Under the pieces are notes generated by a model. That model had not been told where the DNA came from. It searched no databases and saw only the letters and a program-made list of their open reading frames with translations. From Bradyrhizobium sp. CCBAU 53338 (GTDB lineage Bacteria > Pseudomonadota > Alphaproteobacteria > Rhizobiales > Xanthobacteraceae), in NCBI RefSeq assembly GCF_015291665.1, contig NZ_CP030048.1, positions 6,510,001 to 6,574,000 on the forward strand: a stretch of DNA of 64,000 nt, given 5' to 3'. Below, piece by piece: positions 1-64,000 of the stretch (position 1 is its first letter; each line of letters opens with the position of its first letter). A program made the position numbers and the translations under genes.

Positions 1-375
1 CAGGGCGTGCCCGTGCCGCCGCCGGGCGGCAATGGCGCCAACGCCAACGCATTCCAGATGGACGCCGTGTTCTGGATCGAGACCGTCATCTACGACGTCG
101 ACGTGCCGCGCATCGCGTCGGGCGAGCCGCCGATCATCCTGCAGCCGTTACAGAAGGGCACGGTGCCGCTGGTGCCGAGCTTCGTCGCCACGCTGCCGAT
201 CGTGCCGGGCAAGGGATTTGCCGGCGGCCGCGTGCGGGTGGCGACGACGCAGATCCAATACTCGCAAAAGGTCATGCTGGATTTCAACGGCCTGACCTGG
301 CCGCACGTCTCGGTCGCCTCGCTGGTGCCGGCCGCGCCAGTGCCGATTCCGGAGCATTTGTTGCCGTTGACGTGA
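1..375 (+). CDS. C-terminal part of an unidentified protein (5' end outside window)
   Basis: The frame is open from the first base and ends at TGA 373-375, so about 124 C-terminal residues are visible. An internal GTG at 7 is unlikely to be the true start because the frame continues upstream. The visible part is rich in Val, Pro and Ile, with repeated beta-like stretches and no transmembrane segment or recognisable catalytic motif. Codon use is typical of the neighbouring genes, which supports real coding. I do not recognise the family with confidence. Confidence 0.7.
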   Translation, partial: QGVPVPPPGGNGANANAFQMDAVFWIETVIYDVDVPRIASGEPPIILQPLQKGTVPLVPSFVATLPIVPGKGFAGGRVRVATTQIQYSQKVMLDFNGLTWPHVSVASLVPAAPVPIPEHLLPLT

Positions 376-537
376 GGGGGCGAAGGAATGGACGAGAGGA
401 AAAGTGCAGCTAGACGCACCAGTCCGTCTTCGCTCTTCGAGCTACGCCGGACACGCTTCGTATTGAGATTGGAGCGTGGCTTGCCGAGCCGTAGCTCGCG
501 GCGCCAGCCCGCCTGCGCCCGTTGGGCTTCGGCGTGG

Positions 538-568
538 CATCCTTCTCTCGCTTCGCGAGCGAAGGATG
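538..568 (-). terminator. Nested hairpin just downstream of tRNA-Val
   Basis: CATCCTTC (538-545) pairs with GAAGGATG (561-568), with an inner CTCG/CGAG stem. It sits directly after the tRNA 3' end on the minus strand. There is no U-tract, so it may be a processing or repeat-derived structure rather than a true intrinsic terminator. The rest of 376-566 shows no supported gene. Confidence 0.3.
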
Positions 569-641
569 GTGGGCACGACAGGGATCGAACCTGTGACCCC
601 TACCATGTCAAGGTAGTGCTCTCCCGCTGAGCTACGTGCCC
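567..641 (-). tRNA. tRNA-Val (anticodon GAC)
   Basis: Read on the minus strand, acceptor arms GGGCACG and CGTGCCC pair perfectly. The D-arm GCTC/GAGC, the anticodon stem CTACC/GGTAG with loop TTGACAT, and the T-arm ACAGG-TTCGATC-CCTGT all fold. The anticodon is GAC, reading GUC/GUU valine codons. The 3' CCA is genomically encoded (567-569). The length is 75 nt including CCA. Confidence 0.96.
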
Positions 642-670
642 TAGAAGTCCACTTGCGTCGGGTGGGGGTC

Positions 671-699
671 CCTATAACGGCTCAGGGGAGCGTGCGCAA
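671..699 (-). promoter_or_regulatory. Sigma-70-type promoter of tRNA-Val
   Basis: On the minus strand a -35 TTGCGC (699-694) and a -10 TATAGG (676-671) are separated by exactly 17 bp. The expected transcription start is about 20 bases before the mature tRNA 5' end at 641, a normal distance for a monocistronic tRNA. Confidence 0.6.
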
Positions 700-717
700 G
701 GACGGAACGCGGCGGAT

Positions 718-1077
718 TTAGGCCGCCAGCATCTTGTTCACTTCGCTCACCAATTCGCGCAGGTGAACCGGCTTCGAGAGCACCTTGGCGTTCTTGGGGG
801 CGTCCGAATCCGAGTTCAGGGCGACAGCGGCGAAGCCGGTGATGAACATGATCTTGATATCGGGATCGAGTTCCGAGGCCCGGCGGGCGAGTTCGATCCC
901 GTCCATCTCCGGCATCACGATGTCGGTCAGCAGCATCTCGAACGGCTCTTCCCTGAGCCGCTGATAGGCGGCCATGCCATTGTCATGGGACGAAACCTGA
1001 AAACCGGCGTTTTCCAGCGCCTTGACCAGGAAACGGCGCATGTCGTTGTCGTCTTCGGCGAGCAGGATCTTTGGCAT
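718..1077 (-). CDS. cpdR: Cell-cycle response regulator CpdR
   Basis: A single-domain receiver protein of 119 residues, the usual CpdR length, with no output domain. The acidic pocket is AEDD near residues 7-10, the phospho-acceptor is Asp52 in the TDIVMPEMDG segment, and the conserved Lys lies in VLSKP near the C-terminus. In alphaproteobacteria unphosphorylated CpdR helps target substrates such as CtrA to the ClpXP protease, under control of the CckA-ChpT phosphorelay. Sequence features such as ITGFAAVAL are characteristic of CpdR rather than other small receivers. It is monocistronic, with the tRNA-Val gene downstream on the same strand. Confidence 0.92.
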   Translation of the reverse strand: MPKILLAEDDNDMRRFLVKALENAGFQVSSHDNGMAAYQRLREEPFEMLLTDIVMPEMDGIELARRASELDPDIKIMFITGFAAVALNSDSDAPKNAKVLSKPVHLRELVSEVNKMLAA

Positions 1078-1406
1078 GGCAGGAACGTCGAATCCCCAGA
1101 GGATATGCAGAGGTCACTAAGCCCGACAGAGGGTAAATTTGGGGTGAAAATCTTAACCCTCGGGGCTCGCGCTGCCGGGGTGTTGTGAACCGGAATGGGC
1201 TCCGAATCAATTCTGCCGCAACCACTGATCCCCGCCTGCCTGCTCGCACGGTTAAGACGTGTTCCAGCACCCCGTCACATCTTTTCGCTTGGCAGAATGG
1301 TTGCGATTCCGGACAATGACGACACATAAGAGCCGCTCGACCGGCCGAATCACTCGATCTGGACCCATGCTGGATCGTGCGGCGTGAAGGGACGAAGCCT
1401 GAGAAG
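1078..1406. other. Intergenic region between cpdR and the amidohydrolase gene
   Basis: This divergent intergenic stretch must hold the promoters for cpdR (minus) and the plus-strand amidohydrolase gene. It contains a locally AT-richer patch at about 1130-1160. I found no convincing paired -35/-10 element or CtrA full site, and no supportable small gene. Confidence 0.5.
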
Positions 1407-2297
1407 ATGACCCGGTTTGACGGCGAGGTGTCGCCAGCCTTCGAGATCGTGGAGCCCGCCGAGTGGCGCGCGCCTGTTATCTTCAACTCGCCCCATTCCG
1501 GCTCGACCTACCCGGACGAATTCCTGAGCGCTTCGCGGATCGACTTGCCGCAACTGAGGCGGTCCGAAGATTCCTTCATGGACGAACTGATCGGCCATTT
1601 GAGCGGACGCGGCTTTCCGACCGTGCGGGTCAACTTTCCCCGCTCCTATGTCGACGTCAACAGAGAGCCCTATGAGCTCGACCCCCGCATGTTCACCGGC
1701 CGCCTGCCGAGCTTTGCCAACACCCGCTCGATGCGGGTCGCGGGGGGCCTCGGCACCATTCCGCGCGTGGTCGGCGACGGCCAGGAGATCTATCGCGACC
1801 GCATCGCGGTCGACGACGCGCTGGCGCGGATCGAGACGCTGTACAAGCCCTACCACCGGGCGCTGCGCAGGCTGATCAACAAGGTGCATCAGACGTTCGG
1901 CACCGTGGTGCTGGTCGACTGCCATTCGATGCCGTCGGTCGGCGTCAGCAGGGACGAGCCGCGCCGGCCCGATATCGTGATCGGCGACCGCTACGGCACG
2001 AGTTGCACGCCGCTGCTGCCCGACCGGGTCGAGGAGACCATGACCGGGCTCGGCTATTCGATCGGCCGCAACAAGCCCTATGCCGGTGGCTTCATCACCG
2101 AGCATTACGGCAATCCGGCGAGCGGCCTGCACGCGGTGCAGCTGGAGTTCAACCGCGCGATCTACATGGACGAGCGCCGCCGCGAGCGCGGTCCGCGCTT
2201 TGGCCAGGTGGCAAGCGACTTCGGCGTCCTTGCCGACGTGCTGGCGACCACGATCCCGTTCGGCGATCTCGGCCCGTTCCAGGCCGCGGCGGAATAG
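1407..2297 (+). CDS. N-formylglutamate amidohydrolase family protein
   Basis: 296 residues from ATG 1407; an in-frame GTG at 1377 is possible but lacks a better ribosome site. The family (HutG type) hydrolyses N-formylglutamate to formate and glutamate in histidine degradation; related members deformylate other N-formyl amino acids. Motifs seen are NSPHSGSTYP near the N-terminus, VDCHSMPS in the middle and an RNKPYAGGF segment, typical of the zinc-dependent N-formylglutamate amidohydrolase fold. No signal peptide, so cytoplasmic. No other hut gene is adjacent, so the physiological substrate is inferred from family only. Confidence 0.82.
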   Translation: MTRFDGEVSPAFEIVEPAEWRAPVIFNSPHSGSTYPDEFLSASRIDLPQLRRSEDSFMDELIGHLSGRGFPTVRVNFPRSYVDVNREPYELDPRMFTGRLPSFANTRSMRVAGGLGTIPRVVGDGQEIYRDRIAVDDALARIETLYKPYHRALRRLINKVHQTFGTVVLVDCHSMPSVGVSRDEPRRPDIVIGDRYGTSCTPLLPDRVEETMTGLGYSIGRNKPYAGGFITEHYGNPASGLHAVQLEFNRAIYMDERRRERGPRFGQVASDFGVLADVLATTIPFGDLGPFQAAAE

Positions 2298-2396
2298 ACT
2301 CGCCTCTTTCTCGAACGATCGTGCCCTCCGCAAGAAGCGCGGATGCGTTTTCGCTTCGCAAGCGTATGCGCGCTAAACTGAAAACAGAGACCCAAA

Positions 2397-2486
2397 GAAA
2401 AAAGGGCCGCTTCTAATGAAGAAGCGGCCCAAGTCTAGGGAGGAAACGCCCAAGGAGGGCAGCGGTAACGCCAAGCGCTACCGCAC
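2397..2486 (-). ncRNA. Alpha-r8 / suhB (MmgR-like) small RNA
   Basis: Minus strand, about 90 nt. It has a promoter at 2493-2521 and a first hairpin at 2462-2484 (10-bp stem, loop TTG). An exposed TTTCCTCCCT follows (complement of 2437-2446), matching the ultraconserved single-stranded anti-Shine-Dalgarno core of the rhizobial alpha-r8 family. A perfect 10-bp GC-rich terminator hairpin with a U-run closes it. In Sinorhizobium MmgR, a member of this family, limits polyhydroxybutyrate accumulation. The Rfam name suhB comes from proximity to an inositol-monophosphatase gene; here the next gene on the other strand is hisN of that superfamily. Identification is by motif memory, not by a covariance search. 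Confidence 0.8.
2398..2430 (-). terminator. Rho-independent terminator of the alpha-r8 sRNA
   Basis: Perfect 10-bp stem GAAGCGGCCC (2430-2421) / GGGCCGCTTC (2413-2404), read on the minus strand, with a 7-nt loop. Six U residues follow (2403-2398), then C and UUU. Confidence 0.9.
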
Positions 2487-2492
2487 CGCAAC

Positions 2493-2521
2493 AATATGCG
2501 GCCGCGCCGCACAAAGCGCAA
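2493..2521 (-). promoter_or_regulatory. Promoter of the alpha-r8 sRNA
   Basis: On the minus strand -35 TTGCGC (2521-2516) and -10 CATATT (2498-2493) have a 17-bp spacer. This resembles the rhizobial housekeeping consensus CTTGAC-N17-CTATAT. The predicted start is near 2486. Confidence 0.55.
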
Positions 2522-2527
2522 GGGCTT

Positions 2528-2562
2528 TTGAGCCATTTCCCATGCAAAAACACATGGCTCAA
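2528..2562. promoter_or_regulatory. 9-bp inverted repeat upstream of the sRNA promoter
   Basis: TTGAGCCAT (2528-2536) and ATGGCTCAA (2554-2562) form a perfect dyad with 17 bp between. It lies immediately upstream of the sRNA -35 element and could be an operator. The rest of 2563-2833 is AT-richer than its surroundings, must contain the hisN promoter, and shows no supported gene. Confidence 0.35.
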
Positions 2563-2833
2563 TTGCTCCCAGAGAAACCCAGATTCAGTTTCTTTGATAA
2601 GGAAATTCAATGGGTTGATTGTCATTTGCATACGAACGAGGCATGCTCGGAACTAAGTTTTCAACTCTGTGATCGATATTTGGCCAGCATATGGCTCGCC
2701 CGACGGTTCACTTGGGGCAGAAGGTAACCGGATCCAAAATACCAGGGTGCAAATCAAGACAGCGCTGCACGCGAGGGGCGAATTGAGCTAGGCAGATGCG
2801 AGCTTCACCCAACTTTCGTTTTGAGGATGCGCC

Positions 2834-3616
2834 GTGACGGTGATCGACTTCTCAGCCTTCATCGGACGGCTTGCCACCGCCTCCGGCGAGACCATCCTGC
2901 CGTTCTTCCGCACCTCGCTGTCGATCGACGACAAGAGCAAGACCAAGGATTTCGATCCGGTCACGGAAGCCGACCGCGCCGCGGAGGCCGTGATGCGGCG
3001 GCTGATCAAGGCGAGCTTCCCCCAGCACGGCATCGTCGGCGAGGAATTCGGCAATGAGCGCGAGGACGCAGACTATGTCTGGGTGCTCGACCCCATCGAC
3101 GGCACCAAATCCTTCATCGGCGGCTTTCCGATCTGGGGCACGCTGATCGCGCTCCTGCACAAGGGCACGCCGGTCTACGGCATGATGCACCAGCCGTTCA
3201 TCGGCGAGCGCTTTTCCGGCGACAACGGCTCGGCCAATTATAGAGGCCCGTCCGGCGAACGCCGCCTCCAGGTCCGCCGCTGCGCCTCGCTGTCGGAGGC
3301 GACGACCTACACCACATCGCCGCTGCTGATGAACGAGCGCGACCGCGCCATCTTCGGCCGGATCGAGCAGGGCGCGCGGCTGTCGCGCTATGGCGGCGAT
3401 TGCTATTCCTATTGCATGCTGGCGGCCGGCCATGTCGATCTCGTGGTCGAGACCGAGCTGAAACCCTATGACATCGCGGCCCTGATCCCGATCGTGACCG
3501 GCGCCGGCGGCGTCGTCACCACCTGGGAAGGCAAGCCGGCCCAGGGCGGCGGTCGCATCATCGCGGCCGGCGACGCGAGAGTTCACGAAGAAGCCCTGAA
3601 ACTGCTCAACCAATGA
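2834..3616 (+). CDS. hisN: Histidinol-phosphatase (inositol-monophosphatase family)
   Basis: 260 residues from GTG 2834, with a GAGGA ribosome site just upstream. Metal-binding motifs of the IMPase superfamily are present: GEEFG (about residues 73-77), DPIDGT (about 89-94) and the C-terminal KPYDIAAL segment. The FIGGFPIWGTLIAL stretch after the DPIDGT motif is typical of HisN, which removes phosphate from L-histidinol phosphate in histidine synthesis, rather than of true SuhB. Cytoplasmic. The downstream binding-protein gene starts only 22 bp after the stop, suggesting co-transcription without an obvious functional link. Confidence 0.82.
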   Translation: MTVIDFSAFIGRLATASGETILPFFRTSLSIDDKSKTKDFDPVTEADRAAEAVMRRLIKASFPQHGIVGEEFGNEREDADYVWVLDPIDGTKSFIGGFPIWGTLIALLHKGTPVYGMMHQPFIGERFSGDNGSANYRGPSGERRLQVRRCASLSEATTYTTSPLLMNERDRAIFGRIEQGARLSRYGGDCYSYCMLAAGHVDLVVETELKPYDIAALIPIVTGAGGVVTTWEGKPAQGGGRIIAAGDARVHEEALKLLNQ

Positions 3617-3638
3617 CCAACGCGAGCGGGAGGCTTGC

Positions 3639-4616
3639 ATGACCATCTCACGCAGGCCGCTCGTTCGATTGTTCTTTGGATTGCTCCTGCTGCTGCCATC
3701 ACTGGCGGCGGCCGAGAATTTTCCCGCCAAACCGATCAAACTGATCGTGCCGTTCCCGGCCGGCGGGCCCAATGACATCATCGCGCGCGTGATCGGCCAG
3801 CGCATGTCGGAACTATCGGGCCAGCCGGTGCTGATCGACAATCGCGGCGGCCAGGGCGGCGTGCTCGGCACCGACGCGGTCGCCAAGGCCGCGCCCGACG
3901 GCTACACCATCGCCATCTCCTCGGCCGGCGCGCTCGCGATCAGCCCGAGCATGGAGAAGGTCGCCTACGATACGCTCAATGATTTGACGCCGGTGACGCT
4001 GGTGGCGACCGTGCCGGAAATGCTGGTCGTGGCCGCCAACGTGCCGGCCAAGGACATCGGCGAGTTGATTGCGCTCGCCAAGGCGCAGCCGGGAAAGCTC
4101 AACTTCGCCTCCTCCGGTCCCGGCAGCCTGCCCCATCTCGCCGGCGAACTCTTCAAGCTGACGGCCAAGATCGACATCGTGCACGTGCCCTATCGGGGTG
4201 CCGCGCCTGCGGTGAACGATCTCTTGGGCCAGCAGGTGCAGATGACGTTCCTCGATCTCCCGGTGCTGCTGCCGCAGGTCAAGGCCGGTGCGCTCAAGCC
4301 GATCGCAGTCGGCTCGGCCGAACGTGCCCCGACAGCACCCGACGTGCCCACAACGAAGGAAGCCGGCTTTCCCGATCTGCGCATCGAGAACTGGTACGGC
4401 ATGGTCGCGCCCAAGGACACACCGAAGGAGATCGTCGCCGCGCTGCACGATCTCGCGACCAAAGCCATGGCGGATCCCGCGGTGAAGGACAAGCTCGCGC
4501 AACAGGGCGCAACACTCGTCGGCGACGAGCCCGAGCATTTTCGCAGCTTCATCGCGGATGAGACGAAGAAGTGGGCGAAGGTGATCAGGGACGCCGGGGT
4601 GGAAACGGCTAAGTAG
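3639..4616 (+). CDS. Tripartite tricarboxylate (TctC/Bug) family substrate-binding protein
   Basis: 325 residues with a Sec signal peptide (basic start, hydrophobic LFFGLLLLLPSLAAA). The mature part shows family marks: KPIKLIVPFPAGGPND after the signal, DNRGGQGGVLG, PDGYT, and VPYRGAAPAVNDLL in the middle. The length is typical. These periplasmic proteins bind small organic acids or related ligands. No tctA/tctB membrane genes are nearby, as is common for the many orphan Bug proteins in this group, so the ligand cannot be given. Compare the decayed paralogue at 57032-57825. Confidence 0.88.
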   Translation: MTISRRPLVRLFFGLLLLLPSLAAAENFPAKPIKLIVPFPAGGPNDIIARVIGQRMSELSGQPVLIDNRGGQGGVLGTDAVAKAAPDGYTIAISSAGALAISPSMEKVAYDTLNDLTPVTLVATVPEMLVVAANVPAKDIGELIALAKAQPGKLNFASSGPGSLPHLAGELFKLTAKIDIVHVPYRGAAPAVNDLLGQQVQMTFLDLPVLLPQVKAGALKPIAVGSAERAPTAPDVPTTKEAGFPDLRIENWYGMVAPKDTPKEIVAALHDLATKAMADPAVKDKLAQQGATLVGDEPEHFRSFIADETKKWAKVIRDAGVETAK

Positions 4617-4660
4617 GAGCGCCGTTGAGTGCGCGGCTGCAGTGCCGGCTCACATCAGCA

Positions 4661-5551
4661 TCACACCGCCTCTGCCCGCAGATGCTCCACCAGCATCTTG
4701 GCCGGGCGCGGCAGCGCCTTGAAGCTGCGCGCGCAGATCACGAGTCTCCGATTGGCGAAGGCGTCGCGCAGGCGGACGATGGCGAGCGGCATCAGCTTGG
4801 CGCAGCGACGGGCGGCGGATTCCGGCACCAGGGCAACGCCGACGTCGGCGGCGACCATCTGGCAGATCGCGTCGAAATCGCGCAGGCGCGCGCGGAAATG
4901 CGGGCGCATGCCGAGCCGCGCGGCGTGCTTTGAAATATGCATCTGAAGCGCGGTGGCGCTGGTCAGGCCGACGAACTCGCAGGCGCCAGCCTCCTGGAAG
5001 TCGATCTGGCGGCGGCCGGCGAACGGGCCTCGTTTGGACGTCACCAGCGTCAGGCGGTCCTCGCTGAACACGAAACGCTCGATATGGTCGGGCAATGCGT
5101 GCTCGGCGGCAAAGCCGAGATCGGCAGCGCCCGCCGTGATCGCGGCCGCGATGTCGGTGCTCTCGCGCTCCTCGATGTCGATGGCGACGTCGCGATGTTC
5201 GCGCAGGAAACCGGCGAGCGCCTTCGGCAGATGCTCCGACAGGCCCGAGGTGTTGGCGAGGAAGTGCACGCTGGCACGCACGCCGCTGGCAAAGCCTGCG
5301 AGATCGCCGCGCATGGCATCGACCTGGTGGATGACGAGCCGCGCGTGGTCGAGCAGGCTCTCGCCGGCCGCGGTCAGTTCGACACCGCGCCGCCCGCGCT
5401 TGAGCAGCGCGACGCCAAGCGCCTGCTCGAGACCCTTGATGCGCGCGCTGGCCGATGCCAGCGCCAGATGCGAGCGCTCGGCGCCGCGGGTGATGCTGCG
5501 CTGGTCGGCAACCGCGATGAAGAGCTGGAGATCGACGAGATCGAAGCGCAC
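4661..5551 (-). CDS. LysR-family transcriptional regulator
   Basis: 296 residues from GTG 5551, chosen because GGAGGAG lies 6-7 bases upstream. The N-terminal winged helix-turn-helix covers roughly residues 1-62 (LQLFIAVADQRSITRGAERSHLALASAS region). The co-inducer-binding domain follows with GLTSATALQMHI and an ADVGVALVPESAA segment. It is divergent from the TauE-type permease gene at 5646 with a 94-bp gap holding a perfect dyad, so control of that gene is likely. The effector is unknown. Confidence 0.88.
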   Translation of the reverse strand: MRFDLVDLQLFIAVADQRSITRGAERSHLALASASARIKGLEQALGVALLKRGRRGVELTAAGESLLDHARLVIHQVDAMRGDLAGFASGVRASVHFLANTSGLSEHLPKALAGFLREHRDVAIDIEERESTDIAAAITAGAADLGFAAEHALPDHIERFVFSEDRLTLVTSKRGPFAGRRQIDFQEAGACEFVGLTSATALQMHISKHAARLGMRPHFRARLRDFDAICQMVAADVGVALVPESAARRCAKLMPLAIVRLRDAFANRRLVICARSFKALPRPAKMLVEHLRAEAV

Positions 5552-5570
5552 GGATGTCTCCTCCGATTTT

Positions 5571-5591
5571 GCCTTCGCCGTTGGCGAAGGC
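5571..5591. promoter_or_regulatory. Perfect 9-bp palindrome in the LysR/TauE intergenic region
   Basis: GCCTTCGCC (5571-5579) and GGCGAAGGC (5583-5591) flank GTT. It lies between the divergent lysR and permease genes, where a LysR regulator would bind, although it is not the classic T-N11-A form. It could also form an RNA hairpin in the permease leader. Confidence 0.4.
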
Positions 5592-5645
5592 TGTCTCCGT
5601 AACCTCCAGATTGTGCCCGCGCGCGGCTTCGGTCAATGTACTGAC

Positions 5646-6398
5646 ATGATCGACCCGCTTCTCATTCTCATCGCCGCGGTCTTCCTGGTCGCCGGTTTCG
5701 TCAAGGGCGTCGTCGGGCTCGGCCTGCCGACCGTGTCCATGGGGCTGCTCGCGGTGAACATGGCACCCAGCCGCGCGATCGCCATCGTGATCGTGCCCGC
5801 CATCGTCACCAACATCTGGCAGACCTTTGCCGGTCCCTATTTGCGCGACATCCTGAGGCGGCTGTGGCCGCTGATGATCGGCACCGTGATCGGATGTTGG
5901 CTCAATGCGGGCGCGCTGACCGGCCCGCATGCGCGCTACGGCACGATCGTTCTCGGCATCCTGCTGGTGATCTACGCAATCATCGGCCTCAGCAAGTTCA
6001 AGTTCCACGTCGCCCCTCGGAACGAGAAATGGGCCGGCGGCGTGGTCGGCGTGATCACCGGCGTGATCTCGGCCTCGACGGGCGTGCAGGTGATCCCCTC
6101 GATGCCGTTCATGCAGGCGATCGGGATGGAGAAGGACGAATTGGTGCAGGCGCTCGGCGTGTTCTTCACGACGGCGACGCTGGCGCTCGCCTTCAGCCTC
6201 ACCGCCGGTGGATTGCTGACGCCGGCCAATGCCGTGCCGGGCGCGGTCGGCATGGCCATGGCCTTCGCCGGCATGTTCATCGGTCAGTCGGTGCGGGCGC
6301 GGATGCCGGCAGAGGCGTTCCGCCGCTGGTTCCTGGTCGCGATGATCGTGCTCGGCGTGTATCTGGCCGGCAGCGCGCTTCTGAAGGAATTCGCGTAG
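5646..6398 (+). CDS. TauE/SafE family membrane permease
   Basis: 250 residues from ATG 5646. The frame is open far upstream, but the hydrophobic protein begins here with MIDPLLILIAAVFLVAGFVK and the upstream part is antisense to lysR. About 7-8 transmembrane segments. The GFVKGVVGLGLP motif and the second-half repeat around STGVQVIPSMPF are characteristic of TauE/SafE (DUF81) exporters of sulfite, sulfoacetate or other organosulfur anions. It is probably under control of the divergent LysR regulator. The stop is 6 bp from the stop of the convergent lysE-type gene. Confidence 0.85.
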   Translation: MIDPLLILIAAVFLVAGFVKGVVGLGLPTVSMGLLAVNMAPSRAIAIVIVPAIVTNIWQTFAGPYLRDILRRLWPLMIGTVIGCWLNAGALTGPHARYGTIVLGILLVIYAIIGLSKFKFHVAPRNEKWAGGVVGVITGVISASTGVQVIPSMPFMQAIGMEKDELVQALGVFFTTATLALAFSLTAGGLLTPANAVPGAVGMAMAFAGMFIGQSVRARMPAEAFRRWFLVAMIVLGVYLAGSALLKEFA

Positions 6399-6404
6399 CC
6401 GAAG

Positions 6405-7037
6405 TTACCGCGTTTCCAGCATGGCGACGCGGATGCCGAGATAGATGAAGAGGCCGCCGAGCGCGCGGTTGACCCAGGCGATCACGCCCTCGGACTGCCG
6501 CAGCCGGAGCGCGGCCTTGGCCGCGAACGCTGCCAGCACCAGGCACCACATTGTTCCCGTGCAGATGAAGATCAGGCCAAGCGTCAGGAAGGCGAGTGGC
6601 TTGTGCGGCGCGTCGGCTGCGACGAATTGAGGCAGGAAGGCCAGGAAGAACAGCGCGACCTTGGGATTGAGCGCGTTGGTGAAGACGCCCTGGAGGAAAA
6701 CCCGCTGCAGCGAGTTCCGCTCCGCCTCGTCATTGAGGGCCATCAGCGCCGGCCGCGACCACAGCATCTGAAGCCCGGTCAGCACCAGATAGGCCGCGCC
6801 GACCAGCTTCAGGATCGAGAACGCGGTGGACGAGGCCATCAGAAGCGCCGAAAGGCCGATCGCCGCGCCCGCGACGTGGAAAAAGCAGCCGCAGCTGATG
6901 CCGAAGGCCGCCGCCGCTCCGCCGCGCCAGCCCATCTGCATGCTGCGGCCGATCACATAGACCGTATCGGGGCCCGGCGTGATGTTGAGCAGCACGCCCG
7001 ACAGGACGAAAAGCCAGATTTCGTGAATGCCCAGCAT
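6405..7037 (-). CDS. LysE/RhtB-family amino-acid exporter
   Basis: 210 residues, the usual family length, with six hydrophobic segments. Family signatures are NITPGPDT at about residues 18-25 and NALNPKVALFFLAFLPQF in the middle. These inner-membrane proteins export amino acids such as homoserine, threonine or lysine; the substrate here is unknown. Single gene, convergent with the TauE-type gene and divergent from the cyclase gene. Confidence 0.9.
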   Translation of the reverse strand: MLGIHEIWLFVLSGVLLNITPGPDTVYVIGRSMQMGWRGGAAAAFGISCGCFFHVAGAAIGLSALLMASSTAFSILKLVGAAYLVLTGLQMLWSRPALMALNDEAERNSLQRVFLQGVFTNALNPKVALFFLAFLPQFVAADAPHKPLAFLTLGLIFICTGTMWCLVLAAFAAKAALRLRQSEGVIAWVNRALGGLFIYLGIRVAMLETR

Positions 7038-7260
7038 GACAGGCTCCCGCCGCCCGGCCGGGCGGTTTCAAGGGGAATGGCCTTAGTCGGTTCGCGCCTG
7101 GCCGTCCACCGCCGGGAATGCCCGGGATTTGCATCAAATTTGCAATGCGGATCATACTTTCGTTCGGCCTCATGTGCTCTATAAAGGCAGAGTTTTGAAA
7201 TGCGGGATTCGCGGCGACTGCCACAGGGTGGCCGTCCCCGTCCCCTGGAGCTCCGAGAAT

Positions 7261-9057
7261 ATGGAAAGACGTCTGGCCGCCATTGTCTGCGCCGATGTCG
7301 CCGGCTATTCGCGGATGATGGGCACTGACGAGGCCGGCACCCATGCCGTCTTCAAGGCCCATCGCAGCGCGATTCACCCCATCATCCTCAATCACGGCGG
7401 CCGCGTCGTCAAAAACACCGGCGACGGCTTCCTGCTCGAGTTTGCTTCCATCGTCGGCGCCACCGAGGCTGCGATCGCGATGCAGCTGCTGATGGTGGAG
7501 CGCAACCACCATCTGCCGGCCGACCGCGCCATGCAGTTCCGGCTCGGTATTCACATGGGTGACGTCATCGCCGACGAGGACGAGGTGTTCGGCGACGACG
7601 TCAACATCGCCGTCCGCCTCGAATCGGTGGCGAGCCCCGGGGGCTTCGCGATCTCGGCCAAGGCCTATCGCGAGGCGAGCAAGCATCTCACCGTGCCGTT
7701 GGTCGACGGCGGCAACCACCGCTTCAAGAACATCAGGGATCCGATCGGGGTCTGGACCTGGACGCCCGAGGGCGCGACCGCGCTCGCGCCCGAGCTGAAG
7801 GAAGCATCGGCGCTGTCGCAGCCGTACCGCACCGCCATCGTCGGCGTGCTGCCGTTCGCCAATCTCAGCGATGCCCAGGACGAATACTTCTCCGACGGCC
7901 TGACCGAGGATCTGATCCACGCGCTGTCGCTGCAATCGTTCTACCGCGTGCTGAGCCGCAACTCGACCTTCGCCTTCAAGGGCAAGACGGTCAGCACCCG
8001 CGTGATCGCGCGCGAGATCGACGCCACCTATCTGATCCAGGGCTCGGTGCGGCGCGCCGGCGCCAAGATCCGCGTCACCGCCGAGCTGATCGCGCCGGAG
8101 ACCGGCGAGCAGCTCTGGACCGGGCGTTACGACCGCGACATCGGCGACCTCTTCGCGATGCAGGACGAGATCACGACCAATCTGTCCGCGGCAATCGCCA
8201 CCGAGATCGTCCGGGCCGAAGCCTCCGCGCCCGCGCGCCCGACCAACGACGTGACGGCCTGGGACCGTTTCCTGAAGGGCCTGTCGCATTATTACCGGCA
8301 GACCAAGGAAGACCTGGGCACAGCCGTCGGCCTGTTCCGGGAGGCGATCGCACTCGATCCCAAGCTGTCGATCGCGCATGCCTATCTCGCCACGATCCAG
8401 ATCCAGAGCATCCAGTTCGGCTGGGTCAAGGGCACGCGCGAGATGTGGGCTGAAGCAATGCAGCTGGCCGAAACCAGCGTCCGGCTCGACCCGCGCTCCT
8501 CGTTCGCGTTCTCGATCCTGTCCTGGGCGCATGCGATGGAAGGCCATGACGAGGCGGCGATGGATGCGGCCAAGCGCGCGGTCGCGCTCAACCCCTACGA
8601 CATGGGCGCACGCGGCGTGCTCGGCATCTGCCATTTCGTCATCGGCGAGCACAAGCAGGCGATCGAGCTGTTCTCGATGGCCGCCCAGCGCGACAACAGC
8701 GACCCGCGCTATCAATGGGCCGCGCTGAACGCCTTCAGCCACTATCTCGTCCGTCAATACGACGCGACCCTGTCCTGGGCGCGAGAGCAGCTCTACGTCA
8801 ACCCGAACCACATGCAGGCGCTGGCGATCCGCGCCGCGGCGCTGGCGCAATTGGGCCGGACCGACGAGGCGACCGAGGCAACGGGCGTGCTGATGAGCAA
8901 TTACCCCACCCTGAATGTCGACCGCCATTTGCGGAATTTTCACTGGAAGCGGCCCGAGGACATTGCGCATTACCGTGACGGGCTCCTGAAAGCCGGCGTG
9001 CCGGCCAGCAAGCTCACGCTGGTCCAGAGCGACCTCAGACGCGCCGCCGAATCCTGA
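7261..9057 (+). CDS. Class III adenylate/guanylate cyclase with TolB-like and TPR domains
   Basis: 598 residues from ATG 7261 (GGAG ribosome site upstream). Residues about 1-185 form a class III cyclase domain: metal-binding Asp in CADVAGYS, the TGDGF segment with the second acidic position, and FGDDVNIAVRLE carrying the transition-state Asn and Arg, so it looks catalytically intact. Residues about 200-330 match the TolB-like segment found in this group (VLPFANLS, YFSDGLTEDL, RVLSRNSTFAFKG). The C-terminal half holds TPR-like helices. No transmembrane segment, so cytoplasmic. This architecture is highly amplified in Bradyrhizobium; the activating signal is unknown. Confidence 0.88.
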   Translation: MERRLAAIVCADVAGYSRMMGTDEAGTHAVFKAHRSAIHPIILNHGGRVVKNTGDGFLLEFASIVGATEAAIAMQLLMVERNHHLPADRAMQFRLGIHMGDVIADEDEVFGDDVNIAVRLESVASPGGFAISAKAYREASKHLTVPLVDGGNHRFKNIRDPIGVWTWTPEGATALAPELKEASALSQPYRTAIVGVLPFANLSDAQDEYFSDGLTEDLIHALSLQSFYRVLSRNSTFAFKGKTVSTRVIAREIDATYLIQGSVRRAGAKIRVTAELIAPETGEQLWTGRYDRDIGDLFAMQDEITTNLSAAIATEIVRAEASAPARPTNDVTAWDRFLKGLSHYYRQTKEDLGTAVGLFREAIALDPKLSIAHAYLATIQIQSIQFGWVKGTREMWAEAMQLAETSVRLDPRSSFAFSILSWAHAMEGHDEAAMDAAKRAVALNPYDMGARGVLGICHFVIGEHKQAIELFSMAAQRDNSDPRYQWAALNAFSHYLVRQYDATLSWAREQLYVNPNHMQALAIRAAALAQLGRTDEATEATGVLMSNYPTLNVDRHLRNFHWKRPEDIAHYRDGLLKAGVPASKLTLVQSDLRRAAES

Positions 9058-9267
9058 CCGCATCGTCCCGGAGCAATATCCTGAGATCGCTTTGCGCGGG
9101 CGCTGCGGTCTCGCCGCGGCGTTATTGACAGCAGGATGAATTCAGCCACACTCCGCCACACCCTGAAGTAGTATAGCTACGCCGCCTCCGCTGTCTGTTT
9201 GTTAGGACTTTCCGCGCTGTATCAGCGCGGCCGCTTTTCGCGATTCGTTTGTTTCAGGACATTGCCG

Positions 9268-12069
9268 ATGGATGACTCTCGCAAGACGCCGTTCGATCCC
9301 TCAATCGCAGTCTCGCCGAACAATCCCTGCCCCTTCCTGCGCGGCCTCGTCGGCGAAGGCTTCGTCGACGGCGGGACCGTTCGACTCCGGACGCTGTCGC
9401 AGACCATCGCGAATGCAAGCGGCGAGACCGGGCTGAAGAAGATTTCGGCCCGCATCCAGGTTCGTGGCGTCGCGCTAATCGCCAACGGCGCCTGCCATAT
9501 CCTGCAAAGCATCTTCTGGGGCGCACAGCTCAACGGCTTGCGCGGCGGCCCGCTCGACAAGCTCGGGGCCGGCTCGCGCATCCTCGGCGTCGACGGCAAG
9601 GTCGACGAGGACGAGATCGCGCGGCTCGCTGGTTTCGGCGCCACCTATGCCGATCCGGATGGCGGCACCGAGGTCGGGCTCAACGCCTCGCAGATCCGGA
9701 CCTTCATGAACGACAATCTCAAGCGCGCCGGCAATCAATCGCGCTGGTACTACCCGCTCCTGATGAAATTCGAATGGCCGGTGCTGCTCAAGATCATGGG
9801 CAAGGGTCAGGGTGATGATCGCTATCTCAGCGTGGCCGAGGTGAGGACATTGTTCAACGAGCGCAAATTCCCCGACCGGATCACCCAGCGGATGGTCAGC
9901 CAGCCGGTGACCCCGCCTTCGCTGATCCTGCGCGCGGCCGGCGGGCTTGTCGCGGCGCTGCTCGTCTTCGGTATCGTGGCGCTGCGCTTTCCCGATCAGT
10001 TCCAGCCGATGCTGCCCGGCATCCTCGGCGACCTCGTCGCGCCGCCACTACCCAAGCTGGTCGAACCCCGCGCTGCGTACTGGCTCGAGCAGAACTGGGC
10101 GCTGGAAGACCGGCACTGGTTTCATCACGCCAGCCAGGGCACCGCGACCTTCCCGGTACCCTATAGCTGGTTCATGGCGCTGGAGCAGCCGCGGCTGCAT
10201 TTCTTCGCCAAGCCCGGGATGCTGCATGACAGTGACCATCTGCAGCGCTTCGGCTTCATCCCGAGCCCGCAGACGATCAACACGGACGAGGCCACGCTGC
10301 GCCGCTTTGGCTATGCCAACGTCTATGACAAGACGAAGCCGGTGCCGGCGCGGCTTTGGGATCCGCCGGTCAACTGGGGAGCGCAAGCTGAAAACGTCGG
10401 CGGCCTGCCCGTCGGTTTCGCGCGCATGACCGGCGTGCCCGATCCTGCGACCGGCAAGGTCGGCGAGGACCGGATCGGCCTCACCTGCGCCGCCTGTCAC
10501 ACCGGCCAGATCCACTACAAGGGCATCGACATCCGCTTCGACGGCGGCCCGGCGATGACGGACCTTCGAAAGCTCGAGGTCACGACGGGGCTGTCGATCG
10601 CCTATACGCTCTACGTGCCGGGTCGCTTCAAGCGCTTCGCCGACCGTGTGCTCGGGCCGTCCGCCGGCGATGCGGATCGCGATGCGCTGAAGCAGAAGCT
10701 GAGTGCGATCGGCACGTTCCTGAAAGACTGGGAAACGACCTACGACAAGACCATCGCGGGCAAGACACGATACAATGAGAAGACCAAGCGTGACGAGCAG
10801 CAGACGGACACCGAGGAGGGCTATGGCCGCCTCGACGCGCTCAACCGCATCGGCAACCAGGTCTTCTCACAGGACATGACGCTCAGCGGCCTCAGCGGCT
10901 TCGAGAAGAATCTGCATGCCAAGGACGCGCCAGTCAGCTTCCCGCCGATCTGGACCGTGCCCTGGCTCAAATACGCGCAATACGACGCCTCGATCGAGCA
11001 ACCGCTGATCCGCAACGCCGGCGAGGCACTGGGCGTCACCGCCCTGCTCAACCTGTCGGACAGTACACCCAAGGATGCGCTGTTCCGCTCGTCGATGGAC
11101 ATCAAGAATCTGAACTGGATCGAGGATCTGCTGAAAGGATCGGCGCCCTATCCGAAAAAGCAGCTCTCGGGACTGACATCGCCGAAATGGCCGTCGGACA
11201 TCATCGGCGATGCCGCGTGGAAGATCGATGGCGAGCGGGTCAAACGCGGCCGCAAGCTCTATTCGGAGATCTGCGTCGAATGCCATCTCGGTCCGGTCAA
11301 CGATCCCGTGTTCGACGCCGAATTTCCTGACAAGAGCATCTGGTCCTCGGACCGCTGGCAGACCATCGGCGGCGACAAATTCCTGAACGAGGTCCAGAAA
11401 AGCGCCAGAGGCATGGGGACCGATCCCGCCCAGGCCAGTGTGCTGGCGACGCGCACGGTTCAGGTGCCGGGCTTTCTCAAGCTCGATCCTTCGCAGAAAC
11501 TCAATGCCTGGTGGAACTGCAAACTGCCCGACGTGTCCTCGACCGACATGCCGTACTCGCTCGGCCTGATGGTGCTCGTCGACATCGTCAGCCGCAAGGC
11601 GATGGACGATGCCAAGATCAAGCCGGAGGAGCAGCAGGCCTGGTGGGGCAAGCGCCCGAACTGCCCGAATCCCGGACCGCAGCCGCCCGACGAGCCGGAG
11701 CGAGGCCCCTGGTATCGCGCGCGCCCGCTCAACGGCGTCTGGGCCACCGCGCCGTACCTGCACAACGGATCGGTGCCGTCGCTCTACTGGATGCTGAGTC
11801 CGGCGGCCGAACGCCCCAAATCGTTCTGCATGGGCGGTGACCGCGACTACGATCCGAAGCAGGTCGGCTTTGCGGTCTCCGACGGCGAGAGTTGCAAGAC
11901 GGGGCAGTCGCGCTTCTCGACGCGAGCGTCTGACGGCACCGAACTCTACGGCAACAGCAATCTCGGCCATTCGTTCGAGGGCAAGGGGCCGCACAAGGAC
12001 GGTGTCGTCGGCCGCGAACTCAAAGAACAAGAGCGCTACGATCTGATCGAATATTTGAAGACGTTGTAG
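9268..12069 (+). CDS. Large membrane-anchored di-heme c-type cytochrome (RoxA/MauG-like)
   Basis: 933 residues from ATG 9268. Residues 1-215 form a soluble N-terminal region beginning with NPCPFLRGLVGEGF and carrying an EF-hand-like VDGKVDEDEI. A single transmembrane segment lies at about 218-240. The long exported part has two heme c motifs, CAACH (407-411) and CVECH (669-673), and the tail RPLNGVWATAPYLHNGSVPSLY. That tail is typical of the di-heme peroxidase/RoxA/LatA superfamily, which performs peroxidase or dioxygenase chemistry in the periplasm. There is no cleavable signal; the internal helix probably orients the heme part outward. No electron-transfer partner gene is adjacent. The substrate is unknown. 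Confidence 0.8.
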   Translation: MDDSRKTPFDPSIAVSPNNPCPFLRGLVGEGFVDGGTVRLRTLSQTIANASGETGLKKISARIQVRGVALIANGACHILQSIFWGAQLNGLRGGPLDKLGAGSRILGVDGKVDEDEIARLAGFGATYADPDGGTEVGLNASQIRTFMNDNLKRAGNQSRWYYPLLMKFEWPVLLKIMGKGQGDDRYLSVAEVRTLFNERKFPDRITQRMVSQPVTPPSLILRAAGGLVAALLVFGIVALRFPDQFQPMLPGILGDLVAPPLPKLVEPRAAYWLEQNWALEDRHWFHHASQGTATFPVPYSWFMALEQPRLHFFAKPGMLHDSDHLQRFGFIPSPQTINTDEATLRRFGYANVYDKTKPVPARLWDPPVNWGAQAENVGGLPVGFARMTGVPDPATGKVGEDRIGLTCAACHTGQIHYKGIDIRFDGGPAMTDLRKLEVTTGLSIAYTLYVPGRFKRFADRVLGPSAGDADRDALKQKLSAIGTFLKDWETTYDKTIAGKTRYNEKTKRDEQQTDTEEGYGRLDALNRIGNQVFSQDMTLSGLSGFEKNLHAKDAPVSFPPIWTVPWLKYAQYDASIEQPLIRNAGEALGVTALLNLSDSTPKDALFRSSMDIKNLNWIEDLLKGSAPYPKKQLSGLTSPKWPSDIIGDAAWKIDGERVKRGRKLYSEICVECHLGPVNDPVFDAEFPDKSIWSSDRWQTIGGDKFLNEVQKSARGMGTDPAQASVLATRTVQVPGFLKLDPSQKLNAWWNCKLPDVSSTDMPYSLGLMVLVDIVSRKAMDDAKIKPEEQQAWWGKRPNCPNPGPQPPDEPERGPWYRARPLNGVWATAPYLHNGSVPSLYWMLSPAAERPKSFCMGGDRDYDPKQVGFAVSDGESCKTGQSRFSTRASDGTELYGNSNLGHSFEGKGPHKDGVVGRELKEQERYDLIEYLKTL

Positions 12070-12076
12070 CTCCTCG

Positions 12077-12172
12077 TCGTCATGGCCGGGCCAGACACCT
12101 GTCCCGGCCATCCACGTTCTTGTCGCACCGAGCCACAGTCCGTGGATGCCCGGAACACGCCCGGCATGGCGG
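12077..12172. repeat. Intergenic palindromic repeat (GTCATGGCCGGG type)
   Basis: GTCATGGCCGGG faces CCCGGCCAT, followed by CCACG and then a mirrored CGTGGATGCCCGG with GCCCGGCATGGC. This imperfect inverted layout resembles dispersed intergenic elements of Bradyrhizobium genomes. It lies between convergent genes and may act as a bidirectional terminator. Confidence 0.5.
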
Positions 12173-12214
12173 AGTCGTGGAACGATCGGTGGCGCAGGAT
12201 GCGTCCGAGCCTTC

Positions 12215-13162
12215 TCACCCGAACAACGGCGTGCCCGGCACGAACGCGTCGAAGGCGGCCCAGAACTGGGAGCGGTAGCGGTCCTGCTCCTGGAGGATCT
12301 CGTGCTTGGAGCCGGCGATCACCAGGTGAGAGCCCGCGCGCAGATGGTAGGCGAACTCCTCGATCGCGGCCGTCGACACCACGGTGTCGTTGGAGGCCGC
12401 CAGCATCAGGATCGGCTGGCGGATCTCGGAGGGGTAGTGCATGCCCTTGAAGGTCTGCATGGCGCGGAAGGCGGTATCGGCCCAGGCCACCGTTGGTGAG
12501 GCAAGGCCCAGCGTCGGGTCTTCCTCCAGGATCGCGACATTGCGCGCGTAGCGCACGGGATCGCTGGTCAGCGGATTGTTGATGAAGGGCGACAGCCCGG
12601 TGAGTTGATCGCTGCCGCCGGGAACGTAAGCACCGCCCCGCCCCAGCATCCGCATCGTCTTCAGCAGCGCCCGCACCGGAAACGAGGTGGAGCGACCGGG
12701 CAGGTCGATCATCGGCGCCGACAGCACCATACGGTCGAACCAGCGCTTGCCCGCATGAGCGAGCCGCAACAGCACCGCGCCGCCCATGGAGTGAGCCAGC
12801 GCGAAGTACGGCGGCGGACAATCCGGCAGCACCACCTGCTGCACGAAAGCTTCGACGTCGATCTCGTAGTCGGAAAAGCTGCGCACGTAGCCCTTGCGCG
12901 GATCGCGCAGGCGGCGCGCGGAATGGCCCTGCCCGCGCCAGTCGATCATCGCCACCGCAAAGCCGCGGTCGCGCAAATCGCGCACGGTCTCGAAATATTT
13001 CTCGATCTGCTCGCTGCGCCCGGTGAAGACGCAGACCGTGCCCTTGCGGTTCGCCGGCGGCGCCCAGCGCGCGAAGCGCAGCTCGACGCCATCAGGCGTC
13101 TTGATGGTGCCGCTGACGACGTCTTCGGGAACGGGGTTGGACGGAATCGAGACCAGCGTCAT
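12215..13162 (-). CDS. Alpha/beta hydrolase, lysophospholipase/monoacylglycerol-lipase type
   Basis: 315 residues. The nucleophile elbow AHSMGG holds the catalytic Ser; a C-terminal GSKHEIL segment supplies the His. The N-terminal GTIKTPDGVELRFARW and VFTGRSEQIEKY segments match the PldB/Serine aminopeptidase S33 group, which hydrolyses lysophospholipids or monoacylglycerols. No signal peptide. The gene is divergent from hsp20, with a 232-bp spacer carrying the hsp20 promoter and thermometer. Confidence 0.85.
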   Translation of the reverse strand: MTLVSIPSNPVPEDVVSGTIKTPDGVELRFARWAPPANRKGTVCVFTGRSEQIEKYFETVRDLRDRGFAVAMIDWRGQGHSARRLRDPRKGYVRSFSDYEIDVEAFVQQVVLPDCPPPYFALAHSMGGAVLLRLAHAGKRWFDRMVLSAPMIDLPGRSTSFPVRALLKTMRMLGRGGAYVPGGSDQLTGLSPFINNPLTSDPVRYARNVAILEEDPTLGLASPTVAWADTAFRAMQTFKGMHYPSEIRQPILMLAASNDTVVSTAAIEEFAYHLRAGSHLVIAGSKHEILQEQDRYRSQFWAAFDAFVPGTPLFG

Positions 13163-13247
13163 GATCGGGAGTGCTTGGGCGCCACGTGCTGTAATCAGTG
13201 CCGCAAATCAGGGGCGGGAGCGCCGAAAAGGCGCTGTTGCCGCCCTC

Positions 13248-13277
13248 TTGAACGCCGTCTGGACCCACCCATATCAT
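13248..13277 (+). promoter_or_regulatory. Promoter of the hsp20 transcript
   Basis: -35 TTGAAC (13248-13253) and -10 TATCAT (13272-13277) have an 18-bp spacer, predicting a start near 13284. ROSE-controlled genes are usually read from a housekeeping promoter, which fits. Confidence 0.5.
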
Positions 13278-13283
13278 CTCAGT

Positions 13284-13394
13284 GCAGGCCGCTACCAGTG
13301 TTTCGGAACCGGAACATCAGGCTGCACACAGACTAAAGCCCGGCCCGATTGGCGGGCGGGTTGCCAAAACAGTCGCTCAATGGAGGACTTGACC
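13284..13394 (+). promoter_or_regulatory. ROSE-type RNA thermometer in the hsp20 leader
   Basis: The last hairpin is diagnostic. UCGCU (13373-13377, fitting the U-U/C-GCU rule) pairs with AGGA of the Shine-Dalgarno (13384-13387), leaving G13375 bulged. The stem is extended by G13372-C13388 and C13378-G13383 around an AAUG loop. Upstream, GCCCG and CGGGC form another stem. The ribosome site GGAGGA is 7 bases from ATG 13395. ROSE elements, first described in Bradyrhizobium, block translation of small heat-shock genes until the temperature rises. The 5' boundary is inferred from the promoter. Confidence 0.82.
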
Positions 13395-13856
13395 ATGCGT
13401 TCCTACGATCTCACCCCGTTCTATCGCTCCACCGTCGGCTTCGACCGCCTCTTCAACCTGCTCGACCAGGCAGGCTCTGACGGCAGCCCCGGTTATCCCC
13501 CCTACAACATCGAGCGCACCGGCGAGAATGCCTACCGCATCACCGTTGCGGTGTCGGGCTTTGCCAAGGATGAGCTCTCAATCGTCGCGAAGGAAAACAC
13601 GCTGACGATCAAGGGCGAGAAAGTCGCCAACGAGAACTCGAAAGCCGAAGTGCTCTATCGCGGCATCGCTGCCCGCGCCTTCGAGCGCGCCTTCCAGCTT
13701 GCCGACTTCGTGCAGGTGAAGGACGCTTCGCTCGAGAACGGCCTGCTCCACGTCGACCTCGTGCGCGAGATTCCCGAAGCCAAGAAGCCGCGCCAGATCG
13801 CGATCAACACCGGCGCTGCGAAGGCGCAGGTGATCGAGAGTTCGGTCGCCGCTTAA
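13395..13856 (+). CDS. Small heat-shock protein, Hsp20/alpha-crystallin family
   Basis: 153 residues, typical for rhizobial class A sHsp (IbpA/HspH-like). It starts MRSYDLTPFYRSTVGFDRLF as in this class. The alpha-crystallin domain covers about residues 38-125, including FAKDELSIVAKENTLTIKGEK and the GLLHVDLVREIPE tail. The protein binds unfolded proteins and holds them for refolding. ATG 13395 is fixed by the thermometer-associated ribosome site; longer upstream reading is not coding. A strong terminator follows, so the gene is monocistronic. Confidence 0.95.
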   Translation: MRSYDLTPFYRSTVGFDRLFNLLDQAGSDGSPGYPPYNIERTGENAYRITVAVSGFAKDELSIVAKENTLTIKGEKVANENSKAEVLYRGIAARAFERAFQLADFVQVKDASLENGLLHVDLVREIPEAKKPRQIAINTGAAKAQVIESSVAA

Positions 13857-13885
13857 GCGCGTCCACAGCCATCAAGTTGCGAAAA

Positions 13886-13913
13886 CGCCCCGGTGCCCCC
13901 GGGGCGTTTTTTT
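13886..13913 (+). terminator. Rho-independent terminator after hsp20
   Basis: Stem CGCCCCGG (13886-13893) / CCGGGGCG (13899-13906), then seven T. AAAA precedes the stem. Confidence 0.9.
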
Positions 13914-14015
13914 CGTTTTCGTTTTGCACCGCATCACAGAGCGGTGAGGCGCGTAACGCCTCAGCCTCACGCTCCGTCCTTTGGACATCGCACCAAAACA
14001 AGACGGAGAACGATC

Positions 14016-14786
14016 ATGACTTTCTGGCGCAGCCTTTTCGTCGCCGCGAGCCTGCTGGTGGCCCCTGTCAGCCTTGCCCATGCGCAGGCCCCGCAGACAT
14101 TGAAGGCCAAGAATGTCGTGCTGGTGCACGGTGCCTGGGCCGATGGCTCGAGTTGGTCGGAGGTGATCCCGATCCTCCAGGCTGCCGGCCTGAACGTCAC
14201 TGCCGTGCAGAATCCGCTCGGCTCGCTCGCCGAGTCGGTCGAGGCGACCAAGCGCGTGCTGGCCGAGCAGGATGGTCTGACCGTGCTGGTCGCACATTCC
14301 TGGGGCGGCACCGTGATCAGCCAGGTCGGCACTGATCCGAAGGTCACCGGCCTCGTCTACATCGCAGCGCGCGCCCCCGATGCCAACGAGGATTTCGTCG
14401 CGCTGTCGAAGCAGTTTCCCACGGGACCGGCGCGCGCCGGCATCGTCGAGCGCGACGGCTTCACCAAGCTTTCCAAGGACGCCTTCCTGAAATATTTCGC
14501 CAACGGCGTCGCACCTGATCGCGCCAAGGAGCTCTACGCCGTGCAATGGCCGACCGCCGCCTCGATCTTCGCGGGCCGCACCACGGAGGCCGCCTGGCAC
14601 ACGAAGCCGAGCTGGTACGCGGTGTCGAAGAACGACGGCACCATCAATCCCGATCTCGAACGCTTCCTCGCCAAGCGCATGAGCGCGACCACGATCGAGC
14701 TCGACGCCGGCCACCTCTCCCTGGTGTCGCATCCGAAGGAGGTCGCGAATTTGATCCTGGAGGCCGCGGGATATCCGCGCAGCTGA
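14016..14786 (+). CDS. Exported alpha/beta hydrolase (EstC/salicylate-esterase-like)
   Basis: 256 residues from ATG 14016. A Sec signal peptide (WRSLFVAASLLVAPVSLAHAQ) predicts a periplasmic enzyme. The oxyanion HGAWADGSSW segment, the nucleophile elbow VAHSWGG and a C-terminal DAGHLSLVSHP supply the Ser-His triad. The family includes small esterases and hydroxynitrile-lyase-like proteins; the substrate is unknown. It has its own terminator at 14810 and is preceded by the hsp20 terminator. Confidence 0.87.
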   Translation: MTFWRSLFVAASLLVAPVSLAHAQAPQTLKAKNVVLVHGAWADGSSWSEVIPILQAAGLNVTAVQNPLGSLAESVEATKRVLAEQDGLTVLVAHSWGGTVISQVGTDPKVTGLVYIAARAPDANEDFVALSKQFPTGPARAGIVERDGFTKLSKDAFLKYFANGVAPDRAKELYAVQWPTAASIFAGRTTEAAWHTKPSWYAVSKNDGTINPDLERFLAKRMSATTIELDAGHLSLVSHPKEVANLILEAAGYPRS

Positions 14787-14809
14787 GGCTAAGCGACAGT
14801 GAGGCAAAT

Positions 14810-14836
14810 GCGCCCGAGGTCTTCGGGCGCTTTTTG
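14810..14836 (+). terminator. Rho-independent terminator after the exported hydrolase gene
   Basis: Stem GCGCCCGA (14810-14817) / TCGGGCGC (14823-14830), then TTTTTG. It may also serve the convergent gene ending at 14848. Confidence 0.85.
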
Positions 14837-14847
14837 TTTGCGCTGGC

Positions 14848-15606
14848 CTAATCCAACCCCTGCGCCGGCGGCATCTCCTGCGTCGGCAAAATGGTGGGAG
14901 CCGGCTTGGCCTGGCCGACGGTCGGAGCTGCGGCCTGCGGCGCGGCCTCGGCCGGCTTTGCCTGCACAGCGGCGGTCTGCTGCTCGGGCTGGGTCTGCGG
15001 TGTCGGTTGCTCGGCAGCCTTCGGATCCGCGAGCGGCCTCTCGGCCCGCCGCGGAGCGGCCTTGGGCAGGGGGACGGTGCGGCTGGCGACATGCGGGATC
15101 GACGCCGGCGGGCGCGGCGGGCCGCCGCGAACCATGGTCGGCGGCGGCAGCGCGCTTTGCGGCCGGTAAGGCGTAACCGACGGCTCCTCATAGGCGGGGG
15201 CCATGCCGTAGGCGTCCGCGGCCGGCATGAAGCGGATGATCCGGCCGTCTCGGGCGTCGATCACGAGGCGGCCGTCGTCGCCGCGGCGATCGATCACAGC
15301 GATGGTGTAGACGGCGCCGCGCAGGCGCGGGATGCCGAGCGGCGAGAAGCCGTTGTCGCGCAGCACGGCATAGACCTCGGTGGCCGGCAGCAGCGCCGGC
15401 GCCGGGCCGCGCTCCTCATATCCGTAGCCATAGCCGTAACGCGGCGGCGGTGGCGGCGCGGCCTCCGGGGGCATGTAAGGTCCGTCGAAATCCGACACCG
15501 CGAGATAGGCCCCGCCCGAGACGCCGCTCGCTGGAACCTGCGCCTCGGCAGCGCCTGCCACCAGCGCCAGCGCGGCGGCGGCCATACATCCTGTGAAAAA
15601 CTTCAT
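14848..15606 (-). CDS. Exported proline/alanine-rich hypothetical protein
   Basis: 252 residues from ATG 15606; the frame is open upstream, but a clear signal peptide (KFFTGCMAAAALALVAGAAEAQ) starts here. A small folded part at about residues 75-130 (VYAVLRDNGFSPLGIPRL ... RLVIDARDGRIIRF) resembles a PepSY-like fold. A long low-complexity Pro/Ala/Gln tail follows and probably spans the periplasm or binds the cell wall. No enzymatic motif. The function is unknown. Confidence 0.75.
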   Translation of the reverse strand: MKFFTGCMAAAALALVAGAAEAQVPASGVSGGAYLAVSDFDGPYMPPEAAPPPPPRYGYGYGYEERGPAPALLPATEVYAVLRDNGFSPLGIPRLRGAVYTIAVIDRRGDDGRLVIDARDGRIIRFMPAADAYGMAPAYEEPSVTPYRPQSALPPPTMVRGGPPRPPASIPHVASRTVPLPKAAPRRAERPLADPKAAEQPTPQTQPEQQTAAVQAKPAEAAPQAAAPTVGQAKPAPTILPTQEMPPAQGLD

Positions 15607-16097
15607 GGTCGACACGCTCCTGTCAGGCCCCGAATGACCAGCGCTCTTTCGCTTCTTGCGGCGTGACGCGCCTTTCGAAGGGGGCATCCGAAGCTTCATC
15701 CGGGATTTCGGCGTCGCTTGGGCCGGATCGGGGCGCGTTTGCTTCAAAACCGGGGCCGCGCAACTTTCGGAAAGCGTTTGATTGACTTGTCGGGAATCGG
15801 GACTTCCGCACGCTTGTGTGGTAGACAAAAATTTGGCAAGGTGATGGTTAGGACAGGAAGACTGTCTCAATTTTGCTTGCGGTTCCGGCATAGGGATTGC
15901 AACGAAAATCGGTGCTTCCGAGCACCATAAGGCAAGCAGGCAAAGCCGTTCTCGGGGACGAAGAACGCCTTGGCCTGAATTTAAGAAAATGCGGCTCGCA
16001 GCGGACGAGCGGTGACCCAGAGGCGGGTGCCGCGGAACGCCCAAGGTGCGCCGAAGATGGCGGTGAGGCAGCTTGCCGCATGGAGAGGATTGGAACA
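15607..16097 (+). other. Leader and promoter region of gltB
   Basis: 491 bp without a supported gene. It holds the promoter for the exported protein (minus) and for gltB (plus). A sigma-54-like element is at 15886-15901 and a short dyad GACAG/CTGTC at 15852-15866. An open frame runs through the distal part into gltB, but it does not resemble known GltB N-termini. Confidence 0.5.
15886..15901 (+). promoter_or_regulatory. Possible sigma-54 (RpoN) promoter for gltB
   Basis: CGGCATAGGGATTGCA matches the TGGCACG-N4-TTGCA consensus at GGCA and TTGCA with the required 10 bp between the GG and GC pairs. It predicts a start near 15913 and a 185-nt leader. Nitrogen-related control of glutamate synthase makes this plausible, but it is a motif match only. 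Confidence 0.35.
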
Positions 16098-20831
<4,734 letters not shown>

Positions 20832-20843
20832 TTCTCACAACGC

Positions 20844-20939
20844 GTCATTCCGGGGCGCGCGAAGCGCGAACCCGGAATCTCGCAAAGATAACCTCCAGGT
20901 TCCGGGTCTGCGCGCGGTGCGCGCATCCCGGAACGACGG
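20844..20939. repeat. Intergenic palindromic repeat (GTCATTCCGGGG type) between gltB and gltD
   Basis: GTCATTCCGGGGCGCGC begins the element, GCGCGAACCCGGAATCT and GGTTCCGGGTCTGCGCGC follow, and CATCCCGGAACGAC closes it. It can form nested hairpins. Related copies are at 22441-22544 and 48450-48520. Confidence 0.75.
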
Positions 20940-20973
20940 AAAAGAAACCTAAGCGGCAGGGACTTCGGATTTA

Positions 20974-22425
<1,452 letters not shown>

Positions 22426-22440
22426 GTCCGCGGCTAGCCG

Positions 22441-22544
22441 GTCATTCCGGGGCGCGCCACCTGGCGCGAACCCGGAATCCATCGGGCCTCAGGGTTCGTG
22501 GATGAATGGATTCCGGGCTCGCGCTTCGCGCGCCCCGGAATGAC
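22441..22544. repeat. Long inverted repeat (GTCATTCCGGGG type) after gltD
   Basis: GTCATTCCGGGGCGCGC (from 22441) is mirrored by GCGCGCCCCGGAATGAC (to 22544), with AACCCGGAATCCAT / ATGGATTCCGGGCT inside. The transcript would fold into a strong double hairpin, suitable for terminating gltBD and the convergent gene. Confidence 0.85.
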
Positions 22545-22602
22545 GAGCAGAGAGAGCCGCGCCCTCGCGCCTCATCTCGCTCCAGGCGCTTGCCGAGAGG
22601 CG

Positions 22603-24348
22603 TCAATTCTGCAACCTCACCCCCAGCATCACCACCGTGCCCTGCGAGCTCGAGCCCGGCTGGTTCGAATCCAGGATGTCGTGGCGCAGCGTGCCTTTGA
22701 GCCAGACATTGCGGTTGAGCTTGTAGATCAGGTTGCCTTCGAGCGAGTAGGTCTTGTCGTTGCGATTCTGGCCCTGGTAGTCGTAGGTGCCGTAGGTGAA
22801 CTTACCGATCGCGGTGAGCCAGCGGCGGAAGTCGTGGTCGACTTCGGCGGCATAGGTGTGCACGAGCACGCCGGAGGAGCCGGGGATCGTGGTCTCGGCG
22901 ATCTGCGTGTCGGTGTTGAATTTCACCGTGGTGAGGCCGCTGGCGTTCCAGATCAGCGAGCCCGAGGTGAGGAAGCCCGAGAGCTGGCTGAGGCGCGGAT
23001 CGACATAGTTGCGCGCGGAATAGCCGACCGAGACTTCACCGGTGAGGATGCGGGTGAACTCGAAGGACGAGCCGACCTTGGCGTAGCCGCCCGATGAATC
23101 GCGCAAATAACCGTTGCGGTCGGCGGCCTGGTCGTGGACGCGGTTGTCCCCCTGGATCTCGACGAACGGCTTCAGGCCCGGCTTCAGCTCGTAGGAGAAG
23201 CGCCCGACGCCGCCATATTGGTTGAAGTCGCGATCGTCGTTGCTGAAGGTCGAGCCGTCGGTGAGCTTTGAATCCGTGTAGGCGGTGCGATCGACAGTGG
23301 CGCCGGCGGCGACCTGGAAACGATTGAAGGTCTGGTCGAAGCCGAAGGTGCCGCCATAGGTGGCGTAGACGGGATATTTCTGCAGGCCGGCCTGCACGTT
23401 CGGGCTGCCGGGGTTGTCGGTGGCGAGCCGCAGGCGCAACTGCGAGGTCAGCTTGAGGTCGCGATCGACGTCGAAACGACCATCGACATGGCCAGTGAAG
23501 TCGGGGCGGTTGATCTCGACCGGCGATGGCGAGGCGAGCCCGTCGATCGTCGCCGGCATGTTGTTGGTGTAGCCGGAGAACGAGCCCCGCAAGTCGGCGA
23601 CCAGCGCGTGGCGCTCCCAGTCGGACATCACGACCAGGTCCGGCGCGACGATATAGGCCGGCGAGCCGACCGGCTTTTGCAGGCGCGCCGGATTGGTATC
23701 GTAGCCGGTGGAGAGCTCGAGCCCCCCCTTGATCAGGAAGCTGCCGGCGTAATCGCCGACCGCGCCGAACGCATCGTCGTCGGCCTTGAGGCGGCGGCGC
23801 TGCGGCTGGCCGGGCACGGTGCCCGCCATCGCCGGCGACAGCGGCGACTTGTGCGCGGTCTCCGACGGCGGCGGCGCAATGCGCGGCGCGCCGAGAGCGG
23901 ACAGCGTTGGTGTCGCCGAAGGCACCGGCGAGCCGGGGCCGGCGGGCTTCTTCGGCTTCGGCTGGCCCGGATAGAGCTTCGGCTGCTGGCGCTTGCGATT
24001 GAGCGAGTCGTAGCCCGAGCTGCTCGCGCCGTTGGCTGCGGGCAAGCCATAGGTCGGGATCTGGCCGACGCGCGTCGTCGCGGGCGCGTCGCTCTTCTTG
24101 CGCGGATCGTCGTTGGGATCCGGCGGCTGCGCGATCGCATCCGAGGGTGCCTGCGGCACACCGGCCGTGCGGCGCATCGGCAGCGTGTCGGGCGAGACGA
24201 AGCCGCCGCGGCTGGGATTGAACAGGTCGGGCGTGAGGCTCTGGGCGGCCACTGGTGCACTTTCCAGCGCGGTCAGCAGCAGGCATGGCAAAGCGGCGCG
24301 GACGAGATGCGCGCAACTGCTCCGGCCCCTACCTGGAGGCGACCCCAC
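22603..24348 (-). CDS. Outer-membrane beta-barrel protein (putative beta-barrel porin 2 type)
   Basis: 581 residues from GTG 24348 (GGAG 10 bases upstream; start uncertain). A hydrophobic export signal lies at about residues 14-36 ending VAAQ. A Pro/Lys-rich disordered stretch runs to about 190. From about 200 to the end, alternating hydrophobic/polar strands with many aromatic residues (FSYELKPGLKPFVEIQG, VSVGYSARNYVDP) and a C-terminal VVMLGVRLQN strand indicate a barrel. Such proteins are common in rhizobia near polysaccharide or envelope genes; kdsD is divergent here. The transported substrate is unknown. Confidence 0.78.
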   Translation of the reverse strand: MGSPPGRGRSSCAHLVRAALPCLLLTALESAPVAAQSLTPDLFNPSRGGFVSPDTLPMRRTAGVPQAPSDAIAQPPDPNDDPRKKSDAPATTRVGQIPTYGLPAANGASSSGYDSLNRKRQQPKLYPGQPKPKKPAGPGSPVPSATPTLSALGAPRIAPPPSETAHKSPLSPAMAGTVPGQPQRRRLKADDDAFGAVGDYAGSFLIKGGLELSTGYDTNPARLQKPVGSPAYIVAPDLVVMSDWERHALVADLRGSFSGYTNNMPATIDGLASPSPVEINRPDFTGHVDGRFDVDRDLKLTSQLRLRLATDNPGSPNVQAGLQKYPVYATYGGTFGFDQTFNRFQVAAGATVDRTAYTDSKLTDGSTFSNDDRDFNQYGGVGRFSYELKPGLKPFVEIQGDNRVHDQAADRNGYLRDSSGGYAKVGSSFEFTRILTGEVSVGYSARNYVDPRLSQLSGFLTSGSLIWNASGLTTVKFNTDTQIAETTIPGSSGVLVHTYAAEVDHDFRRWLTAIGKFTYGTYDYQGQNRNDKTYSLEGNLIYKLNRNVWLKGTLRHDILDSNQPGSSSQGTVVMLGVRLQN

Positions 24349-24542
24349 GATGGAATAACTCCAACGAAATCAAATACTTCACCGATCGTCTTCCGCAACC
24401 TCGCGGAAACCATCGTTAATGGAGTTAAAACAATTATGGTTAATGACCCGTTGAGGGCCTTGGGGCCCGCGTCGCCTCTCGCCGCGGAGCGTGCTAAGCA
24501 GGCCGGCAACGGGCCAACGCCCCCTCCTCCCTGGACCAGAAC

Positions 24543-25550
24543 ATGCCGAGTTCGAAACCGCTGATGACCCAATCATCCGGCTCCACCCCCGCCAGCGTCG
24601 AATCCGCGCTCCGCACGCTGGAGACGGAAAGCGGCGGCATCAACGCGCTCGCCGCGGCTCTGCGCGGTCCGCTGGGCGAGGCGTTTGCCAAAGCAGTGGA
24701 TTTGATCCGCAACGCCAAGGGCCGCGTCATTGTCACCGGCCTCGGCAAGTCCGGCCACATGGCGCGCAAGATCGCGGCGACTCTGGCCTCGACAGGCACG
24801 CCGGCCTTCTTCGTTCACACCGCTGAAGCCGCCCATGGCGACCTCGGCATGATCACGGCTGACGACGTCATCATGGCGCTGTCCTGGTCCGGCGAGCAGC
24901 CGGAGATGAAGACGCTGGTGAACTATTCGGCGCGCTTCGCGATCCCGATGATCGCGGTGACGTCGAACGCGGCGTCCTCGCTCGGCCAGGCCGCCGACAT
25001 CGTAATCGAACTGCCCAAGGCGCGCGAGGCGTGCCCGCACAATCTGGCGCCGACCACCTCAACCATGATGCAGGTCGCCATCGGCGACGCCATCGCGATC
25101 GCGCTGCTCGAAGGCCGCGGCTTCACCGCTCTGGAATTCGCGCACTTCCATCCGGGCGGCAAGCTCGGCGCGATGCTGAAATTCGTCCGCGACTACATGC
25201 GTACCGGCGCGGAGATTCCGGTGAAGCCTGAAGGCACCAAGATGTCGGACGCCGTGGTCGAAATGTCGGCGAAGGGTTTGGGGTGCGTCTGCATCGTCAA
25301 TGAGGCGAACGAGGCCGTCGGCATCATCACCGACGGCGATCTGCGCCGCCACATGCGGCCTGACCTGCTGACGGCGTCGGTCGACGAGATCATGACCAGG
25401 CAGCCGAAGACGGTGCCGCCCTCGATGCTCGCGACCGAGATGATCGAGGTGCTGAACACCCGCAAGATCACGACGCTGGTCGTGACCGAGGCGGACAAGG
25501 TGGTGGGCATCGTGCATCTGCACGATCTGCTGCGCGCGGGCGTGGCGTAA
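24543..25550 (+). CDS. kdsD: Arabinose-5-phosphate isomerase (KpsF/GutQ family)
   Basis: 335 residues from ATG 24543 (an internal ATG at 24564 is possible). It interconverts ribulose-5-phosphate and arabinose-5-phosphate, the first step to KDO of lipopolysaccharide. The SIS domain is at about residues 50-185 (GLGKSGHMARKIAATLASTG, AEAAHGDLGM, LSWSGEQPE). Two CBS repeats follow at about 215-335 (VCIVNEANEAVGIITDGDLRR; KVVGIVHLHDLLRAG). The length and domain order are standard. Cytoplasmic. Confidence 0.93.
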   Translation: MPSSKPLMTQSSGSTPASVESALRTLETESGGINALAAALRGPLGEAFAKAVDLIRNAKGRVIVTGLGKSGHMARKIAATLASTGTPAFFVHTAEAAHGDLGMITADDVIMALSWSGEQPEMKTLVNYSARFAIPMIAVTSNAASSLGQAADIVIELPKAREACPHNLAPTTSTMMQVAIGDAIAIALLEGRGFTALEFAHFHPGGKLGAMLKFVRDYMRTGAEIPVKPEGTKMSDAVVEMSAKGLGCVCIVNEANEAVGIITDGDLRRHMRPDLLTASVDEIMTRQPKTVPPSMLATEMIEVLNTRKITTLVVTEADKVVGIVHLHDLLRAGVA

Positions 25551-25580
25551 GTCTCTCCCCGTCGTTGGCAATGATGGCGG

Positions 25581-26138
25581 TTAGGCCTGTGCCGGAAACC
25601 GCATCGCCTTCTCCTCCAGCGGAAGGTTCAACCCGTTCGCCAGATACGACACCGTGCGGTAGAAGCCGCACAGCAGCATGATCTCCAGAATCTGCGCCTC
25701 GTCGTAATGCGCCGACAGCGCGGCAAACTCGGCGTCCGTGAACGTCGCGCGGGCGTGAAGCGCGTCCACCGCCGCGATCAGTATCTGTTCGGCCGGCGAC
25801 CAGCAGGGAGACGTCGCATCACCATCGACAGTCGCGCGCACTTCATCATCGGTGAGCTTTGCCGGGCCGGCGAAAACCGCGACATGGACACCCCATTCAT
25901 ATTCGCAACCGTTCAGCGCGCAGGTCCGGTCGATCACGATCTCGCGCTGGCGCAACGACAGTGGTCCCGCATCAAGCAGACCGCCGGCGCGAAACTTGTC
26001 CCACGCGCGGCTGTGACCGGCCATCACCCGGAACAGCACCAGCGGCGGCGCGCCGCGCATGATGCGGTCGAACTGCGCCTGGATTTCCTGGGGATAAGGC
26101 GGCGCGAGCGGGGCGATGCGCGGCGTCGGGGATGACAT
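25581..26138 (-). CDS. Carboxymuconolactone-decarboxylase-family protein
   Basis: 185 residues from ATG 26138, chosen because GAGGA sits 7 bases upstream. All-alpha AhpD/CMD fold with LSLRQREIVIDRTCALNGCEYEWGVHV. The usual AhpD CxxC redox pair is not present in that form (C-x4-C), so thiol peroxidase activity is uncertain and a decarboxylase-like or unknown role is possible. Divergent from an HxlR regulator across a perfect palindrome, so the two form a regulator-target pair, likely responding to an electrophile, quinone or aldehyde. Confidence 0.85.
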   Translation of the reverse strand: MSSPTPRIAPLAPPYPQEIQAQFDRIMRGAPPLVLFRVMAGHSRAWDKFRAGGLLDAGPLSLRQREIVIDRTCALNGCEYEWGVHVAVFAGPAKLTDDEVRATVDGDATSPCWSPAEQILIAAVDALHARATFTDAEFAALSAHYDEAQILEIMLLCGFYRTVSYLANGLNLPLEEKAMRFPAQA

Positions 26139-26150
26139 GGGCGTCCTCAC

Positions 26151-26191
26151 TGCTACAATTAATGTAGCATCAAGCTACATTAATTGTAGCA
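26151..26191. promoter_or_regulatory. Perfect 18-bp-arm operator palindrome between CMD and HxlR genes
   Basis: TGCTACAATTAATGTAGC (26151-26168) and GCTACATTAATTGTAGCA (26174-26191) are exact inverted copies around ATCAA. Each arm is itself a GCTAC...GTAGC dyad. It lies just upstream of both start codons, so binding of the HxlR-family protein would shut both genes. Confidence 0.85.
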
Positions 26192-26209
26192 ATGCGCAAG
26201 AGGGGTGCG

Positions 26210-26530
26210 ATGGCGAAACAGGCAGCATCAGAGAAGGTCCGCGGCTCGCGCACCGGTCGGCCGATCATGGCGCTGCTCGACTTGCTCGGCCGGCGCTGGA
26301 GCCTGCGCATCCTGTGGGAATTGCGCGAGGAGCCGCTCACCTCCCGCGCGCTGCGCACAGCCTGCGACGAGGCTTCGCCGACGGTGCTGCAGGCGCGACT
26401 GACGGAGCTGCGTGAGGCGGGGTTTGTGGAGCTCGGCGAAGGTGGCGGTTATGGGCTGACGCCGCTTGGACGGGAGCTGTGCGAGACATTCATGCCGCTG
26501 CACCGGTTTGCCGAGAGGTGGAAGAAGTAG
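26210..26530 (+). CDS. HxlR-family winged-helix transcriptional regulator
   Basis: 106 residues from ATG 26210, preferred over ATG 26192 because AAGAGGGG lies just upstream of it, while the earlier ATG touches the operator. The single HTH domain spans most of the protein: LLGRRWSLRILWELREEPLTSRALR, then SPTVLQARLTELREAGFVEL and the YGLTPLGREL wing. HxlR proteins are dimeric regulators that often sense reactive aldehydes or quinones. It probably represses itself and the divergent CMD gene. Confidence 0.9.
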   Translation: MAKQAASEKVRGSRTGRPIMALLDLLGRRWSLRILWELREEPLTSRALRTACDEASPTVLQARLTELREAGFVELGEGGGYGLTPLGRELCETFMPLHRFAERWKK

Positions 26531-26604
26531 AGATCATCCGTCGCCGCGTGGCGTTCGAGGACAGATACCCCTTGTTTCTACAAAGGGGGAGGGGAACACA
26601 GAAG

Positions 26605-27048
26605 TTAAGCCGCGGCCACCGTCAGATTGGCGCCATCCACCTGCACCACCCTCACTCGCGTCCCCGCCGGCGTATCCGGGCCCGCGACGCGCCAGACCGT
26701 ATCGCCGATGCGGACGGTGCCGTTGCCGTCGATGATCGGCTTCTCCAGCGTGAACTCGCGGCCAAGCAGCGCCTCGGTGCGCTTGTTGAGGAAGGGGCTG
26801 GCGCTGGTATCCGGCTTCGGCCGGGCCAGCCGGCGCCACACCGGTACGGCGGCGGCGGCGAACACCGCGAACATCACGAGCTGGATCTGCCAGGAGATGA
26901 CGGCGGCGAACGAGATCAGGCCAACCAGCAGTGCTGCAAGCCCGAGCCAGAACAGGAACACGCCCGGCGCGATCACCTCCATCGCCATCAGGATGAAGCC
27001 GAAGATCAGCCAGTTCCAGTTGCCGAGCGATACGAACATGTCGGTCAT
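26605..27048 (-). CDS. NfeD-family membrane protein
   Basis: 147 residues. Three or four N-terminal hydrophobic segments (LIFGFILMAMEVIAPGVFLFWLGLAALLVGL region) are followed by a soluble OB-fold at about residues 80-147 (LLGREFTLEKPI, VRIGDTVWRVAG). It is the short NfeD form without a protease domain. It lies 56 bp downstream of the SPFH gene on the same strand; NfeD and SPFH proteins act together in membrane microdomain organisation. Confidence 0.9.
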   Translation of the reverse strand: MTDMFVSLGNWNWLIFGFILMAMEVIAPGVFLFWLGLAALLVGLISFAAVISWQIQLVMFAVFAAAAVPVWRRLARPKPDTSASPFLNKRTEALLGREFTLEKPIIDGNGTVRIGDTVWRVAGPDTPAGTRVRVVQVDGANLTVAAA

Positions 27049-27104
27049 GACACGACCTCCAGATATTGAGCGCGTGACCTCATCGGAAAGCCATGCGCCG
27101 TTCC

Positions 27105-28109
27105 TTACCCCTGCCGCGGCGGGACCGCCGGCGGTGTGCTGCCGGTCGGCGGCACCGAGCCGGTGCGGCGCGCGGCGGCGGCCGCGGAGGCCGCACTTTC
27201 GCCGAACGTCGCCTTCGCGATCTCGCCGATGCCGGCGAGCGAGCCGAGCATGCTGGTCGCTTCCATCGGCAGCATGATGATCTTCTGGTTCGGCGCCTCC
27301 GCGAACTGGCCGAACGCCTTGATGTATTTGTCGGCGATAAAGTAGTTCAGCGCGGCGACGTCGCCCTTGCCGATCGCTTCCGACACCGCAAGTGTCGCCT
27401 TGGCTTCGGCTTCGGCCAGACGCTCGCGCGCCTCGGCGTCGCGGAAGGCGGCTTCGCGGCGGCCTTCGGCCTGGAGGATCTGGCCCTGCTTGGCGCCTTC
27501 GGCGCGCAGGATTTCGGACTGGCGCTGGCCTTCGGCAGCCAGAATGTCGGCCCGCTTGACGCGCTCGGCCTTCATCTGCCGGCCCATCGCCTCGACGAGG
27601 TCGGCCGGCGGCACGATGTCCTTGATCTCGATGCGGTTGACCTTGACACCCCAGGGCGAGACCGCGGCGTCGACGACGCGCAGCAGGCGCTCATTGATCT
27701 CGTCGCGATGCGAGAGCACCTGGTCGAGATCCATCGAGCCCATCACCGAACGGATGTTGGTCATGGTCAGCACGGTGATCGCCTGCGTCAGATTGGCGAC
27801 CTCGTAGCTCGCCTTCGCGGCATCGAACACCTGGAAGAAGGCGACGCCGTCCACCGTCACGGTGGCGTTGTCCTTGGTGATGACCTCCTGCTCGGGAATG
27901 TCGATCACCTGCTCCATCATGTTGATCTTGCGTCCGACGCGATCGAAATAGGGCACGATCAGATTGAGCCCGGGGCTCAGGGTCTGTGTGTATTTGCCGA
28001 ACCGTTCGATGGTCCAGTCGTAGCCCTGCGGCACCGTCTTCACGCCGGCAATCAGCGTGATGATGACGAGCAACACCAGAACAATCGCGAAAATATCGAA
28101 GCCGCTCAT
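27105..28109 (-). CDS. SPFH/Band 7 (stomatin/Qmc-like) membrane protein
   Basis: 334 residues. An N-terminal transmembrane segment (IFAIVLVLLVIITLIAG) anchors a Band 7 domain at about 25-190 (VPQGYDWTIERFGKYTQTLSPG, MTNIRSVMGSMDLDQVLSHRD). A long Ala/Glu/Arg coiled coil follows at about 190-270 and a Pro/Ser-rich tail ends the protein. It oligomerises on the membrane and may modulate proteases. Operon with nfeD. Confidence 0.92.
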   Translation of the reverse strand: MSGFDIFAIVLVLLVIITLIAGVKTVPQGYDWTIERFGKYTQTLSPGLNLIVPYFDRVGRKINMMEQVIDIPEQEVITKDNATVTVDGVAFFQVFDAAKASYEVANLTQAITVLTMTNIRSVMGSMDLDQVLSHRDEINERLLRVVDAAVSPWGVKVNRIEIKDIVPPADLVEAMGRQMKAERVKRADILAAEGQRQSEILRAEGAKQGQILQAEGRREAAFRDAEARERLAEAEAKATLAVSEAIGKGDVAALNYFIADKYIKAFGQFAEAPNQKIIMLPMEATSMLGSLAGIGEIAKATFGESAASAAAAARRTGSVPPTGSTPPAVPPRQG

Positions 28110-28316
28110 ATGTCCTCCAAGGCGAGAAAAGACCCTTCCCGCGCTGTCATTGGTCGGGACCAGGACCCTACCGGTTCAGCGGTCGCTTTTCACGTCGGCA
28201 TCCACGCCATTCTGCACAAGACGGACGGAGAGGGAACGGTCACGATTAAGTATTTGCGAAAGGCCCTTGAAAGCGCGAAGGCGCAGACCTACCGGCAAAA
28301 GTCAAGAAACGCCGTC

Positions 28317-29285
28317 CTATTCGATGACCTCGTTCGCGATTGCGAGCAGTCCGGGGGGAAGCGTGACACCGATCGCCTTGGCCGTCGTCAGGTTGATCGC
28401 GAGCTCGAGCTTGATCGGGTTCTGGACCGGGAGGTCCGCCGGCAGCGCGCCCTTGAGGATGCGATCGACGTAGCTGGCGGCACGGCGGAGCTGCTCGGCG
28501 CTGTCGGTGCTGTAGGACATCAGCCCGCCTTCATCGACGAAGGCACGGCTCCAGAACACCGACGGCAGGTGCGATTCGACGATCGCCGCCAGCAGATGCG
28601 CGCGATTGGCCATGGTGAAGAAGTCGGGCAGGACCAGGAAACCGCCATCTCTGTGCGAAGCCAACGCGGCGAGGGAGGCGACATCATGCACCGGGGCGGG
28701 CTCGACCGTCACATGCAGCGTCCGCGCCGCGTCCTCGAGCGTGCGCAGCATCAGCGGCGCAAACGGCGCGGTGGCGGGATTATAGACGACGAAAACGCGG
28801 GACACTCTTGGCGTGACCTGCGTCAGCATCTCCAGCCATTTTCCGGCGAGCGGGCCGTCGTAGTCGGTGAAGCCGGTGATATTGCCGCCGGGATGAGCCA
28901 GGTTCTGGACAAAACCCTGGCTGACGGGATCGGTGACCACGGCAAACACGATCGGGATCGTCGTGGTGCGCTGGCGCAGCTCCTCCACCGAGGGGGTGCC
29001 GAGCGCGAGCAGGACGTCGGGCTTGAGGGCGATCAAATCGTCGGCAAGCTGCCCGAGGCGTACCCGATCGCCGGCGCCACTCCGCCAATCGACCCTGAGA
29101 TTGTCCTGCTCCTTCCAGCCGAGAGCTGTGAGCGCCTCGGCGAGGCGGGTCTGGCCGATCACGTCATCGGCTGATGTGACCGAGAGCACCCCGAGCCGGC
29201 GCTGAGTAGCCGGCTGCTGTGCCGGACTTGAGGCCGGCCATGCCGTGATCATCCCAAGAAGCGCCAGGCAGTCGCGGCGATTCAT
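28317..29285 (-). CDS. ABC-transporter-type substrate-binding protein (ABC_sub_bind family)
   Basis: 322 residues with an N-terminal export signal (NRRDCLALLGMITAWPASSPAQQ). The mature protein has RRLGVLSVTSADD, LKPDVLLALGTPS, HPGGNITGFTDYD and the terminal RAASYVDRILKGALPADLPVQ segment, all typical of the PF04392 (TrpX-like) group. No permease or ATPase genes are adjacent, so it is an orphan. It begins 10 bp after hemH on the same strand, implying read-through from hemH. Confidence 0.86.
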   Translation of the reverse strand: MNRRDCLALLGMITAWPASSPAQQPATQRRLGVLSVTSADDVIGQTRLAEALTALGWKEQDNLRVDWRSGAGDRVRLGQLADDLIALKPDVLLALGTPSVEELRQRTTTIPIVFAVVTDPVSQGFVQNLAHPGGNITGFTDYDGPLAGKWLEMLTQVTPRVSRVFVVYNPATAPFAPLMLRTLEDAARTLHVTVEPAPVHDVASLAALASHRDGGFLVLPDFFTMANRAHLLAAIVESHLPSVFWSRAFVDEGGLMSYSTDSAEQLRRAASYVDRILKGALPADLPVQNPIKLELAINLTTAKAIGVTLPPGLLAIANEVIE

Positions 29286-29295
29286 GGTGCGCTCC

Positions 29296-30333
29296 TCAGA
29301 TCCAGCCTTGCAGCTCGCGCAGCACCAGCGTCCGGATCACGTCCATGCCGGGATCGCTGTCGTTGAGGCAGGGGATCGCGGAGAAATGCTCGCCACCATT
29401 GTGCTTGAAGATCTCGGCATTCTCCTGCGCGATCTCCTCCAGCGTCTCCAGGCAGTCGGCGGAGAAGCCCGGCGTGATCACGGCGATGCGGCGCACACCT
29501 TCCTTGGCGAGGCGTTCCATGGTCTTGTCGGTGTAGGGCTGCAGCCACTCGTCATTGCCGAAGCGCGACTGGAAGGTCAGCAGCAGCTTCGTGTCATCCA
29601 TGCCAAGCCGGCGGCGCAGCGCTTCCGTCGTGGCGACGCAGTGGCTCTGATAGGGATCGCCCTTGTCGACATAGGACTTCGGCATGCCGTGAAAGGAGGC
29701 CACGATCAACTCGGGCTTGAACGGCAGCGCGGCCAGATGCGTCTCGATCGAGACGGCTAGCGCCTCGATATAGGCTTCGTCCTCGTAATAAGGCGGCGTC
29801 ACCCGCAGCGTCGGCTGGTTGCGCAGGCTGGCGAGCACGCGGAACACCTCGTCGCAGACGGTCGCCGAGGTCGAGGCGGAATATTGCGGGTAGAGCGGCA
29901 CGACGAGGATGCGCTCGCAGCCCTTCGCGATCAGTGCGTCGATCCCTGATTTGATCGAGGGATTGCCGTAGCGCATCGCCCAGTCCACAGCGACATGCGC
30001 GCTGTCAGACAGCGCGGCGGCAAGCTTGTCGCTCTGCGAGCGCGTGATGGTCTTCAGCGGCGACTCGTTCTTCTCGACGTTCCAGATCTTCTGGTAGTCG
30101 AGCGCCTTGGTGCGGGGACGGCTGCGCAGGATGATGCCGTTCAGAACCAGCTGCCAGATCAGGCCCTGGTCCTCGATCACGCGGGCGTCCGACAGGAACT
30201 CCTTCAGATAGACCCGTACCCCCGGGGCGTCGGCTGTATCGGGCGTGCCGAGATTGACCAGCAGCACACCGACGCGCGGCTGGCTGGGCTGAAGGAGCGG
30301 CTTCGCTGAAACGATGGGGGCCAGGGTCGTCAT
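29296..30333 (-). CDS. hemH: Ferrochelatase
   Basis: 345 residues from ATG 30333; the frame is open further upstream but the conserved part begins with RVGVLLVNLGTPD about 25 residues in. It inserts ferrous iron into protoporphyrin IX, the last step of heme b synthesis. The conserved ASFHGMPKSYVDKGDPYQ segment carries the catalytic His, and SRFGNDEWLQPYTD and the TPGFSADCLETLEEI segments are standard. Membrane-associated or cytoplasmic. Confidence 0.95.
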   Translation of the reverse strand: MTTLAPIVSAKPLLQPSQPRVGVLLVNLGTPDTADAPGVRVYLKEFLSDARVIEDQGLIWQLVLNGIILRSRPRTKALDYQKIWNVEKNESPLKTITRSQSDKLAAALSDSAHVAVDWAMRYGNPSIKSGIDALIAKGCERILVVPLYPQYSASTSATVCDEVFRVLASLRNQPTLRVTPPYYEDEAYIEALAVSIETHLAALPFKPELIVASFHGMPKSYVDKGDPYQSHCVATTEALRRRLGMDDTKLLLTFQSRFGNDEWLQPYTDKTMERLAKEGVRRIAVITPGFSADCLETLEEIAQENAEIFKHNGGEHFSAIPCLNDSDPGMDVIRTLVLRELQGWI

Positions 30334-30416
30334 GATCAATTGCGTCGCGCGTTGCTCCGAACTTGTCAAGATGAGCCCGGTTTCGCTAGGGTCGCCCCCA
30401 AGCGGGGGGAGGGAAG

Positions 30417-30815
30417 ATGACACTCGCGGAATGGTGCGTTCTCGGAGCACTGCTGCTCTATCTCGTAACGATCGCTTCGATCAAATGGATCAGATTTCGC
30501 GGCTTCGACAATTCCCGGCCGCGCGATCCGGCCTTCTATGAGGACGCCATTTCGCAGCGCGCGCTCGGCGCGCACCAGAACGGCATCGAGACCTTTCCGT
30601 TCTTCGCCTTTGCCGTGCTGCTCGCCGAATTCAGGGACTCGCCGCAGCGCCTGATCGACGAGCTCGCGGTGTTGTTCCTGATCGTGCGGGTCGCTTATGT
30701 GCTGACCTATCTCGGCAACCGCCCGACCCTGCGCTCCATCCTCTGGAGCATCGGCTTTGCGCTCAATCTGACGATCTTCTTCATGCCGATGCTGAAGCGG
30801 CTGTTGCCGGTGTGA
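30417..30815 (+). CDS. MAPEG-family membrane protein
   Basis: 132 residues from ATG 30417 with a strong GGGGGAGGGA upstream. Four hydrophobic helices, with RALGAHQNGIETFPFFAFAVL in the second region, the hallmark of MAPEG (membrane-associated eicosanoid/glutathione metabolism) proteins. The bacterial members are mostly uncharacterised; glutathione-linked activity is family-based inference. Divergent from hemH. Confidence 0.88.
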   Translation: MTLAEWCVLGALLLYLVTIASIKWIRFRGFDNSRPRDPAFYEDAISQRALGAHQNGIETFPFFAFAVLLAEFRDSPQRLIDELAVLFLIVRVAYVLTYLGNRPTLRSILWSIGFALNLTIFFMPMLKRLLPV

Positions 30816-30837
30816 GCGTGAGGCCGTAGCCCGCCAA

Positions 30838-31929
30838 TCAGAAGCACGTCGTCCGCTCGGCCGCGATGTAGCCGAACAACAAGCCCACGCCGAACAACAG
30901 CACGAGGGCGGCGGCACCGAACTCGATGCCGCGCATGAACAGCGCGCCGCCGCCGTCGCGGGCGCCGCCGAGACGGCCGGCGATGTCCTTGGCGGAGACA
31001 GCGACCACCGCGATGGTCGCAACCGTGATCGCGGTGCCCAGCCCCATCAGGAAGGTCGCGGCAATGCCGGCCCAGAACAGGCCCTGGGCCAGCGCGAACA
31101 CCAGTACCAGGATTGCGCCCGAGCAGGGGCGGATGCCGACGGTCAGAATCGCGGCAAACCCGCGCCGCCAGCCGCCGGGGCCGGCGAGCTCGCTCGGCGT
31201 CGGGCCATGGGAATGGCCGCAATGCTCGTCATGGACGTGGTCGTGGGCGTGGTGGTGATGGGCGTGGCCGTGATCGTGATCGTGATGATCATGCGCGTCA
31301 TGATGATGGTGGCCATGGTCATGAGGCACGCCCGCCATGGCCGGCACCGGCTGCGTCGCCTGGAGCGCGCGGATGAAGGTGCGCCCCTTGACCCAGACGA
31401 GGCGCAGGCCGAACAGCGCGATCAGGGCGTAGCTCGCGATCTCGATCGCGCCTTCCGCCTTGCACATGGTCCTGGCGGTGGCGTTCAGGATCCAGGCCGA
31501 GATGCCTACGATCAGGATCGCCACCAGCGACTGCATCAGCGCCGAGGCAAACGACAATGCGATGCCGCGCCGCGCGGTCTCGCGGTTGGCGACGAGATAG
31601 GATGCGATCACCGCCTTGCCGTGGCCGGGACCGGCTGCGTGGAAGATGCCATAGGCAAATGAGATGAAGAGCAGCGTCCACACCGCCGAGCCGTCGGACT
31701 TGGCGGCACGGATGGTCGACGACATCTGCCGATAGAACTCAGACTGCTTTGCCAGCAGCCAGCCGATCAGACCGCTGACCTCCGGCTCGGCCGCCGGCGC
31801 CTGTTTCGGCGCGCCGAACGGATTTTGCGCAAGGACATCATGCAGCGCGGCATCGGCCAGGCTCACGACGAGGAGAACAGCGGCGCAGGCAAGGAGCAGG
31901 CGCCCAAGCGGGGAAAGTTGCGGCTTCAA
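30838..31929 (-). CDS. Nickel/cobalt-type (NicO/RcnA family) metal transporter with His-rich loop
   Basis: 363 residues from TTG 31929, which overlaps the upstream TGA (TTGA), implying translational coupling. An N-terminal signal-like helix is followed by six or more membrane helices with HAAGPGHGKAVI and VGIRPCSGAILVLVFA signatures. Between them is a very His/Asp-rich cytoplasmic or periplasmic loop (about residues 190-230) that probably binds metal. The family moves Ni, Co or possibly Zn. Partner of the DUF1007 gene upstream. Confidence 0.88.
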   Translation of the reverse strand: MKPQLSPLGRLLLACAAVLLVVSLADAALHDVLAQNPFGAPKQAPAAEPEVSGLIGWLLAKQSEFYRQMSSTIRAAKSDGSAVWTLLFISFAYGIFHAAGPGHGKAVIASYLVANRETARRGIALSFASALMQSLVAILIVGISAWILNATARTMCKAEGAIEIASYALIALFGLRLVWVKGRTFIRALQATQPVPAMAGVPHDHGHHHHDAHDHHDHDHGHAHHHHAHDHVHDEHCGHSHGPTPSELAGPGGWRRGFAAILTVGIRPCSGAILVLVFALAQGLFWAGIAATFLMGLGTAITVATIAVVAVSAKDIAGRLGGARDGGGALFMRGIEFGAAALVLLFGVGLLFGYIAAERTTCF

Positions 31930-32558
31930 GGGCAATCCACCGTGATCTTGTTGGCGAACATCATGCCGAAATTCGAGTTCTCGCCGTTCAGGAAGGTCTG
32001 CTCGTTGAGCTTCTGCGCGGTCGCGGACCCGTCGCTGGGCCGATCGAGCTTCATCTGGCAGCCGGCGGGGGCGCCGACCAGCTTGACCGGATTGTCCTTG
32101 GCCATCTGGAAGTCGATGAAGTAGGAGCGGTCGAACACTTCGAGCACCAATTGCCTGGGCTTGACCGGATTCTTCAGCGGCAGCGTGAAGTGCAGGGTCA
32201 GCACCGAATCCTTGTAGTCGAGGAAGTAGTCGACCGGCTCCTGGAATCGCTCCTTCTTCCCGTCGGCTCGCGCAAAGGTGAAAAAGGCGTATTCCCTGAG
32301 CGACTCGACATTGGTCTGCGCCAGCGGCGCCAGTTCCTCGCGGGTGTAAGCGCCCTTCTTCTTGGCCTCGAGCCCCTGCACCGCATAGGCCGAAAACATG
32401 TCGTCGAAGGTCCAGGCATGGCGCACACCGGTGATGCTGCCATCCCCGGCGTAGAGCAGCTCGCTGGTCGCTGTGATCCAGACGTGCGGATGCGCGCTCG
32501 CCGAGCCTGATGCGAGCATCATGGCGGCGGCGAACAGCCATCCCAGCAGCGCGCGCAT
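31926..32558 (-). CDS. DUF1007-family exported protein
   Basis: 210 residues from ATG 32558. A signal peptide (LLGWLFAAAMMLASGSASA) precedes HPHVWITATSELLY; the mature N-terminus thus starts with a His-x-His metal-ligand motif. DUF1007 genes are regularly paired with NicO-type transporters, where they probably act as periplasmic metal-binding partners. It starts 5 bp after the M3 peptidase stop and overlaps the transporter start by 4 bp. Confidence 0.88.
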   Translation of the reverse strand: MRALLGWLFAAAMMLASGSASAHPHVWITATSELLYAGDGSITGVRHAWTFDDMFSAYAVQGLEAKKKGAYTREELAPLAQTNVESLREYAFFTFARADGKKERFQEPVDYFLDYKDSVLTLHFTLPLKNPVKPRQLVLEVFDRSYFIDFQMAKDNPVKLVGAPAGCQMKLDRPSDGSATAQKLNEQTFLNGENSNFGMMFANKITVDCP

Positions 32559-32563
32559 GCCGG

Positions 32564-34645
32564 TCAGGCCGCCTTGGCGCCGTCGAGCAGGCCGCGGCGG
32601 CGGAGCAGCGCGTCGGGCTCGGGCGGGCGGCCGCGGAAGGCCTCGTAGGCCGCTTCCGGATCGACCGATCCGCCGCTCGAATAGATGTCGTCGTGCAGGC
32701 GTTTTGCCACGGCCGGATCGAAGATGTTGCCGGCCTCCTCGAAGGCGCCGAAGGCGTCCGCATCCATCACCTCCGACCACATGTAGCTGTAATAGCCGGC
32801 CGCATAGTGGTCGCCGGAGAAGATGTGGCCGAACTGGGTCGGCCGGTGCCGCATCGAGATTTCCTCGGGCATGCCGATCTTCTCGAGCTCCTTCTTTTCG
32901 AAGGCGCGGACATCCTGCGCGGCTGCCGCCGGCTGGGAGTGGAATTCGAGATCGACCAGGGCCGAGGAGACGAACTCGACGGTGGCAAAACCCTGGTTGA
33001 ACTTGCGCGCCGCGAGGAAGCGCTTGAGCAGATCGTCCGGCAGCGGCTCGCCGGTCTGGTAGTGGCGGGCGAACTGCTGCAGCACCTCGGGCCGCTCCTG
33101 CCAGTGCTCGTAGAGCTGCGAGGGCAGCTCGACGAAATCGGTGAACACGGAGGTGCCCGACAGCGACGGATAGGTCACGTTGGACAGCATGCCGTGCAGG
33201 CCGTGGCCGAACTCGTGGAACAGGGTGCGGGCATCGTCGGGCGACAGCAGCGAGGGTTCGCTTCCGGTGCCCTTGGCGAAATTGCAGACATTGATGATGA
33301 GCGGGGCGATCTCGCCGTCGAGCTTCTGCTGGTCGCGCAGCGAGGTCATCCAGGCGCCTGAGCGCTTTGACGGCCGGGCATAGTAGTCCCCGTAGAACAG
33401 CGCCTTGTGCTTGCCGTCGGGACCCCTGACCTCCCAGACCCGGACGTCAGGATGCCAGATCGGCACATCCTTGCGCTCGGCGAAGGTGATGCCGAACAGG
33501 CGGGTGGCGCAATCGAAGGCGGCGGCGATCATGTGATCGAGCGTCAGATAGGGCTTGATCGCCGCGTCGTCGAAATTGGCGCGCTGGAGGCGGAGCTTCT
33601 CGGCATAGAAGCGCCAGTCCCAGGGCGCGAGCTTGAAATTGCCGCCCTCCTCCGTGATCAGCGCCTGCATCTCGTCGCGGTCGGCAAGCGCACGCGCCCG
33701 GGCCGGCTTCCAGACGCGCTCCAGGAGGCCGCGCACCGCGTCCGGCGTCTTGGCCATGGAATCCTCGAGCCGGTAGGCCGCGAAGGTCGGGTAGCCCAGG
33801 AGCTTGGCGCTCTCCTCGCGCAGCTTCAGGATCTCGCCGATGGCGGTGTTGTTGTCGTTGGCATTGCCGTTGTCGCCGCGCGCGGTGAAGGCCTTGTAGA
33901 CCTTCTCGCGCAGATCGCGCCGCGACGAGCTCTTCAGGAACGGCTCGGCCGAGGAGCGCGACAGCGTCACGATGGCCTTGCCTGCCATGCCGCGATCTTC
34001 AGCCGCAGCCTTGGCGGCCGCGATGAAGCTCTCCGGCAGGCCCTGGCGGTCGGCCTCTCCCAGCTCCATGAACCAGTCCTGCTCGTCGCCGAGCAGATGG
34101 TGGCTGAAGCCGGTCGCGAGCTGGGCCAGCTTCTCGTTGATCTCGGCCATCCGCGTCTTGGCGTCGTCGGAGAGGCCCGCGCCGGCGCGGTGGAAGCGGG
34201 TGTAGGTGCGCTCCAAGAGGCGGAGCTGCTCCGGGTTGAGGCCAAGATTGGCGCGGGTCTCGTGCAGCTGGGCGATGCGGCCAAACAGCACAGCGTTCAT
34301 CATGATCGGATTCCAGTGCCGCGCCATCCGCAAGGAGACCTCCTTGTCGATGTCGAGGATGGCCGGGTTGGAATGCGCCGAGACAAGATCGTAGAAGACC
34401 GCCGCAACCTTGTTCAGCAGCTTGCCGCAGCGCTCCAGCGCCGTGATGGTATTGGCGAAGTCGGGCGCAGCCGGATCATTGGTGATCGCGGCAATCTCGG
34501 CGGAATGGTCGGCGAAGGCCTGCTCGAAGGCGGGCAGGAAGTGCTCCGGCACGATCTCGTCGAAGGGCGGGGTCGCAAACGGCGTCACCCAGGCCTTCAG
34601 CAGCGGATTGGTCTCGGAGTCCGTAGTTTGGCGGGCGTCTGACAT
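32564..34645 (-). CDS. M3-family oligopeptidase (oligopeptidase A / Dcp type)
   Basis: 693 residues from ATG 34645; upstream in-frame sequence lacks family similarity. The zinc motif HEFGH is at residues 477-481 with a downstream catalytic Glu region. It degrades short peptides in the cytoplasm, including cleaved signal peptides. Typical segments are NPLLKAWVTPFATPPFDEI, ADHSAEIAAITNDPAAPDF and FFGDYYARPSKRSGAW-like sequence. It is the first gene of an operon with DUF1007 and the metal transporter. Confidence 0.92.
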   Translation of the reverse strand: MSDARQTTDSETNPLLKAWVTPFATPPFDEIVPEHFLPAFEQAFADHSAEIAAITNDPAAPDFANTITALERCGKLLNKVAAVFYDLVSAHSNPAILDIDKEVSLRMARHWNPIMMNAVLFGRIAQLHETRANLGLNPEQLRLLERTYTRFHRAGAGLSDDAKTRMAEINEKLAQLATGFSHHLLGDEQDWFMELGEADRQGLPESFIAAAKAAAEDRGMAGKAIVTLSRSSAEPFLKSSSRRDLREKVYKAFTARGDNGNANDNNTAIGEILKLREESAKLLGYPTFAAYRLEDSMAKTPDAVRGLLERVWKPARARALADRDEMQALITEEGGNFKLAPWDWRFYAEKLRLQRANFDDAAIKPYLTLDHMIAAAFDCATRLFGITFAERKDVPIWHPDVRVWEVRGPDGKHKALFYGDYYARPSKRSGAWMTSLRDQQKLDGEIAPLIINVCNFAKGTGSEPSLLSPDDARTLFHEFGHGLHGMLSNVTYPSLSGTSVFTDFVELPSQLYEHWQERPEVLQQFARHYQTGEPLPDDLLKRFLAARKFNQGFATVEFVSSALVDLEFHSQPAAAAQDVRAFEKKELEKIGMPEEISMRHRPTQFGHIFSGDHYAAGYYSYMWSEVMDADAFGAFEEAGNIFDPAVAKRLHDDIYSSGGSVDPEAAYEAFRGRPPEPDALLRRRGLLDGAKAA

Positions 34646-34781
34646 CGCAAGTCTCGTTTTTTGAGGCAATTTATTGGGGCCAGCTATAGCACGCGATGGG
34701 GCTTTTTTGGGCCATTTGGCCTTGCTCCCGCCCGCCTTTTCGGGGAGATTGCGGCCCTCGAAACACCGGACCCAAACACCC

Positions 34782-35036
34782 ATGAACGCGCCCTCCTCGT
34801 CTTCCCGTCAGATCGTCTGGCCGAGCGTCATCACCGTCGTCAGCGCCGCCATCCTGATCGGCGCCGAGGTGTTCGGCGCGGCGTTTGCCGGCGGCTGGGC
34901 GCTCGCGATTCTGTTCGGGCTCGGCGACCAGGGCGCGCACATCCTCCAGGCCGTGCTGTTCGCGCTCGGCGTGCTGGTCATGACCGCCTTCATCCGCGCA
35001 GCCCAGCGCGTCGAGCCGTTCTTCAAGCGCGGCTGA
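34782..35036 (+). CDS. Small membrane protein of unknown function
   Basis: 84 residues from ATG 34782. Two transmembrane helices are clear: IVWPSVITVVSAAILIGAEV and HILQAVLFALGVLVMTAFI, joined by a Gly-rich turn. The N-terminus is Ser-rich and the tail basic. No known family is recognised. Divergent from the M3 peptidase gene and upstream of the decarboxylase leader. Confidence 0.7.
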   Translation: MNAPSSSSRQIVWPSVITVVSAAILIGAEVFGAAFAGGWALAILFGLGDQGAHILQAVLFALGVLVMTAFIRAAQRVEPFFKRG

Positions 35037-35162
35037 CGCATCGCGCGCGGCAGAGTCGCGCACACGACACCGAAAACTTAACGCCTATTCATCTTCCGCG
35101 TCGCTCGCGCAACACTGCGCAAGCAGATGTTAGGCAATTCTCTTCTCAGCCTAAAAAAATTC

Positions 35163-35191
35163 TTGCGAAGGCGAGTCAAAACCCTTATGTG
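35163..35191 (+). promoter_or_regulatory. Promoter of the ornithine decarboxylase transcript
   Basis: -35 TTGCGA (35163-35168) and -10 TATGTG (35186-35191) have a 17-bp spacer, predicting a start near 35198 and a leader of about 510 nt before ATG 35709. Confidence 0.45.
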
Positions 35192-35204
35192 CGTTTTTGC
35201 CCAA

Positions 35205-35480
35205 TTTCGCACGTGCCTGTGGTCGTGTGTCAGTCGGTAGGTATCCGGACAAGAGGCCGGACAGCCGCCAAGGGGTGAAGAAGCCGAGGGGCTCTTCGGA
35301 AGTGCGGAAGTCGCGAGACCACGGTCTGAAGACTTAAGCAAACCCGGAGCGTCCAGCATCTCTCTCAAAGAGATGCCCTGTCGAAGGTGACTTCGCTCTT
35401 TGCAACCGTGACTGGCAGCCGGAGGCGAACCGGCGCACCCCGCTCTCAACGGGGGACGCGACTTAAAGCAACGACGGATC
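35205..35480 (+). promoter_or_regulatory. speF-type structured leader RNA of ornithine decarboxylase
   Basis: The leader is dense in hairpins: CATCTCT/AGAGATG (35357-35375), GCCGG/CCGGC and CCCCG/CGGGG (35438-35454), with further CCGGAC/GGCCGG pairings near 35245. A conserved RNA called speF (Rfam) lies upstream of ornithine decarboxylase genes in Alphaproteobacteria, and position and size agree. It is a candidate cis-regulator responding to a polyamine-pathway signal. The family assignment rests on context and structure, not a model search. 35481-35708 has a T-run near 35486 and no supported gene. Confidence 0.6.
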
Positions 35481-35708
35481 GGGCTTTTTTGGTCTCTACC
35501 GGCATTCCACCGCCGGCGCGGGCTACTGAAAAGGCTTGTCCTTCATTGCCAGGTGTGCGGGCGGGAAGCTCTCCCAACCAATCCACGGCAGCACAGTCTG
35601 GTTTGAGTCTTTTGGCTTCAGCGCGCCTCCATCGCGCGATGTGGCCGGAGCACTCTTATCCGACGTCACGTTGATGCGGTCCCGTCGCTGGGGCCGTTGG
35701 AGAGTGCC

Positions 35709-36851
35709 ATGACCGAACGTATCCAGGAATTCCTGCGCAACCGCCGCAAGGAAGGTCTCGACACCGAGCCGTGCCTCGTCGTCGACCTCGAGGTCGTGCG
35801 CGACAATTACCAGACCTTCGCCAAGGCGCTGCCCGACAGCCGCGTGTTCTATGCCGTCAAGGCGAACCCGGCGCCGGAAGTGCTCTCCCTGCTGGCCTCC
35901 ATGGGCTCCTGCTTCGACACCGCGACCGTCGCCGAGATCGAGATGGCGCTGGCCGCCGGCGCGACGCCTGACCGCATCTCCTTCGGCAACACGATCAAGA
36001 AGGAGCGCGACATCGCGCGCGCCTTCGCGCTCGGCATCCGGCTTTTCGCCGTGGACTGCGTCGCCGAAGTCGAGAAGGTCGCCCGTGCCGCGCCGGCTGC
36101 GAAGGTGTTCTGCCGCATCCTCTATGACTGCGCCGGCGCCGAATGGCCGCTGTCGCGCAAGTTCGGCTGCGACCCGGAAATGGCCGTCGAGGTGCTCGAC
36201 GTCGCCAAGCGCCAGGGCCTGGAGCCGTGCGGCATCTCCTTCCATGTCGGCTCGCAGCAGCGCAAGGTGAAGGCGTGGGACCGTGCGCTGGCGATGGCCT
36301 CGCAGGTGTTCCGCGACTGCGCCGAGCGCGGCATCAACCTGACCATGGTCAACATGGGCGGCGGCTTCCCGACCAAGTACCTGAAGGACGTGCCGCCGGT
36401 CGTGACCTACGGCCGGTCGATCTTCCGCGCGCTGCGCAAGCACTTCGGCAACCAGATTCCGGAGACCATCATCGAGCCCGGCCGCGGCATGGTGGGCAAC
36501 GCCGGCATCATCGAATCCGAGGTCGTGCTGATCTCGAAGAAGAGCGACGAGGACGAGGTGCGCTGGGTGTACCTGGACATCGGCAAGTTCGGCGGTCTCG
36601 CCGAGACGATGGACGAGTCGATCCGCTACGCCATCCGCACCCCGCATGACGGCGCGGAAATGACCCCGTGCGTGCTCGCAGGCCCGACCTGCGACAGCGC
36701 CGACGTGCTGTACGAGAAGACCCCGTATCCGCTTCCCGTTACCCTCGAGATCGGCGACAAGCTGCTGATCGAAGGCACCGGGGCCTATACGTCGACCTAC
36801 TCGGCGGTGGCATTCAACGGCATCCCGCCGCTGAAGACCTATCACATCTAA
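35709..36851 (+). CDS. speF: Ornithine decarboxylase (type III PLP fold)
   Basis: 380 residues from ATG 35709 with GGAGAG upstream. It decarboxylates ornithine to putrescine, using pyridoxal phosphate on the Lys of FYAVKANP (about residue 51). The HVGSQ, GGGFPTKY and EPGRGMVGNAG motifs bind the cofactor phosphate, and GPTCDSADVL carries the active-site Cys of the dimer partner. The length and sequence match the alphaproteobacterial eukaryote-type ODC, some of which also accept lysine. Homospermidine synthase lies downstream. Confidence 0.94.
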   Translation: MTERIQEFLRNRRKEGLDTEPCLVVDLEVVRDNYQTFAKALPDSRVFYAVKANPAPEVLSLLASMGSCFDTATVAEIEMALAAGATPDRISFGNTIKKERDIARAFALGIRLFAVDCVAEVEKVARAAPAAKVFCRILYDCAGAEWPLSRKFGCDPEMAVEVLDVAKRQGLEPCGISFHVGSQQRKVKAWDRALAMASQVFRDCAERGINLTMVNMGGGFPTKYLKDVPPVVTYGRSIFRALRKHFGNQIPETIIEPGRGMVGNAGIIESEVVLISKKSDEDEVRWVYLDIGKFGGLAETMDESIRYAIRTPHDGAEMTPCVLAGPTCDSADVLYEKTPYPLPVTLEIGDKLLIEGTGAYTSTYSAVAFNGIPPLKTYHI

Positions 36852-36884
36852 GCAGCCTCTCGTTCTGAGGCCTGACGAACCCGG

Positions 36885-36902
36885 GAGCCGGCTTGCCGGC
36901 TC
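36885..36902. repeat. GC-rich hairpin downstream of ornithine decarboxylase
   Basis: GAGCCGGC (36885-36892) and GCCGGCTC (36895-36902) form a perfect 8-bp stem without a T-tract. It may stabilise the upstream mRNA or attenuate read-through into the GNAT gene. Confidence 0.45.
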
Positions 36903-36982
36903 TCCTCCTGACATTGCCATTCTGACGACGTCTTGAACCGGCGTGCCGCGCGCACGTCTGCTCGAGCGGGGACTGACGCACC

Positions 36983-37570
36983 ATGACTGCTTTTCGGAAG
37001 CCACAAGTCGCCCTCACTTCGAAAGCCGCTCCGTTCGCGATCCGCAGCGAGCGTGCTGTCGACATCGCGATGCGTGAAGCGTTGCTGGATGCCTGCTTTG
37101 GCGAGAACCGCCATGACCGCACCTGCCAGCGCCTGCGCGATGGACGCGTGCCTGCCGCAGGCCTTGCCCTGTCGGCGATGCGCGAGGGCAAGCTCGTGGG
37201 AACCGTGCGGCTGTGGCATGTCAGCGCCGGAGGCAGGCCCGCTCTGGTCCTCGGACCATTGGCGGTGGACCCAGCCTTCCGCGAACTCGGGATCGGCGCC
37301 GCGCTGATGAATCAGGCGCTGGCCGCCGCCCGGGCGCGCGGGCATGACGCCGTGATCCTGCTCGGCGATGCGCCCTATTACGCCCGCTTCGGCTTCTCGG
37401 CCGAGAAGACCGGCGCATTGCTGCTGCCTGGCCCGTTCGAGCGCGAGCGCCTGCTGGCGATCGAATTCCAGACCGGCGCACTCGACGGCGCCGAAGGAAT
37501 GATCGTCCCGACCGGCACGGCCCTGCCTAAACGGAGGGTAGTTCGCGCCCTCCAGGCGCACGCAGCCTAA
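36983..37570 (+). CDS. GNAT-family N-acetyltransferase
   Basis: 195 residues. The acetyl-CoA-binding signature is LGPLAVDPAFRELGIGAALM (motif A), followed by GHDAVILLGDAPYYARFGF, typical of the YhbS-like (COG3153) group. The N-terminal 25 residues are variable. It lies between the polyamine genes odc and hss, so a polyamine or related amine substrate is conceivable, but nothing in the sequence proves it. Cytoplasmic. Confidence 0.87.
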   Translation: MTAFRKPQVALTSKAAPFAIRSERAVDIAMREALLDACFGENRHDRTCQRLRDGRVPAAGLALSAMREGKLVGTVRLWHVSAGGRPALVLGPLAVDPAFRELGIGAALMNQALAAARARGHDAVILLGDAPYYARFGFSAEKTGALLLPGPFERERLLAIEFQTGALDGAEGMIVPTGTALPKRRVVRALQAHAA

Positions 37571-37717
37571 GGGATTGCCATGATGGCGACGACCCAAGCC
37601 GCACCACGCGGCAACGCCCAGCCGCACCTGTTCCGAGCTCGTCCCTTTGGGGTTGCGTGAGCCGCGGAAACGCCGTTTAACCCCACGAAATCCCCCCATT
37701 CAGCCAAGGCCGAACCC

Positions 37718-38107
37718 ATGTCCCGTCGCCTGATTTCCACCGGCTCCCCCTTCGAGAAGACCGCCGGCTACAGCCGCGCCGTGGTCGACGGCGAGTTCTG
37801 CTTCGTGGCTGGAACCACCGGCTACAACTACACGACGATGACGATGCCTGACGATGTCACGAGCCAGTCACGCAACTGCTTCAAGACCATCGAAGCGGCC
37901 CTGAAGGAGGGCGGCTTCGAGATGGCCGACATCGTCCGCGCGACCTATTACCTCACCGACGCCAAGGATGCAGACGAGCATTTCGCGGTCTGCGGCGAGG
38001 TCCTCGGCGAGATTCGCCCGGCTGCCACGCTTCTGGTCGTCTCGGCGCTCCTGAAGCCCGAGATGAAGGTCGAGATCGAAGTCACCGCCAAGCGCCGCAG
38101 CGCCTGA
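37718..38107 (+). CDS. RidA/YjgF-family protein
   Basis: 129 residues, the family's usual size. The segments AGTTGYNY, DIVRATYYLTDAKDADEHF and RPAATLLVVSALLKPEMKVEIEV match RidA, including the Arg that contacts the substrate carboxylate. RidA proteins hydrolyse reactive enamine/imine products of PLP enzymes such as the ornithine decarboxylase nearby. It starts 147 bp after the GNAT gene and ends 45 bp before hss. Confidence 0.9.
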   Translation: MSRRLISTGSPFEKTAGYSRAVVDGEFCFVAGTTGYNYTTMTMPDDVTSQSRNCFKTIEAALKEGGFEMADIVRATYYLTDAKDADEHFAVCGEVLGEIRPAATLLVVSALLKPEMKVEIEVTAKRRSA

Positions 38108-38152
38108 TCAACCCACCAATTGTCCGCCAGCACGTTCCGGAGAAACCATCCC

Positions 38153-39595
38153 ATGAGCCCTCCCTCGCAGATCTACGCGAAGATCACCGGTCCCATCGTC
38201 ATGGTCGGCTTCGGCTCCATCGGCAAAGGCACCTTGCCGATGATCGAGCGGCATCTCGATTACGACAAGTCGCGCGTCACCGTGATCGACCCCAAGGACG
38301 AGGGCCGCAAGGCGCATTGCGAGAAGCAGAATGTGCGCTTCATCCAGAAGGCCGTGACCAGGGACAATTATCGCGAGTTGCTGACCCCGCTGCTCACCGA
38401 AGGCGGCGGCCAGGGCTTCTGCGTCAATCTCTCGGTCGATACCGGCTCGACCGACATCATGGAGCTCTGCAACGAACTCGGCGCGCTCTATATCGACACC
38501 GTCAACGAGCCCTGGCTCGGCTTCTATTTTGACTCGTCGAAGGGCCCGGAAGCGCGCTCCAACTACGCGCTGCGCGAAGTGACGCTGGCCGCCAAGCGGG
38601 CGCGCCCCGAGGGCTCGACCACGGCCGTCTCCTGCTGCGGCGCCAATCCCGGCATGGTCTCTTTCTTCGTCAAGCAGGCATTGCTCAACGTCGCCGCCGA
38701 TCTGAAGCTCAACGCCCCCAAGCCGAAGACCAAGGCCGAATGGGCCGACCTGATGCGGCAGGCCGGCATCAAGGGCATTCACATCGCCGAGCGCGACACC
38801 CAGCGCGCAAAGAAGCCGAAGGAGCCTGACGTCTTCGTCAACACCTGGTCGGTGGAAGGTTTCCTGTCGGAGGGCATGCAGCCGTCGGAACTCGGCTGGG
38901 GCACCCATGAGAAATGGATGCCGGAGAATGCGCATACCCACGAGGCCGGCTGCGGCGCGGCCATCTATCTGATGCAGCCCGGCGCCAACACGCGCGTGCG
39001 CACGTGGTGCCCGACCCGCGGCGCGCAATATGGATTCCTCGTCACCCACACCGAGTCGATCTCGATCGCCGATTACTTCACGGTGCGTGACGCCTCCGGC
39101 AAGGCAATCTATCGACCGACCTGCCACTACGCCTATCATCCGGCCGACGACGCCGTGCTGTCGCTGCACGAACTGTTCGGCCGCGCCGGGAGGATGCAGG
39201 AGAAGCACCACATCCTCGAAGAGGACGAAATCGTCGACGGCATCGACGAGCTCGGCGTGCTGCTGTTCGGCCACGACAACAATGCCTACTGGTTCGGCTC
39301 GCAGCTCTCGATCGAAGAGACCCGCGCGCTCGCGCCCTACCAGAACGCCACCGCCCTGCAGGTCACCTCCGCCGTGCTCGGCGGCATGGTGTGGGCGCTG
39401 GAGAACCCGAACGAAGGCATCGTCGAAGCCGACGAGATGGATTTCGATCGCCTACTGGAAATCCAGCTGCCGTATCTCGGCCCGGTGAAGGGTTTCTACA
39501 CCGACTGGACCCCGCTGACGGACCGTCCGGGACTGTTCCCGGAGGACATCGACACCAGCGATCCCTGGCAGTTCAAAAACATCCTGGTCCGCTGA
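38153..39595 (+). CDS. hss: Homospermidine synthase
   Basis: 480 residues from ATG 38153 (GGAG about 12 bases upstream). The NAD-binding fold starts with VGFGSIGKGTLPMIERH. The enzyme joins two putrescine (or putrescine and spermidine) units into sym-homospermidine with release of ammonia, using NAD. CCGANPGMVSFFVKQAL and TCHYAYHPADDAVLSLHELF segments are typical of the bacterial enzyme, a member of the saccharopine-dehydrogenase-like superfamily. It completes the ornithine-putrescine-homospermidine route encoded here. Confidence 0.93.
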   Translation: MSPPSQIYAKITGPIVMVGFGSIGKGTLPMIERHLDYDKSRVTVIDPKDEGRKAHCEKQNVRFIQKAVTRDNYRELLTPLLTEGGGQGFCVNLSVDTGSTDIMELCNELGALYIDTVNEPWLGFYFDSSKGPEARSNYALREVTLAAKRARPEGSTTAVSCCGANPGMVSFFVKQALLNVAADLKLNAPKPKTKAEWADLMRQAGIKGIHIAERDTQRAKKPKEPDVFVNTWSVEGFLSEGMQPSELGWGTHEKWMPENAHTHEAGCGAAIYLMQPGANTRVRTWCPTRGAQYGFLVTHTESISIADYFTVRDASGKAIYRPTCHYAYHPADDAVLSLHELFGRAGRMQEKHHILEEDEIVDGIDELGVLLFGHDNNAYWFGSQLSIEETRALAPYQNATALQVTSAVLGGMVWALENPNEGIVEADEMDFDRLLEIQLPYLGPVKGFYTDWTPLTDRPGLFPEDIDTSDPWQFKNILVR

Positions 39596-39664
39596 CAGGC
39601 GCACCTGTCCGAGTAGTAATGAACGGGAGGCTAATAGCCTTCCGCCAGCCCGGATGCTAACCAA

Positions 39665-39691
39665 CCTCCCGGTCGCACGGCAACCGGGAGG
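39665..39691 (+). promoter_or_regulatory. Hairpin sequestering the ribosome site of the exported lyase gene
   Basis: CCTCCCGGT (39665-39673) pairs perfectly with ACCGGGAGG (39683-39691), which contains the Shine-Dalgarno GGGAGG located 5 bases before ATG 39697. The 9-bp GC-rich stem would hide the ribosome site completely unless opened. Confidence 0.7.
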
Positions 39692-39696
39692 TCCGC

Positions 39697-41304
39697 ATGA
39701 AACTTATCGCCTGCATCGCGGGAGGAGTCAGTCTCCTGATCGCGTCCCACGCATTGGCCGCGGACACCGGTCAGTTACCCTGCAAGACCACGCAGGAATG
39801 CAACGAAAACGCCGCCAAGATCGGCGCCAACGCGCCCAGCGGCACGCAGCTCTCGACCAGCAAATCGGACGCGGCAGAGGACCAGTTCTACTGGCTCAAC
39901 AAGATCAACAAGGCCTCCACCGTGATGCTGGTGGAGGAAGGCATCTTCCCGAAGCGCACCGGCCAGCTGATCGCCGGGGGCGTGGATTACGCGATCCGCC
40001 AGGCGCGTGAGCCCGATGGCAAGCGTCCGAGCGACGTCCTCCAGATCGAGAAGATCATGACCGACAAGGTCGGCGAGGAGGCCTCCGTCATCCATGCCGG
40101 GCGCAGCCGTCAGGACATGTACGCGACCTTTCGCGCCGCCAAACTACGGAACCAGACGCTGGATTTTGCCGATGCGTTGCTCGGCCTGCGTGCCAAGCTG
40201 CTCGCCAAGGCGGCCGACAATCTCGATGCCCTGATGCCCGGCTACACCAACGGCGTGCAGGCTGTGCCGATCACCTATGGTCATTACCTGCTGGCCTATG
40301 AGGAATCGTTCGAGCGCGACCAGCAGCGCATCAGCGAGGCCTATCGCCGGCTCAACCTCAGCCCGATGGGCGTGGGCGTCATGTCCGACTCGATCTGGCC
40401 GCTGAACCGCACGCGCCTCGCCCAGCTGCTCGGCTTTGACGGCATCGTCGAGAATTCGATGGACGCCAACCAGGTGATCCCATTCGACAACCAGCTCGAG
40501 GCCACCGCGATCGCCAATTCGGCCGCCATCCGCATCGGCGTGATGATGCAGGACCTGCATACGCAATACGCCGAAGTGCGACCGTGGCTATTGCTGCAGG
40601 AGGGCTCGACCTATACCAGCAGCTCGATGCCACAGAAGCGCAATCCGGGTCTGATCATGCAGGCCAGGATCGCCGCTTCCGATGTGGTGGGGCTGTCGGG
40701 GGCGGTCTCGATCCGCGCCCACAACGTCATGTCGGGAATGGTCGATTCCAAGGCCCAGTCCGAGGACATCGGCCTGTTCCCGCGGGCCATCAAGATGGTC
40801 ACCGCGACCGACCGGGTGTTCGATGCGATCGTGGTCAACAAGGCCCGCGCCAAGGAAGAGCTGGAGAGCGACTGGACCTCGACAATGAACCTCGCCGAGC
40901 TGCTGTTGCAGGCGCACCAGATCCCGTTCCGCGTCGGGCATGGCTTTGCATCGCAGATGGTCAGCTATGCGCGGCCGCTGGATCTCACCCCCAAGACCAT
41001 ACCCTTCGGCGAAGTGACTGACCTCTTCGCCAAGACGCTCGCCAAATTCAACATGCCGGCGAGGGCCTTCCCGATGAGCGAGGCCGAATTCAGGGAGGTG
41101 ATGTCACCGGAATGGATCGTGGCGCACACCAAGGGTGTCGGCGGTCCGCAGCCAGAGGAGACGGCACGCATGCTCAAGGTGGCCCAGCAGCGCCTCGATG
41201 CCGACAAGCTCTGGCTTGCCTCCCAGCGCGACAAGCTGGCGAAGGCCGATACCGCGCTCGATCAGGCGTTTGCGGCGCTCTTGCCGAACGGCGCGGCGCA
41301 TTAG
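39697..41304 (+). CDS. Exported fumarase/aspartase/argininosuccinate-lyase superfamily protein
   Basis: 535 residues. The N-terminus is a clear Sec signal peptide (KLIACIAGGVSLLIASHALA). The mature part is a helical lyase: HAGRSRQDMYATFRAA near residues 132-147 resembles argininosuccinate lyase, and SSSMPQKRNPG (about 308-318) is the fumarate-lyase family signature with the catalytic Ser loop. Family members eliminate an amine from a fumaryl adduct. Ordinary argininosuccinate lyases are cytoplasmic, so a periplasmic version is unusual; the substrate is unknown. Translation may be gated by the leader hairpin. Confidence 0.85.
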   Translation: MKLIACIAGGVSLLIASHALAADTGQLPCKTTQECNENAAKIGANAPSGTQLSTSKSDAAEDQFYWLNKINKASTVMLVEEGIFPKRTGQLIAGGVDYAIRQAREPDGKRPSDVLQIEKIMTDKVGEEASVIHAGRSRQDMYATFRAAKLRNQTLDFADALLGLRAKLLAKAADNLDALMPGYTNGVQAVPITYGHYLLAYEESFERDQQRISEAYRRLNLSPMGVGVMSDSIWPLNRTRLAQLLGFDGIVENSMDANQVIPFDNQLEATAIANSAAIRIGVMMQDLHTQYAEVRPWLLLQEGSTYTSSSMPQKRNPGLIMQARIAASDVVGLSGAVSIRAHNVMSGMVDSKAQSEDIGLFPRAIKMVTATDRVFDAIVVNKARAKEELESDWTSTMNLAELLLQAHQIPFRVGHGFASQMVSYARPLDLTPKTIPFGEVTDLFAKTLAKFNMPARAFPMSEAEFREVMSPEWIVAHTKGVGGPQPEETARMLKVAQQRLDADKLWLASQRDKLAKADTALDQAFAALLPNGAAH

Positions 41305-41351
41305 TCTAGCGGAGGACCGGGGCGCGTCATGCCGCGCCCCGCCCACTCACG

Positions 41352-42092
41352 TCACTTTGCCATGTAATCGAACGCCACGCTGCCGAGCCCGAGCGTCAGG
41401 TCCGCTTTGAAGTGCAGCGCCGAGACCACCTCGCGCACCGGCAGCCGGGCAACATCGCAGAGCGCGTGAGGAAACAGGCCGAGCGCGGCCGGGCCTGTCC
41501 AGGCTTCCTTCAGCGTGATGTCCTCCAGATGGAAGCGCACCAGCTCGCAAATTCGCGGTGAGCCGTCGACATGCGGGATGATCTTGAGGATGAAGTTCGG
41601 CGCCGTCATCGACTGCAGCACCACGTCATGGTCGATCTTGCGGTGCTTGTAGCCCATGGTCGCGGAGGCACAGAGCACCGAACCATAATGCAGCGAGCCG
41701 ACCAGCACGTCGCTCTCGACCTCGATCTTCGGCCGCGCCAGCTTCTTCGGAAAGCCCCACAGCTCGCGGCCGCCGGCGATCGGACCTTCGTCGTCGAGAT
41801 ACATCGCGTGGGTGTAGGCGCCCTGTTCGCCCTTGAAGCGGACCGGGATCACCTGTCCGGTCTCTGTGTAGTCGCCGAAGCCGGTCGAGTCGGGCATGCG
41901 GATGAATTCGTATTTCACCACCGGCTCGGCCACCTCGAGCGGCTCGGGCACGATGGCGGCAAGGGCTTCGGGATCGGTCCTGTAGGTGATGATGAAATAT
42001 TCGCGGTCGAAGAAGTGGTATGGCCCCGGTGGGAATGATGGGTTGGTGAGCGGCATCGAATATGCGGTACGGCGAACGTCTTCGATCTTCAT
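41352..42092 (-). CDS. adc: Acetoacetate decarboxylase
   Basis: 246 residues, the family's usual size. The Schiff-base Lys lies in [11 protein letters not shown] (about residues 132-142), and RELWGFPKK plus [13 protein letters not shown] (about 61-73) match the ADC fold. It converts acetoacetate to acetone and carbon dioxide, probably draining ketone or polyhydroxybutyrate-derived carbon. Cytoplasmic. No adjacent acetoacetyl-CoA transferase gene. Other ADC-family enzymes accept different beta-keto acids, so the exact substrate is family-based. Confidence 0.88.
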
Positions 42093-42207
42093 GGGAGCCC
42101 CATCTGTCGTTGGTTCGACGGATTATGGAGCGAGCCGTGCGCCGAGGCGAGATCGTTAAATCGGCATCAGTTGTCACATACGTGTCAGAATACGCCTGCC
42201 GTCACGG

Positions 42208-42555
42208 CTACTTGACCTTGATCGGCGGCGCGATCTTCTCGGCCGGGGCCGGCGGCAGCGCCGGCTTGGTAGCCCCCGCCGCGCCTTGCGTCTGCGGATC
42301 GGGGCGCGCGGGCTCGGGAGCCGGCGTGGTCGGACGCTCACCGCCGGGTTTTGCCTCGGCGGGCGTCTTGTCCTGATCGTTGGATGGCGTGCCCTGCAGC
42401 GGCTGCGTTGCCTGTGCCAACTCCGTCCTGCTCTCGGCACGGATCTGGGCCAGCGACATCGCGGACACCAGGACGCCGGCTGCAAACAGCGAGCAGGCGA
42501 TGGTGAGGTCGAGCTTCAGGTTTCGCTTGTCGTTTGGGCCGGGCATGTCGATCAC
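42208..42555 (-). CDS. Small single-pass membrane protein with proline-rich tail
   Basis: 115 residues from GTG 42555; ATG 42546 is an equally possible start. One membrane helix (LTIACSLFAAGVLVSAMSLA, about residues 16-35) follows a charged N-terminus. The rest is a Pro/Ala/Gln/Lys-rich disordered periplasmic tail. No known family is recognised. It is on the same strand as mgtC but separated by a GC-rich hairpin at 42593-42623. Confidence 0.65.
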   Translation of the reverse strand: MIDMPGPNDKRNLKLDLTIACSLFAAGVLVSAMSLAQIRAESRTELAQATQPLQGTPSNDQDKTPAEAKPGGERPTTPAPEPARPDPQTQGAAGATKPALPPAPAEKIAPPIKVK

Positions 42556-42647
42556 CGCCTTTATCCAGGGAGATCAACGAATTTCCACGACTGCGGTTCC
42601 GTCCCTCGAAAGGCGGGAACCGCGCGCTCACGCGCCAAGGGCCACGA

Positions 42648-43367
42648 CTATTCCGTCGTGCTGACTTCCCAGGTGGCGTGGCGTACGCCGGGCAAATGCT
42701 GGAGATCAGTCGCGACCGCATTCAGCTCGTTCGGATCGACCGCGGTCGCCACCAGCTTGGCGACGATTTCCAGGAGGTCGTCGTCTCCGATCTCGACCAC
42801 GTCGACATCGGCCACGGGGTATTTGGCGGCTTCGAGCTTGTCGACGAGACGGTCGCGCATGTCGGGCAAGGCGTCGGTCGTGACCGCCAGTTTGAAGTAG
42901 TAGGTCGCCTCGAGCGCCTTCTCGTTCAGCGGAATGCGGTTGATGGCATTGACAAGCGGGCGCAGCATGGTGTTGCCGGCGATGACGAACACGGTCAGCG
43001 CCGCCGCCTGCGCGACCATGTCGGCGCCGGCGCAGGAGCCGACCGCGGCCGAGGCCCACAGCGTCGCCGCGGTGTTGAGGCCCCGTACGTCCATGCCCTG
43101 CTTCATGATGACGCCGGCGCCGAGGAAGCCGATGCCCGAGACGACATAGGCGATCACCCGCACGGCACCGTCCGCACCGGCCAGATGCATGGCGAGATCG
43201 ACGAAGGCCGCCGCGCCAACCGCGACCAGCACGTTGGTGCGCAGGCCCGCGGTGCGTTGGCGATATTGCCGCTCGGCTCCGATCAGCGTGCCCAGCACAA
43301 AGGCCGCGAACAGGCTCACCAGCGTGTCGGCGAAATCAGCAAGCTGGAAGGTCGTCAGGAACCGCAT
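42648..43367 (-). CDS. MgtC/SapB-family membrane protein
   Basis: 239 residues. Four or five N-terminal membrane helices with LGTLIGAERQYRQRTAGLRTNVLVA and GIGFLGAGVIMKQG, the hallmark MgtC sequences. The C-terminal soluble part (about 150-239) is an ACT-like domain (YYFKLAVTTDALPDMRDRLV). MgtC proteins modulate ATP synthase or phosphate and magnesium homeostasis and help survival under low magnesium or inside hosts. Single gene. Confidence 0.9.
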   Translation of the reverse strand: MRFLTTFQLADFADTLVSLFAAFVLGTLIGAERQYRQRTAGLRTNVLVAVGAAAFVDLAMHLAGADGAVRVIAYVVSGIGFLGAGVIMKQGMDVRGLNTAATLWASAAVGSCAGADMVAQAAALTVFVIAGNTMLRPLVNAINRIPLNEKALEATYYFKLAVTTDALPDMRDRLVDKLEAAKYPVADVDVVEIGDDDLLEIVAKLVATAVDPNELNAVATDLQHLPGVRHATWEVSTTE

Positions 43368-43397
43368 GATTCCCTATACGGCCGGAACGATGACAGA

Positions 43398-44417
43398 TCA
43401 AAGCTCCAGCAGACCGCCGTCCCCATTTTCGTCGGCGAAGGCGAGCAGCGTGCCCTTGGCATTCCAGGCGATCGCGGCGACCGGCGGGGTGCCGTTGCGG
43501 CGGACCAGGATCTCGGCGCCGTCCTCCAGACGCACCATCAGCACGGTGCCATCGCTGTAGCCGCAGGCCAGAATGTCGTTCTTCGGATGGCAGGCCACCA
43601 CGGCCACACGGGCCTGAAGCGGCGCGAGCATCGCGGGCTCCTTGCCCATCGGGCCGTCCTTGCTGGCAAACGGCCAGATGATGACAGTGTCGGCGCCCGA
43701 GGTCGCCAGTCCCTTGCCGCCCGCGCTCCAGGACATCGAGCGGACGCGGCCGGGATAGCCGGTCATGCGCATGTGCCTGTTGTCCGCGAGCCTCCAACCG
43801 TGCAGCGCGGGCTCGTGCATCGCGGTGACCAGAAATTTGTTGTCCGGGCTGAAGGTGACGGCGTGATGCGAGCCGGCCCAGGGCAGGAATTCCGCCGATC
43901 CCTCCATGTTGGGAAACCACAGCGTGGCGCCGTTGTAGTGCGCGATCGCGAGTCGCAGGCCTTTCGGCGCGAACGCGAGACCGCCGACGGTCGAGGGCAC
44001 GTCGAGGGACTTTTCCTCGGCCTTGCCGCTCTTGACGGTCGCCGTCTTGCCGGCGGACCACGCGAAGGCGCCATCCGGATGCAACGCGACGGCATCGATC
44101 CAGCGCCGCTTCGGATCGGTCGCGAGCAGCGTCGCCTCGCCCTTGGCATCGAGCGAGACGACCTTGCCGTCGTCGCCGCCCATGACGAGGCGCTTGCCGT
44201 CGGAAGCCGTCGACAGAATGCCGCCGCCGTGAACGGCAACGGTGCTGACCTCACCCTTCGCGTCGACGAACGCGACATTCTCCTCGCCGCCGACGAAGGC
44301 GGCGCGGGGCCCGAGGAAATGCACCGACGTGACGGCCATGCCGAGCGTCACGGGCTTGACGCGATCGGTGACGGAGACGATCGAGGCGGAATCGGGGGCC
44401 GGCGAAAACTCTTTCAT
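43398..44417 (-). CDS. WD40-repeat protein, last gene of the zinc operon
   Basis: 339 residues from ATG 44417, which overlaps the COG0523 GTPase stop (TGATG). WD40-like repeats recur about every 40 residues (e.g. AVTFSPDNKFLVTAMHE, VRSMSWSAGGKGLATSGAD, VAVVACHPKNDILACGYSD, VAAIAWNAKGTLLAFADE), predicting one seven-bladed propeller. No signal peptide or metal motif. Translational coupling to a metallochaperone GTPase suggests a scaffold or chaperone role in zinc allocation; no direct evidence. Confidence 0.86.
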   Translation of the reverse strand: MKEFSPAPDSASIVSVTDRVKPVTLGMAVTSVHFLGPRAAFVGGEENVAFVDAKGEVSTVAVHGGGILSTASDGKRLVMGGDDGKVVSLDAKGEATLLATDPKRRWIDAVALHPDGAFAWSAGKTATVKSGKAEEKSLDVPSTVGGLAFAPKGLRLAIAHYNGATLWFPNMEGSAEFLPWAGSHHAVTFSPDNKFLVTAMHEPALHGWRLADNRHMRMTGYPGRVRSMSWSAGGKGLATSGADTVIIWPFASKDGPMGKEPAMLAPLQARVAVVACHPKNDILACGYSDGTVLMVRLEDGAEILVRRNGTPPVAAIAWNAKGTLLAFADENGDGGLLEL

Positions 44418-45460
44418 CACGAGACGATGCAGCTCTCGAAGCCTTCGCGAATGGCCTTCTCCGGCAATTCGCGGCCGATGAAGACGAGGCGGCTCTCGCG
44501 CGGCTCGCCCTCCTTCCACTTCCGCTGGTGGTTGCCCTCCAGCATCATGTGGACGCCCTGGAAGACGTAGCGGTCGTCGTCGTCGTGGAAGGCGAGGATG
44601 CCCTTGGAGCGCAGGATCTTGCCGCCCTCGACCTGCACCAGGTTCTGGAGCCAGGGCATGAACACATTCGGATCGAGCGGCTTGTCGGTCTTGAGCGACA
44701 GGGACTGCATGTCCTCGTCGTGATAGTGCTTCAGGCCGTGGCCATGATCATGGTGGTGATGGTCGTGGTCGTGATGGTGGTGATGATCATGATCGTGGTC
44801 ATCGGCCACGAGAAAGTCAGGCTCGATGTCGAGGATACGGTCGAGATCGAACGCACCGCGATCGAGCACGTCGGCCAGCGCCACCGAACAGCGCTCGGTG
44901 CGATGGAGTTTCGCATAGGGGTTGATGCCGCGGATGCGGGCCTCGACCTCGGCGAGTTCCGGCTTGGTGACGAGATCAGTCTTGTTCAGCACGATGACGT
45001 CGGCAAACGCGATCTGGTTCTTGGCCTCGGGCGCATCCTTGAGACGATCGGACAGCCATTTGGCGTCGGCGACCGTGACGACCGCATCAAGCCGCGCGTT
45101 CTTCTGCACGTCCTCGTCGACGAAGAAGGTCTGGGCGACCGGCGCGGGATCGGCAAGACCCGTGGTCTCGACGATGACGGCGTCGAACTTGCCCTTGCGC
45201 TTCATCAACCCGTCCATGATGCGGACGAGGTCGCCGCGCACGGTGCAGCAGATGCAGCCGTTGTTCATCTCGAACACTTCCTCATCGGCGCCGATGATGA
45301 GGTCGTTGTCGATGCCGATCTCGCCGAATTCGTTGACGATGACGGCGTATTTCTTGCCGTGGTTCTCCGACAGGATGCGGTTCAAGAGCGTGGTCTTGCC
45401 GGCACCGAGATAGCCGGTCAGGACGGTCACGGGAATTTTGGAGGCGGTCGCTTCAGGCAT
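44417..45460 (-). CDS. COG0523 (CobW/ZigA-type) metallochaperone GTPase
   Basis: 347 residues. Walker A is GYLGAGKTTL (about residues 16-25), the metal-binding CxCC is in GCICC (about 69-73), and the G-protein NKTD motif is at about 158-161. A long His/Asp-rich insertion (about 218-245) separates the GTPase from the C-terminal CobW_C domain. Proteins of this type deliver zinc to client enzymes when zinc is scarce. Its position behind znuABC-type genes and a Zur-like box supports zinc rather than cobalt. Confidence 0.9.
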   Translation of the reverse strand: MPEATASKIPVTVLTGYLGAGKTTLLNRILSENHGKKYAVIVNEFGEIGIDNDLIIGADEEVFEMNNGCICCTVRGDLVRIMDGLMKRKGKFDAVIVETTGLADPAPVAQTFFVDEDVQKNARLDAVVTVADAKWLSDRLKDAPEAKNQIAFADVIVLNKTDLVTKPELAEVEARIRGINPYAKLHRTERCSVALADVLDRGAFDLDRILDIEPDFLVADDHDHDHHHHHDHDHHHHDHGHGLKHYHDEDMQSLSLKTDKPLDPNVFMPWLQNLVQVEGGKILRSKGILAFHDDDDRYVFQGVHMMLEGNHQRKWKEGEPRESRLVFIGRELPEKAIREGFESCIVS

Positions 45461-45517
45461 AACAACTCCGGATCGGGCTTTTCCGCGCGACGCGAGGCGG
45501 CGGGGTGGCCCCCTGCC

Positions 45518-46381
45518 CTAATGGTCAAGCGCGCTGGTCAGGGCCTTTATATTGTGCCTGACCATGTCAATGTAAGTGGGTGCAGGCCCCTTTTCGCCGG
45601 TCAAACCGTCCGAAATGAGGGTCCCGCCGACCTTTGCGCCGCTCTCGGCCGCGATCTGCCGGATCAGCCGGTCATCGCTGATATTTTCAAGAAATACCGC
45701 CGGGATTCTTTGGGCCTTGATCTGGCCGATGATGGCGGCGATGTCCCGCGCGCTCGGCTCGGTTTCGGTGGAGACACCCAGGGGGGCGATGAACTGAATG
45801 CCATATTCCGCAGCAAAATAGCCGAAGGCATCGTGGGTCGAGATCACCTTGCGCCGCTCGGGCGGGATCTTGGCGACGGCATCCCGGACCTCGCGGTCGA
45901 GGGCTTCGAGCCTTTCCTGATAGGTCTTGGCCTGGGTGCGAAAGAAGTCCGCATCATCCGGGTCGGTAGCGGCCAGCGCGTTGGCGACGTCGGTCACGTA
46001 GATCTTGGCGTTGGGGATGGATTGCCAGGCATGCGGATCGGCGGCCGAGCCGAGTTTCAGCGGCGCGATGCCGGCACTCGCGGTGACGACCTGCGCCTTG
46101 CTGCCGGAGGATTGCACGAGACGCGGCAGCCAGCCTTCGAGGCCGAGCCCGTTGACGACGACGAGTTTCGCCTCCGCGATGCGTTTCGCATCTGATGGCG
46201 CCGGAGTGTAGACATGGACGTCGCTGTCCGGGCCGACCAGGATCGTGACGTTGACCCGGTCGCCGCCAACATTCCGCACGAAATCGCCGAGGATCGAGAA
46301 GCTCGCGACCACATTGAGCCGCTCGGCGGCGTGCAGCGGCGAGGCGATCACCAAGAGCAAACAGAGGAGAATGCGCCGCAT
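45518..46381 (-). CDS. znuA: Zinc ABC transporter periplasmic binding protein (ZnuA/TroA family)
   Basis: 287 residues from ATG 46381 (GGAAG 7 bases upstream); GTG 46387 overlapping the permease stop is an alternative. Signal peptide RRILLCLLLVIASPLHA. Metal ligands appear as His in SDVHVY, His in DPHAW, His in STHDAFGYF and Asp in LISDGLTG, a three-His plus Asp set. Unlike enteric ZnuA it has no His-rich loop. It delivers zinc to the membrane permease. Confidence 0.87.
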   Translation of the reverse strand: MRRILLCLLLVIASPLHAAERLNVVASFSILGDFVRNVGGDRVNVTILVGPDSDVHVYTPAPSDAKRIAEAKLVVVNGLGLEGWLPRLVQSSGSKAQVVTASAGIAPLKLGSAADPHAWQSIPNAKIYVTDVANALAATDPDDADFFRTQAKTYQERLEALDREVRDAVAKIPPERRKVISTHDAFGYFAAEYGIQFIAPLGVSTETEPSARDIAAIIGQIKAQRIPAVFLENISDDRLIRQIAAESGAKVGGTLISDGLTGEKGPAPTYIDMVRHNIKALTSALDH

Positions 46382-46383
46382 CG

Positions 46384-47253
46384 TCACGCTTCCAGATGGC
46401 GGCCCGGAAACATCTGCCGGACGATACCGCCTACGCGGCCGAACAGGACCGAGACGATGTAGAATACCGTCGCCACCAGAATGATCGCAGGGCCCGAAGG
46501 CACGCGGGTCTGGAACGACAGCACGAGGCCGGCATAGCCGGAGAGAGCAGCAGCGACGACCGCGATGCAGATCATCATTGTGAGATCGCGCGACCAGAAC
46601 CGCGCAATGCCGGCCGGCAGGATCATCAGGCCCACGGCCAGCAAGGTACCAAGCGCCTGAAACCCGTTGACGAGGTTGATGACGACCAGTGCGAGGAAGG
46701 CGAGATGCGCGGGGCCGCCGGCACGGCTGACGGTGCGCAGGAACAGGGGATCGACGCTCTCGATCACCAGCGGCCGATAGATTACCGCAAGCACCAGCAG
46801 CGTCACCGTGGCGTTGAAGGCGACCACCAGCAGCGTCTGGTCGTCCATGGCGAGGATGTTGCCGAACAACACGTGCAGCAGGTCGATATTGGTGCCCTTG
46901 ATCGAGACGATGGTGACGCCGAGCGCCAGCGAGGCCAGATAGAATGTCGCGAGCGAGGCGTCCTCCTTCAGCCCGGTCGAGCGCGCGACCACGCCGGCGA
47001 GGATCGCCACCGCAAAGCCCGCAATCAATCCTCCGGCCGTCATCGCGAACAGATTGAGGCCGGAGAGCAGGAAGCCAACGGCCGCGCCGGGCAGGATCGC
47101 ATGCGCCATGGCATCGCCGACGAGGCTCATCCGGCGCAGCATCAGGAACACGCCGATCGGCGCACCCGCCAGCGAGAGCGCGATCACGGCGGCAAGCGCC
47201 CGCCGCATGAATTCGAACTCGGTGAACGGGCCGATCAGCGCGTCATGGATCAT
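46384..47253 (-). CDS. znuB: Zinc ABC transporter permease (ZnuB family)
   Basis: 289 residues with about eight membrane helices of the ABC-3 permease family. Typical segments are MSLVGDAMAHAILPGAAVGF and RAGGPAHLAFLALVVINLV followed by LGTLLAVGLMILPAGIARFW. It starts 6 bp after the ATPase stop and its stop abuts the binding-protein gene. Confidence 0.9.
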   Translation of the reverse strand: MIHDALIGPFTEFEFMRRALAAVIALSLAGAPIGVFLMLRRMSLVGDAMAHAILPGAAVGFLLSGLNLFAMTAGGLIAGFAVAILAGVVARSTGLKEDASLATFYLASLALGVTIVSIKGTNIDLLHVLFGNILAMDDQTLLVVAFNATVTLLVLAVIYRPLVIESVDPLFLRTVSRAGGPAHLAFLALVVINLVNGFQALGTLLAVGLMILPAGIARFWSRDLTMMICIAVVAAALSGYAGLVLSFQTRVPSGPAIILVATVFYIVSVLFGRVGGIVRQMFPGRHLEA

Positions 47254-47259
47254 CTGGGA

Positions 47260-48015
47260 TCACGCCGCTCGCGAGCTGACATCGTCGGCCGCGCAGGCCG
47301 CTGCGGTGTCGTCGAAGGCTTCGCACATCCGCATCGCGACCATCAGGTTTTCAGGCGTCAGCACCTCGGCCGTCGGTCCCCAGGCCACGGGGCCGCGCGC
47401 CAGTACCAAGGTCTCGCTGAAATGGGCACGTACCATCTCCATGTCGTGGAGCGCGGCGAGCACGGTGCGACCCTCGGCATGCCAGTGCTTCACCAGCGTA
47501 AGCAGATCGGCAATGGTCTTGCTGTCGATGGCGTTGAAGGGCTCGTCGAGCACGATCAGGCGCGCATCCTGGAGCAGCACGCGCGCGAACAGCACGCGTT
47601 GCATCTGCCCGCCGGAGAGCGTGCCGATCGGGCGGTTCTCGAACCCGTTGAGGCCGACGGAGGCGATCGCGCGAAGAATCTTCTCGCGGGCGACTTTGCC
47701 AATGCCGCCGAACAGGCCGGTCCCGCGCCACAGGCCGGTGCCGACGAAATCGAACACGGAGATCGGGAAGCTGCGGTCGATGTCCGCGCTCTGCGGCAGA
47801 TAGGCGATGTCGCGGGCATCCAGCCCGCCGAGATGGATGCTGCCGTCGAGCGGCTTGAGAATGCCGACGATGCCGCGCAGCAGCGTCGACTTGCCGGCGC
47901 CGTTCGGGCCGATCACCGCGACCAGCGCGCCGGATGCGACCTCGCCATCGAGATGGTGCACGGCCGGGTGACGGTCGTAGCCGAGCGTGACGTTGTGAAA
48001 GTGTAGCGCAGCCAT
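47260..48015 (-). CDS. znuC: Zinc ABC transporter ATP-binding protein (ZnuC family)
   Basis: 251 residues from ATG 48015, with GAGG upstream inside the preceding gene's end. Walker A GPNGAGKST (about residues 38-46), ABC signature LSGGQMQR, Walker B LIVLDEP and the H-loop region AALHDMEM are all present. It powers zinc import with the permease at 46384-47253. The start lies 3 bp after the stop of the His-rich peptide gene. Confidence 0.92.
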   Translation of the reverse strand: MAALHFHNVTLGYDRHPAVHHLDGEVASGALVAVIGPNGAGKSTLLRGIVGILKPLDGSIHLGGLDARDIAYLPQSADIDRSFPISVFDFVGTGLWRGTGLFGGIGKVAREKILRAIASVGLNGFENRPIGTLSGGQMQRVLFARVLLQDARLIVLDEPFNAIDSKTIADLLTLVKHWHAEGRTVLAALHDMEMVRAHFSETLVLARGPVAWGPTAEVLTPENLMVAMRMCEAFDDTAAACAADDVSSRAA

Positions 48016-48017
48016 GG

Positions 48018-48278
48018 TCACCTCATCGCCAGCCAAACGATGCCCCAGAGCACGGCGCAGACGGCAACGGCGGCCGAGAGGCGGCCGGCCATCGTCATGC
48101 GCAGGATCGACCAGGGCGCGTCCTGGGCCGGGTGCGGCGAAGCCACATCGTGGACATGGGCGTGGGTGTGGTCGTGCCCGTGCGAATGCCCGGGCTCGTG
48201 GGAATGGCCGTGAGAGTGGCCAGACGAATGACCATGAGCGTGGTCGTGAGGATGGGCGGGGGACGCGGCGGGAACCAT
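48018..48278 (-). CDS. Histidine-rich single-pass membrane peptide, first gene of the zinc operon
   Basis: 86 residues. Residues about 9-50 contain some 17 His, mostly as alternating GHSH, HAH and HDH, a strong metal-binding tract. A C-terminal membrane helix follows (LSAAVAVCAVLWGIVWLAM), placing the His tract on one face of the inner membrane. No clear Shine-Dalgarno precedes ATG 48278, which lies about 10 bp from the Zur-like box, so the message may be nearly leaderless. It probably buffers or hands over zinc to the transporter. Not a named family to my knowledge. Confidence 0.8.
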   Translation of the reverse strand: MVPAASPAHPHDHAHGHSSGHSHGHSHEPGHSHGHDHTHAHVHDVASPHPAQDAPWSILRMTMAGRLSAAVAVCAVLWGIVWLAMR

Positions 48279-48287
48279 GCCAAGAAC

Positions 48288-48300
48288 GTTATATTATAAC
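48288..48300. promoter_or_regulatory. Zur-like operator overlapping the -10 of the zinc operon
   Basis: GTTATATTATAAC is a perfect dyad (GTTATA-T-TATAAC) matching the GTTATAnTATAAC pattern of alphaproteobacterial Zur sites. On the minus strand it contains TATAAT, so Zur-Zn binding would block the promoter. It sits directly before the operon's first gene. Confidence 0.8.
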
Positions 48301-48412
48301 ATTACGCCTGTCCACGGGATGCTCAGGGCTTGCCGGTCGCCAGCGCGACGGCGGCCGCCGCGAACGGGAACGGGACGGCGCGAAGACGCCCCCCAGGTCA
48401 ATTCCGCACAGC

Positions 48413-48445
48413 AAAAAGGCGGCCGCGCGAGCGACCGCCTTTGTT
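48413..48445 (-). terminator. Terminator downstream of sodB
   Basis: Read on the minus strand, AAGGCGG (48441-48435) pairs with CCGCCTT (48422-48416), followed by TTT in the tail. The TTTGTTT on the other side makes it potentially bidirectional. Confidence 0.65.
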
Positions 48446-48449
48446 TCCC

Positions 48450-48520
48450 TCATTCCGGGGCAGCAAAGCCGAACTTTCGAGATCCCGGGTTCGATGCTTC
48501 GCATCGCCCCGGGATGACGG
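48450..48520. repeat. Intergenic palindromic repeat (TCATTCCGGGG type) near sodB
   Basis: TCATTCCGGGGC at one end is mirrored by GCCCCGGGATGAC at the other, with GATCCCGGGTTCGATGC inside. This diverged copy belongs to the same family as the elements flanking gltD. Confidence 0.7.
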
Positions 48521-48528
48521 AGTGAACC

Positions 48529-49125
48529 TCACGCCTTCTCGAACAGGGACTCGACGTATTCCCAGTTCACGAGGTTCTCGACGAACGCCTTGAGATAATC
48601 CGGACGGCGGTTGCGATAATCGATGTAGTAGGAATGCTCCCAGACGTCGCAGCCGAGAATCGGGGTGGCGCCGTGCACCAGCGGATTCTCGCCGTTCGGG
48701 GTCTTGGAGATCTCGAGCTTGCCGTTCTTGACCTGGAGCCAGCACCAGCCGGAGCCGAACTGGCCGACGCCCGCCGCCTGGAAGTCGGTCTTGAACTTCT
48801 CGAAGCCGCCGAGGTCCTCGTTGATCTTCTTCTCGAGCTTGCCCGGCAGCTTGGTGCCACCGCCATTCGGCTTCATCCAGCTCCAGAAATGGATGTGGTT
48901 GTAGTGTTGGCCGGCGTTGTTGAACACCGCAGGATTCTTGCCGAACGAGCCCTTGACGATCTCCTCAAGGGACTTGCCTTCCCATTCGGTGCCCTTGAGC
49001 GCGTTGTTGCCGTTGGTGACGTAGGCCTGATGATGCTTGTCGTGGTGGAATTCCAGCGTCTCCTTCGACATGAACTGGCCGAGGGCGTCATAGGCGTAAG
49101 GGAGTGGGGGCAGCGTAAAGGTCAT
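48529..49125 (-). CDS. sodB: Superoxide dismutase, Fe/Mn family (iron-type)
   Basis: 198 residues from ATG 49125. Metal ligands: His in EFHHDKHHQAYV, His in NNAGQHYNHIHFW, and Asp and His in DVWEHSYYIDYRN. The Gln in NNAGQ at the N-terminal position favours the iron form, although cambialistic use is possible. It converts superoxide to peroxide and oxygen in the cytoplasm. Monocistronic, with a terminator downstream. Confidence 0.93.
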   Translation of the reverse strand: MTFTLPPLPYAYDALGQFMSKETLEFHHDKHHQAYVTNGNNALKGTEWEGKSLEEIVKGSFGKNPAVFNNAGQHYNHIHFWSWMKPNGGGTKLPGKLEKKINEDLGGFEKFKTDFQAAGVGQFGSGWCWLQVKNGKLEISKTPNGENPLVHGATPILGCDVWEHSYYIDYRNRRPDYLKAFVENLVNWEYVESLFEKA

Positions 49126-49357
49126 GGGTTCTTGTCCGCAACTGGTGGGGAACGTTCTAACGGTCACCCCTTATAGAAGGTTCCTGCGTCGTTAAATACC
49201 GCCAATTTGCGAAAAGCCATGACGCGATCGCGCGGGCTGATTGCACAACTTCGCCGCAGGCAAGCGCATGTTCACCGGATGTGCTGCAAAATATCATTGC
49301 CTTTGAAGCGCTTATGACAGAACGAATGCACCACCAGCCGGGACCCAAGGCAGAGCC

Positions 49358-49885
49358 ATGAGCATCGAGATCGACATTTTGAACGGCGACGCCTCATGGC
49401 CGATCGCCAAGCCGCTGCATCAGGCGGTCTGGGGACCTGACATCGTCGCGAAGCTACCGTGGGGGCATGTGAAATGGGCCAATGCCGATCTGCGCGTACT
49501 GATCGAGACGCCGGCGGACGGCCTTGTCTGCCACGTCGGCATCTATTTCCGCACCGTCACCTGGAATGGGCAGAAGGTACATGTCGGCGGTATCGGCGGC
49601 GTCTGCACGCGCGAGGATCGCAGAAACCGCGGCTATGCGACCATGGCGATCGACGCCGCCGTGCACACCATGCGCGCCAACGAGGCGGTTCGTTTTGCGA
49701 TCCTGTTCTGCGAGCCGCACAATGCCGCGTTCTACCAGGCCCGCAGCTGGCTGCCCTTCAAGGGCGAGGTCTATTGCGAGCAGCCCGAGGGGCGCATCCG
49801 CTTCGACGTCATGGCGCCCTACGTCTTCAACATCGTCCGAGCGCCGACGCTCGGCACGATCGACCTGTGCGGCCTGCCGTGGTGA
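49358..49885 (+). CDS. GNAT-family acyl/acetyltransferase
   Basis: 175 residues. Motif A is CTREDRRNRGYATMAIDAA, and FAILFCEPHNAAFYQARSW forms motif B. The N-terminal PLHQAVWGPDIVAKLPWGH segment recalls the layout of the NodA/GNAT acyltransferase group, but NodA-specific sequence is absent. The substrate is unknown. Single gene, no signal peptide. Confidence 0.82.
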   Translation: MSIEIDILNGDASWPIAKPLHQAVWGPDIVAKLPWGHVKWANADLRVLIETPADGLVCHVGIYFRTVTWNGQKVHVGGIGGVCTREDRRNRGYATMAIDAAVHTMRANEAVRFAILFCEPHNAAFYQARSWLPFKGEVYCEQPEGRIRFDVMAPYVFNIVRAPTLGTIDLCGLPW

Positions 49886-49985
49886 AAGCTTCCTGAGGCA
49901 AATGCACGCAGGAATGTGATTCCATCAGGCGTTGCAGGATTCTGATTTGCTGCTATGGAGACGCCCTCCATTTCGAGGCCCGACC

Positions 49986-50426
49986 ATGTCCCGCAGATTC
50001 ATCTTCCTCTCCGTTCTCCTGGCGGCGTTCTCCGGCACCACGGTCGGGCATGCACAAGATGCCGACGCGAGCGGGACCTGGCTCACTCAGGCCGGCGATG
50101 CGCGCGTGAAAATCAGCAAATGCGGCGGCGGCATCTGCGGCCATATCGTCTGGCTGCGCGAGCCGATGGACACCGCGACCGGCCAGCCCGCGACCGACAG
50201 CAAGAATCCCAATCCCGCGCTCGCCAAGCGTCCGATGATCGGCTTGCCGCTGTTCTCCGGCATGCAGCCCACAAGCCCGAACAAATGGTCGGGCCAGATC
50301 TACAATGCAGACGACGGCAGCACCTATGCGAGCAGCGTCACCGTGACCGGCGCAGAGAGCTTGCGGGTCGAAGGCTGCGTCGGCGCACTCTGCGGCGGCG
50401 AGACCTGGACGCGGGCGGGACGCTAG
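49986..50426 (+). CDS. DUF2147-family exported protein
   Basis: 146 residues with a Sec signal peptide (RRFIFLSVLLAAFSGTTVGHAQ). The mature domain starts SGTWLTQAGDARVKISKCGGGICGHIVWL and ends with an LRVEGCVGALCGGETWTR segment; paired Cys suggest disulfides. DUF2147 is a calycin-like beta-barrel domain of unknown ligand found in many exported alphaproteobacterial proteins. Its stop overlaps the stop of the convergent DUF3095 gene (shared CTAG). Confidence 0.88.
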   Translation: MSRRFIFLSVLLAAFSGTTVGHAQDADASGTWLTQAGDARVKISKCGGGICGHIVWLREPMDTATGQPATDSKNPNPALAKRPMIGLPLFSGMQPTSPNKWSGQIYNADDGSTYASSVTVTGAESLRVEGCVGALCGGETWTRAGR

Positions 50427-51574
50427 CGCGCGGCTGCCATAGCCTTCAACGCCGTTGCCGCCGAAGCGTAGCCGCCGCGCGCACCGTCGATGAAGTGCAC
50501 GTGATCGCTGCGCAGCGCCGAGGGGGTGAAGCAGGTCATCATTGCCGCATCCTGCTGATGAAGGCCGTAGCGCACGACGCCGTTGCGCGCAGCCGCCGCG
50601 AGGCGATCGCTCAGCGCGCGCTCGAGTTCCGGCGTGCAGTCGAGGATCATGCGCAGGCCGTCGTCATATTTGCGGAAGTCGGAATTCTCGACCACCTGGC
50701 GCTTGTAGACCTTTGGCAGGAAGCCGCCGACCTTGATGTCGAAGCGCATCAGGACATAGGCGAAGAACGTGAAGGCGAGCAGGCTGGCACGACGCTTGAA
50801 CAACGAGCCGCCACGGATCGCCCGCGCCTCGTAGTCCAGCCCTTGCGGCGGCCATTTCAGCGGCGGTCCCTGCGGCGGCACCGGACGGCCCGCATCCGGA
50901 CTGCGCTCGACGAGATGGATGATGTCCTCGATCACATTGCGGAACGCCTGCGGGTCGACGCCGGCAGCCGGCATCACCAGCACCGACAGGATCATCCCGC
51001 GCGAGGCCGGCATCACCTCGAAACGGCAGGACAGGCCGGATAGATCGGGCTGCGTTCCGGAGGGCGCTTCGGCAACGGCGAACTCGCCGCGCTTCATCGC
51101 CGCGTCGGCGAAGGCGAGCCCGCCGCCGGAGAACATCGCATACGACAAATTGGCCGACGGACCGAAGCGCGCGACGCGCACGTCGAGACCTTTCGCCCGG
51201 ATGGCGCTGACCGGCACCAGCGCGACTCGCATTTTCAGGTCGAGGTCTTCCCGCACCCAGGTCGCGGTCGCGGCCAGCGCGTCGCGCGCCGCATCGAGAT
51301 CGCCGGGTGCGACCGCAAAACTCGCACCGTCGCCGCCGAACACGAAGGGAAATTCGCGTCCCCCCAGCACATTCGTCACCGCCGCGATCACGGCGGCGCC
51401 GGCCATGTTGACCGCCTTGTAGCGCTGCGCCGCGATCGCCTTGGTGGAATCGACGATATCGGCGACGCCGATGCTCCAGTCCTCCGGCAGCGGCGAATAG
51501 AGTTTTGGCTCCATCAGGCTGGTGAAGCCGCGGAAGACAGGGATGCTGCCGTAGAAGGATTCGCCTGAGATCAT
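50423..51574 (-). CDS. DUF3095-family (adenylate-cyclase-like) protein
   Basis: 383 residues from ATG 51574. The N-terminal SIGVADIVDSTKAIAAQRYKAV and FVFGGDGASFAVAP segments resemble a class III nucleotidyl-cyclase core, with an Asp at each expected metal position. The C-terminal half (about 270-383) has the conserved RASLLAFTFFAYVLMRFDIKVGGF and ALRSDHVHFIDGARGGYASAA sequence of DUF3095. No signal peptide. Enzymatic activity has not been established from the sequence alone. Confidence 0.85.
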   Translation of the reverse strand: MISGESFYGSIPVFRGFTSLMEPKLYSPLPEDWSIGVADIVDSTKAIAAQRYKAVNMAGAAVIAAVTNVLGGREFPFVFGGDGASFAVAPGDLDAARDALAATATWVREDLDLKMRVALVPVSAIRAKGLDVRVARFGPSANLSYAMFSGGGLAFADAAMKRGEFAVAEAPSGTQPDLSGLSCRFEVMPASRGMILSVLVMPAAGVDPQAFRNVIEDIIHLVERSPDAGRPVPPQGPPLKWPPQGLDYEARAIRGGSLFKRRASLLAFTFFAYVLMRFDIKVGGFLPKVYKRQVVENSDFRKYDDGLRMILDCTPELERALSDRLAAAARNGVVRYGLHQQDAAMMTCFTPSALRSDHVHFIDGARGGYASAATALKAMAAAR

Positions 51575-51808
51575 CGCGTGGTGCCGGATGGTTGGAAAGC
51601 TCACGTACGAACGAGATACGTGGCAGGATCGATCGGGGTTCGCCTGGGCGGTCCTTTCGAGGCCCCGATCATTGGCCGAAATGGCGCCCGACAACAAGGT
51701 CGCGCCGCGCCGCTATGCCGCACATTGTCATTGATCGGAGTCAAACAGCGGCTCTGGGATCAGGCCTACGCTCTCAAACTCTCAGAGGCGTTGCACGGGA
51801 TCATCGAG

Positions 51809-52138
51809 GTGCCTGACATCATCAGTGCCGTAAAACTGCCGGAACGGCTGACCGCGGCCATCGACGCCTGGGCCCGGGCTCGTCACCTCTCGCGCTCGGA
51901 CGCGATCTACCAGCTCCTCGAACTGGGTCTGAAGCTCGCCCCCGCGATGCCGGCATCGCCCGAGATCACGATCACATCGGATGCCGCCAGGATCGAAGAA
52001 ATCGCGGTGCATGAAATCGAGGGGCTGCTCGATCCGGCTCTCCCCGCGGACGAGCGCGAGCGCCGCATTCGCCGCCTCACCGAGGGACCTCCCGAATTCT
52101 CCCACGAGCGGATTGATCTGCCGAAACAGCAGACGTGA
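51809..52138 (+). CDS. Small ribbon-helix-helix-like protein
   Basis: About 109 residues if started at GTG 51809; the frame is open upstream to 51578, so the start is uncertain. The segment VKLPERLTAAIDAWARARHLSRSDAIYQLLELGLKL (about residues 8-45) fits an RHH DNA-binding fold as in CopG/antitoxin-like regulators. The Glu/Arg-rich tail has no known domain. No toxin gene is adjacent, so an orphan regulator is more likely than an antitoxin. Confidence 0.6.
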   Translation: MPDIISAVKLPERLTAAIDAWARARHLSRSDAIYQLLELGLKLAPAMPASPEITITSDAARIEEIAVHEIEGLLDPALPADERERRIRRLTEGPPEFSHERIDLPKQQT

Positions 52139-52151
52139 GCGCCGATACGCG

Positions 52152-52382
52152 CTAATGCAGCTTCTCGTGCTGGCGCTTGCGCAAGCCTGGCGACGGCGCG
52201 TCATGACAGCCGATCAGCCGCACGAATTGCTGCGGATACATTTCATAGCCATGACCACCGGAGTTTTGATGCGACATCGGCGGGCAACGCGCCTCGTCCA
52301 GCTTCGCAGACGACGGCTCCGCAGGTGTCCCGCCCTGATTTGCAACGGTGACGTTTGACGTGACCATATTTTGAGAAGCCAT
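52152..52382 (-). CDS. Small hypothetical protein
   Basis: 76 residues from ATG 52382, chosen for the GGGAGCAG ribosome site just upstream. Polar, with no membrane segment. The C-terminal YEMYPQQFVRLIGCHDAPSP segment and two Cys might bind metal. I recognise no family. Convergent with the RHH-like gene, 13 bp between stops. Confidence 0.6.
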   Translation of the reverse strand: MASQNMVTSNVTVANQGGTPAEPSSAKLDEARCPPMSHQNSGGHGYEMYPQQFVRLIGCHDAPSPGLRKRQHEKLH

Positions 52383-52509
52383 GGACTGCTCCCTGTCGGT
52401 TAGGGCAGTTCGATTGACGTAACCCAATCGATGACGAAACATCTTACGACCAAATCCGGCCCGATGTCATTGTGCCGAATCAACCCGATTGCGATGGCAG
52501 AGTTCCGCC

Positions 52510-53232
52510 TTATGCCGTATTGCCGGCGTCGATCGTGAACACCGTGCCGGTGACGTTGCGACCGCCCTCGCCGAGCAGATATTCCACCATGCGCGCGACG
52601 TCATCAGTCTCCGGCAGGCGGCGCAGCGCACTGCGGCCAGCGATGCGCTTGCGGCCATCCTCGGAGAGATTGTGCGTCAGCTCGGTATCGATGAAGCCGG
52701 GCGCGATCGCATTCACGGTTATGCCGAGCTTGCCGACCTCGCGCGCGAGCGAACGCGTGAAGCCGGTCGCCGCAGCCTTGGTCGCACCATAGACCGAGAG
52801 GCCGTTATAGCCCGTCGTCGCGATGATCGAGGAGATGTTGATGATGCGGCCTGCGCCATCGGCCATCATCTGCCGCGCGACATATTTCGTGAGGATGATC
52901 GGCGACAGCACGTTGAGCTGCACCAGCGCCTCGATCTCCGAATTGTGCATGGTCGCGAGCAGGCCCTCGGTGCCGAGGCCGGCATTGTTGACGAGGCCAT
53001 AGGTCGGACCGAACTCGTCGCGCACCAGCTTTGCGAACGCCGGAATCGCATCGATCACGGCGAGATCGCAGGCACGGAAATGCAGGCGCCCATCCGACTC
53101 CGCGATCGCGGCTTTGAGCTCGTCGGTCTCGCGCCGCGCCGCCGCAATGACGTTGTAGCCGGCGCCGACCAGGCGCTTTCCGATCGCAAGGCCAATGCCG
53201 CGGCTGCCGCCGGTGACGAGAACATTATGCAT
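52510..53232 (-). CDS. Short-chain dehydrogenase/reductase (FabG-like)
   Basis: 240 residues. The NAD(P)-binding motif is VTGGSRGIGLAIGKRL, NNAGLG is at about residues 84-89, and the catalytic Ser and YxxxK are in ISSIIATTGYNGLSVYGATK. It reduces a keto group, plausibly a 3-oxoacyl chain on the acyl carrier protein encoded in the same operon. It overlaps the adenylating enzyme gene by 8 bp. Confidence 0.9.
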   Translation of the reverse strand: MHNVLVTGGSRGIGLAIGKRLVGAGYNVIAAARRETDELKAAIAESDGRLHFRACDLAVIDAIPAFAKLVRDEFGPTYGLVNNAGLGTEGLLATMHNSEIEALVQLNVLSPIILTKYVARQMMADGAGRIINISSIIATTGYNGLSVYGATKAAATGFTRSLAREVGKLGITVNAIAPGFIDTELTHNLSEDGRKRIAGRSALRRLPETDDVARMVEYLLGEGGRNVTGTVFTIDAGNTA

Positions 53233-54607
53233 CGGTGCGTGCCAGTTTACCGGCCGGGGTGACGTCGAGGGCCTCGACGAAGCGGATCACCGCCGGCACC
53301 TTGTGCGAGGCCAGCTGCGAGCGACACTGATCAAGGATCTGGTCGCGGATCTCCTTCGCCCGGGCCTGATCGGTGCCTTCGGCGAGAATCACGTCGGCGA
53401 CGACGATGCCCCCGGTGATCGGGCTGCGCCGCGACTTCGCGCGCGACATCCGCACGTCCGGGTGACGGTTGATCGCCGCTTCGATCTCTTCTGGATGAAC
53501 CTTCAGCCCGCCGATATTGATGATGCCGCCGCGGCGGCCGACGAAATAATAGCGGTCGCCCCGCAACTCGACGATGTCGCCGCTGTCGACGAACCCGTCG
53601 CCATCGGTGAGCGCGGCGGCGTTACGGCCGATATAGGCGTGCGCCGTGCGCGTCGAGCGAATGCGCAGCGAGCCGTCGACGACCTTCATCTCGACGCCGT
53701 TGCGGTTGCCGAGATAGTCGGCCGGAAAACCTTCAAGCCCGTCATTGACCGCGAAGCCGACGCCCGCCTCGGTCGAGGCATAGGCGTGCCCGACGGAGGA
53801 ATTGGGGAAAGCCGCCTTCAGCCCGTCGAGCACCGCCTGGTCGGCGATCTCGCCGGAGAGACGAACATAGCGAGGAGCGAATTGCGCGGCCGAGCCGCTC
53901 ATCAGGAGCTTGCGCCAGTGCGAGGGCGTACCGGAGATGTGGGAGACGGCGCGCGCATTCAGCCGCGCGACGTGATCGGCCAGCGCCTCGTGCGGGTCAG
54001 ACAGCACCATCGAGCCGCCGGAGACGATGGCGCGGAGGAAGATCTGCAAGCCGCCATAGCGGCGAATGTCGTAGAACGTCGCCCAGACCGGCGCGGGTCC
54101 CTTTGCGGGACCTTCAGCGACGATGGCGCCGGTGAGCGCTTCCAGCGTGTGACCGACGATTTTCGGCACGCCTGATGTGCCGGAGGTTAGCATCAGCCAT
54201 TCCGTGGCGCGCTCTGTCCTGGCAGGCGCCGTCGCCTGGAGCGGTAATTGTGCGGTGACGACCAGCGACACGCCGGTCCCCGCCCAGCAATCGGGCTCGT
54301 CGGTGACGACGGCGTCGATCCCGGCATCGGCGATCAGCGCCTCCAGATGCGCGGGGTTGAGATCCGGCGGGCACAGCAGCATGCGACGGGCGATGCCGTC
54401 GAGCTCGATCATGGCAACGCCCGACCGGAGCTGGTCCGACAGCTTGAGCAGGACGGCGCGGCCGGACAGCTCGCGCAGGCGGCCACCGAGAACCGTCTGC
54501 GACAGGATGTCGGTCAGCGACACCACATGGTGCGCGTCCGACAGCGTCCGGTCTTTCAGTTCCGCGCCGAGATGGTCACGGAGCGCAAAAATCTCACGCG
54601 GGGACAT
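53225..54607 (-). CDS. Class I adenylate-forming (AMP-binding) ligase
   Basis: 460 residues from ATG 54607, short for the family because the N-terminal domain is trimmed. The AMP-binding P-loop is MLTSGTSGVPKIV, YASTEAGVGF is motif A5, DSGDIVELRGDRYYFVGRRG is A7-A8, and TPAGKLARTD gives the catalytic Lys at the extreme C-terminus. It activates a carboxylic acid and probably loads it onto the adjacent acyl carrier protein. It overlaps the acp gene by 14 bp and the SDR gene by 8 bp. Confidence 0.9.
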   Translation of the reverse strand: MSPREIFALRDHLGAELKDRTLSDAHHVVSLTDILSQTVLGGRLRELSGRAVLLKLSDQLRSGVAMIELDGIARRMLLCPPDLNPAHLEALIADAGIDAVVTDEPDCWAGTGVSLVVTAQLPLQATAPARTERATEWLMLTSGTSGVPKIVGHTLEALTGAIVAEGPAKGPAPVWATFYDIRRYGGLQIFLRAIVSGGSMVLSDPHEALADHVARLNARAVSHISGTPSHWRKLLMSGSAAQFAPRYVRLSGEIADQAVLDGLKAAFPNSSVGHAYASTEAGVGFAVNDGLEGFPADYLGNRNGVEMKVVDGSLRIRSTRTAHAYIGRNAAALTDGDGFVDSGDIVELRGDRYYFVGRRGGIINIGGLKVHPEEIEAAINRHPDVRMSRAKSRRSPITGGIVVADVILAEGTDQARAKEIRDQILDQCRSQLASHKVPAVIRFVEALDVTPAGKLARTDA

Positions 54608-54839
54608 TTTCGTAGGCCCGCACGAAATCGCCAACCGTGGCGGGGAACGCTGCGTCCTCGGAAATGGTGAAGGGGTCGACGCCGGTCTCGTCCTCGAGAC
54701 GCGCGACCAGGATGGCGAAGGCGAGCGAGTCAAAACCCGTCTCGTGCAGGGACAAATCGTCCGAGAGGGCGGGAAGCGTGACGTGCTGCTCTTTGGCGAT
54801 CTGCTGGATCGCCTCGATGACTTTAGACCTGACCGACAT
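54594..54839 (-). CDS. Stand-alone acyl carrier protein
   Basis: 81 residues, standard ACP size, four helices. The phosphopantetheine Ser is Ser38 in ETGFDSLAFAILVARLEDE. It differs from housekeeping AcpP, which has DSLD, so it is a specialised carrier. First gene of a tightly overlapping operon with an adenylating ligase and a reductase. Confidence 0.92.
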   Translation of the reverse strand: MSVRSKVIEAIQQIAKEQHVTLPALSDDLSLHETGFDSLAFAILVARLEDETGVDPFTISEDAAFPATVGDFVRAYENVPA

Positions 54840-54990
54840 GGCTTTCTCGCCTCTTGCTTAGTTAACCAACCGTGTTTCTTGCGGCGGCTCTCGAAGACCG
54901 CCTCCCATGGCCGCTTGTTTACCGGACAGAAGTAAATGCCCTCTTGGACAATTCAGATAAAATTGGACCTATCTGCCGATTTTGGCGCGG

Positions 54991-56805
54991 CTACAGCCTG
55001 ATCGCACCGTCCTCGATCTGCGCAAATACTTCGGGATCGAGGGCGACATAGGCGCCGAATTTCGGCTCGAGCATGAACATCGGGTCCGTCACCGCCCCGG
55101 GATCGAAGCCCTCGCGGGCAAGTTCACCCTTCTTCTGCTTGAACGTCTCGGTCGCATCGAGCTCGCGCGAGATGCGAATGAAAACGGGACGGGCGTAGGC
55201 CGGCAGGCGCTGTGCGAGATGCGCAGGCAAGGCCGCGATATCAAATCCCTCGTTCACGACGATCGCGCTCATGCCGGCGCGGCCATCCGTGCCGGGAATG
55301 CTGACGCCGTAGGTGGTGGCATCGACCACGCCGGTGAAATCGCGCACGGCGTCGTTGACTTCCGAGGTCGCGACGTTCTCGCCCTTCCAGCGAAAAGTGT
55401 CGCCGATGCGATCGACGAAATGGAAGAAGCCTTTGTCGTCGAGCCGCATCAGATCGCCGGTGCGGAACCAGGCATCACCCTTGGCAAAGACATCGCGCAG
55501 GATCTTCTTCTCGGTCTCGCCGGCATCGGTGTAGCCCTCGAAGCGGCCACCGCCCTCGTCTGCCCTGCCGATGCGGCCGATGGCCTCGCCAGCCTCACCG
55601 CGGGCGCAGGCGATGCAAAAGCCCTCGACATCGCGCAGGGGCGCCCCGGTATCCGGATCGAGCCTGACGAGGCCGGCAGGAAAGCGATGCGCCAGCATCG
55701 GCGGGATGCGGCCGATCGCACCCGGCAGGCCCTCGACGTTGAACAGCGAGAAATTGCCTTCGGTCGCGGCATAGAATTCGAGAATGCGGGGAATGGCGAA
55801 GCGGCCCTGGAAATCCTCCCAGATGTCGCCGCGCAGGCCATTGCCGCAAACCATCCGCAGACGATGGCGGTTCTCGTATTCCGACGGCGGCGCCTTGAGC
55901 AGGTAGCGGCAGAGTTCGCCGATATATTGAAACAGCGTGCAGTCGTGCCGGACGATGTCGGACCAGAAATTCGACGTCGAAAACTTCTCCGCGATCACCA
56001 CCGAGCCGCCGGCGGCCAGCATGCTGCACGGCGCGACAATGCCGCCGACCGAGTGAAACAGCGGCAGGCAATCATAGAGCCGGTCCTGCGGCGTCGCGCC
56101 GGTGAGGCCGGCAAACCAGAAACCCCAGTTGAGAATTCGGCGGTGGCTGATGCTGGCCGCTTTCGGCAGTCCCGTCGTGCCTGAGGTGTAGATCAGCAGC
56201 GCGCGATCATCGATGGCGACGCCACCGTGCTCCTCCGGCGACAGCGCCCCGTCATCGAGCGCGGCGAGCGCCACGTCGATCGCACGCTCGCTGCGGGCAT
56301 CGCCGTGGGTCCAGATTTCTGCACTTGTCTTGAGATGCGACGTTGCGCTCGCCAGCGTCGCGGCGAGATCATGCGCGACGATGATGTGAGAGGGCTTTGC
56401 GACATCGATGCAATGCGCGAGAGATTTCCCGACGAGCTTGGTGTTGAGCAGCGCCACCACGCCGCCGACACGGCTGATCCCGAGCCAGGCTGCGACATAA
56501 TCGACGCCGTTCGGCATGATCAGGCCGACGATGTCGCCCTTGACGACGCCAACCGAACGCGCCCAGCGCGCGTAACGATTGATGCGCTTCGACAGGCCGT
56601 CATAGTCGAGTGCCGCGTCATCCGTGACCAGCGCGACACGGTCGGGCTGACGCCGCGCCCAGTCGTCGATGACGTCCGCGAACAGGCGGCCCGGCAGCGT
56701 CTCGATCCGTGCGGTCAGTTCGATCGCCTTCAGCCAGATCTTCGAAGCCGAGGGCGCGCGCGCGGCTCTGGGTTGCTCGATGACGCCGGTTGTCATGCCG
56801 TTCAT
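54991..56805 (-). CDS. Long/very-long-chain acyl-CoA synthetase (FATP/FadD6-like)
   Basis: 604 residues from ATG 56805 (ATG 56796 is possible). The P-loop LLIYTSGTTGLPKAAS, FYAATEGNFSLFN, WFRTGDLMRLDDKGFFHFVDR and RWKGENVATSEV motifs define the FATP/VLACS group. It activates long-chain fatty acids to CoA esters at the membrane. It lies 151 bp upstream of the acyl carrier protein gene on the same strand, so joint expression is possible but not required. Confidence 0.92.
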   Translation of the reverse strand: MNGMTTGVIEQPRAARAPSASKIWLKAIELTARIETLPGRLFADVIDDWARRQPDRVALVTDDAALDYDGLSKRINRYARWARSVGVVKGDIVGLIMPNGVDYVAAWLGISRVGGVVALLNTKLVGKSLAHCIDVAKPSHIIVAHDLAATLASATSHLKTSAEIWTHGDARSERAIDVALAALDDGALSPEEHGGVAIDDRALLIYTSGTTGLPKAASISHRRILNWGFWFAGLTGATPQDRLYDCLPLFHSVGGIVAPCSMLAAGGSVVIAEKFSTSNFWSDIVRHDCTLFQYIGELCRYLLKAPPSEYENRHRLRMVCGNGLRGDIWEDFQGRFAIPRILEFYAATEGNFSLFNVEGLPGAIGRIPPMLAHRFPAGLVRLDPDTGAPLRDVEGFCIACARGEAGEAIGRIGRADEGGGRFEGYTDAGETEKKILRDVFAKGDAWFRTGDLMRLDDKGFFHFVDRIGDTFRWKGENVATSEVNDAVRDFTGVVDATTYGVSIPGTDGRAGMSAIVVNEGFDIAALPAHLAQRLPAYARPVFIRISRELDATETFKQKKGELAREGFDPGAVTDPMFMLEPKFGAYVALDPEVFAQIEDGAIRL

Positions 56806-56973
56806 TCTTTCGGACGGTATCTGCTTGTTGCCGGCAGCTTAGCCCGCGCGTCCTGCCCAGGTGTTAAGAGACAAGGTAAAACTCGGTTAGCTCTCGATTA
56901 ACTGCAATCATCCTTTACCAAGCGGATGGGAACGGCGCGCGACCTCGCGCAATTCTTGCGATAGCAAATCCAG

Positions 56974-56998
56974 TCATTCGGGCACGCTGCGCGTGCCC
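56974..56998. repeat. Fragment of the palindromic repeat family
   Basis: TCATTCGGGCACGC and GCGTGCCC (stem 56980-56987 / 56991-56998) form an 8-bp hairpin resembling a truncated TCATTCCGGGG-type element. It lies between the acyl-CoA synthetase gene and the decayed binding-protein gene. Confidence 0.45.
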
Positions 56999-57031
56999 CC
57001 TCGCCTCGCGCGAGATGAACTGGAGGCGACA

Positions 57032-57825
57032 ATGATTCCTTCAGACCGCGACCTGCGCCGCGGCTGTGCTCGTAGCGCCGCGCGCCTTTGCGATCGGCAA
57101 CCCGTCCTATCCTTCGCGCAGCGTGAAATGGGTGGTTCCTTACGCACCGGGCGGCGCCACGGACGTGCTGTCGCGGCTGATCTGCCAGCGCCTGTCCAAC
57201 CGGCTTGGGCAAACCAATGTGGTCGAGAACAAGCCAGGCGCCGGCAGCAATATCGGAACCCAGGCCGTGATCGCGCCCGCACCGGACGGATACACGTTGT
57301 TGCTGACCTCGACCGCGAACGCGATCAATGCCTCGTTCGATCCGGCCCTGCCCTATGATTTCGCCAAAGGCATCGCACCGGTCGCCGGCGTCGCACGCAT
57401 TCCGCTGGTGCTGGTCGTCGACAACGATTTGCCGGTGAAGAACGTCGCGGACTTCATCGCCTATGCCAAGGCCAATCCCGGCAAGATGTCGATCGCCTCC
57501 TCCGGCATCGGCACGTCGTTGCATCTCTCCGGCGAGCTGTTCAAGTCGATGGCCGGTGTGCCACCGATCGCGGACACGCTGTCCAGCTACGAGACTTCAT
57601 CCTTCTACGGCGCCGGCGCGCCCTACGACACGCCGCGCGAGATCGTCGACCTGCTAAATCGCGAGGTCGACGCGGCTTTATCCGATCCCGAGATCAAAGC
57701 CCGCATCGCCGAACTCGGGCGCGATCCCGCTTCACGGCAAGGCCGGCGAATTCGGTGGCATGCTCACCGCCGAAACCGAGCGCTGGCGCAAAGTGGTCGA
57801 GCTGTCGGGGATCAAGAAGGAATAG
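57032..57825 (+). pseudogene. Decayed TctC/Bug-family substrate-binding protein gene
   Basis: ATG 57032 with a good GGAGG ribosome site is out of frame with the signal peptide (CAAAVLVAPRAFA), whose frame has a TGA at 57033. The body (VKWVVPYAPGGATDVLSRLI, PDGYTLLLTSTANAI) is intact until about 57560. There the usual VPYRG-to-DIPT segment of about 70 residues is missing. After KARIAELG the frame shifts; GKAGEFGGMLTAETERW and the proper tail continue in another frame to TAG 57825. Three independent lesions mark it as non-functional. Confidence 0.85.
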
Positions 57826-57885
57826 CTTGCTGCTTTTGCGCGCTAAGCAAGCTGGTGGTTACCCCGTACGACGCATCCCGGTCCG

Positions 57886-58167
57886 TCAATATACCTTCTT
57901 GTGACGCCTGCGCGGCGGGGGCGGCGGCTCGTCGAAAGCGTAGTAGGGATTGAGGTCGCAGCTGGCCGCGAGGCCCGATGCCGTGGCGCGGCACTGCGGC
58001 AGCGACGTGAAGGAGCAGTCGAACCAGTTGGCGCCGCCCCCACTGGGGCCGCCGCCCGCATAGACGTGCATGCACACCGGATAACGCGGATCGTAGGTCT
58101 GGGCGCTGGCATCTGCCGCGACGAACAGCGTGGCAATGGCTGTGATGGTCAGGAGAGGCAGGCGCAT
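57886..58167 (-). CDS. DUF3551-family exported protein
   Basis: 93 residues from ATG 58167 with a signal peptide (RLPLLTITAIATLFVAADASAQ). The mature part YPVCMHVYAGG, WFDCSFTSLPQCRATASGLAASC and NPYY is the DUF3551 pattern with four conserved Cys, likely two disulfides. This small family is strongly expanded in Bradyrhizobium and relatives. The function is unknown. The tail is Pro/Arg-rich. Confidence 0.88.
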   Translation of the reverse strand: MRLPLLTITAIATLFVAADASAQTYDPRYPVCMHVYAGGGPSGGGANWFDCSFTSLPQCRATASGLAASCDLNPYYAFDEPPPPPRRRHKKVY

Positions 58168-58593
58168 CGGACATTTCCTCGAATCGGTAGCGACGGCAGG
58201 CGTTATGCTATTTCGATATGGCACAGCAGCGCGGAAGAAGCGATCGTTCCTATTCATACCTCTCCCGCTTGTGACACGCACCAAAAAACGATGCGACACG
58301 GCGCCTTAACTGACTGAAACCGCAAAGGCGCTCCTTGGGCGATCTGCACTCAATGCATATCTCGCGACAACAATCCTTCGACAAAGGTCGCACGCCACCG
58401 GCGCAGGAAACCATTCGCAGGCCTGGGCGAACCGACTAGTCTCTCGATGACAACGCCGGCCCCGGAGCGATGACGTTCCGGGGCATCGAAAAACATACGG
58501 GCTGAAGGAAACGCAGATTCGCTCTCGATCTCTCGAGTGCGGCTCCGCCGTACGCGGCGAGAAGATGCGCTCGCCGGTCTGTGGGCTCAGGGC
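58168..58593. other. Intergenic region upstream of the RND pump gene
   Basis: 426 bp without a supported gene. A hairpin CCCCGGA / TCCGGGG lies at about 58455-58485, followed by an A-rich stretch. There is no adaptor (membrane-fusion) gene. The part next to ATG 58594 is GC-rich and has only a weak ribosome site. Confidence 0.5.
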
Positions 58594-61500
58594 ATGCAAG
58601 AGAGTATCTCGTCTCCATTTATCCGCTATCCAATCGGCACCTCGCTGCTGATGGCGGGCATCTTGTTCGTAGGCCTCGTGGCCTACCCTCTGCTGCCGGT
58701 TGCGCCGCTGCCGCAGGTCGACTTTCCGACCATCCAGGTTTCCGCCTCGCTCCCGGGCGGCAGCCCGGAAACCATGGCGTCCTCCGTGGCGCAGCCGCTG
58801 GAGCGCCAGCTCGCGCAAATCCCCGGCATCACGCAGATGACCTCGACGAGCTCGCTCGGCTCGGCATCGATCACCATCCAGTTCGATCTCAATCGCCTGA
58901 TCGATGCCGCCGCCAACGACGTGCAGGCCGCGATCAACGCCGCGGGCGGCCAGTTGCCGAAGAACCTGCCCTCACCCCCGACCTACAGAAAGGTCAACCC
59001 GGCGGATTCGCCGATCATGATCCTGTCGGCGACCTCCGACACGCTGCCGCTGACCACCGTCAGCGACCGTACCGACGCCCAGCTCGCGCAGCAGATCAGC
59101 CAGATTCCCGGTGTCGCCCAGGTGTTCGTCGGCGGACAGCAGAAGCCCTCGGTCCGCATCCAGATCGACCCGGCCAAGCTGGTCGCCAAGGGACTTTCGC
59201 TGGAGGACGTGCGCAGCCAGATCGCGATCGCGACCACGGACAGCCCCAAGGGCAGCATCGACGGCGCCCGGCGCGCCTATACGGTCTATGCCAACGACCA
59301 GCTGCTCGAGGCCGCGCAGTGGCAGGATGTGATTATCGCCTATCGCAACGGCGCGCCTTTGCGGATTCGCGACATCGGCGAGGCGGTGTCGGGTCCGGAG
59401 GACATGAAGACCGCGGCCTGGGCCGACGGCAAGCGGGGCGTGTTCCTGGTCATCTTCAAGCAGCCCGGCGCCAACGTCATCGAGACGGTCGACCGCATCA
59501 AGCAGAAGCTGCCGCGGCTCATCGCGGCGATCCCGCCGGCGATCGGCATCAAGATCATCAGCGACCGCACCATCACCATCCGCGCCGCGGTCGATGACGT
59601 GCAGATCACGCTCCTGATCACCATCGTTCTGGTGGTGATGGTGATCTTCATCTTCCTGCGCAGCTTCTGGGCCACCATCATCCCGAGCATCACGGTACCG
59701 CTGGCGCTGCTCGGCGCCTGCTCGCTGATGTGGGTGTTCGGCTACTCCCTGGACAATCTCTCGCTGATGGCGCTGACCATCGCGGTCGGCTTCGTGGTCG
59801 ACGACGCCATCGTGATGCTGGAGAACATCACGCGCTATGTCGAGCAGGGCGAAAACCCTGTTACCGCCGCCTACAAGGGTGCAGCCGAGATCGGCTTCAC
59901 CATCGTTTCCATCAGCATTTCGCTGGTCGCCGTGCTGATCCCGCTGCTGCTGATGGGCGGCATCATCGGCCGGCTGTTCCGCGAATTCGCGGTGACGCTG
60001 TCGATGGCGATCTTCGTCTCGCTCGTGGTTTCGCTGAGCCTGACGCCGATGATGGCCTCACGCTTCCTGCGTTCCGACCACGAAGCCCGCCACGGTCGCT
60101 TCTACCAATGGAGCGAGCGGCTGTTCGAGCGCCTGCTCGGCGCCTATGAGCGCGGGCTCGACCTCGCGCTGCGGCACAGCCTGATCACGCTCTGCGTTTT
60201 CTTCGCCACCGTCGCGCTGTCGGGGCTGCTATTCGTCCTGATCCCCAAGGGCTTCTTCCCGCAGCAGGACAACGGCTTCCTCACCGCCGTGTCGGAGATG
60301 CCCCAGGATATCTCCTTCGCCGAGATGAAGCGGCGGCAGGAGGAGCTCAATGCCATCGTGCAGGCCGACCCTGCAGTCGATTCCATCGCGATGTTCATCG
60401 GCGGCGGCGGCACGGCGCTGAATTCCGGGCGCATGTATGTCACACTCAAGCCGATCGGGGAGCGCGACGCCAATGCACAACAGATCATTGCGCGGCTGCG
60501 ACCGCAGCTCGCCAAGGTCGAAGGCGCACGGCTCTACATGCAAGCCTCGCAGGATGTACGGCTCGGCGGACGCGCCACCCGCACCCAGTTCGAGTTCACG
60601 CTCCAGGACGCCAATCTTGCCGAGCTGAACGCCTGGGCGCCGAAGATCCTGACGGACATGAAAGGCCTGCCGGAGCTTCGCGACGTCGCCACCGACCAGC
60701 AGACCGAGGGCACGACCGTACAGCTCACGATCAATCGCGACACCGCCGCGCGTTATGGCATCCAGCCACAGTTGATCGACGACACGCTCTACGACGCCTT
60801 CGGCCAGCGCCAGGTGGCGCAATATTTCACGCAGACCAACAGCTATCACGTCGTGCTCGAGATAACCCCGGCGCTGCAAGGCAAGCTCGACACGCTCGAC
60901 AAGCTCTACATCAAGTCACCGCTGACCGGCGACGAGGTCCCGCTCTCGGTCGTCTGCAGCTGGAACAACGAGCCGGTGCGACCGCTCGCGATCGCGCATC
61001 AGAGCCAGTTTCCGGCCGTGACGATCAGCTTCAACCTTGCCGAGGGTATCGCGCTCGGACAGGCGACCGCGGCCGTGATGCGCGCGGTGAACGAGATGGG
61101 GGCGCCGCCGACGCTGTCGATGAGCTTCCAGGGAACGGCACAGGCATTCCAGCAGTCGCTCGGCACCGTGCCGATGCTGATCCTCGCCGCGCTCGTCGTG
61201 GTCTATCTGGTGCTGGGAGTGCTCTACGAGAGCTACATCCACCCGCTGACCATCCTGTCCACACTGCCCTCCGCCGGCGTCGGAGCAATCGCGATCCTGA
61301 TGGTCTTCGGCTTCGATTTCAGCCTGATCGCCCTGATCGGGGTCATCCTTCTGATCGGCATCGTCAAGAAGAACGGCATCATGATGGTCGACTTCGCCAT
61401 CGTCGCCGAGCGCGAGCAGCACCTGACGCCGGAGCAATCGATTCGCCAGGCCGCGCTGCTGCGCTTCCGACCGATCATGATGACCACGATGGCAGCATTG

Positions 61501-61728
61501 CTCGGCGGCGTGCCCCTGATGCTCGGCACCGGCACCGGCGCCGAGATCCGCCAACCGCTCGGCTATGCCATGGTCGGCGGCCTCATCGTCAGCCAGGCGC
61601 TGACCCTGTTCACGACCCCCGTCGTCTACCTCTACCTCGACCGCCTCTCCAACACGCTGTCACGCTGGATGGAGAGGAAGCCGGTGGTGGAGAAAGAGGG
61701 CGAGGAGCAGAAGGACGCGGCGGAGTGA
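58594..61728 (+). CDS. RND-family multidrug efflux permease (MdtB/MdtC-like)
   Basis: 1044 residues from ATG 58594. The HAE1 transporter layout is complete: an N-terminal helix (RYPIGTSLLMAGILFVGLVAYP), a periplasmic porter domain, helices 2-6 with the proton-relay Asp pair in VGFVVDDAIVMLEN, a second periplasmic half, and GIVKKNGIMMVDFA with the relay Lys in helix 10. It is closest to MdtB/C/MuxB-type pumps. It would need a membrane-fusion protein and TolC-like channel, neither of which is encoded next to it. Convergent with htpG, 12 bp apart. Confidence 0.93.
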   Translation: MQESISSPFIRYPIGTSLLMAGILFVGLVAYPLLPVAPLPQVDFPTIQVSASLPGGSPETMASSVAQPLERQLAQIPGITQMTSTSSLGSASITIQFDLNRLIDAAANDVQAAINAAGGQLPKNLPSPPTYRKVNPADSPIMILSATSDTLPLTTVSDRTDAQLAQQISQIPGVAQVFVGGQQKPSVRIQIDPAKLVAKGLSLEDVRSQIAIATTDSPKGSIDGARRAYTVYANDQLLEAAQWQDVIIAYRNGAPLRIRDIGEAVSGPEDMKTAAWADGKRGVFLVIFKQPGANVIETVDRIKQKLPRLIAAIPPAIGIKIISDRTITIRAAVDDVQITLLITIVLVVMVIFIFLRSFWATIIPSITVPLALLGACSLMWVFGYSLDNLSLMALTIAVGFVVDDAIVMLENITRYVEQGENPVTAAYKGAAEIGFTIVSISISLVAVLIPLLLMGGIIGRLFREFAVTLSMAIFVSLVVSLSLTPMMASRFLRSDHEARHGRFYQWSERLFERLLGAYERGLDLALRHSLITLCVFFATVALSGLLFVLIPKGFFPQQDNGFLTAVSEMPQDISFAEMKRRQEELNAIVQADPAVDSIAMFIGGGGTALNSGRMYVTLKPIGERDANAQQIIARLRPQLAKVEGARLYMQASQDVRLGGRATRTQFEFTLQDANLAELNAWAPKILTDMKGLPELRDVATDQQTEGTTVQLTINRDTAARYGIQPQLIDDTLYDAFGQRQVAQYFTQTNSYHVVLEITPALQGKLDTLDKLYIKSPLTGDEVPLSVVCSWNNEPVRPLAIAHQSQFPAVTISFNLAEGIALGQATAAVMRAVNEMGAPPTLSMSFQGTAQAFQQSLGTVPMLILAALVVVYLVLGVLYESYIHPLTILSTLPSAGVGAIAILMVFGFDFSLIALIGVILLIGIVKKNGIMMVDFAIVAEREQHLTPEQSIRQAALLRFRPIMMTTMAALLGGVPLMLGTGTGAEIRQPLGYAMVGGLIVSQALTLFTTPVVYLYLDRLSNTLSRWMERKPVVEKEGEEQKDAAE

Positions 61729-61740
61729 GCAGGGCCCGCG

Positions 61741-63615
61741 TCAGCCCAGCCCCTGCAACACCAGCCGGTTCAACCTCGCGGCAAACGCCGCCGGATCTTC
61801 AGGCAGCTCGCCATCCAGGATCTGCGCCTGTTCGAGCAGGAGCAGGCTGAGGTCGTCGACGGTCTTGGAGCCGGCCTGGGCCCTGGTGATCGCCGTGACC
61901 ATGGGGTGGCGCAGGTTGATCTCCAGGATGGGCCGGGTGCGCAGGCCGCGATTTTGCTGCGCCAGGATGCGCTCGAGCTCGCGGCTCGGGCCCTGGCTGT
62001 CGGCGACGAGGCAGGACGCCGAGCTTGTCAGGCGGGTCGAGGCCTTGACGTCGCTGACGCGTTCGCCCAGCGCCGCCTTGATCACCGCGATCGTGGCGGC
62101 CTCGTCCGCCTGGGGCTCGTCCTTTTTCTCCTCGTCCTTTTCGTCGACGCGTGGAATCAGGTCGAGATTGAGATCGCCCTGGCTCAGCGACTTCAGCGGC
62201 TTGCCTTCGAACTCCGTCGACATCGATGTCCAGAACGCGTCGACCGGATCGGACAGCAGCAGCACCTCGATGCCGCGCGCGGCCGCCGCTTCCAGCCGCG
62301 GACTGGACTTCAGCCGCTCGATGCTGTCACCGACCAGATAATAGATCTCGGTCTGGTTCGGCTTGAAATCGGCGACGACGTCCTTGAGCGCGCGTTTCTC
62401 GCCGGCCGTGGTGGTGAAGCGCGACAGCGCCAACAGCTTTTCGCGGCGCTCGAAATCCTCGTAGATGCCCTCCTTCAGCACCGCACCGAAGGCGTCCCAG
62501 ATCTTTGCGAAATTCTCGGCGTCCTTGTCGGCGAGGCCTTCGAGCTCGTTGACGACGCGGGTCGCCACGGCCTTGCGAATTTGCGCCAGTTGCGGGTTGT
62601 TCTGGAGCATCTCGCGCGAGATGTTGAGCGGGAGATCCTCGCTGTCGACGACACCGCGGATGAAGCGCAGATAGCCGGGCAGCAGATCGGCGTCGTCGGT
62701 GATGAAGACGCGGCGGACATAGAGCTTGACGCGGCCCTTGCGGTTCGGCTCGAACAGGTCGAACGGCTTGGCCGACGGCGCAAACAGCAGCACCGCGTAG
62801 GAGTAGCGGCCTTCGGCGCGGTAGTGCAGCGTCATCGCGGGATCGTCGAAGGCGGACGCGATCTGCTGATAGGCCTTCTTGTAGTCTTCCGCCGTCAGCT
62901 CCGATTTCGAGCGCTGCCACAGCGCGCTCGCCGAATTGATCTGGTGCGGCTCGCCCTCTTCCGGCACCAGCTCGATCGGGAACAGGATGTTGTCGGAATA
63001 GGCGCTGACGATGCGCTCGATCTCGTAGGTCTCGAGATATTTCCTGGCGTCGTCCTTCAGGTGCAGGACGATCTCGGTGCCCCGCGCCACACGGGCCGCC
63101 TCTTCGTCACTGGCGCGCGCGATCTCGAAGCCGGAGCCGCCTGATGACGTCCAGGTCCAGACATCGCTCTCGCCGGCGCGGCGGCTGATGACGACGATCT
63201 TGTCGGCGACCATGAAGGCGGAATAGAAGCCGACGCCGAACTGGCCGATCAGGCTGAGGCCGTCCTTGGCTTCCTTCAGCTTCGACACGAAGGCCTTGGT
63301 CCCGGAGCGGGCGATGGTGCCGAGATGGTCGATCAGCTCCTGCCGCTCCATGCCGATGCCGTTGTCGGCGACAACAAGCGTTCCCGCTGTCTTGTTCGGG
63401 ATGACCCGGATCTTGAGCTCGTCGCCCTCGCCCAGCAGGCCCGGATTGGCGATCGCCTCATAGCGCAACTTGTCGCAGGCGTCGGAGGCGTTGGAGACGA
63501 GCTCGCGCAGGAAAATGTCGGTCTCCGAATAGACGGAATGCACCATCAGGTGCAGCAGTTCGGAAACCTCGGCCTGGAAAGGTTGCGTATGCGTAGCCGT
63601 GTCGGACGTCGTCAT
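61741..63615 (-). CDS. htpG: Chaperone HtpG (Hsp90)
   Basis: 624 residues, typical bacterial Hsp90 length. The GHKL ATPase domain occupies about residues 1-220 ([60 protein letters not shown]). The middle domain carries the conserved NISREMLQ segment with the catalytic Arg nearby. The C-terminal dimerisation domain ends in VLQGLG. It remodels client proteins with the DnaK system. Monocistronic, ATG 63615. Confidence 0.97.
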
Positions 63616-63689
63616 GCGTTTACCCGGTCAATCAGAAATGGAGAAAGCCGGGATATAACGTGATGGGATAGGGGATCAAGTGGACGCCC

Positions 63690-63720
63690 AAAACCGCCCT
63701 CCCGACAGGAGAGCGGTTTT
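63690..63720. terminator. Hairpin terminator upstream of htpG, downstream of the partial gene
   Basis: AAAACCGC (63690-63697) pairs with GCGGTTTT (63713-63720), with partly paired CCTCC/GGAGG inside. On the minus strand it ends in TTTT, serving the gene that stops at 63741; the symmetric A/T ends make it bidirectional. Confidence 0.75.
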
Positions 63721-63740
63721 CGCACGAGGGCCGATGCGGA

Positions 63741-64000
63741 TCAGGTCACGCAACGGCCTGGCTGCAGCAATTTGGCGACCTCGGTCAGGGAGCTGACCAT
63801 CGGCTCGCAGGCGATCGTCGGCTTGCGGCCAGACTTCAGCAGCGTAGGCGCCGGCTTGGCGTTGCCGGTCTCGATGGCCGCGGGCACGCGGAGCAGCACC
63901 GACGTATCGGGCAGATCGTTCAGCCGCATCGAGACGGTGCGGGTTGGAACTGCCGATGGCTTCAGCGCGGCCTGACGGTCGGACTTGCCGGTGCGATTGA
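63741..64000 (-). CDS. C-terminal part of an unidentified, probably exported protein
   Basis: The minus-strand frame is open to the window edge and stops at 63741-63743, giving 85 visible residues plus stop. RLNDLPDTSVLLRVPAAIE and CEPMVSSLTEVAKLLQPGRC are the clearest segments; two Cys flank the last helix. An internal ATG at 63929 is unlikely to be the start because coding-like sequence continues upstream. No known family is recognised. Confidence 0.65.
   Translation of the reverse strand, partial: NRTGKSDRQAALKPSAVPTRTVSMRLNDLPDTSVLLRVPAAIETGNAKPAPTLLKSGRKPTIACEPMVSSLTEVAKLLQPGRCVT

What the first reader, a model, noticed from the sequence alone, without database searches (positions are those of the whole stretch)
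43398..48300. Six-gene Zur operon with a separate His-rich membrane peptide and a WD40 partner
A Zur-like dyad overlaps the -10 of an operon encoding a His-rich membrane peptide, ZnuC, ZnuB, ZnuA, a COG0523 GTPase and a WD40 protein. Gene ends overlap or nearly touch through znuA; a 57-bp gap precedes the GTPase. ZnuA here lacks the His-rich loop of enteric ZnuA; the peptide may supply that function in trans. The WD40 protein, coupled by TGATG to the GTPase, could be a client scaffold. This is the best candidate in the window for an incompletely described system.
Basis: partly seen in the sequence, partly recalled or inferred. Interest (0 to 1): 0.7.

Follow-up and report, generated by a model that had tools for sequence, protein, structure and literature searches.

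The report
Zinc-uptake operon with overlooked small protein
A soil bacterium's zinc-scarcity operon carries, besides a known type of zinc importer and zinc-handling proteins, a tiny membrane protein that sits next to this importer type in many other bacteria but appears to have no described role.

Summary
The operon is real: six same-strand genes behind a Zur-box-like palindrome (48288-48300) in a Bradyrhizobium-like genome. Corrections: the transporter is AztABC/ZniCBA-like, not enteric ZnuABC; no sigma-70 promoter was matched. The GTPase-WD40 pairing is strong (112 of 119 family genomes have both, 6 neither, 0 WD40 alone), but Haas et al. 2009 already reported it. What looks new is the small first gene. 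It lies directly before aztA in 101 of 101 readable family loci. Its profile, run alone over 329 Pseudomonadota genomes, gave 57 hits; all 55 in genomes with an AztB lie 668-979 bp upstream of aztB. The core is about 35 residues: one membrane span, an invariant Arg, a near-invariant Trp. It also precedes Klebsiella (zni locus) and gonococcal transporter genes. The His tail is variable, predicted cytosolic, and occurs with loop-bearing and loop-less binding proteins alike, so replacing the ZnuA loop in trans is not supported. In 25 named loci with aztA the small gene is in 14 of 15 without AztD and 0 of 10 with AztD, but that is one evolutionary switch. A role as a dedicated importer subunit is inferred, not shown.

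The parts
48288..48300 (-). Zur-box-like palindrome GTTATAATATAAC, holding TATAAT at 48298-48293
   Evidence: exact palindrome; conserved upstream of aztA in the family
48018..48278 (-). Small membrane protein, 86 aa: 56-residue N-terminal tail with 17 His, conserved SILRM....R motif, one C-terminal membrane span with conserved W
   Evidence: pooled pN/pS 0.32; no Pfam family at E 0.1 and only two sub-cut-off NCBIfam matches
47260..48015 (-). ABC ATPase, AztA-like
   Evidence: NCBIfam AztA 211.7 bits, cut-off 220
46384..47253 (-). ABC permease, AztB-like
   Evidence: NCBIfam AztB 255.6 bits, cut-off 280; Pfam ABC-3
45518..46381 (-). Periplasmic binding protein, AztC/ZniA-like, without the His-rich loop
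   Evidence: NCBIfam AztC 307.3 bits, cut-off 350; best PDB chains 5kzj, 5w56, 8svc; loop GIAPLKLGSAADPHAW
44417..45460 (-). COG0523 (CobW/G3E) GTPase with a His/Asp-rich insert
   Evidence: Pfam cobW and CobW_C; PDB relative YjiA; GAGKTT and CICC motifs read in the sequence
43398..44417 (-). WD40 protein, predicted cytosolic, predicted eight-bladed propeller (32 strands in the model)
   Evidence: model pLDDT 94.6; paired with COG0523

Best explanation
A Zur-repressed zinc-scarcity operon. When zinc falls, Zur leaves the box. An AztABC/ZniCBA-like importer (binding protein, permease, ATPase) brings zinc in. The first gene encodes a dedicated small subunit of this importer: one span, N-terminus inside, lying beside the permease through a helix with an invariant Arg at the inner face and a near-invariant Trp, and helping assembly, stability or gating. 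Here its cytosolic tail carries histidines that could catch zinc leaving the permease. Inside, the COG0523 GTPase (also His-rich) would take zinc and pass it to clients, with the WD40 propeller as its constant partner, adaptor or client. Shown here: gene order, box conservation, coding selection, near-exclusive linkage of the small gene to aztAB, WD40-GTPase co-occurrence, predicted fold. Inferred: topology, contact with AztB, zinc binding by the tail, zinc hand-over, WD40 role.
For: Small gene directly before aztA in 101 of 101 readable family loci (102 examined, one without aztA); random-anchor control 18 of 3731. Searched alone, it lies beside an aztA relative in 20 of 22 non-self hits in its class (240 genomes) and in 30 of 30 fetched best hits in its phylum (57 hits in 329 genomes, of which this genome and 8 of its family). 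Where AztB was also found, 55 of 55 (this genome counted) lie 668-979 bp upstream of it on the same strand. Purifying selection: pN/pS 0.32 pooled over 30 related, non-independent pairs. More Arg/Lys on the N side of the span than on the C side in 86 of 86 (the positive-inside rule is recalled). Core conserved in alpha, beta and gamma proteobacteria: invariant Arg, Trp in at least 90% of 26. A Zur candidate is encoded at C1:7189312-7189650. A second box of this kind precedes a DUF2946 protein and a TonB receptor. WD40 and GTPase: 112 of 119 both, 6 neither, 1 GTPase only, 0 WD40 only; under 1 kb apart on one strand in 88 of 112.
Against: No expression, topology or binding data. Twelve of 20 further AztB loci examined show neither the small gene nor AztD, so this importer type can exist without it. 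The tail has 0-4 His in 19 of 101 family members and does not follow the presence of COG0523-WD40 in the operon (Skermanella and Gemmobacter have the pair but no His tail), so a hand-over from tail to GTPase is weak. The three transporter proteins miss the NCBIfam Azt cut-offs and the Zur candidate misses its own. Genome-wide the box is not more frequent than its reversed control.
Confidence: 0.6

Rival explanations
1. The small ORF is a regulatory leader: its translation, through His codons or coupling, tunes aztA expression, and the protein itself does nothing.
For: It is the first gene, between Zur box and aztA, and often abuts or overlaps aztA.
Against: The conserved part is the membrane span and Arg/Trp, not the His run; pN/pS 0.32; the His run is missing in many relatives.
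Confidence: 0.12
2. The His-rich tail is periplasmic and feeds zinc to the loop-less binding protein.
For: The window combines a rich tail (17 His) with a loop-less binding protein; weak negative correlation (rho -0.20, p 0.06).
Against: 44 of 86 loci have both a His tail and a His loop; genus means show no correlation; charges predict N-inside in 86 of 86.
Confidence: 0.08
3. The small protein is a membrane-anchored cytosolic zinc buffer that only shares the operon and does not touch the transporter.
For: Up to 19 His in the tail; His-rich insert in the GTPase too.
Against: The core persists without a His tail in Methylobacterium, Skermanella, Klebsiella, Neisseria and others, next to aztA.
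Confidence: 0.15
4. The COG0523-WD40 pair is an independent zinc-distribution module merely co-regulated with the importer (compatible with the main explanation of the small protein).
For: The pair stays adjacent in 9 of 10 family genomes that lack AztB; in 14 of 20 fetched class loci no aztABC of 45% identity or more lies in the same stretch.
Against: GTPase within 6 kb of AztB in 90 of 103 family genomes with both; shared Zur box.
Confidence: 0.5

Closest known systems
AztABCD of Paracoccus denitrificans
   Same: Best NCBIfam models for all three transporter proteins; Zur control (passage); AztC-type chains are the closest solved relatives of the binding protein
   Different: Scores below the curated cut-offs; no AztD match in the genome; AztC loop absent; the 10 AztD-bearing loci read lack the small gene
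ZniCBA of Klebsiella pneumoniae and Rhizobium leguminosarum
   Same: Zinc-regulated importer with a loop-less binding protein (passages); the Klebsiella locus flanked by mltB and pncC carries the small ORF here
   Different: The passages seen describe no small protein; no GTPase or WD40 match within 3 kb in those Klebsiella loci
COG0523 subfamily 5 (Haas et al. 2009)
   Same: Clusters with WD40 genes and znuABC, some behind Zur sites (passages)
   Different: Membership not tested by a tree here; the small protein is not mentioned in the passages seen
AztD, eight-bladed periplasmic zinc chaperone
   Same: Beta-propeller in a zinc operon (passages)
   Different: No meaningful sequence similarity to the WD40 protein (best 15.8 bits, E 2); the WD40 protein shows no signal peptide by eye

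Membership tests
AztABC (NCBIfam equivalogs) | Scores above the curated cut-offs | tested here: not met
   AztA 211.7/220, AztB 255.6/280, AztC 307.3/350
AztABCD | AztD encoded | tested here: not met
   NF038015: no match in G000
AztABCD | Short His-bearing loop of AztC | tested here: not met
   Loop has no His besides the DPHAW ligand
Enteric ZnuABC | Best match to ZnuA/ZnuB/ZnuC models | tested here: not met
   ZnuA 71.4 bits (cut-off 268), ZnuB 83.7 (284), ZnuC 98.2 (306), far below the Azt models
ZniCBA-type importer | Loop-less cluster A-I binding protein behind a Zur box | tested here: met
   (8svc E 7.2e-74); zinc specificity itself not testable here
COG0523 GTPases | cobW plus CobW_C domains | tested here: met
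   202.3 and 95.7 bits, both above cut-off
COG0523 subfamily 5 | Phylogenetic placement | not tested
   Only gene neighbourhood compared
WD40 propellers | WD40 repeats and propeller fold | tested here: met
AztD | NF038015 match of the WD40 protein | tested here: not met
   No AztD match in NCBIfam at E 0.1; blastp E 2
Zur regulon | Zur box in front and a Zur protein in the genome | tested here: inconclusive
   Box conserved; Zur candidate NF008646 E 1e-34 but 119.7 bits against cut-off 167; binding itself not testable here

The most novel reading that the evidence does not exclude
A single-span protein with a core of about 35 residues is an unrecognised, ancestral subunit of a whole branch of zinc ABC importers in alpha, beta and gamma proteobacteria, including the Klebsiella ZniCBA importer, gonococcal relatives and, judging by a 153-bp gap, perhaps the Rhizobium leguminosarum one; it was given up once, where the AztD chaperone came in, and in some lineages, the Bradyrhizobium family above all, it carries a cytosolic His tail that catches imported zinc.
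Probability: 0.4. Interest if true: 0.75.

Novelty: new variant of a known kind. Interest (0 to 1): 0.58.

Why it matters
Zinc importers are studied in pathogens and symbionts as three-part machines. If a tiny extra subunit belongs to a large branch of them, published mutants, reconstitutions and structures of such systems may be missing a part, and the switch between this subunit and AztD becomes a direct way to ask what each does. The tight WD40-GTPase coupling also gives a concrete candidate partner for a COG0523 subfamily that, by Haas et al. (passage), holds most eukaryotic members, human included (that these are the ZNG proteins is recalled).

Tried and rejected
Loop substitution in trans: tested by loop and tail counts, not supported. 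WD40 as a disguised AztD: rejected by sequence. AztD was not among the structural matches listed, which proves nothing. Genome-wide box count as evidence: dropped, since the reversed control has more sites. A rule that AztD and the small gene are the only two options: rejected; 12 of 20 loci show neither within the stretch fetched. Repeated evolutionary swapping of AztD and the small gene: rejected; AztD-bearing permeases are one clade, so it is one event. Promoter or terminator matches: none in 48000-48620; one terminator-like match in 43100-46600 on the other strand, below the shuffled mean. The class-level AztD search gave no match over the cut-off and 5 weak ones of 240, too few to test exclusion. 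A Skermanella pair without a His tail showed that tail and GTPase need not go together. Literature: no mention of the small protein in the listings or in the passages read; no paper was read whole; the library lacks most subscription journals.

Rows dropped before counts: COG0523 rows weaker than E 1e-106 and WD40 rows weaker than 1e-97 (weak WD40 matches in G031, G068, G109 count as absent), one binding protein with no readable loop, and 14 loci had none; 17 of 43 plasmid records were not fetched (many near-copies, 3 not listed); 27 of 57 phylum hits were not fetched but placed by coordinates; 4 of 24 AztB genomes without a small-gene hit were not fetched. The 20 class loci were picked among 31, mostly where the pair was already seen adjacent, so the pair count is given from all 31.
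Full report
WHAT IS THERE. The window lies in an 8.28-Mb genome; the named close relatives of its WD40 protein are Bradyrhizobium. On the minus strand six genes follow one another from 48278 to 43398 with gaps of 2, 6, 2 (or an overlap, by start codon), 57 and -1 nt. In front stands the palindrome GTTATAATATAAC at 48300-48288, 9 nt before the first start codon. It contains TATAAT, but no sigma-70 type promoter was matched, so the claim that it overlaps a -10 is possible, not shown.

IDENTITY OF THE TRANSPORTER. The best NCBIfam models are AztA, AztB and AztC, each just under its cut-off, far ahead of ZnuC, ZnuB and ZnuA. The binding protein's nearest solved relatives are the chains 5kzj, 5w56 and 8svc; a Rhizobium paper names 5W57 (same sequence set as 5w56) as AztC and 8SVC as Klebsiella ZniA (passages). 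Its loop region is GIAPLKLGSAADPHAW, with no extra His. It is the only ZnuA-family match in the genome. Loop-less zinc binding proteins are already known: passages of PMC12183173 and PMC10797113 say that ZniA of Rhizobium and Klebsiella lacks the loop.

REGULATION. Four FUR-family genes exist; the one at C1:7189312-7189650 is the Zur candidate (NF008646, E 1e-34, below cut-off), the others match Fur (below cut-off) and Irr models. The only other site with at most 1 mismatch (C1:5812469) precedes a DUF2946 protein and a TonB-dependent receptor, a sensible Zur target, though the reversed control pattern has 3 sites. Conservation is the stronger argument: at most 1 mismatch in 69 of 101 family loci against 0 of 893 control stretches. 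Several genera use a second form, GATACANTGTATC.

THE SMALL PROTEIN. All 101 family loci with a readable aztA (102 examined) have an ORF directly upstream with the same C-terminal pattern; 18 of 3731 random anchors gave such an ORF. The pattern was made on the same set, so two further searches were run. First, a profile of 50 of these proteins was searched in 240 genomes of the class: 23 hits; 20 of the 22 not from this genome lie beside an aztA relative, one is at a contig end, one has a stop inside. Second, a profile of 26 diverse members was searched in 329 genomes of the phylum: 57 hits, among them this genome and 8 of its family; the 30 best, fetched, all lie beside aztA and aztB; an AztB search (E 1e-50) of the same 329 genomes gave 79; 55 genomes have both, and in 55 of 55 the small gene is 668-979 bp upstream of aztB on the same strand; the 2 remaining hits are weak. 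Of the 24 AztB genomes without a hit, 20 were fetched: 5 do have the small ORF by a local profile search, 1 is doubtful, 2 have AztD, 12 show neither within the stretch. So the genome search misses some, and some importers truly seem to lack it.

NAMED EXAMPLES. AztB relatives were found on 43 plasmid records (some are chromosome-sized); 26 were read. The family-trained profile, run on all six frames of these 26 loci, put 14 hits first (E 6.5e-9 to 0.0088), all of them the ORF ending at or just before aztA; the next hit has E 0.29 and lies elsewhere. These are Methylobacterium, Skermanella, Azospirillum, Gemmobacter, Neorhizobium, Bartonella, two Thioclava, a Paracoccaceae strain, Comamonas, K. 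pneumoniae, K. aerogenes, Enterobacter and N. gonorrhoeae. Five of the 14 carry an annotated gene there, as hypothetical or uncharacterised protein; the gene table of that collection is incomplete. The ten loci with AztD (four of them seen only by tblastn) have none; the Bradyrhizobium p172 plasmid locus has neither, and the Roseomonas locus has no aztA in view. Where the small gene is present the Zur-like box starts 129-264 nt before aztA in 11 of 14 (0-3 mismatches; 5-6 mismatches in Skermanella, Azospirillum and Gemmobacter, that is none); in the ten AztD loci it starts 49-95 nt before (1-4 mismatches). In Rhizobium leguminosarum the Zur motif is 153 bp before zniC (PMC12183173, passage), room enough for such an ORF; that genome was not read here.

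WHAT THE SMALL PROTEIN LOOKS LIKE. Its core is about 35 residues with one membrane span, an invariant Arg before it and a Trp in at least 90% of 26. Arg and Lys on the N side outnumber those on the C side in 86 of 86 family members, which by the positive-inside rule (recalled) puts the N-terminus in the cytosol. The His tail is variable: median 7, range 0-19 in the family (start codons guessed), 17 in the window. It is missing in the 14 named relatives of other families but present in some other class loci (L211, L213, L214). pN/pS of the core is 0.32 pooled over 30 non-independent pairs. A profile search found 1071 relatives; the 120 listed bear only 'hypothetical protein' names or none, and no Pfam domain.

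LOOP SUBSTITUTION TESTED. Of 86 loci, 44 have at least 5 His in the tail and at least 2 extra in the binding-protein loop, 24 a His tail with a poor loop, 17 a poor tail with a loop, 1 neither; rho -0.20 (p 0.06), genus means -0.12 (p 0.49). The peptide is therefore not a stand-in for the loop, although a slight trade-off is not excluded.

AZTD. In a tree of 43 permeases AztD-bearing rows form one clade (100/100), placed by the midpoint root inside rows that carry the small gene (the six class rows checked, the ten family rows). The mutual exclusion in named loci (14 of 15 against 0 of 10) is thus one event, fitting a single replacement but not proving it.

VERDICT. An ordinary zinc-scarcity operon in outline, with a known GTPase-WD40 association, and one part that looks undescribed: a tiny membrane protein tied to this importer type across proteobacteria. 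No paper on it turned up in nine searches of the held library. Its role as a subunit is inference from linkage and conservation.

Noticed in passing
window 42648-43367: An MgtC-family gene starts 30 nt after the WD40 stop; MgtC also lies downstream of the WD40 gene in 19 of 102 fetched family stretches, so the operon may have a seventh gene.
   Followed up: partly
window 48529-49128: An Fe/Mn superoxide dismutase gene lies just upstream on the same strand; a relative is in 22 of 102 fetched stretches.
   Followed up: partly
L187 2470-5341 (C1:5812469 on): A second Zur-box-like site before a small DUF2946 protein and a TonB-dependent receptor, a candidate zinc outer-membrane system.
   Followed up: partly
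L168, L169, L170: Clusters of several COG0523 matches with a diverged WD40 gene and a Zur-like box at the head or between divergent halves.
   Followed up: no
L075, L079, L087, L091, L099, L104, L113, L122, L135, L141, L147, L153, L154, L157: Fourteen family loci have aztA and aztB but no binding-protein match in the stretch fetched.
   Followed up: no
L068, L072, L078, L103, L130, L148 and others: Some genera carry a GATACANTGTATC-type box instead of GTTATANTATAAC, which suggests a shifted Zur specificity.
   Followed up: no
L290, L291, L293, L294, L298, L299, L303-L305, L307-L309: Twelve AztB loci with neither the small gene nor AztD within the stretch.
   Followed up: no
L232 1481-2086: A DUF1826 gene lies directly before the small gene in Skermanella mucosa.
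   Followed up: no
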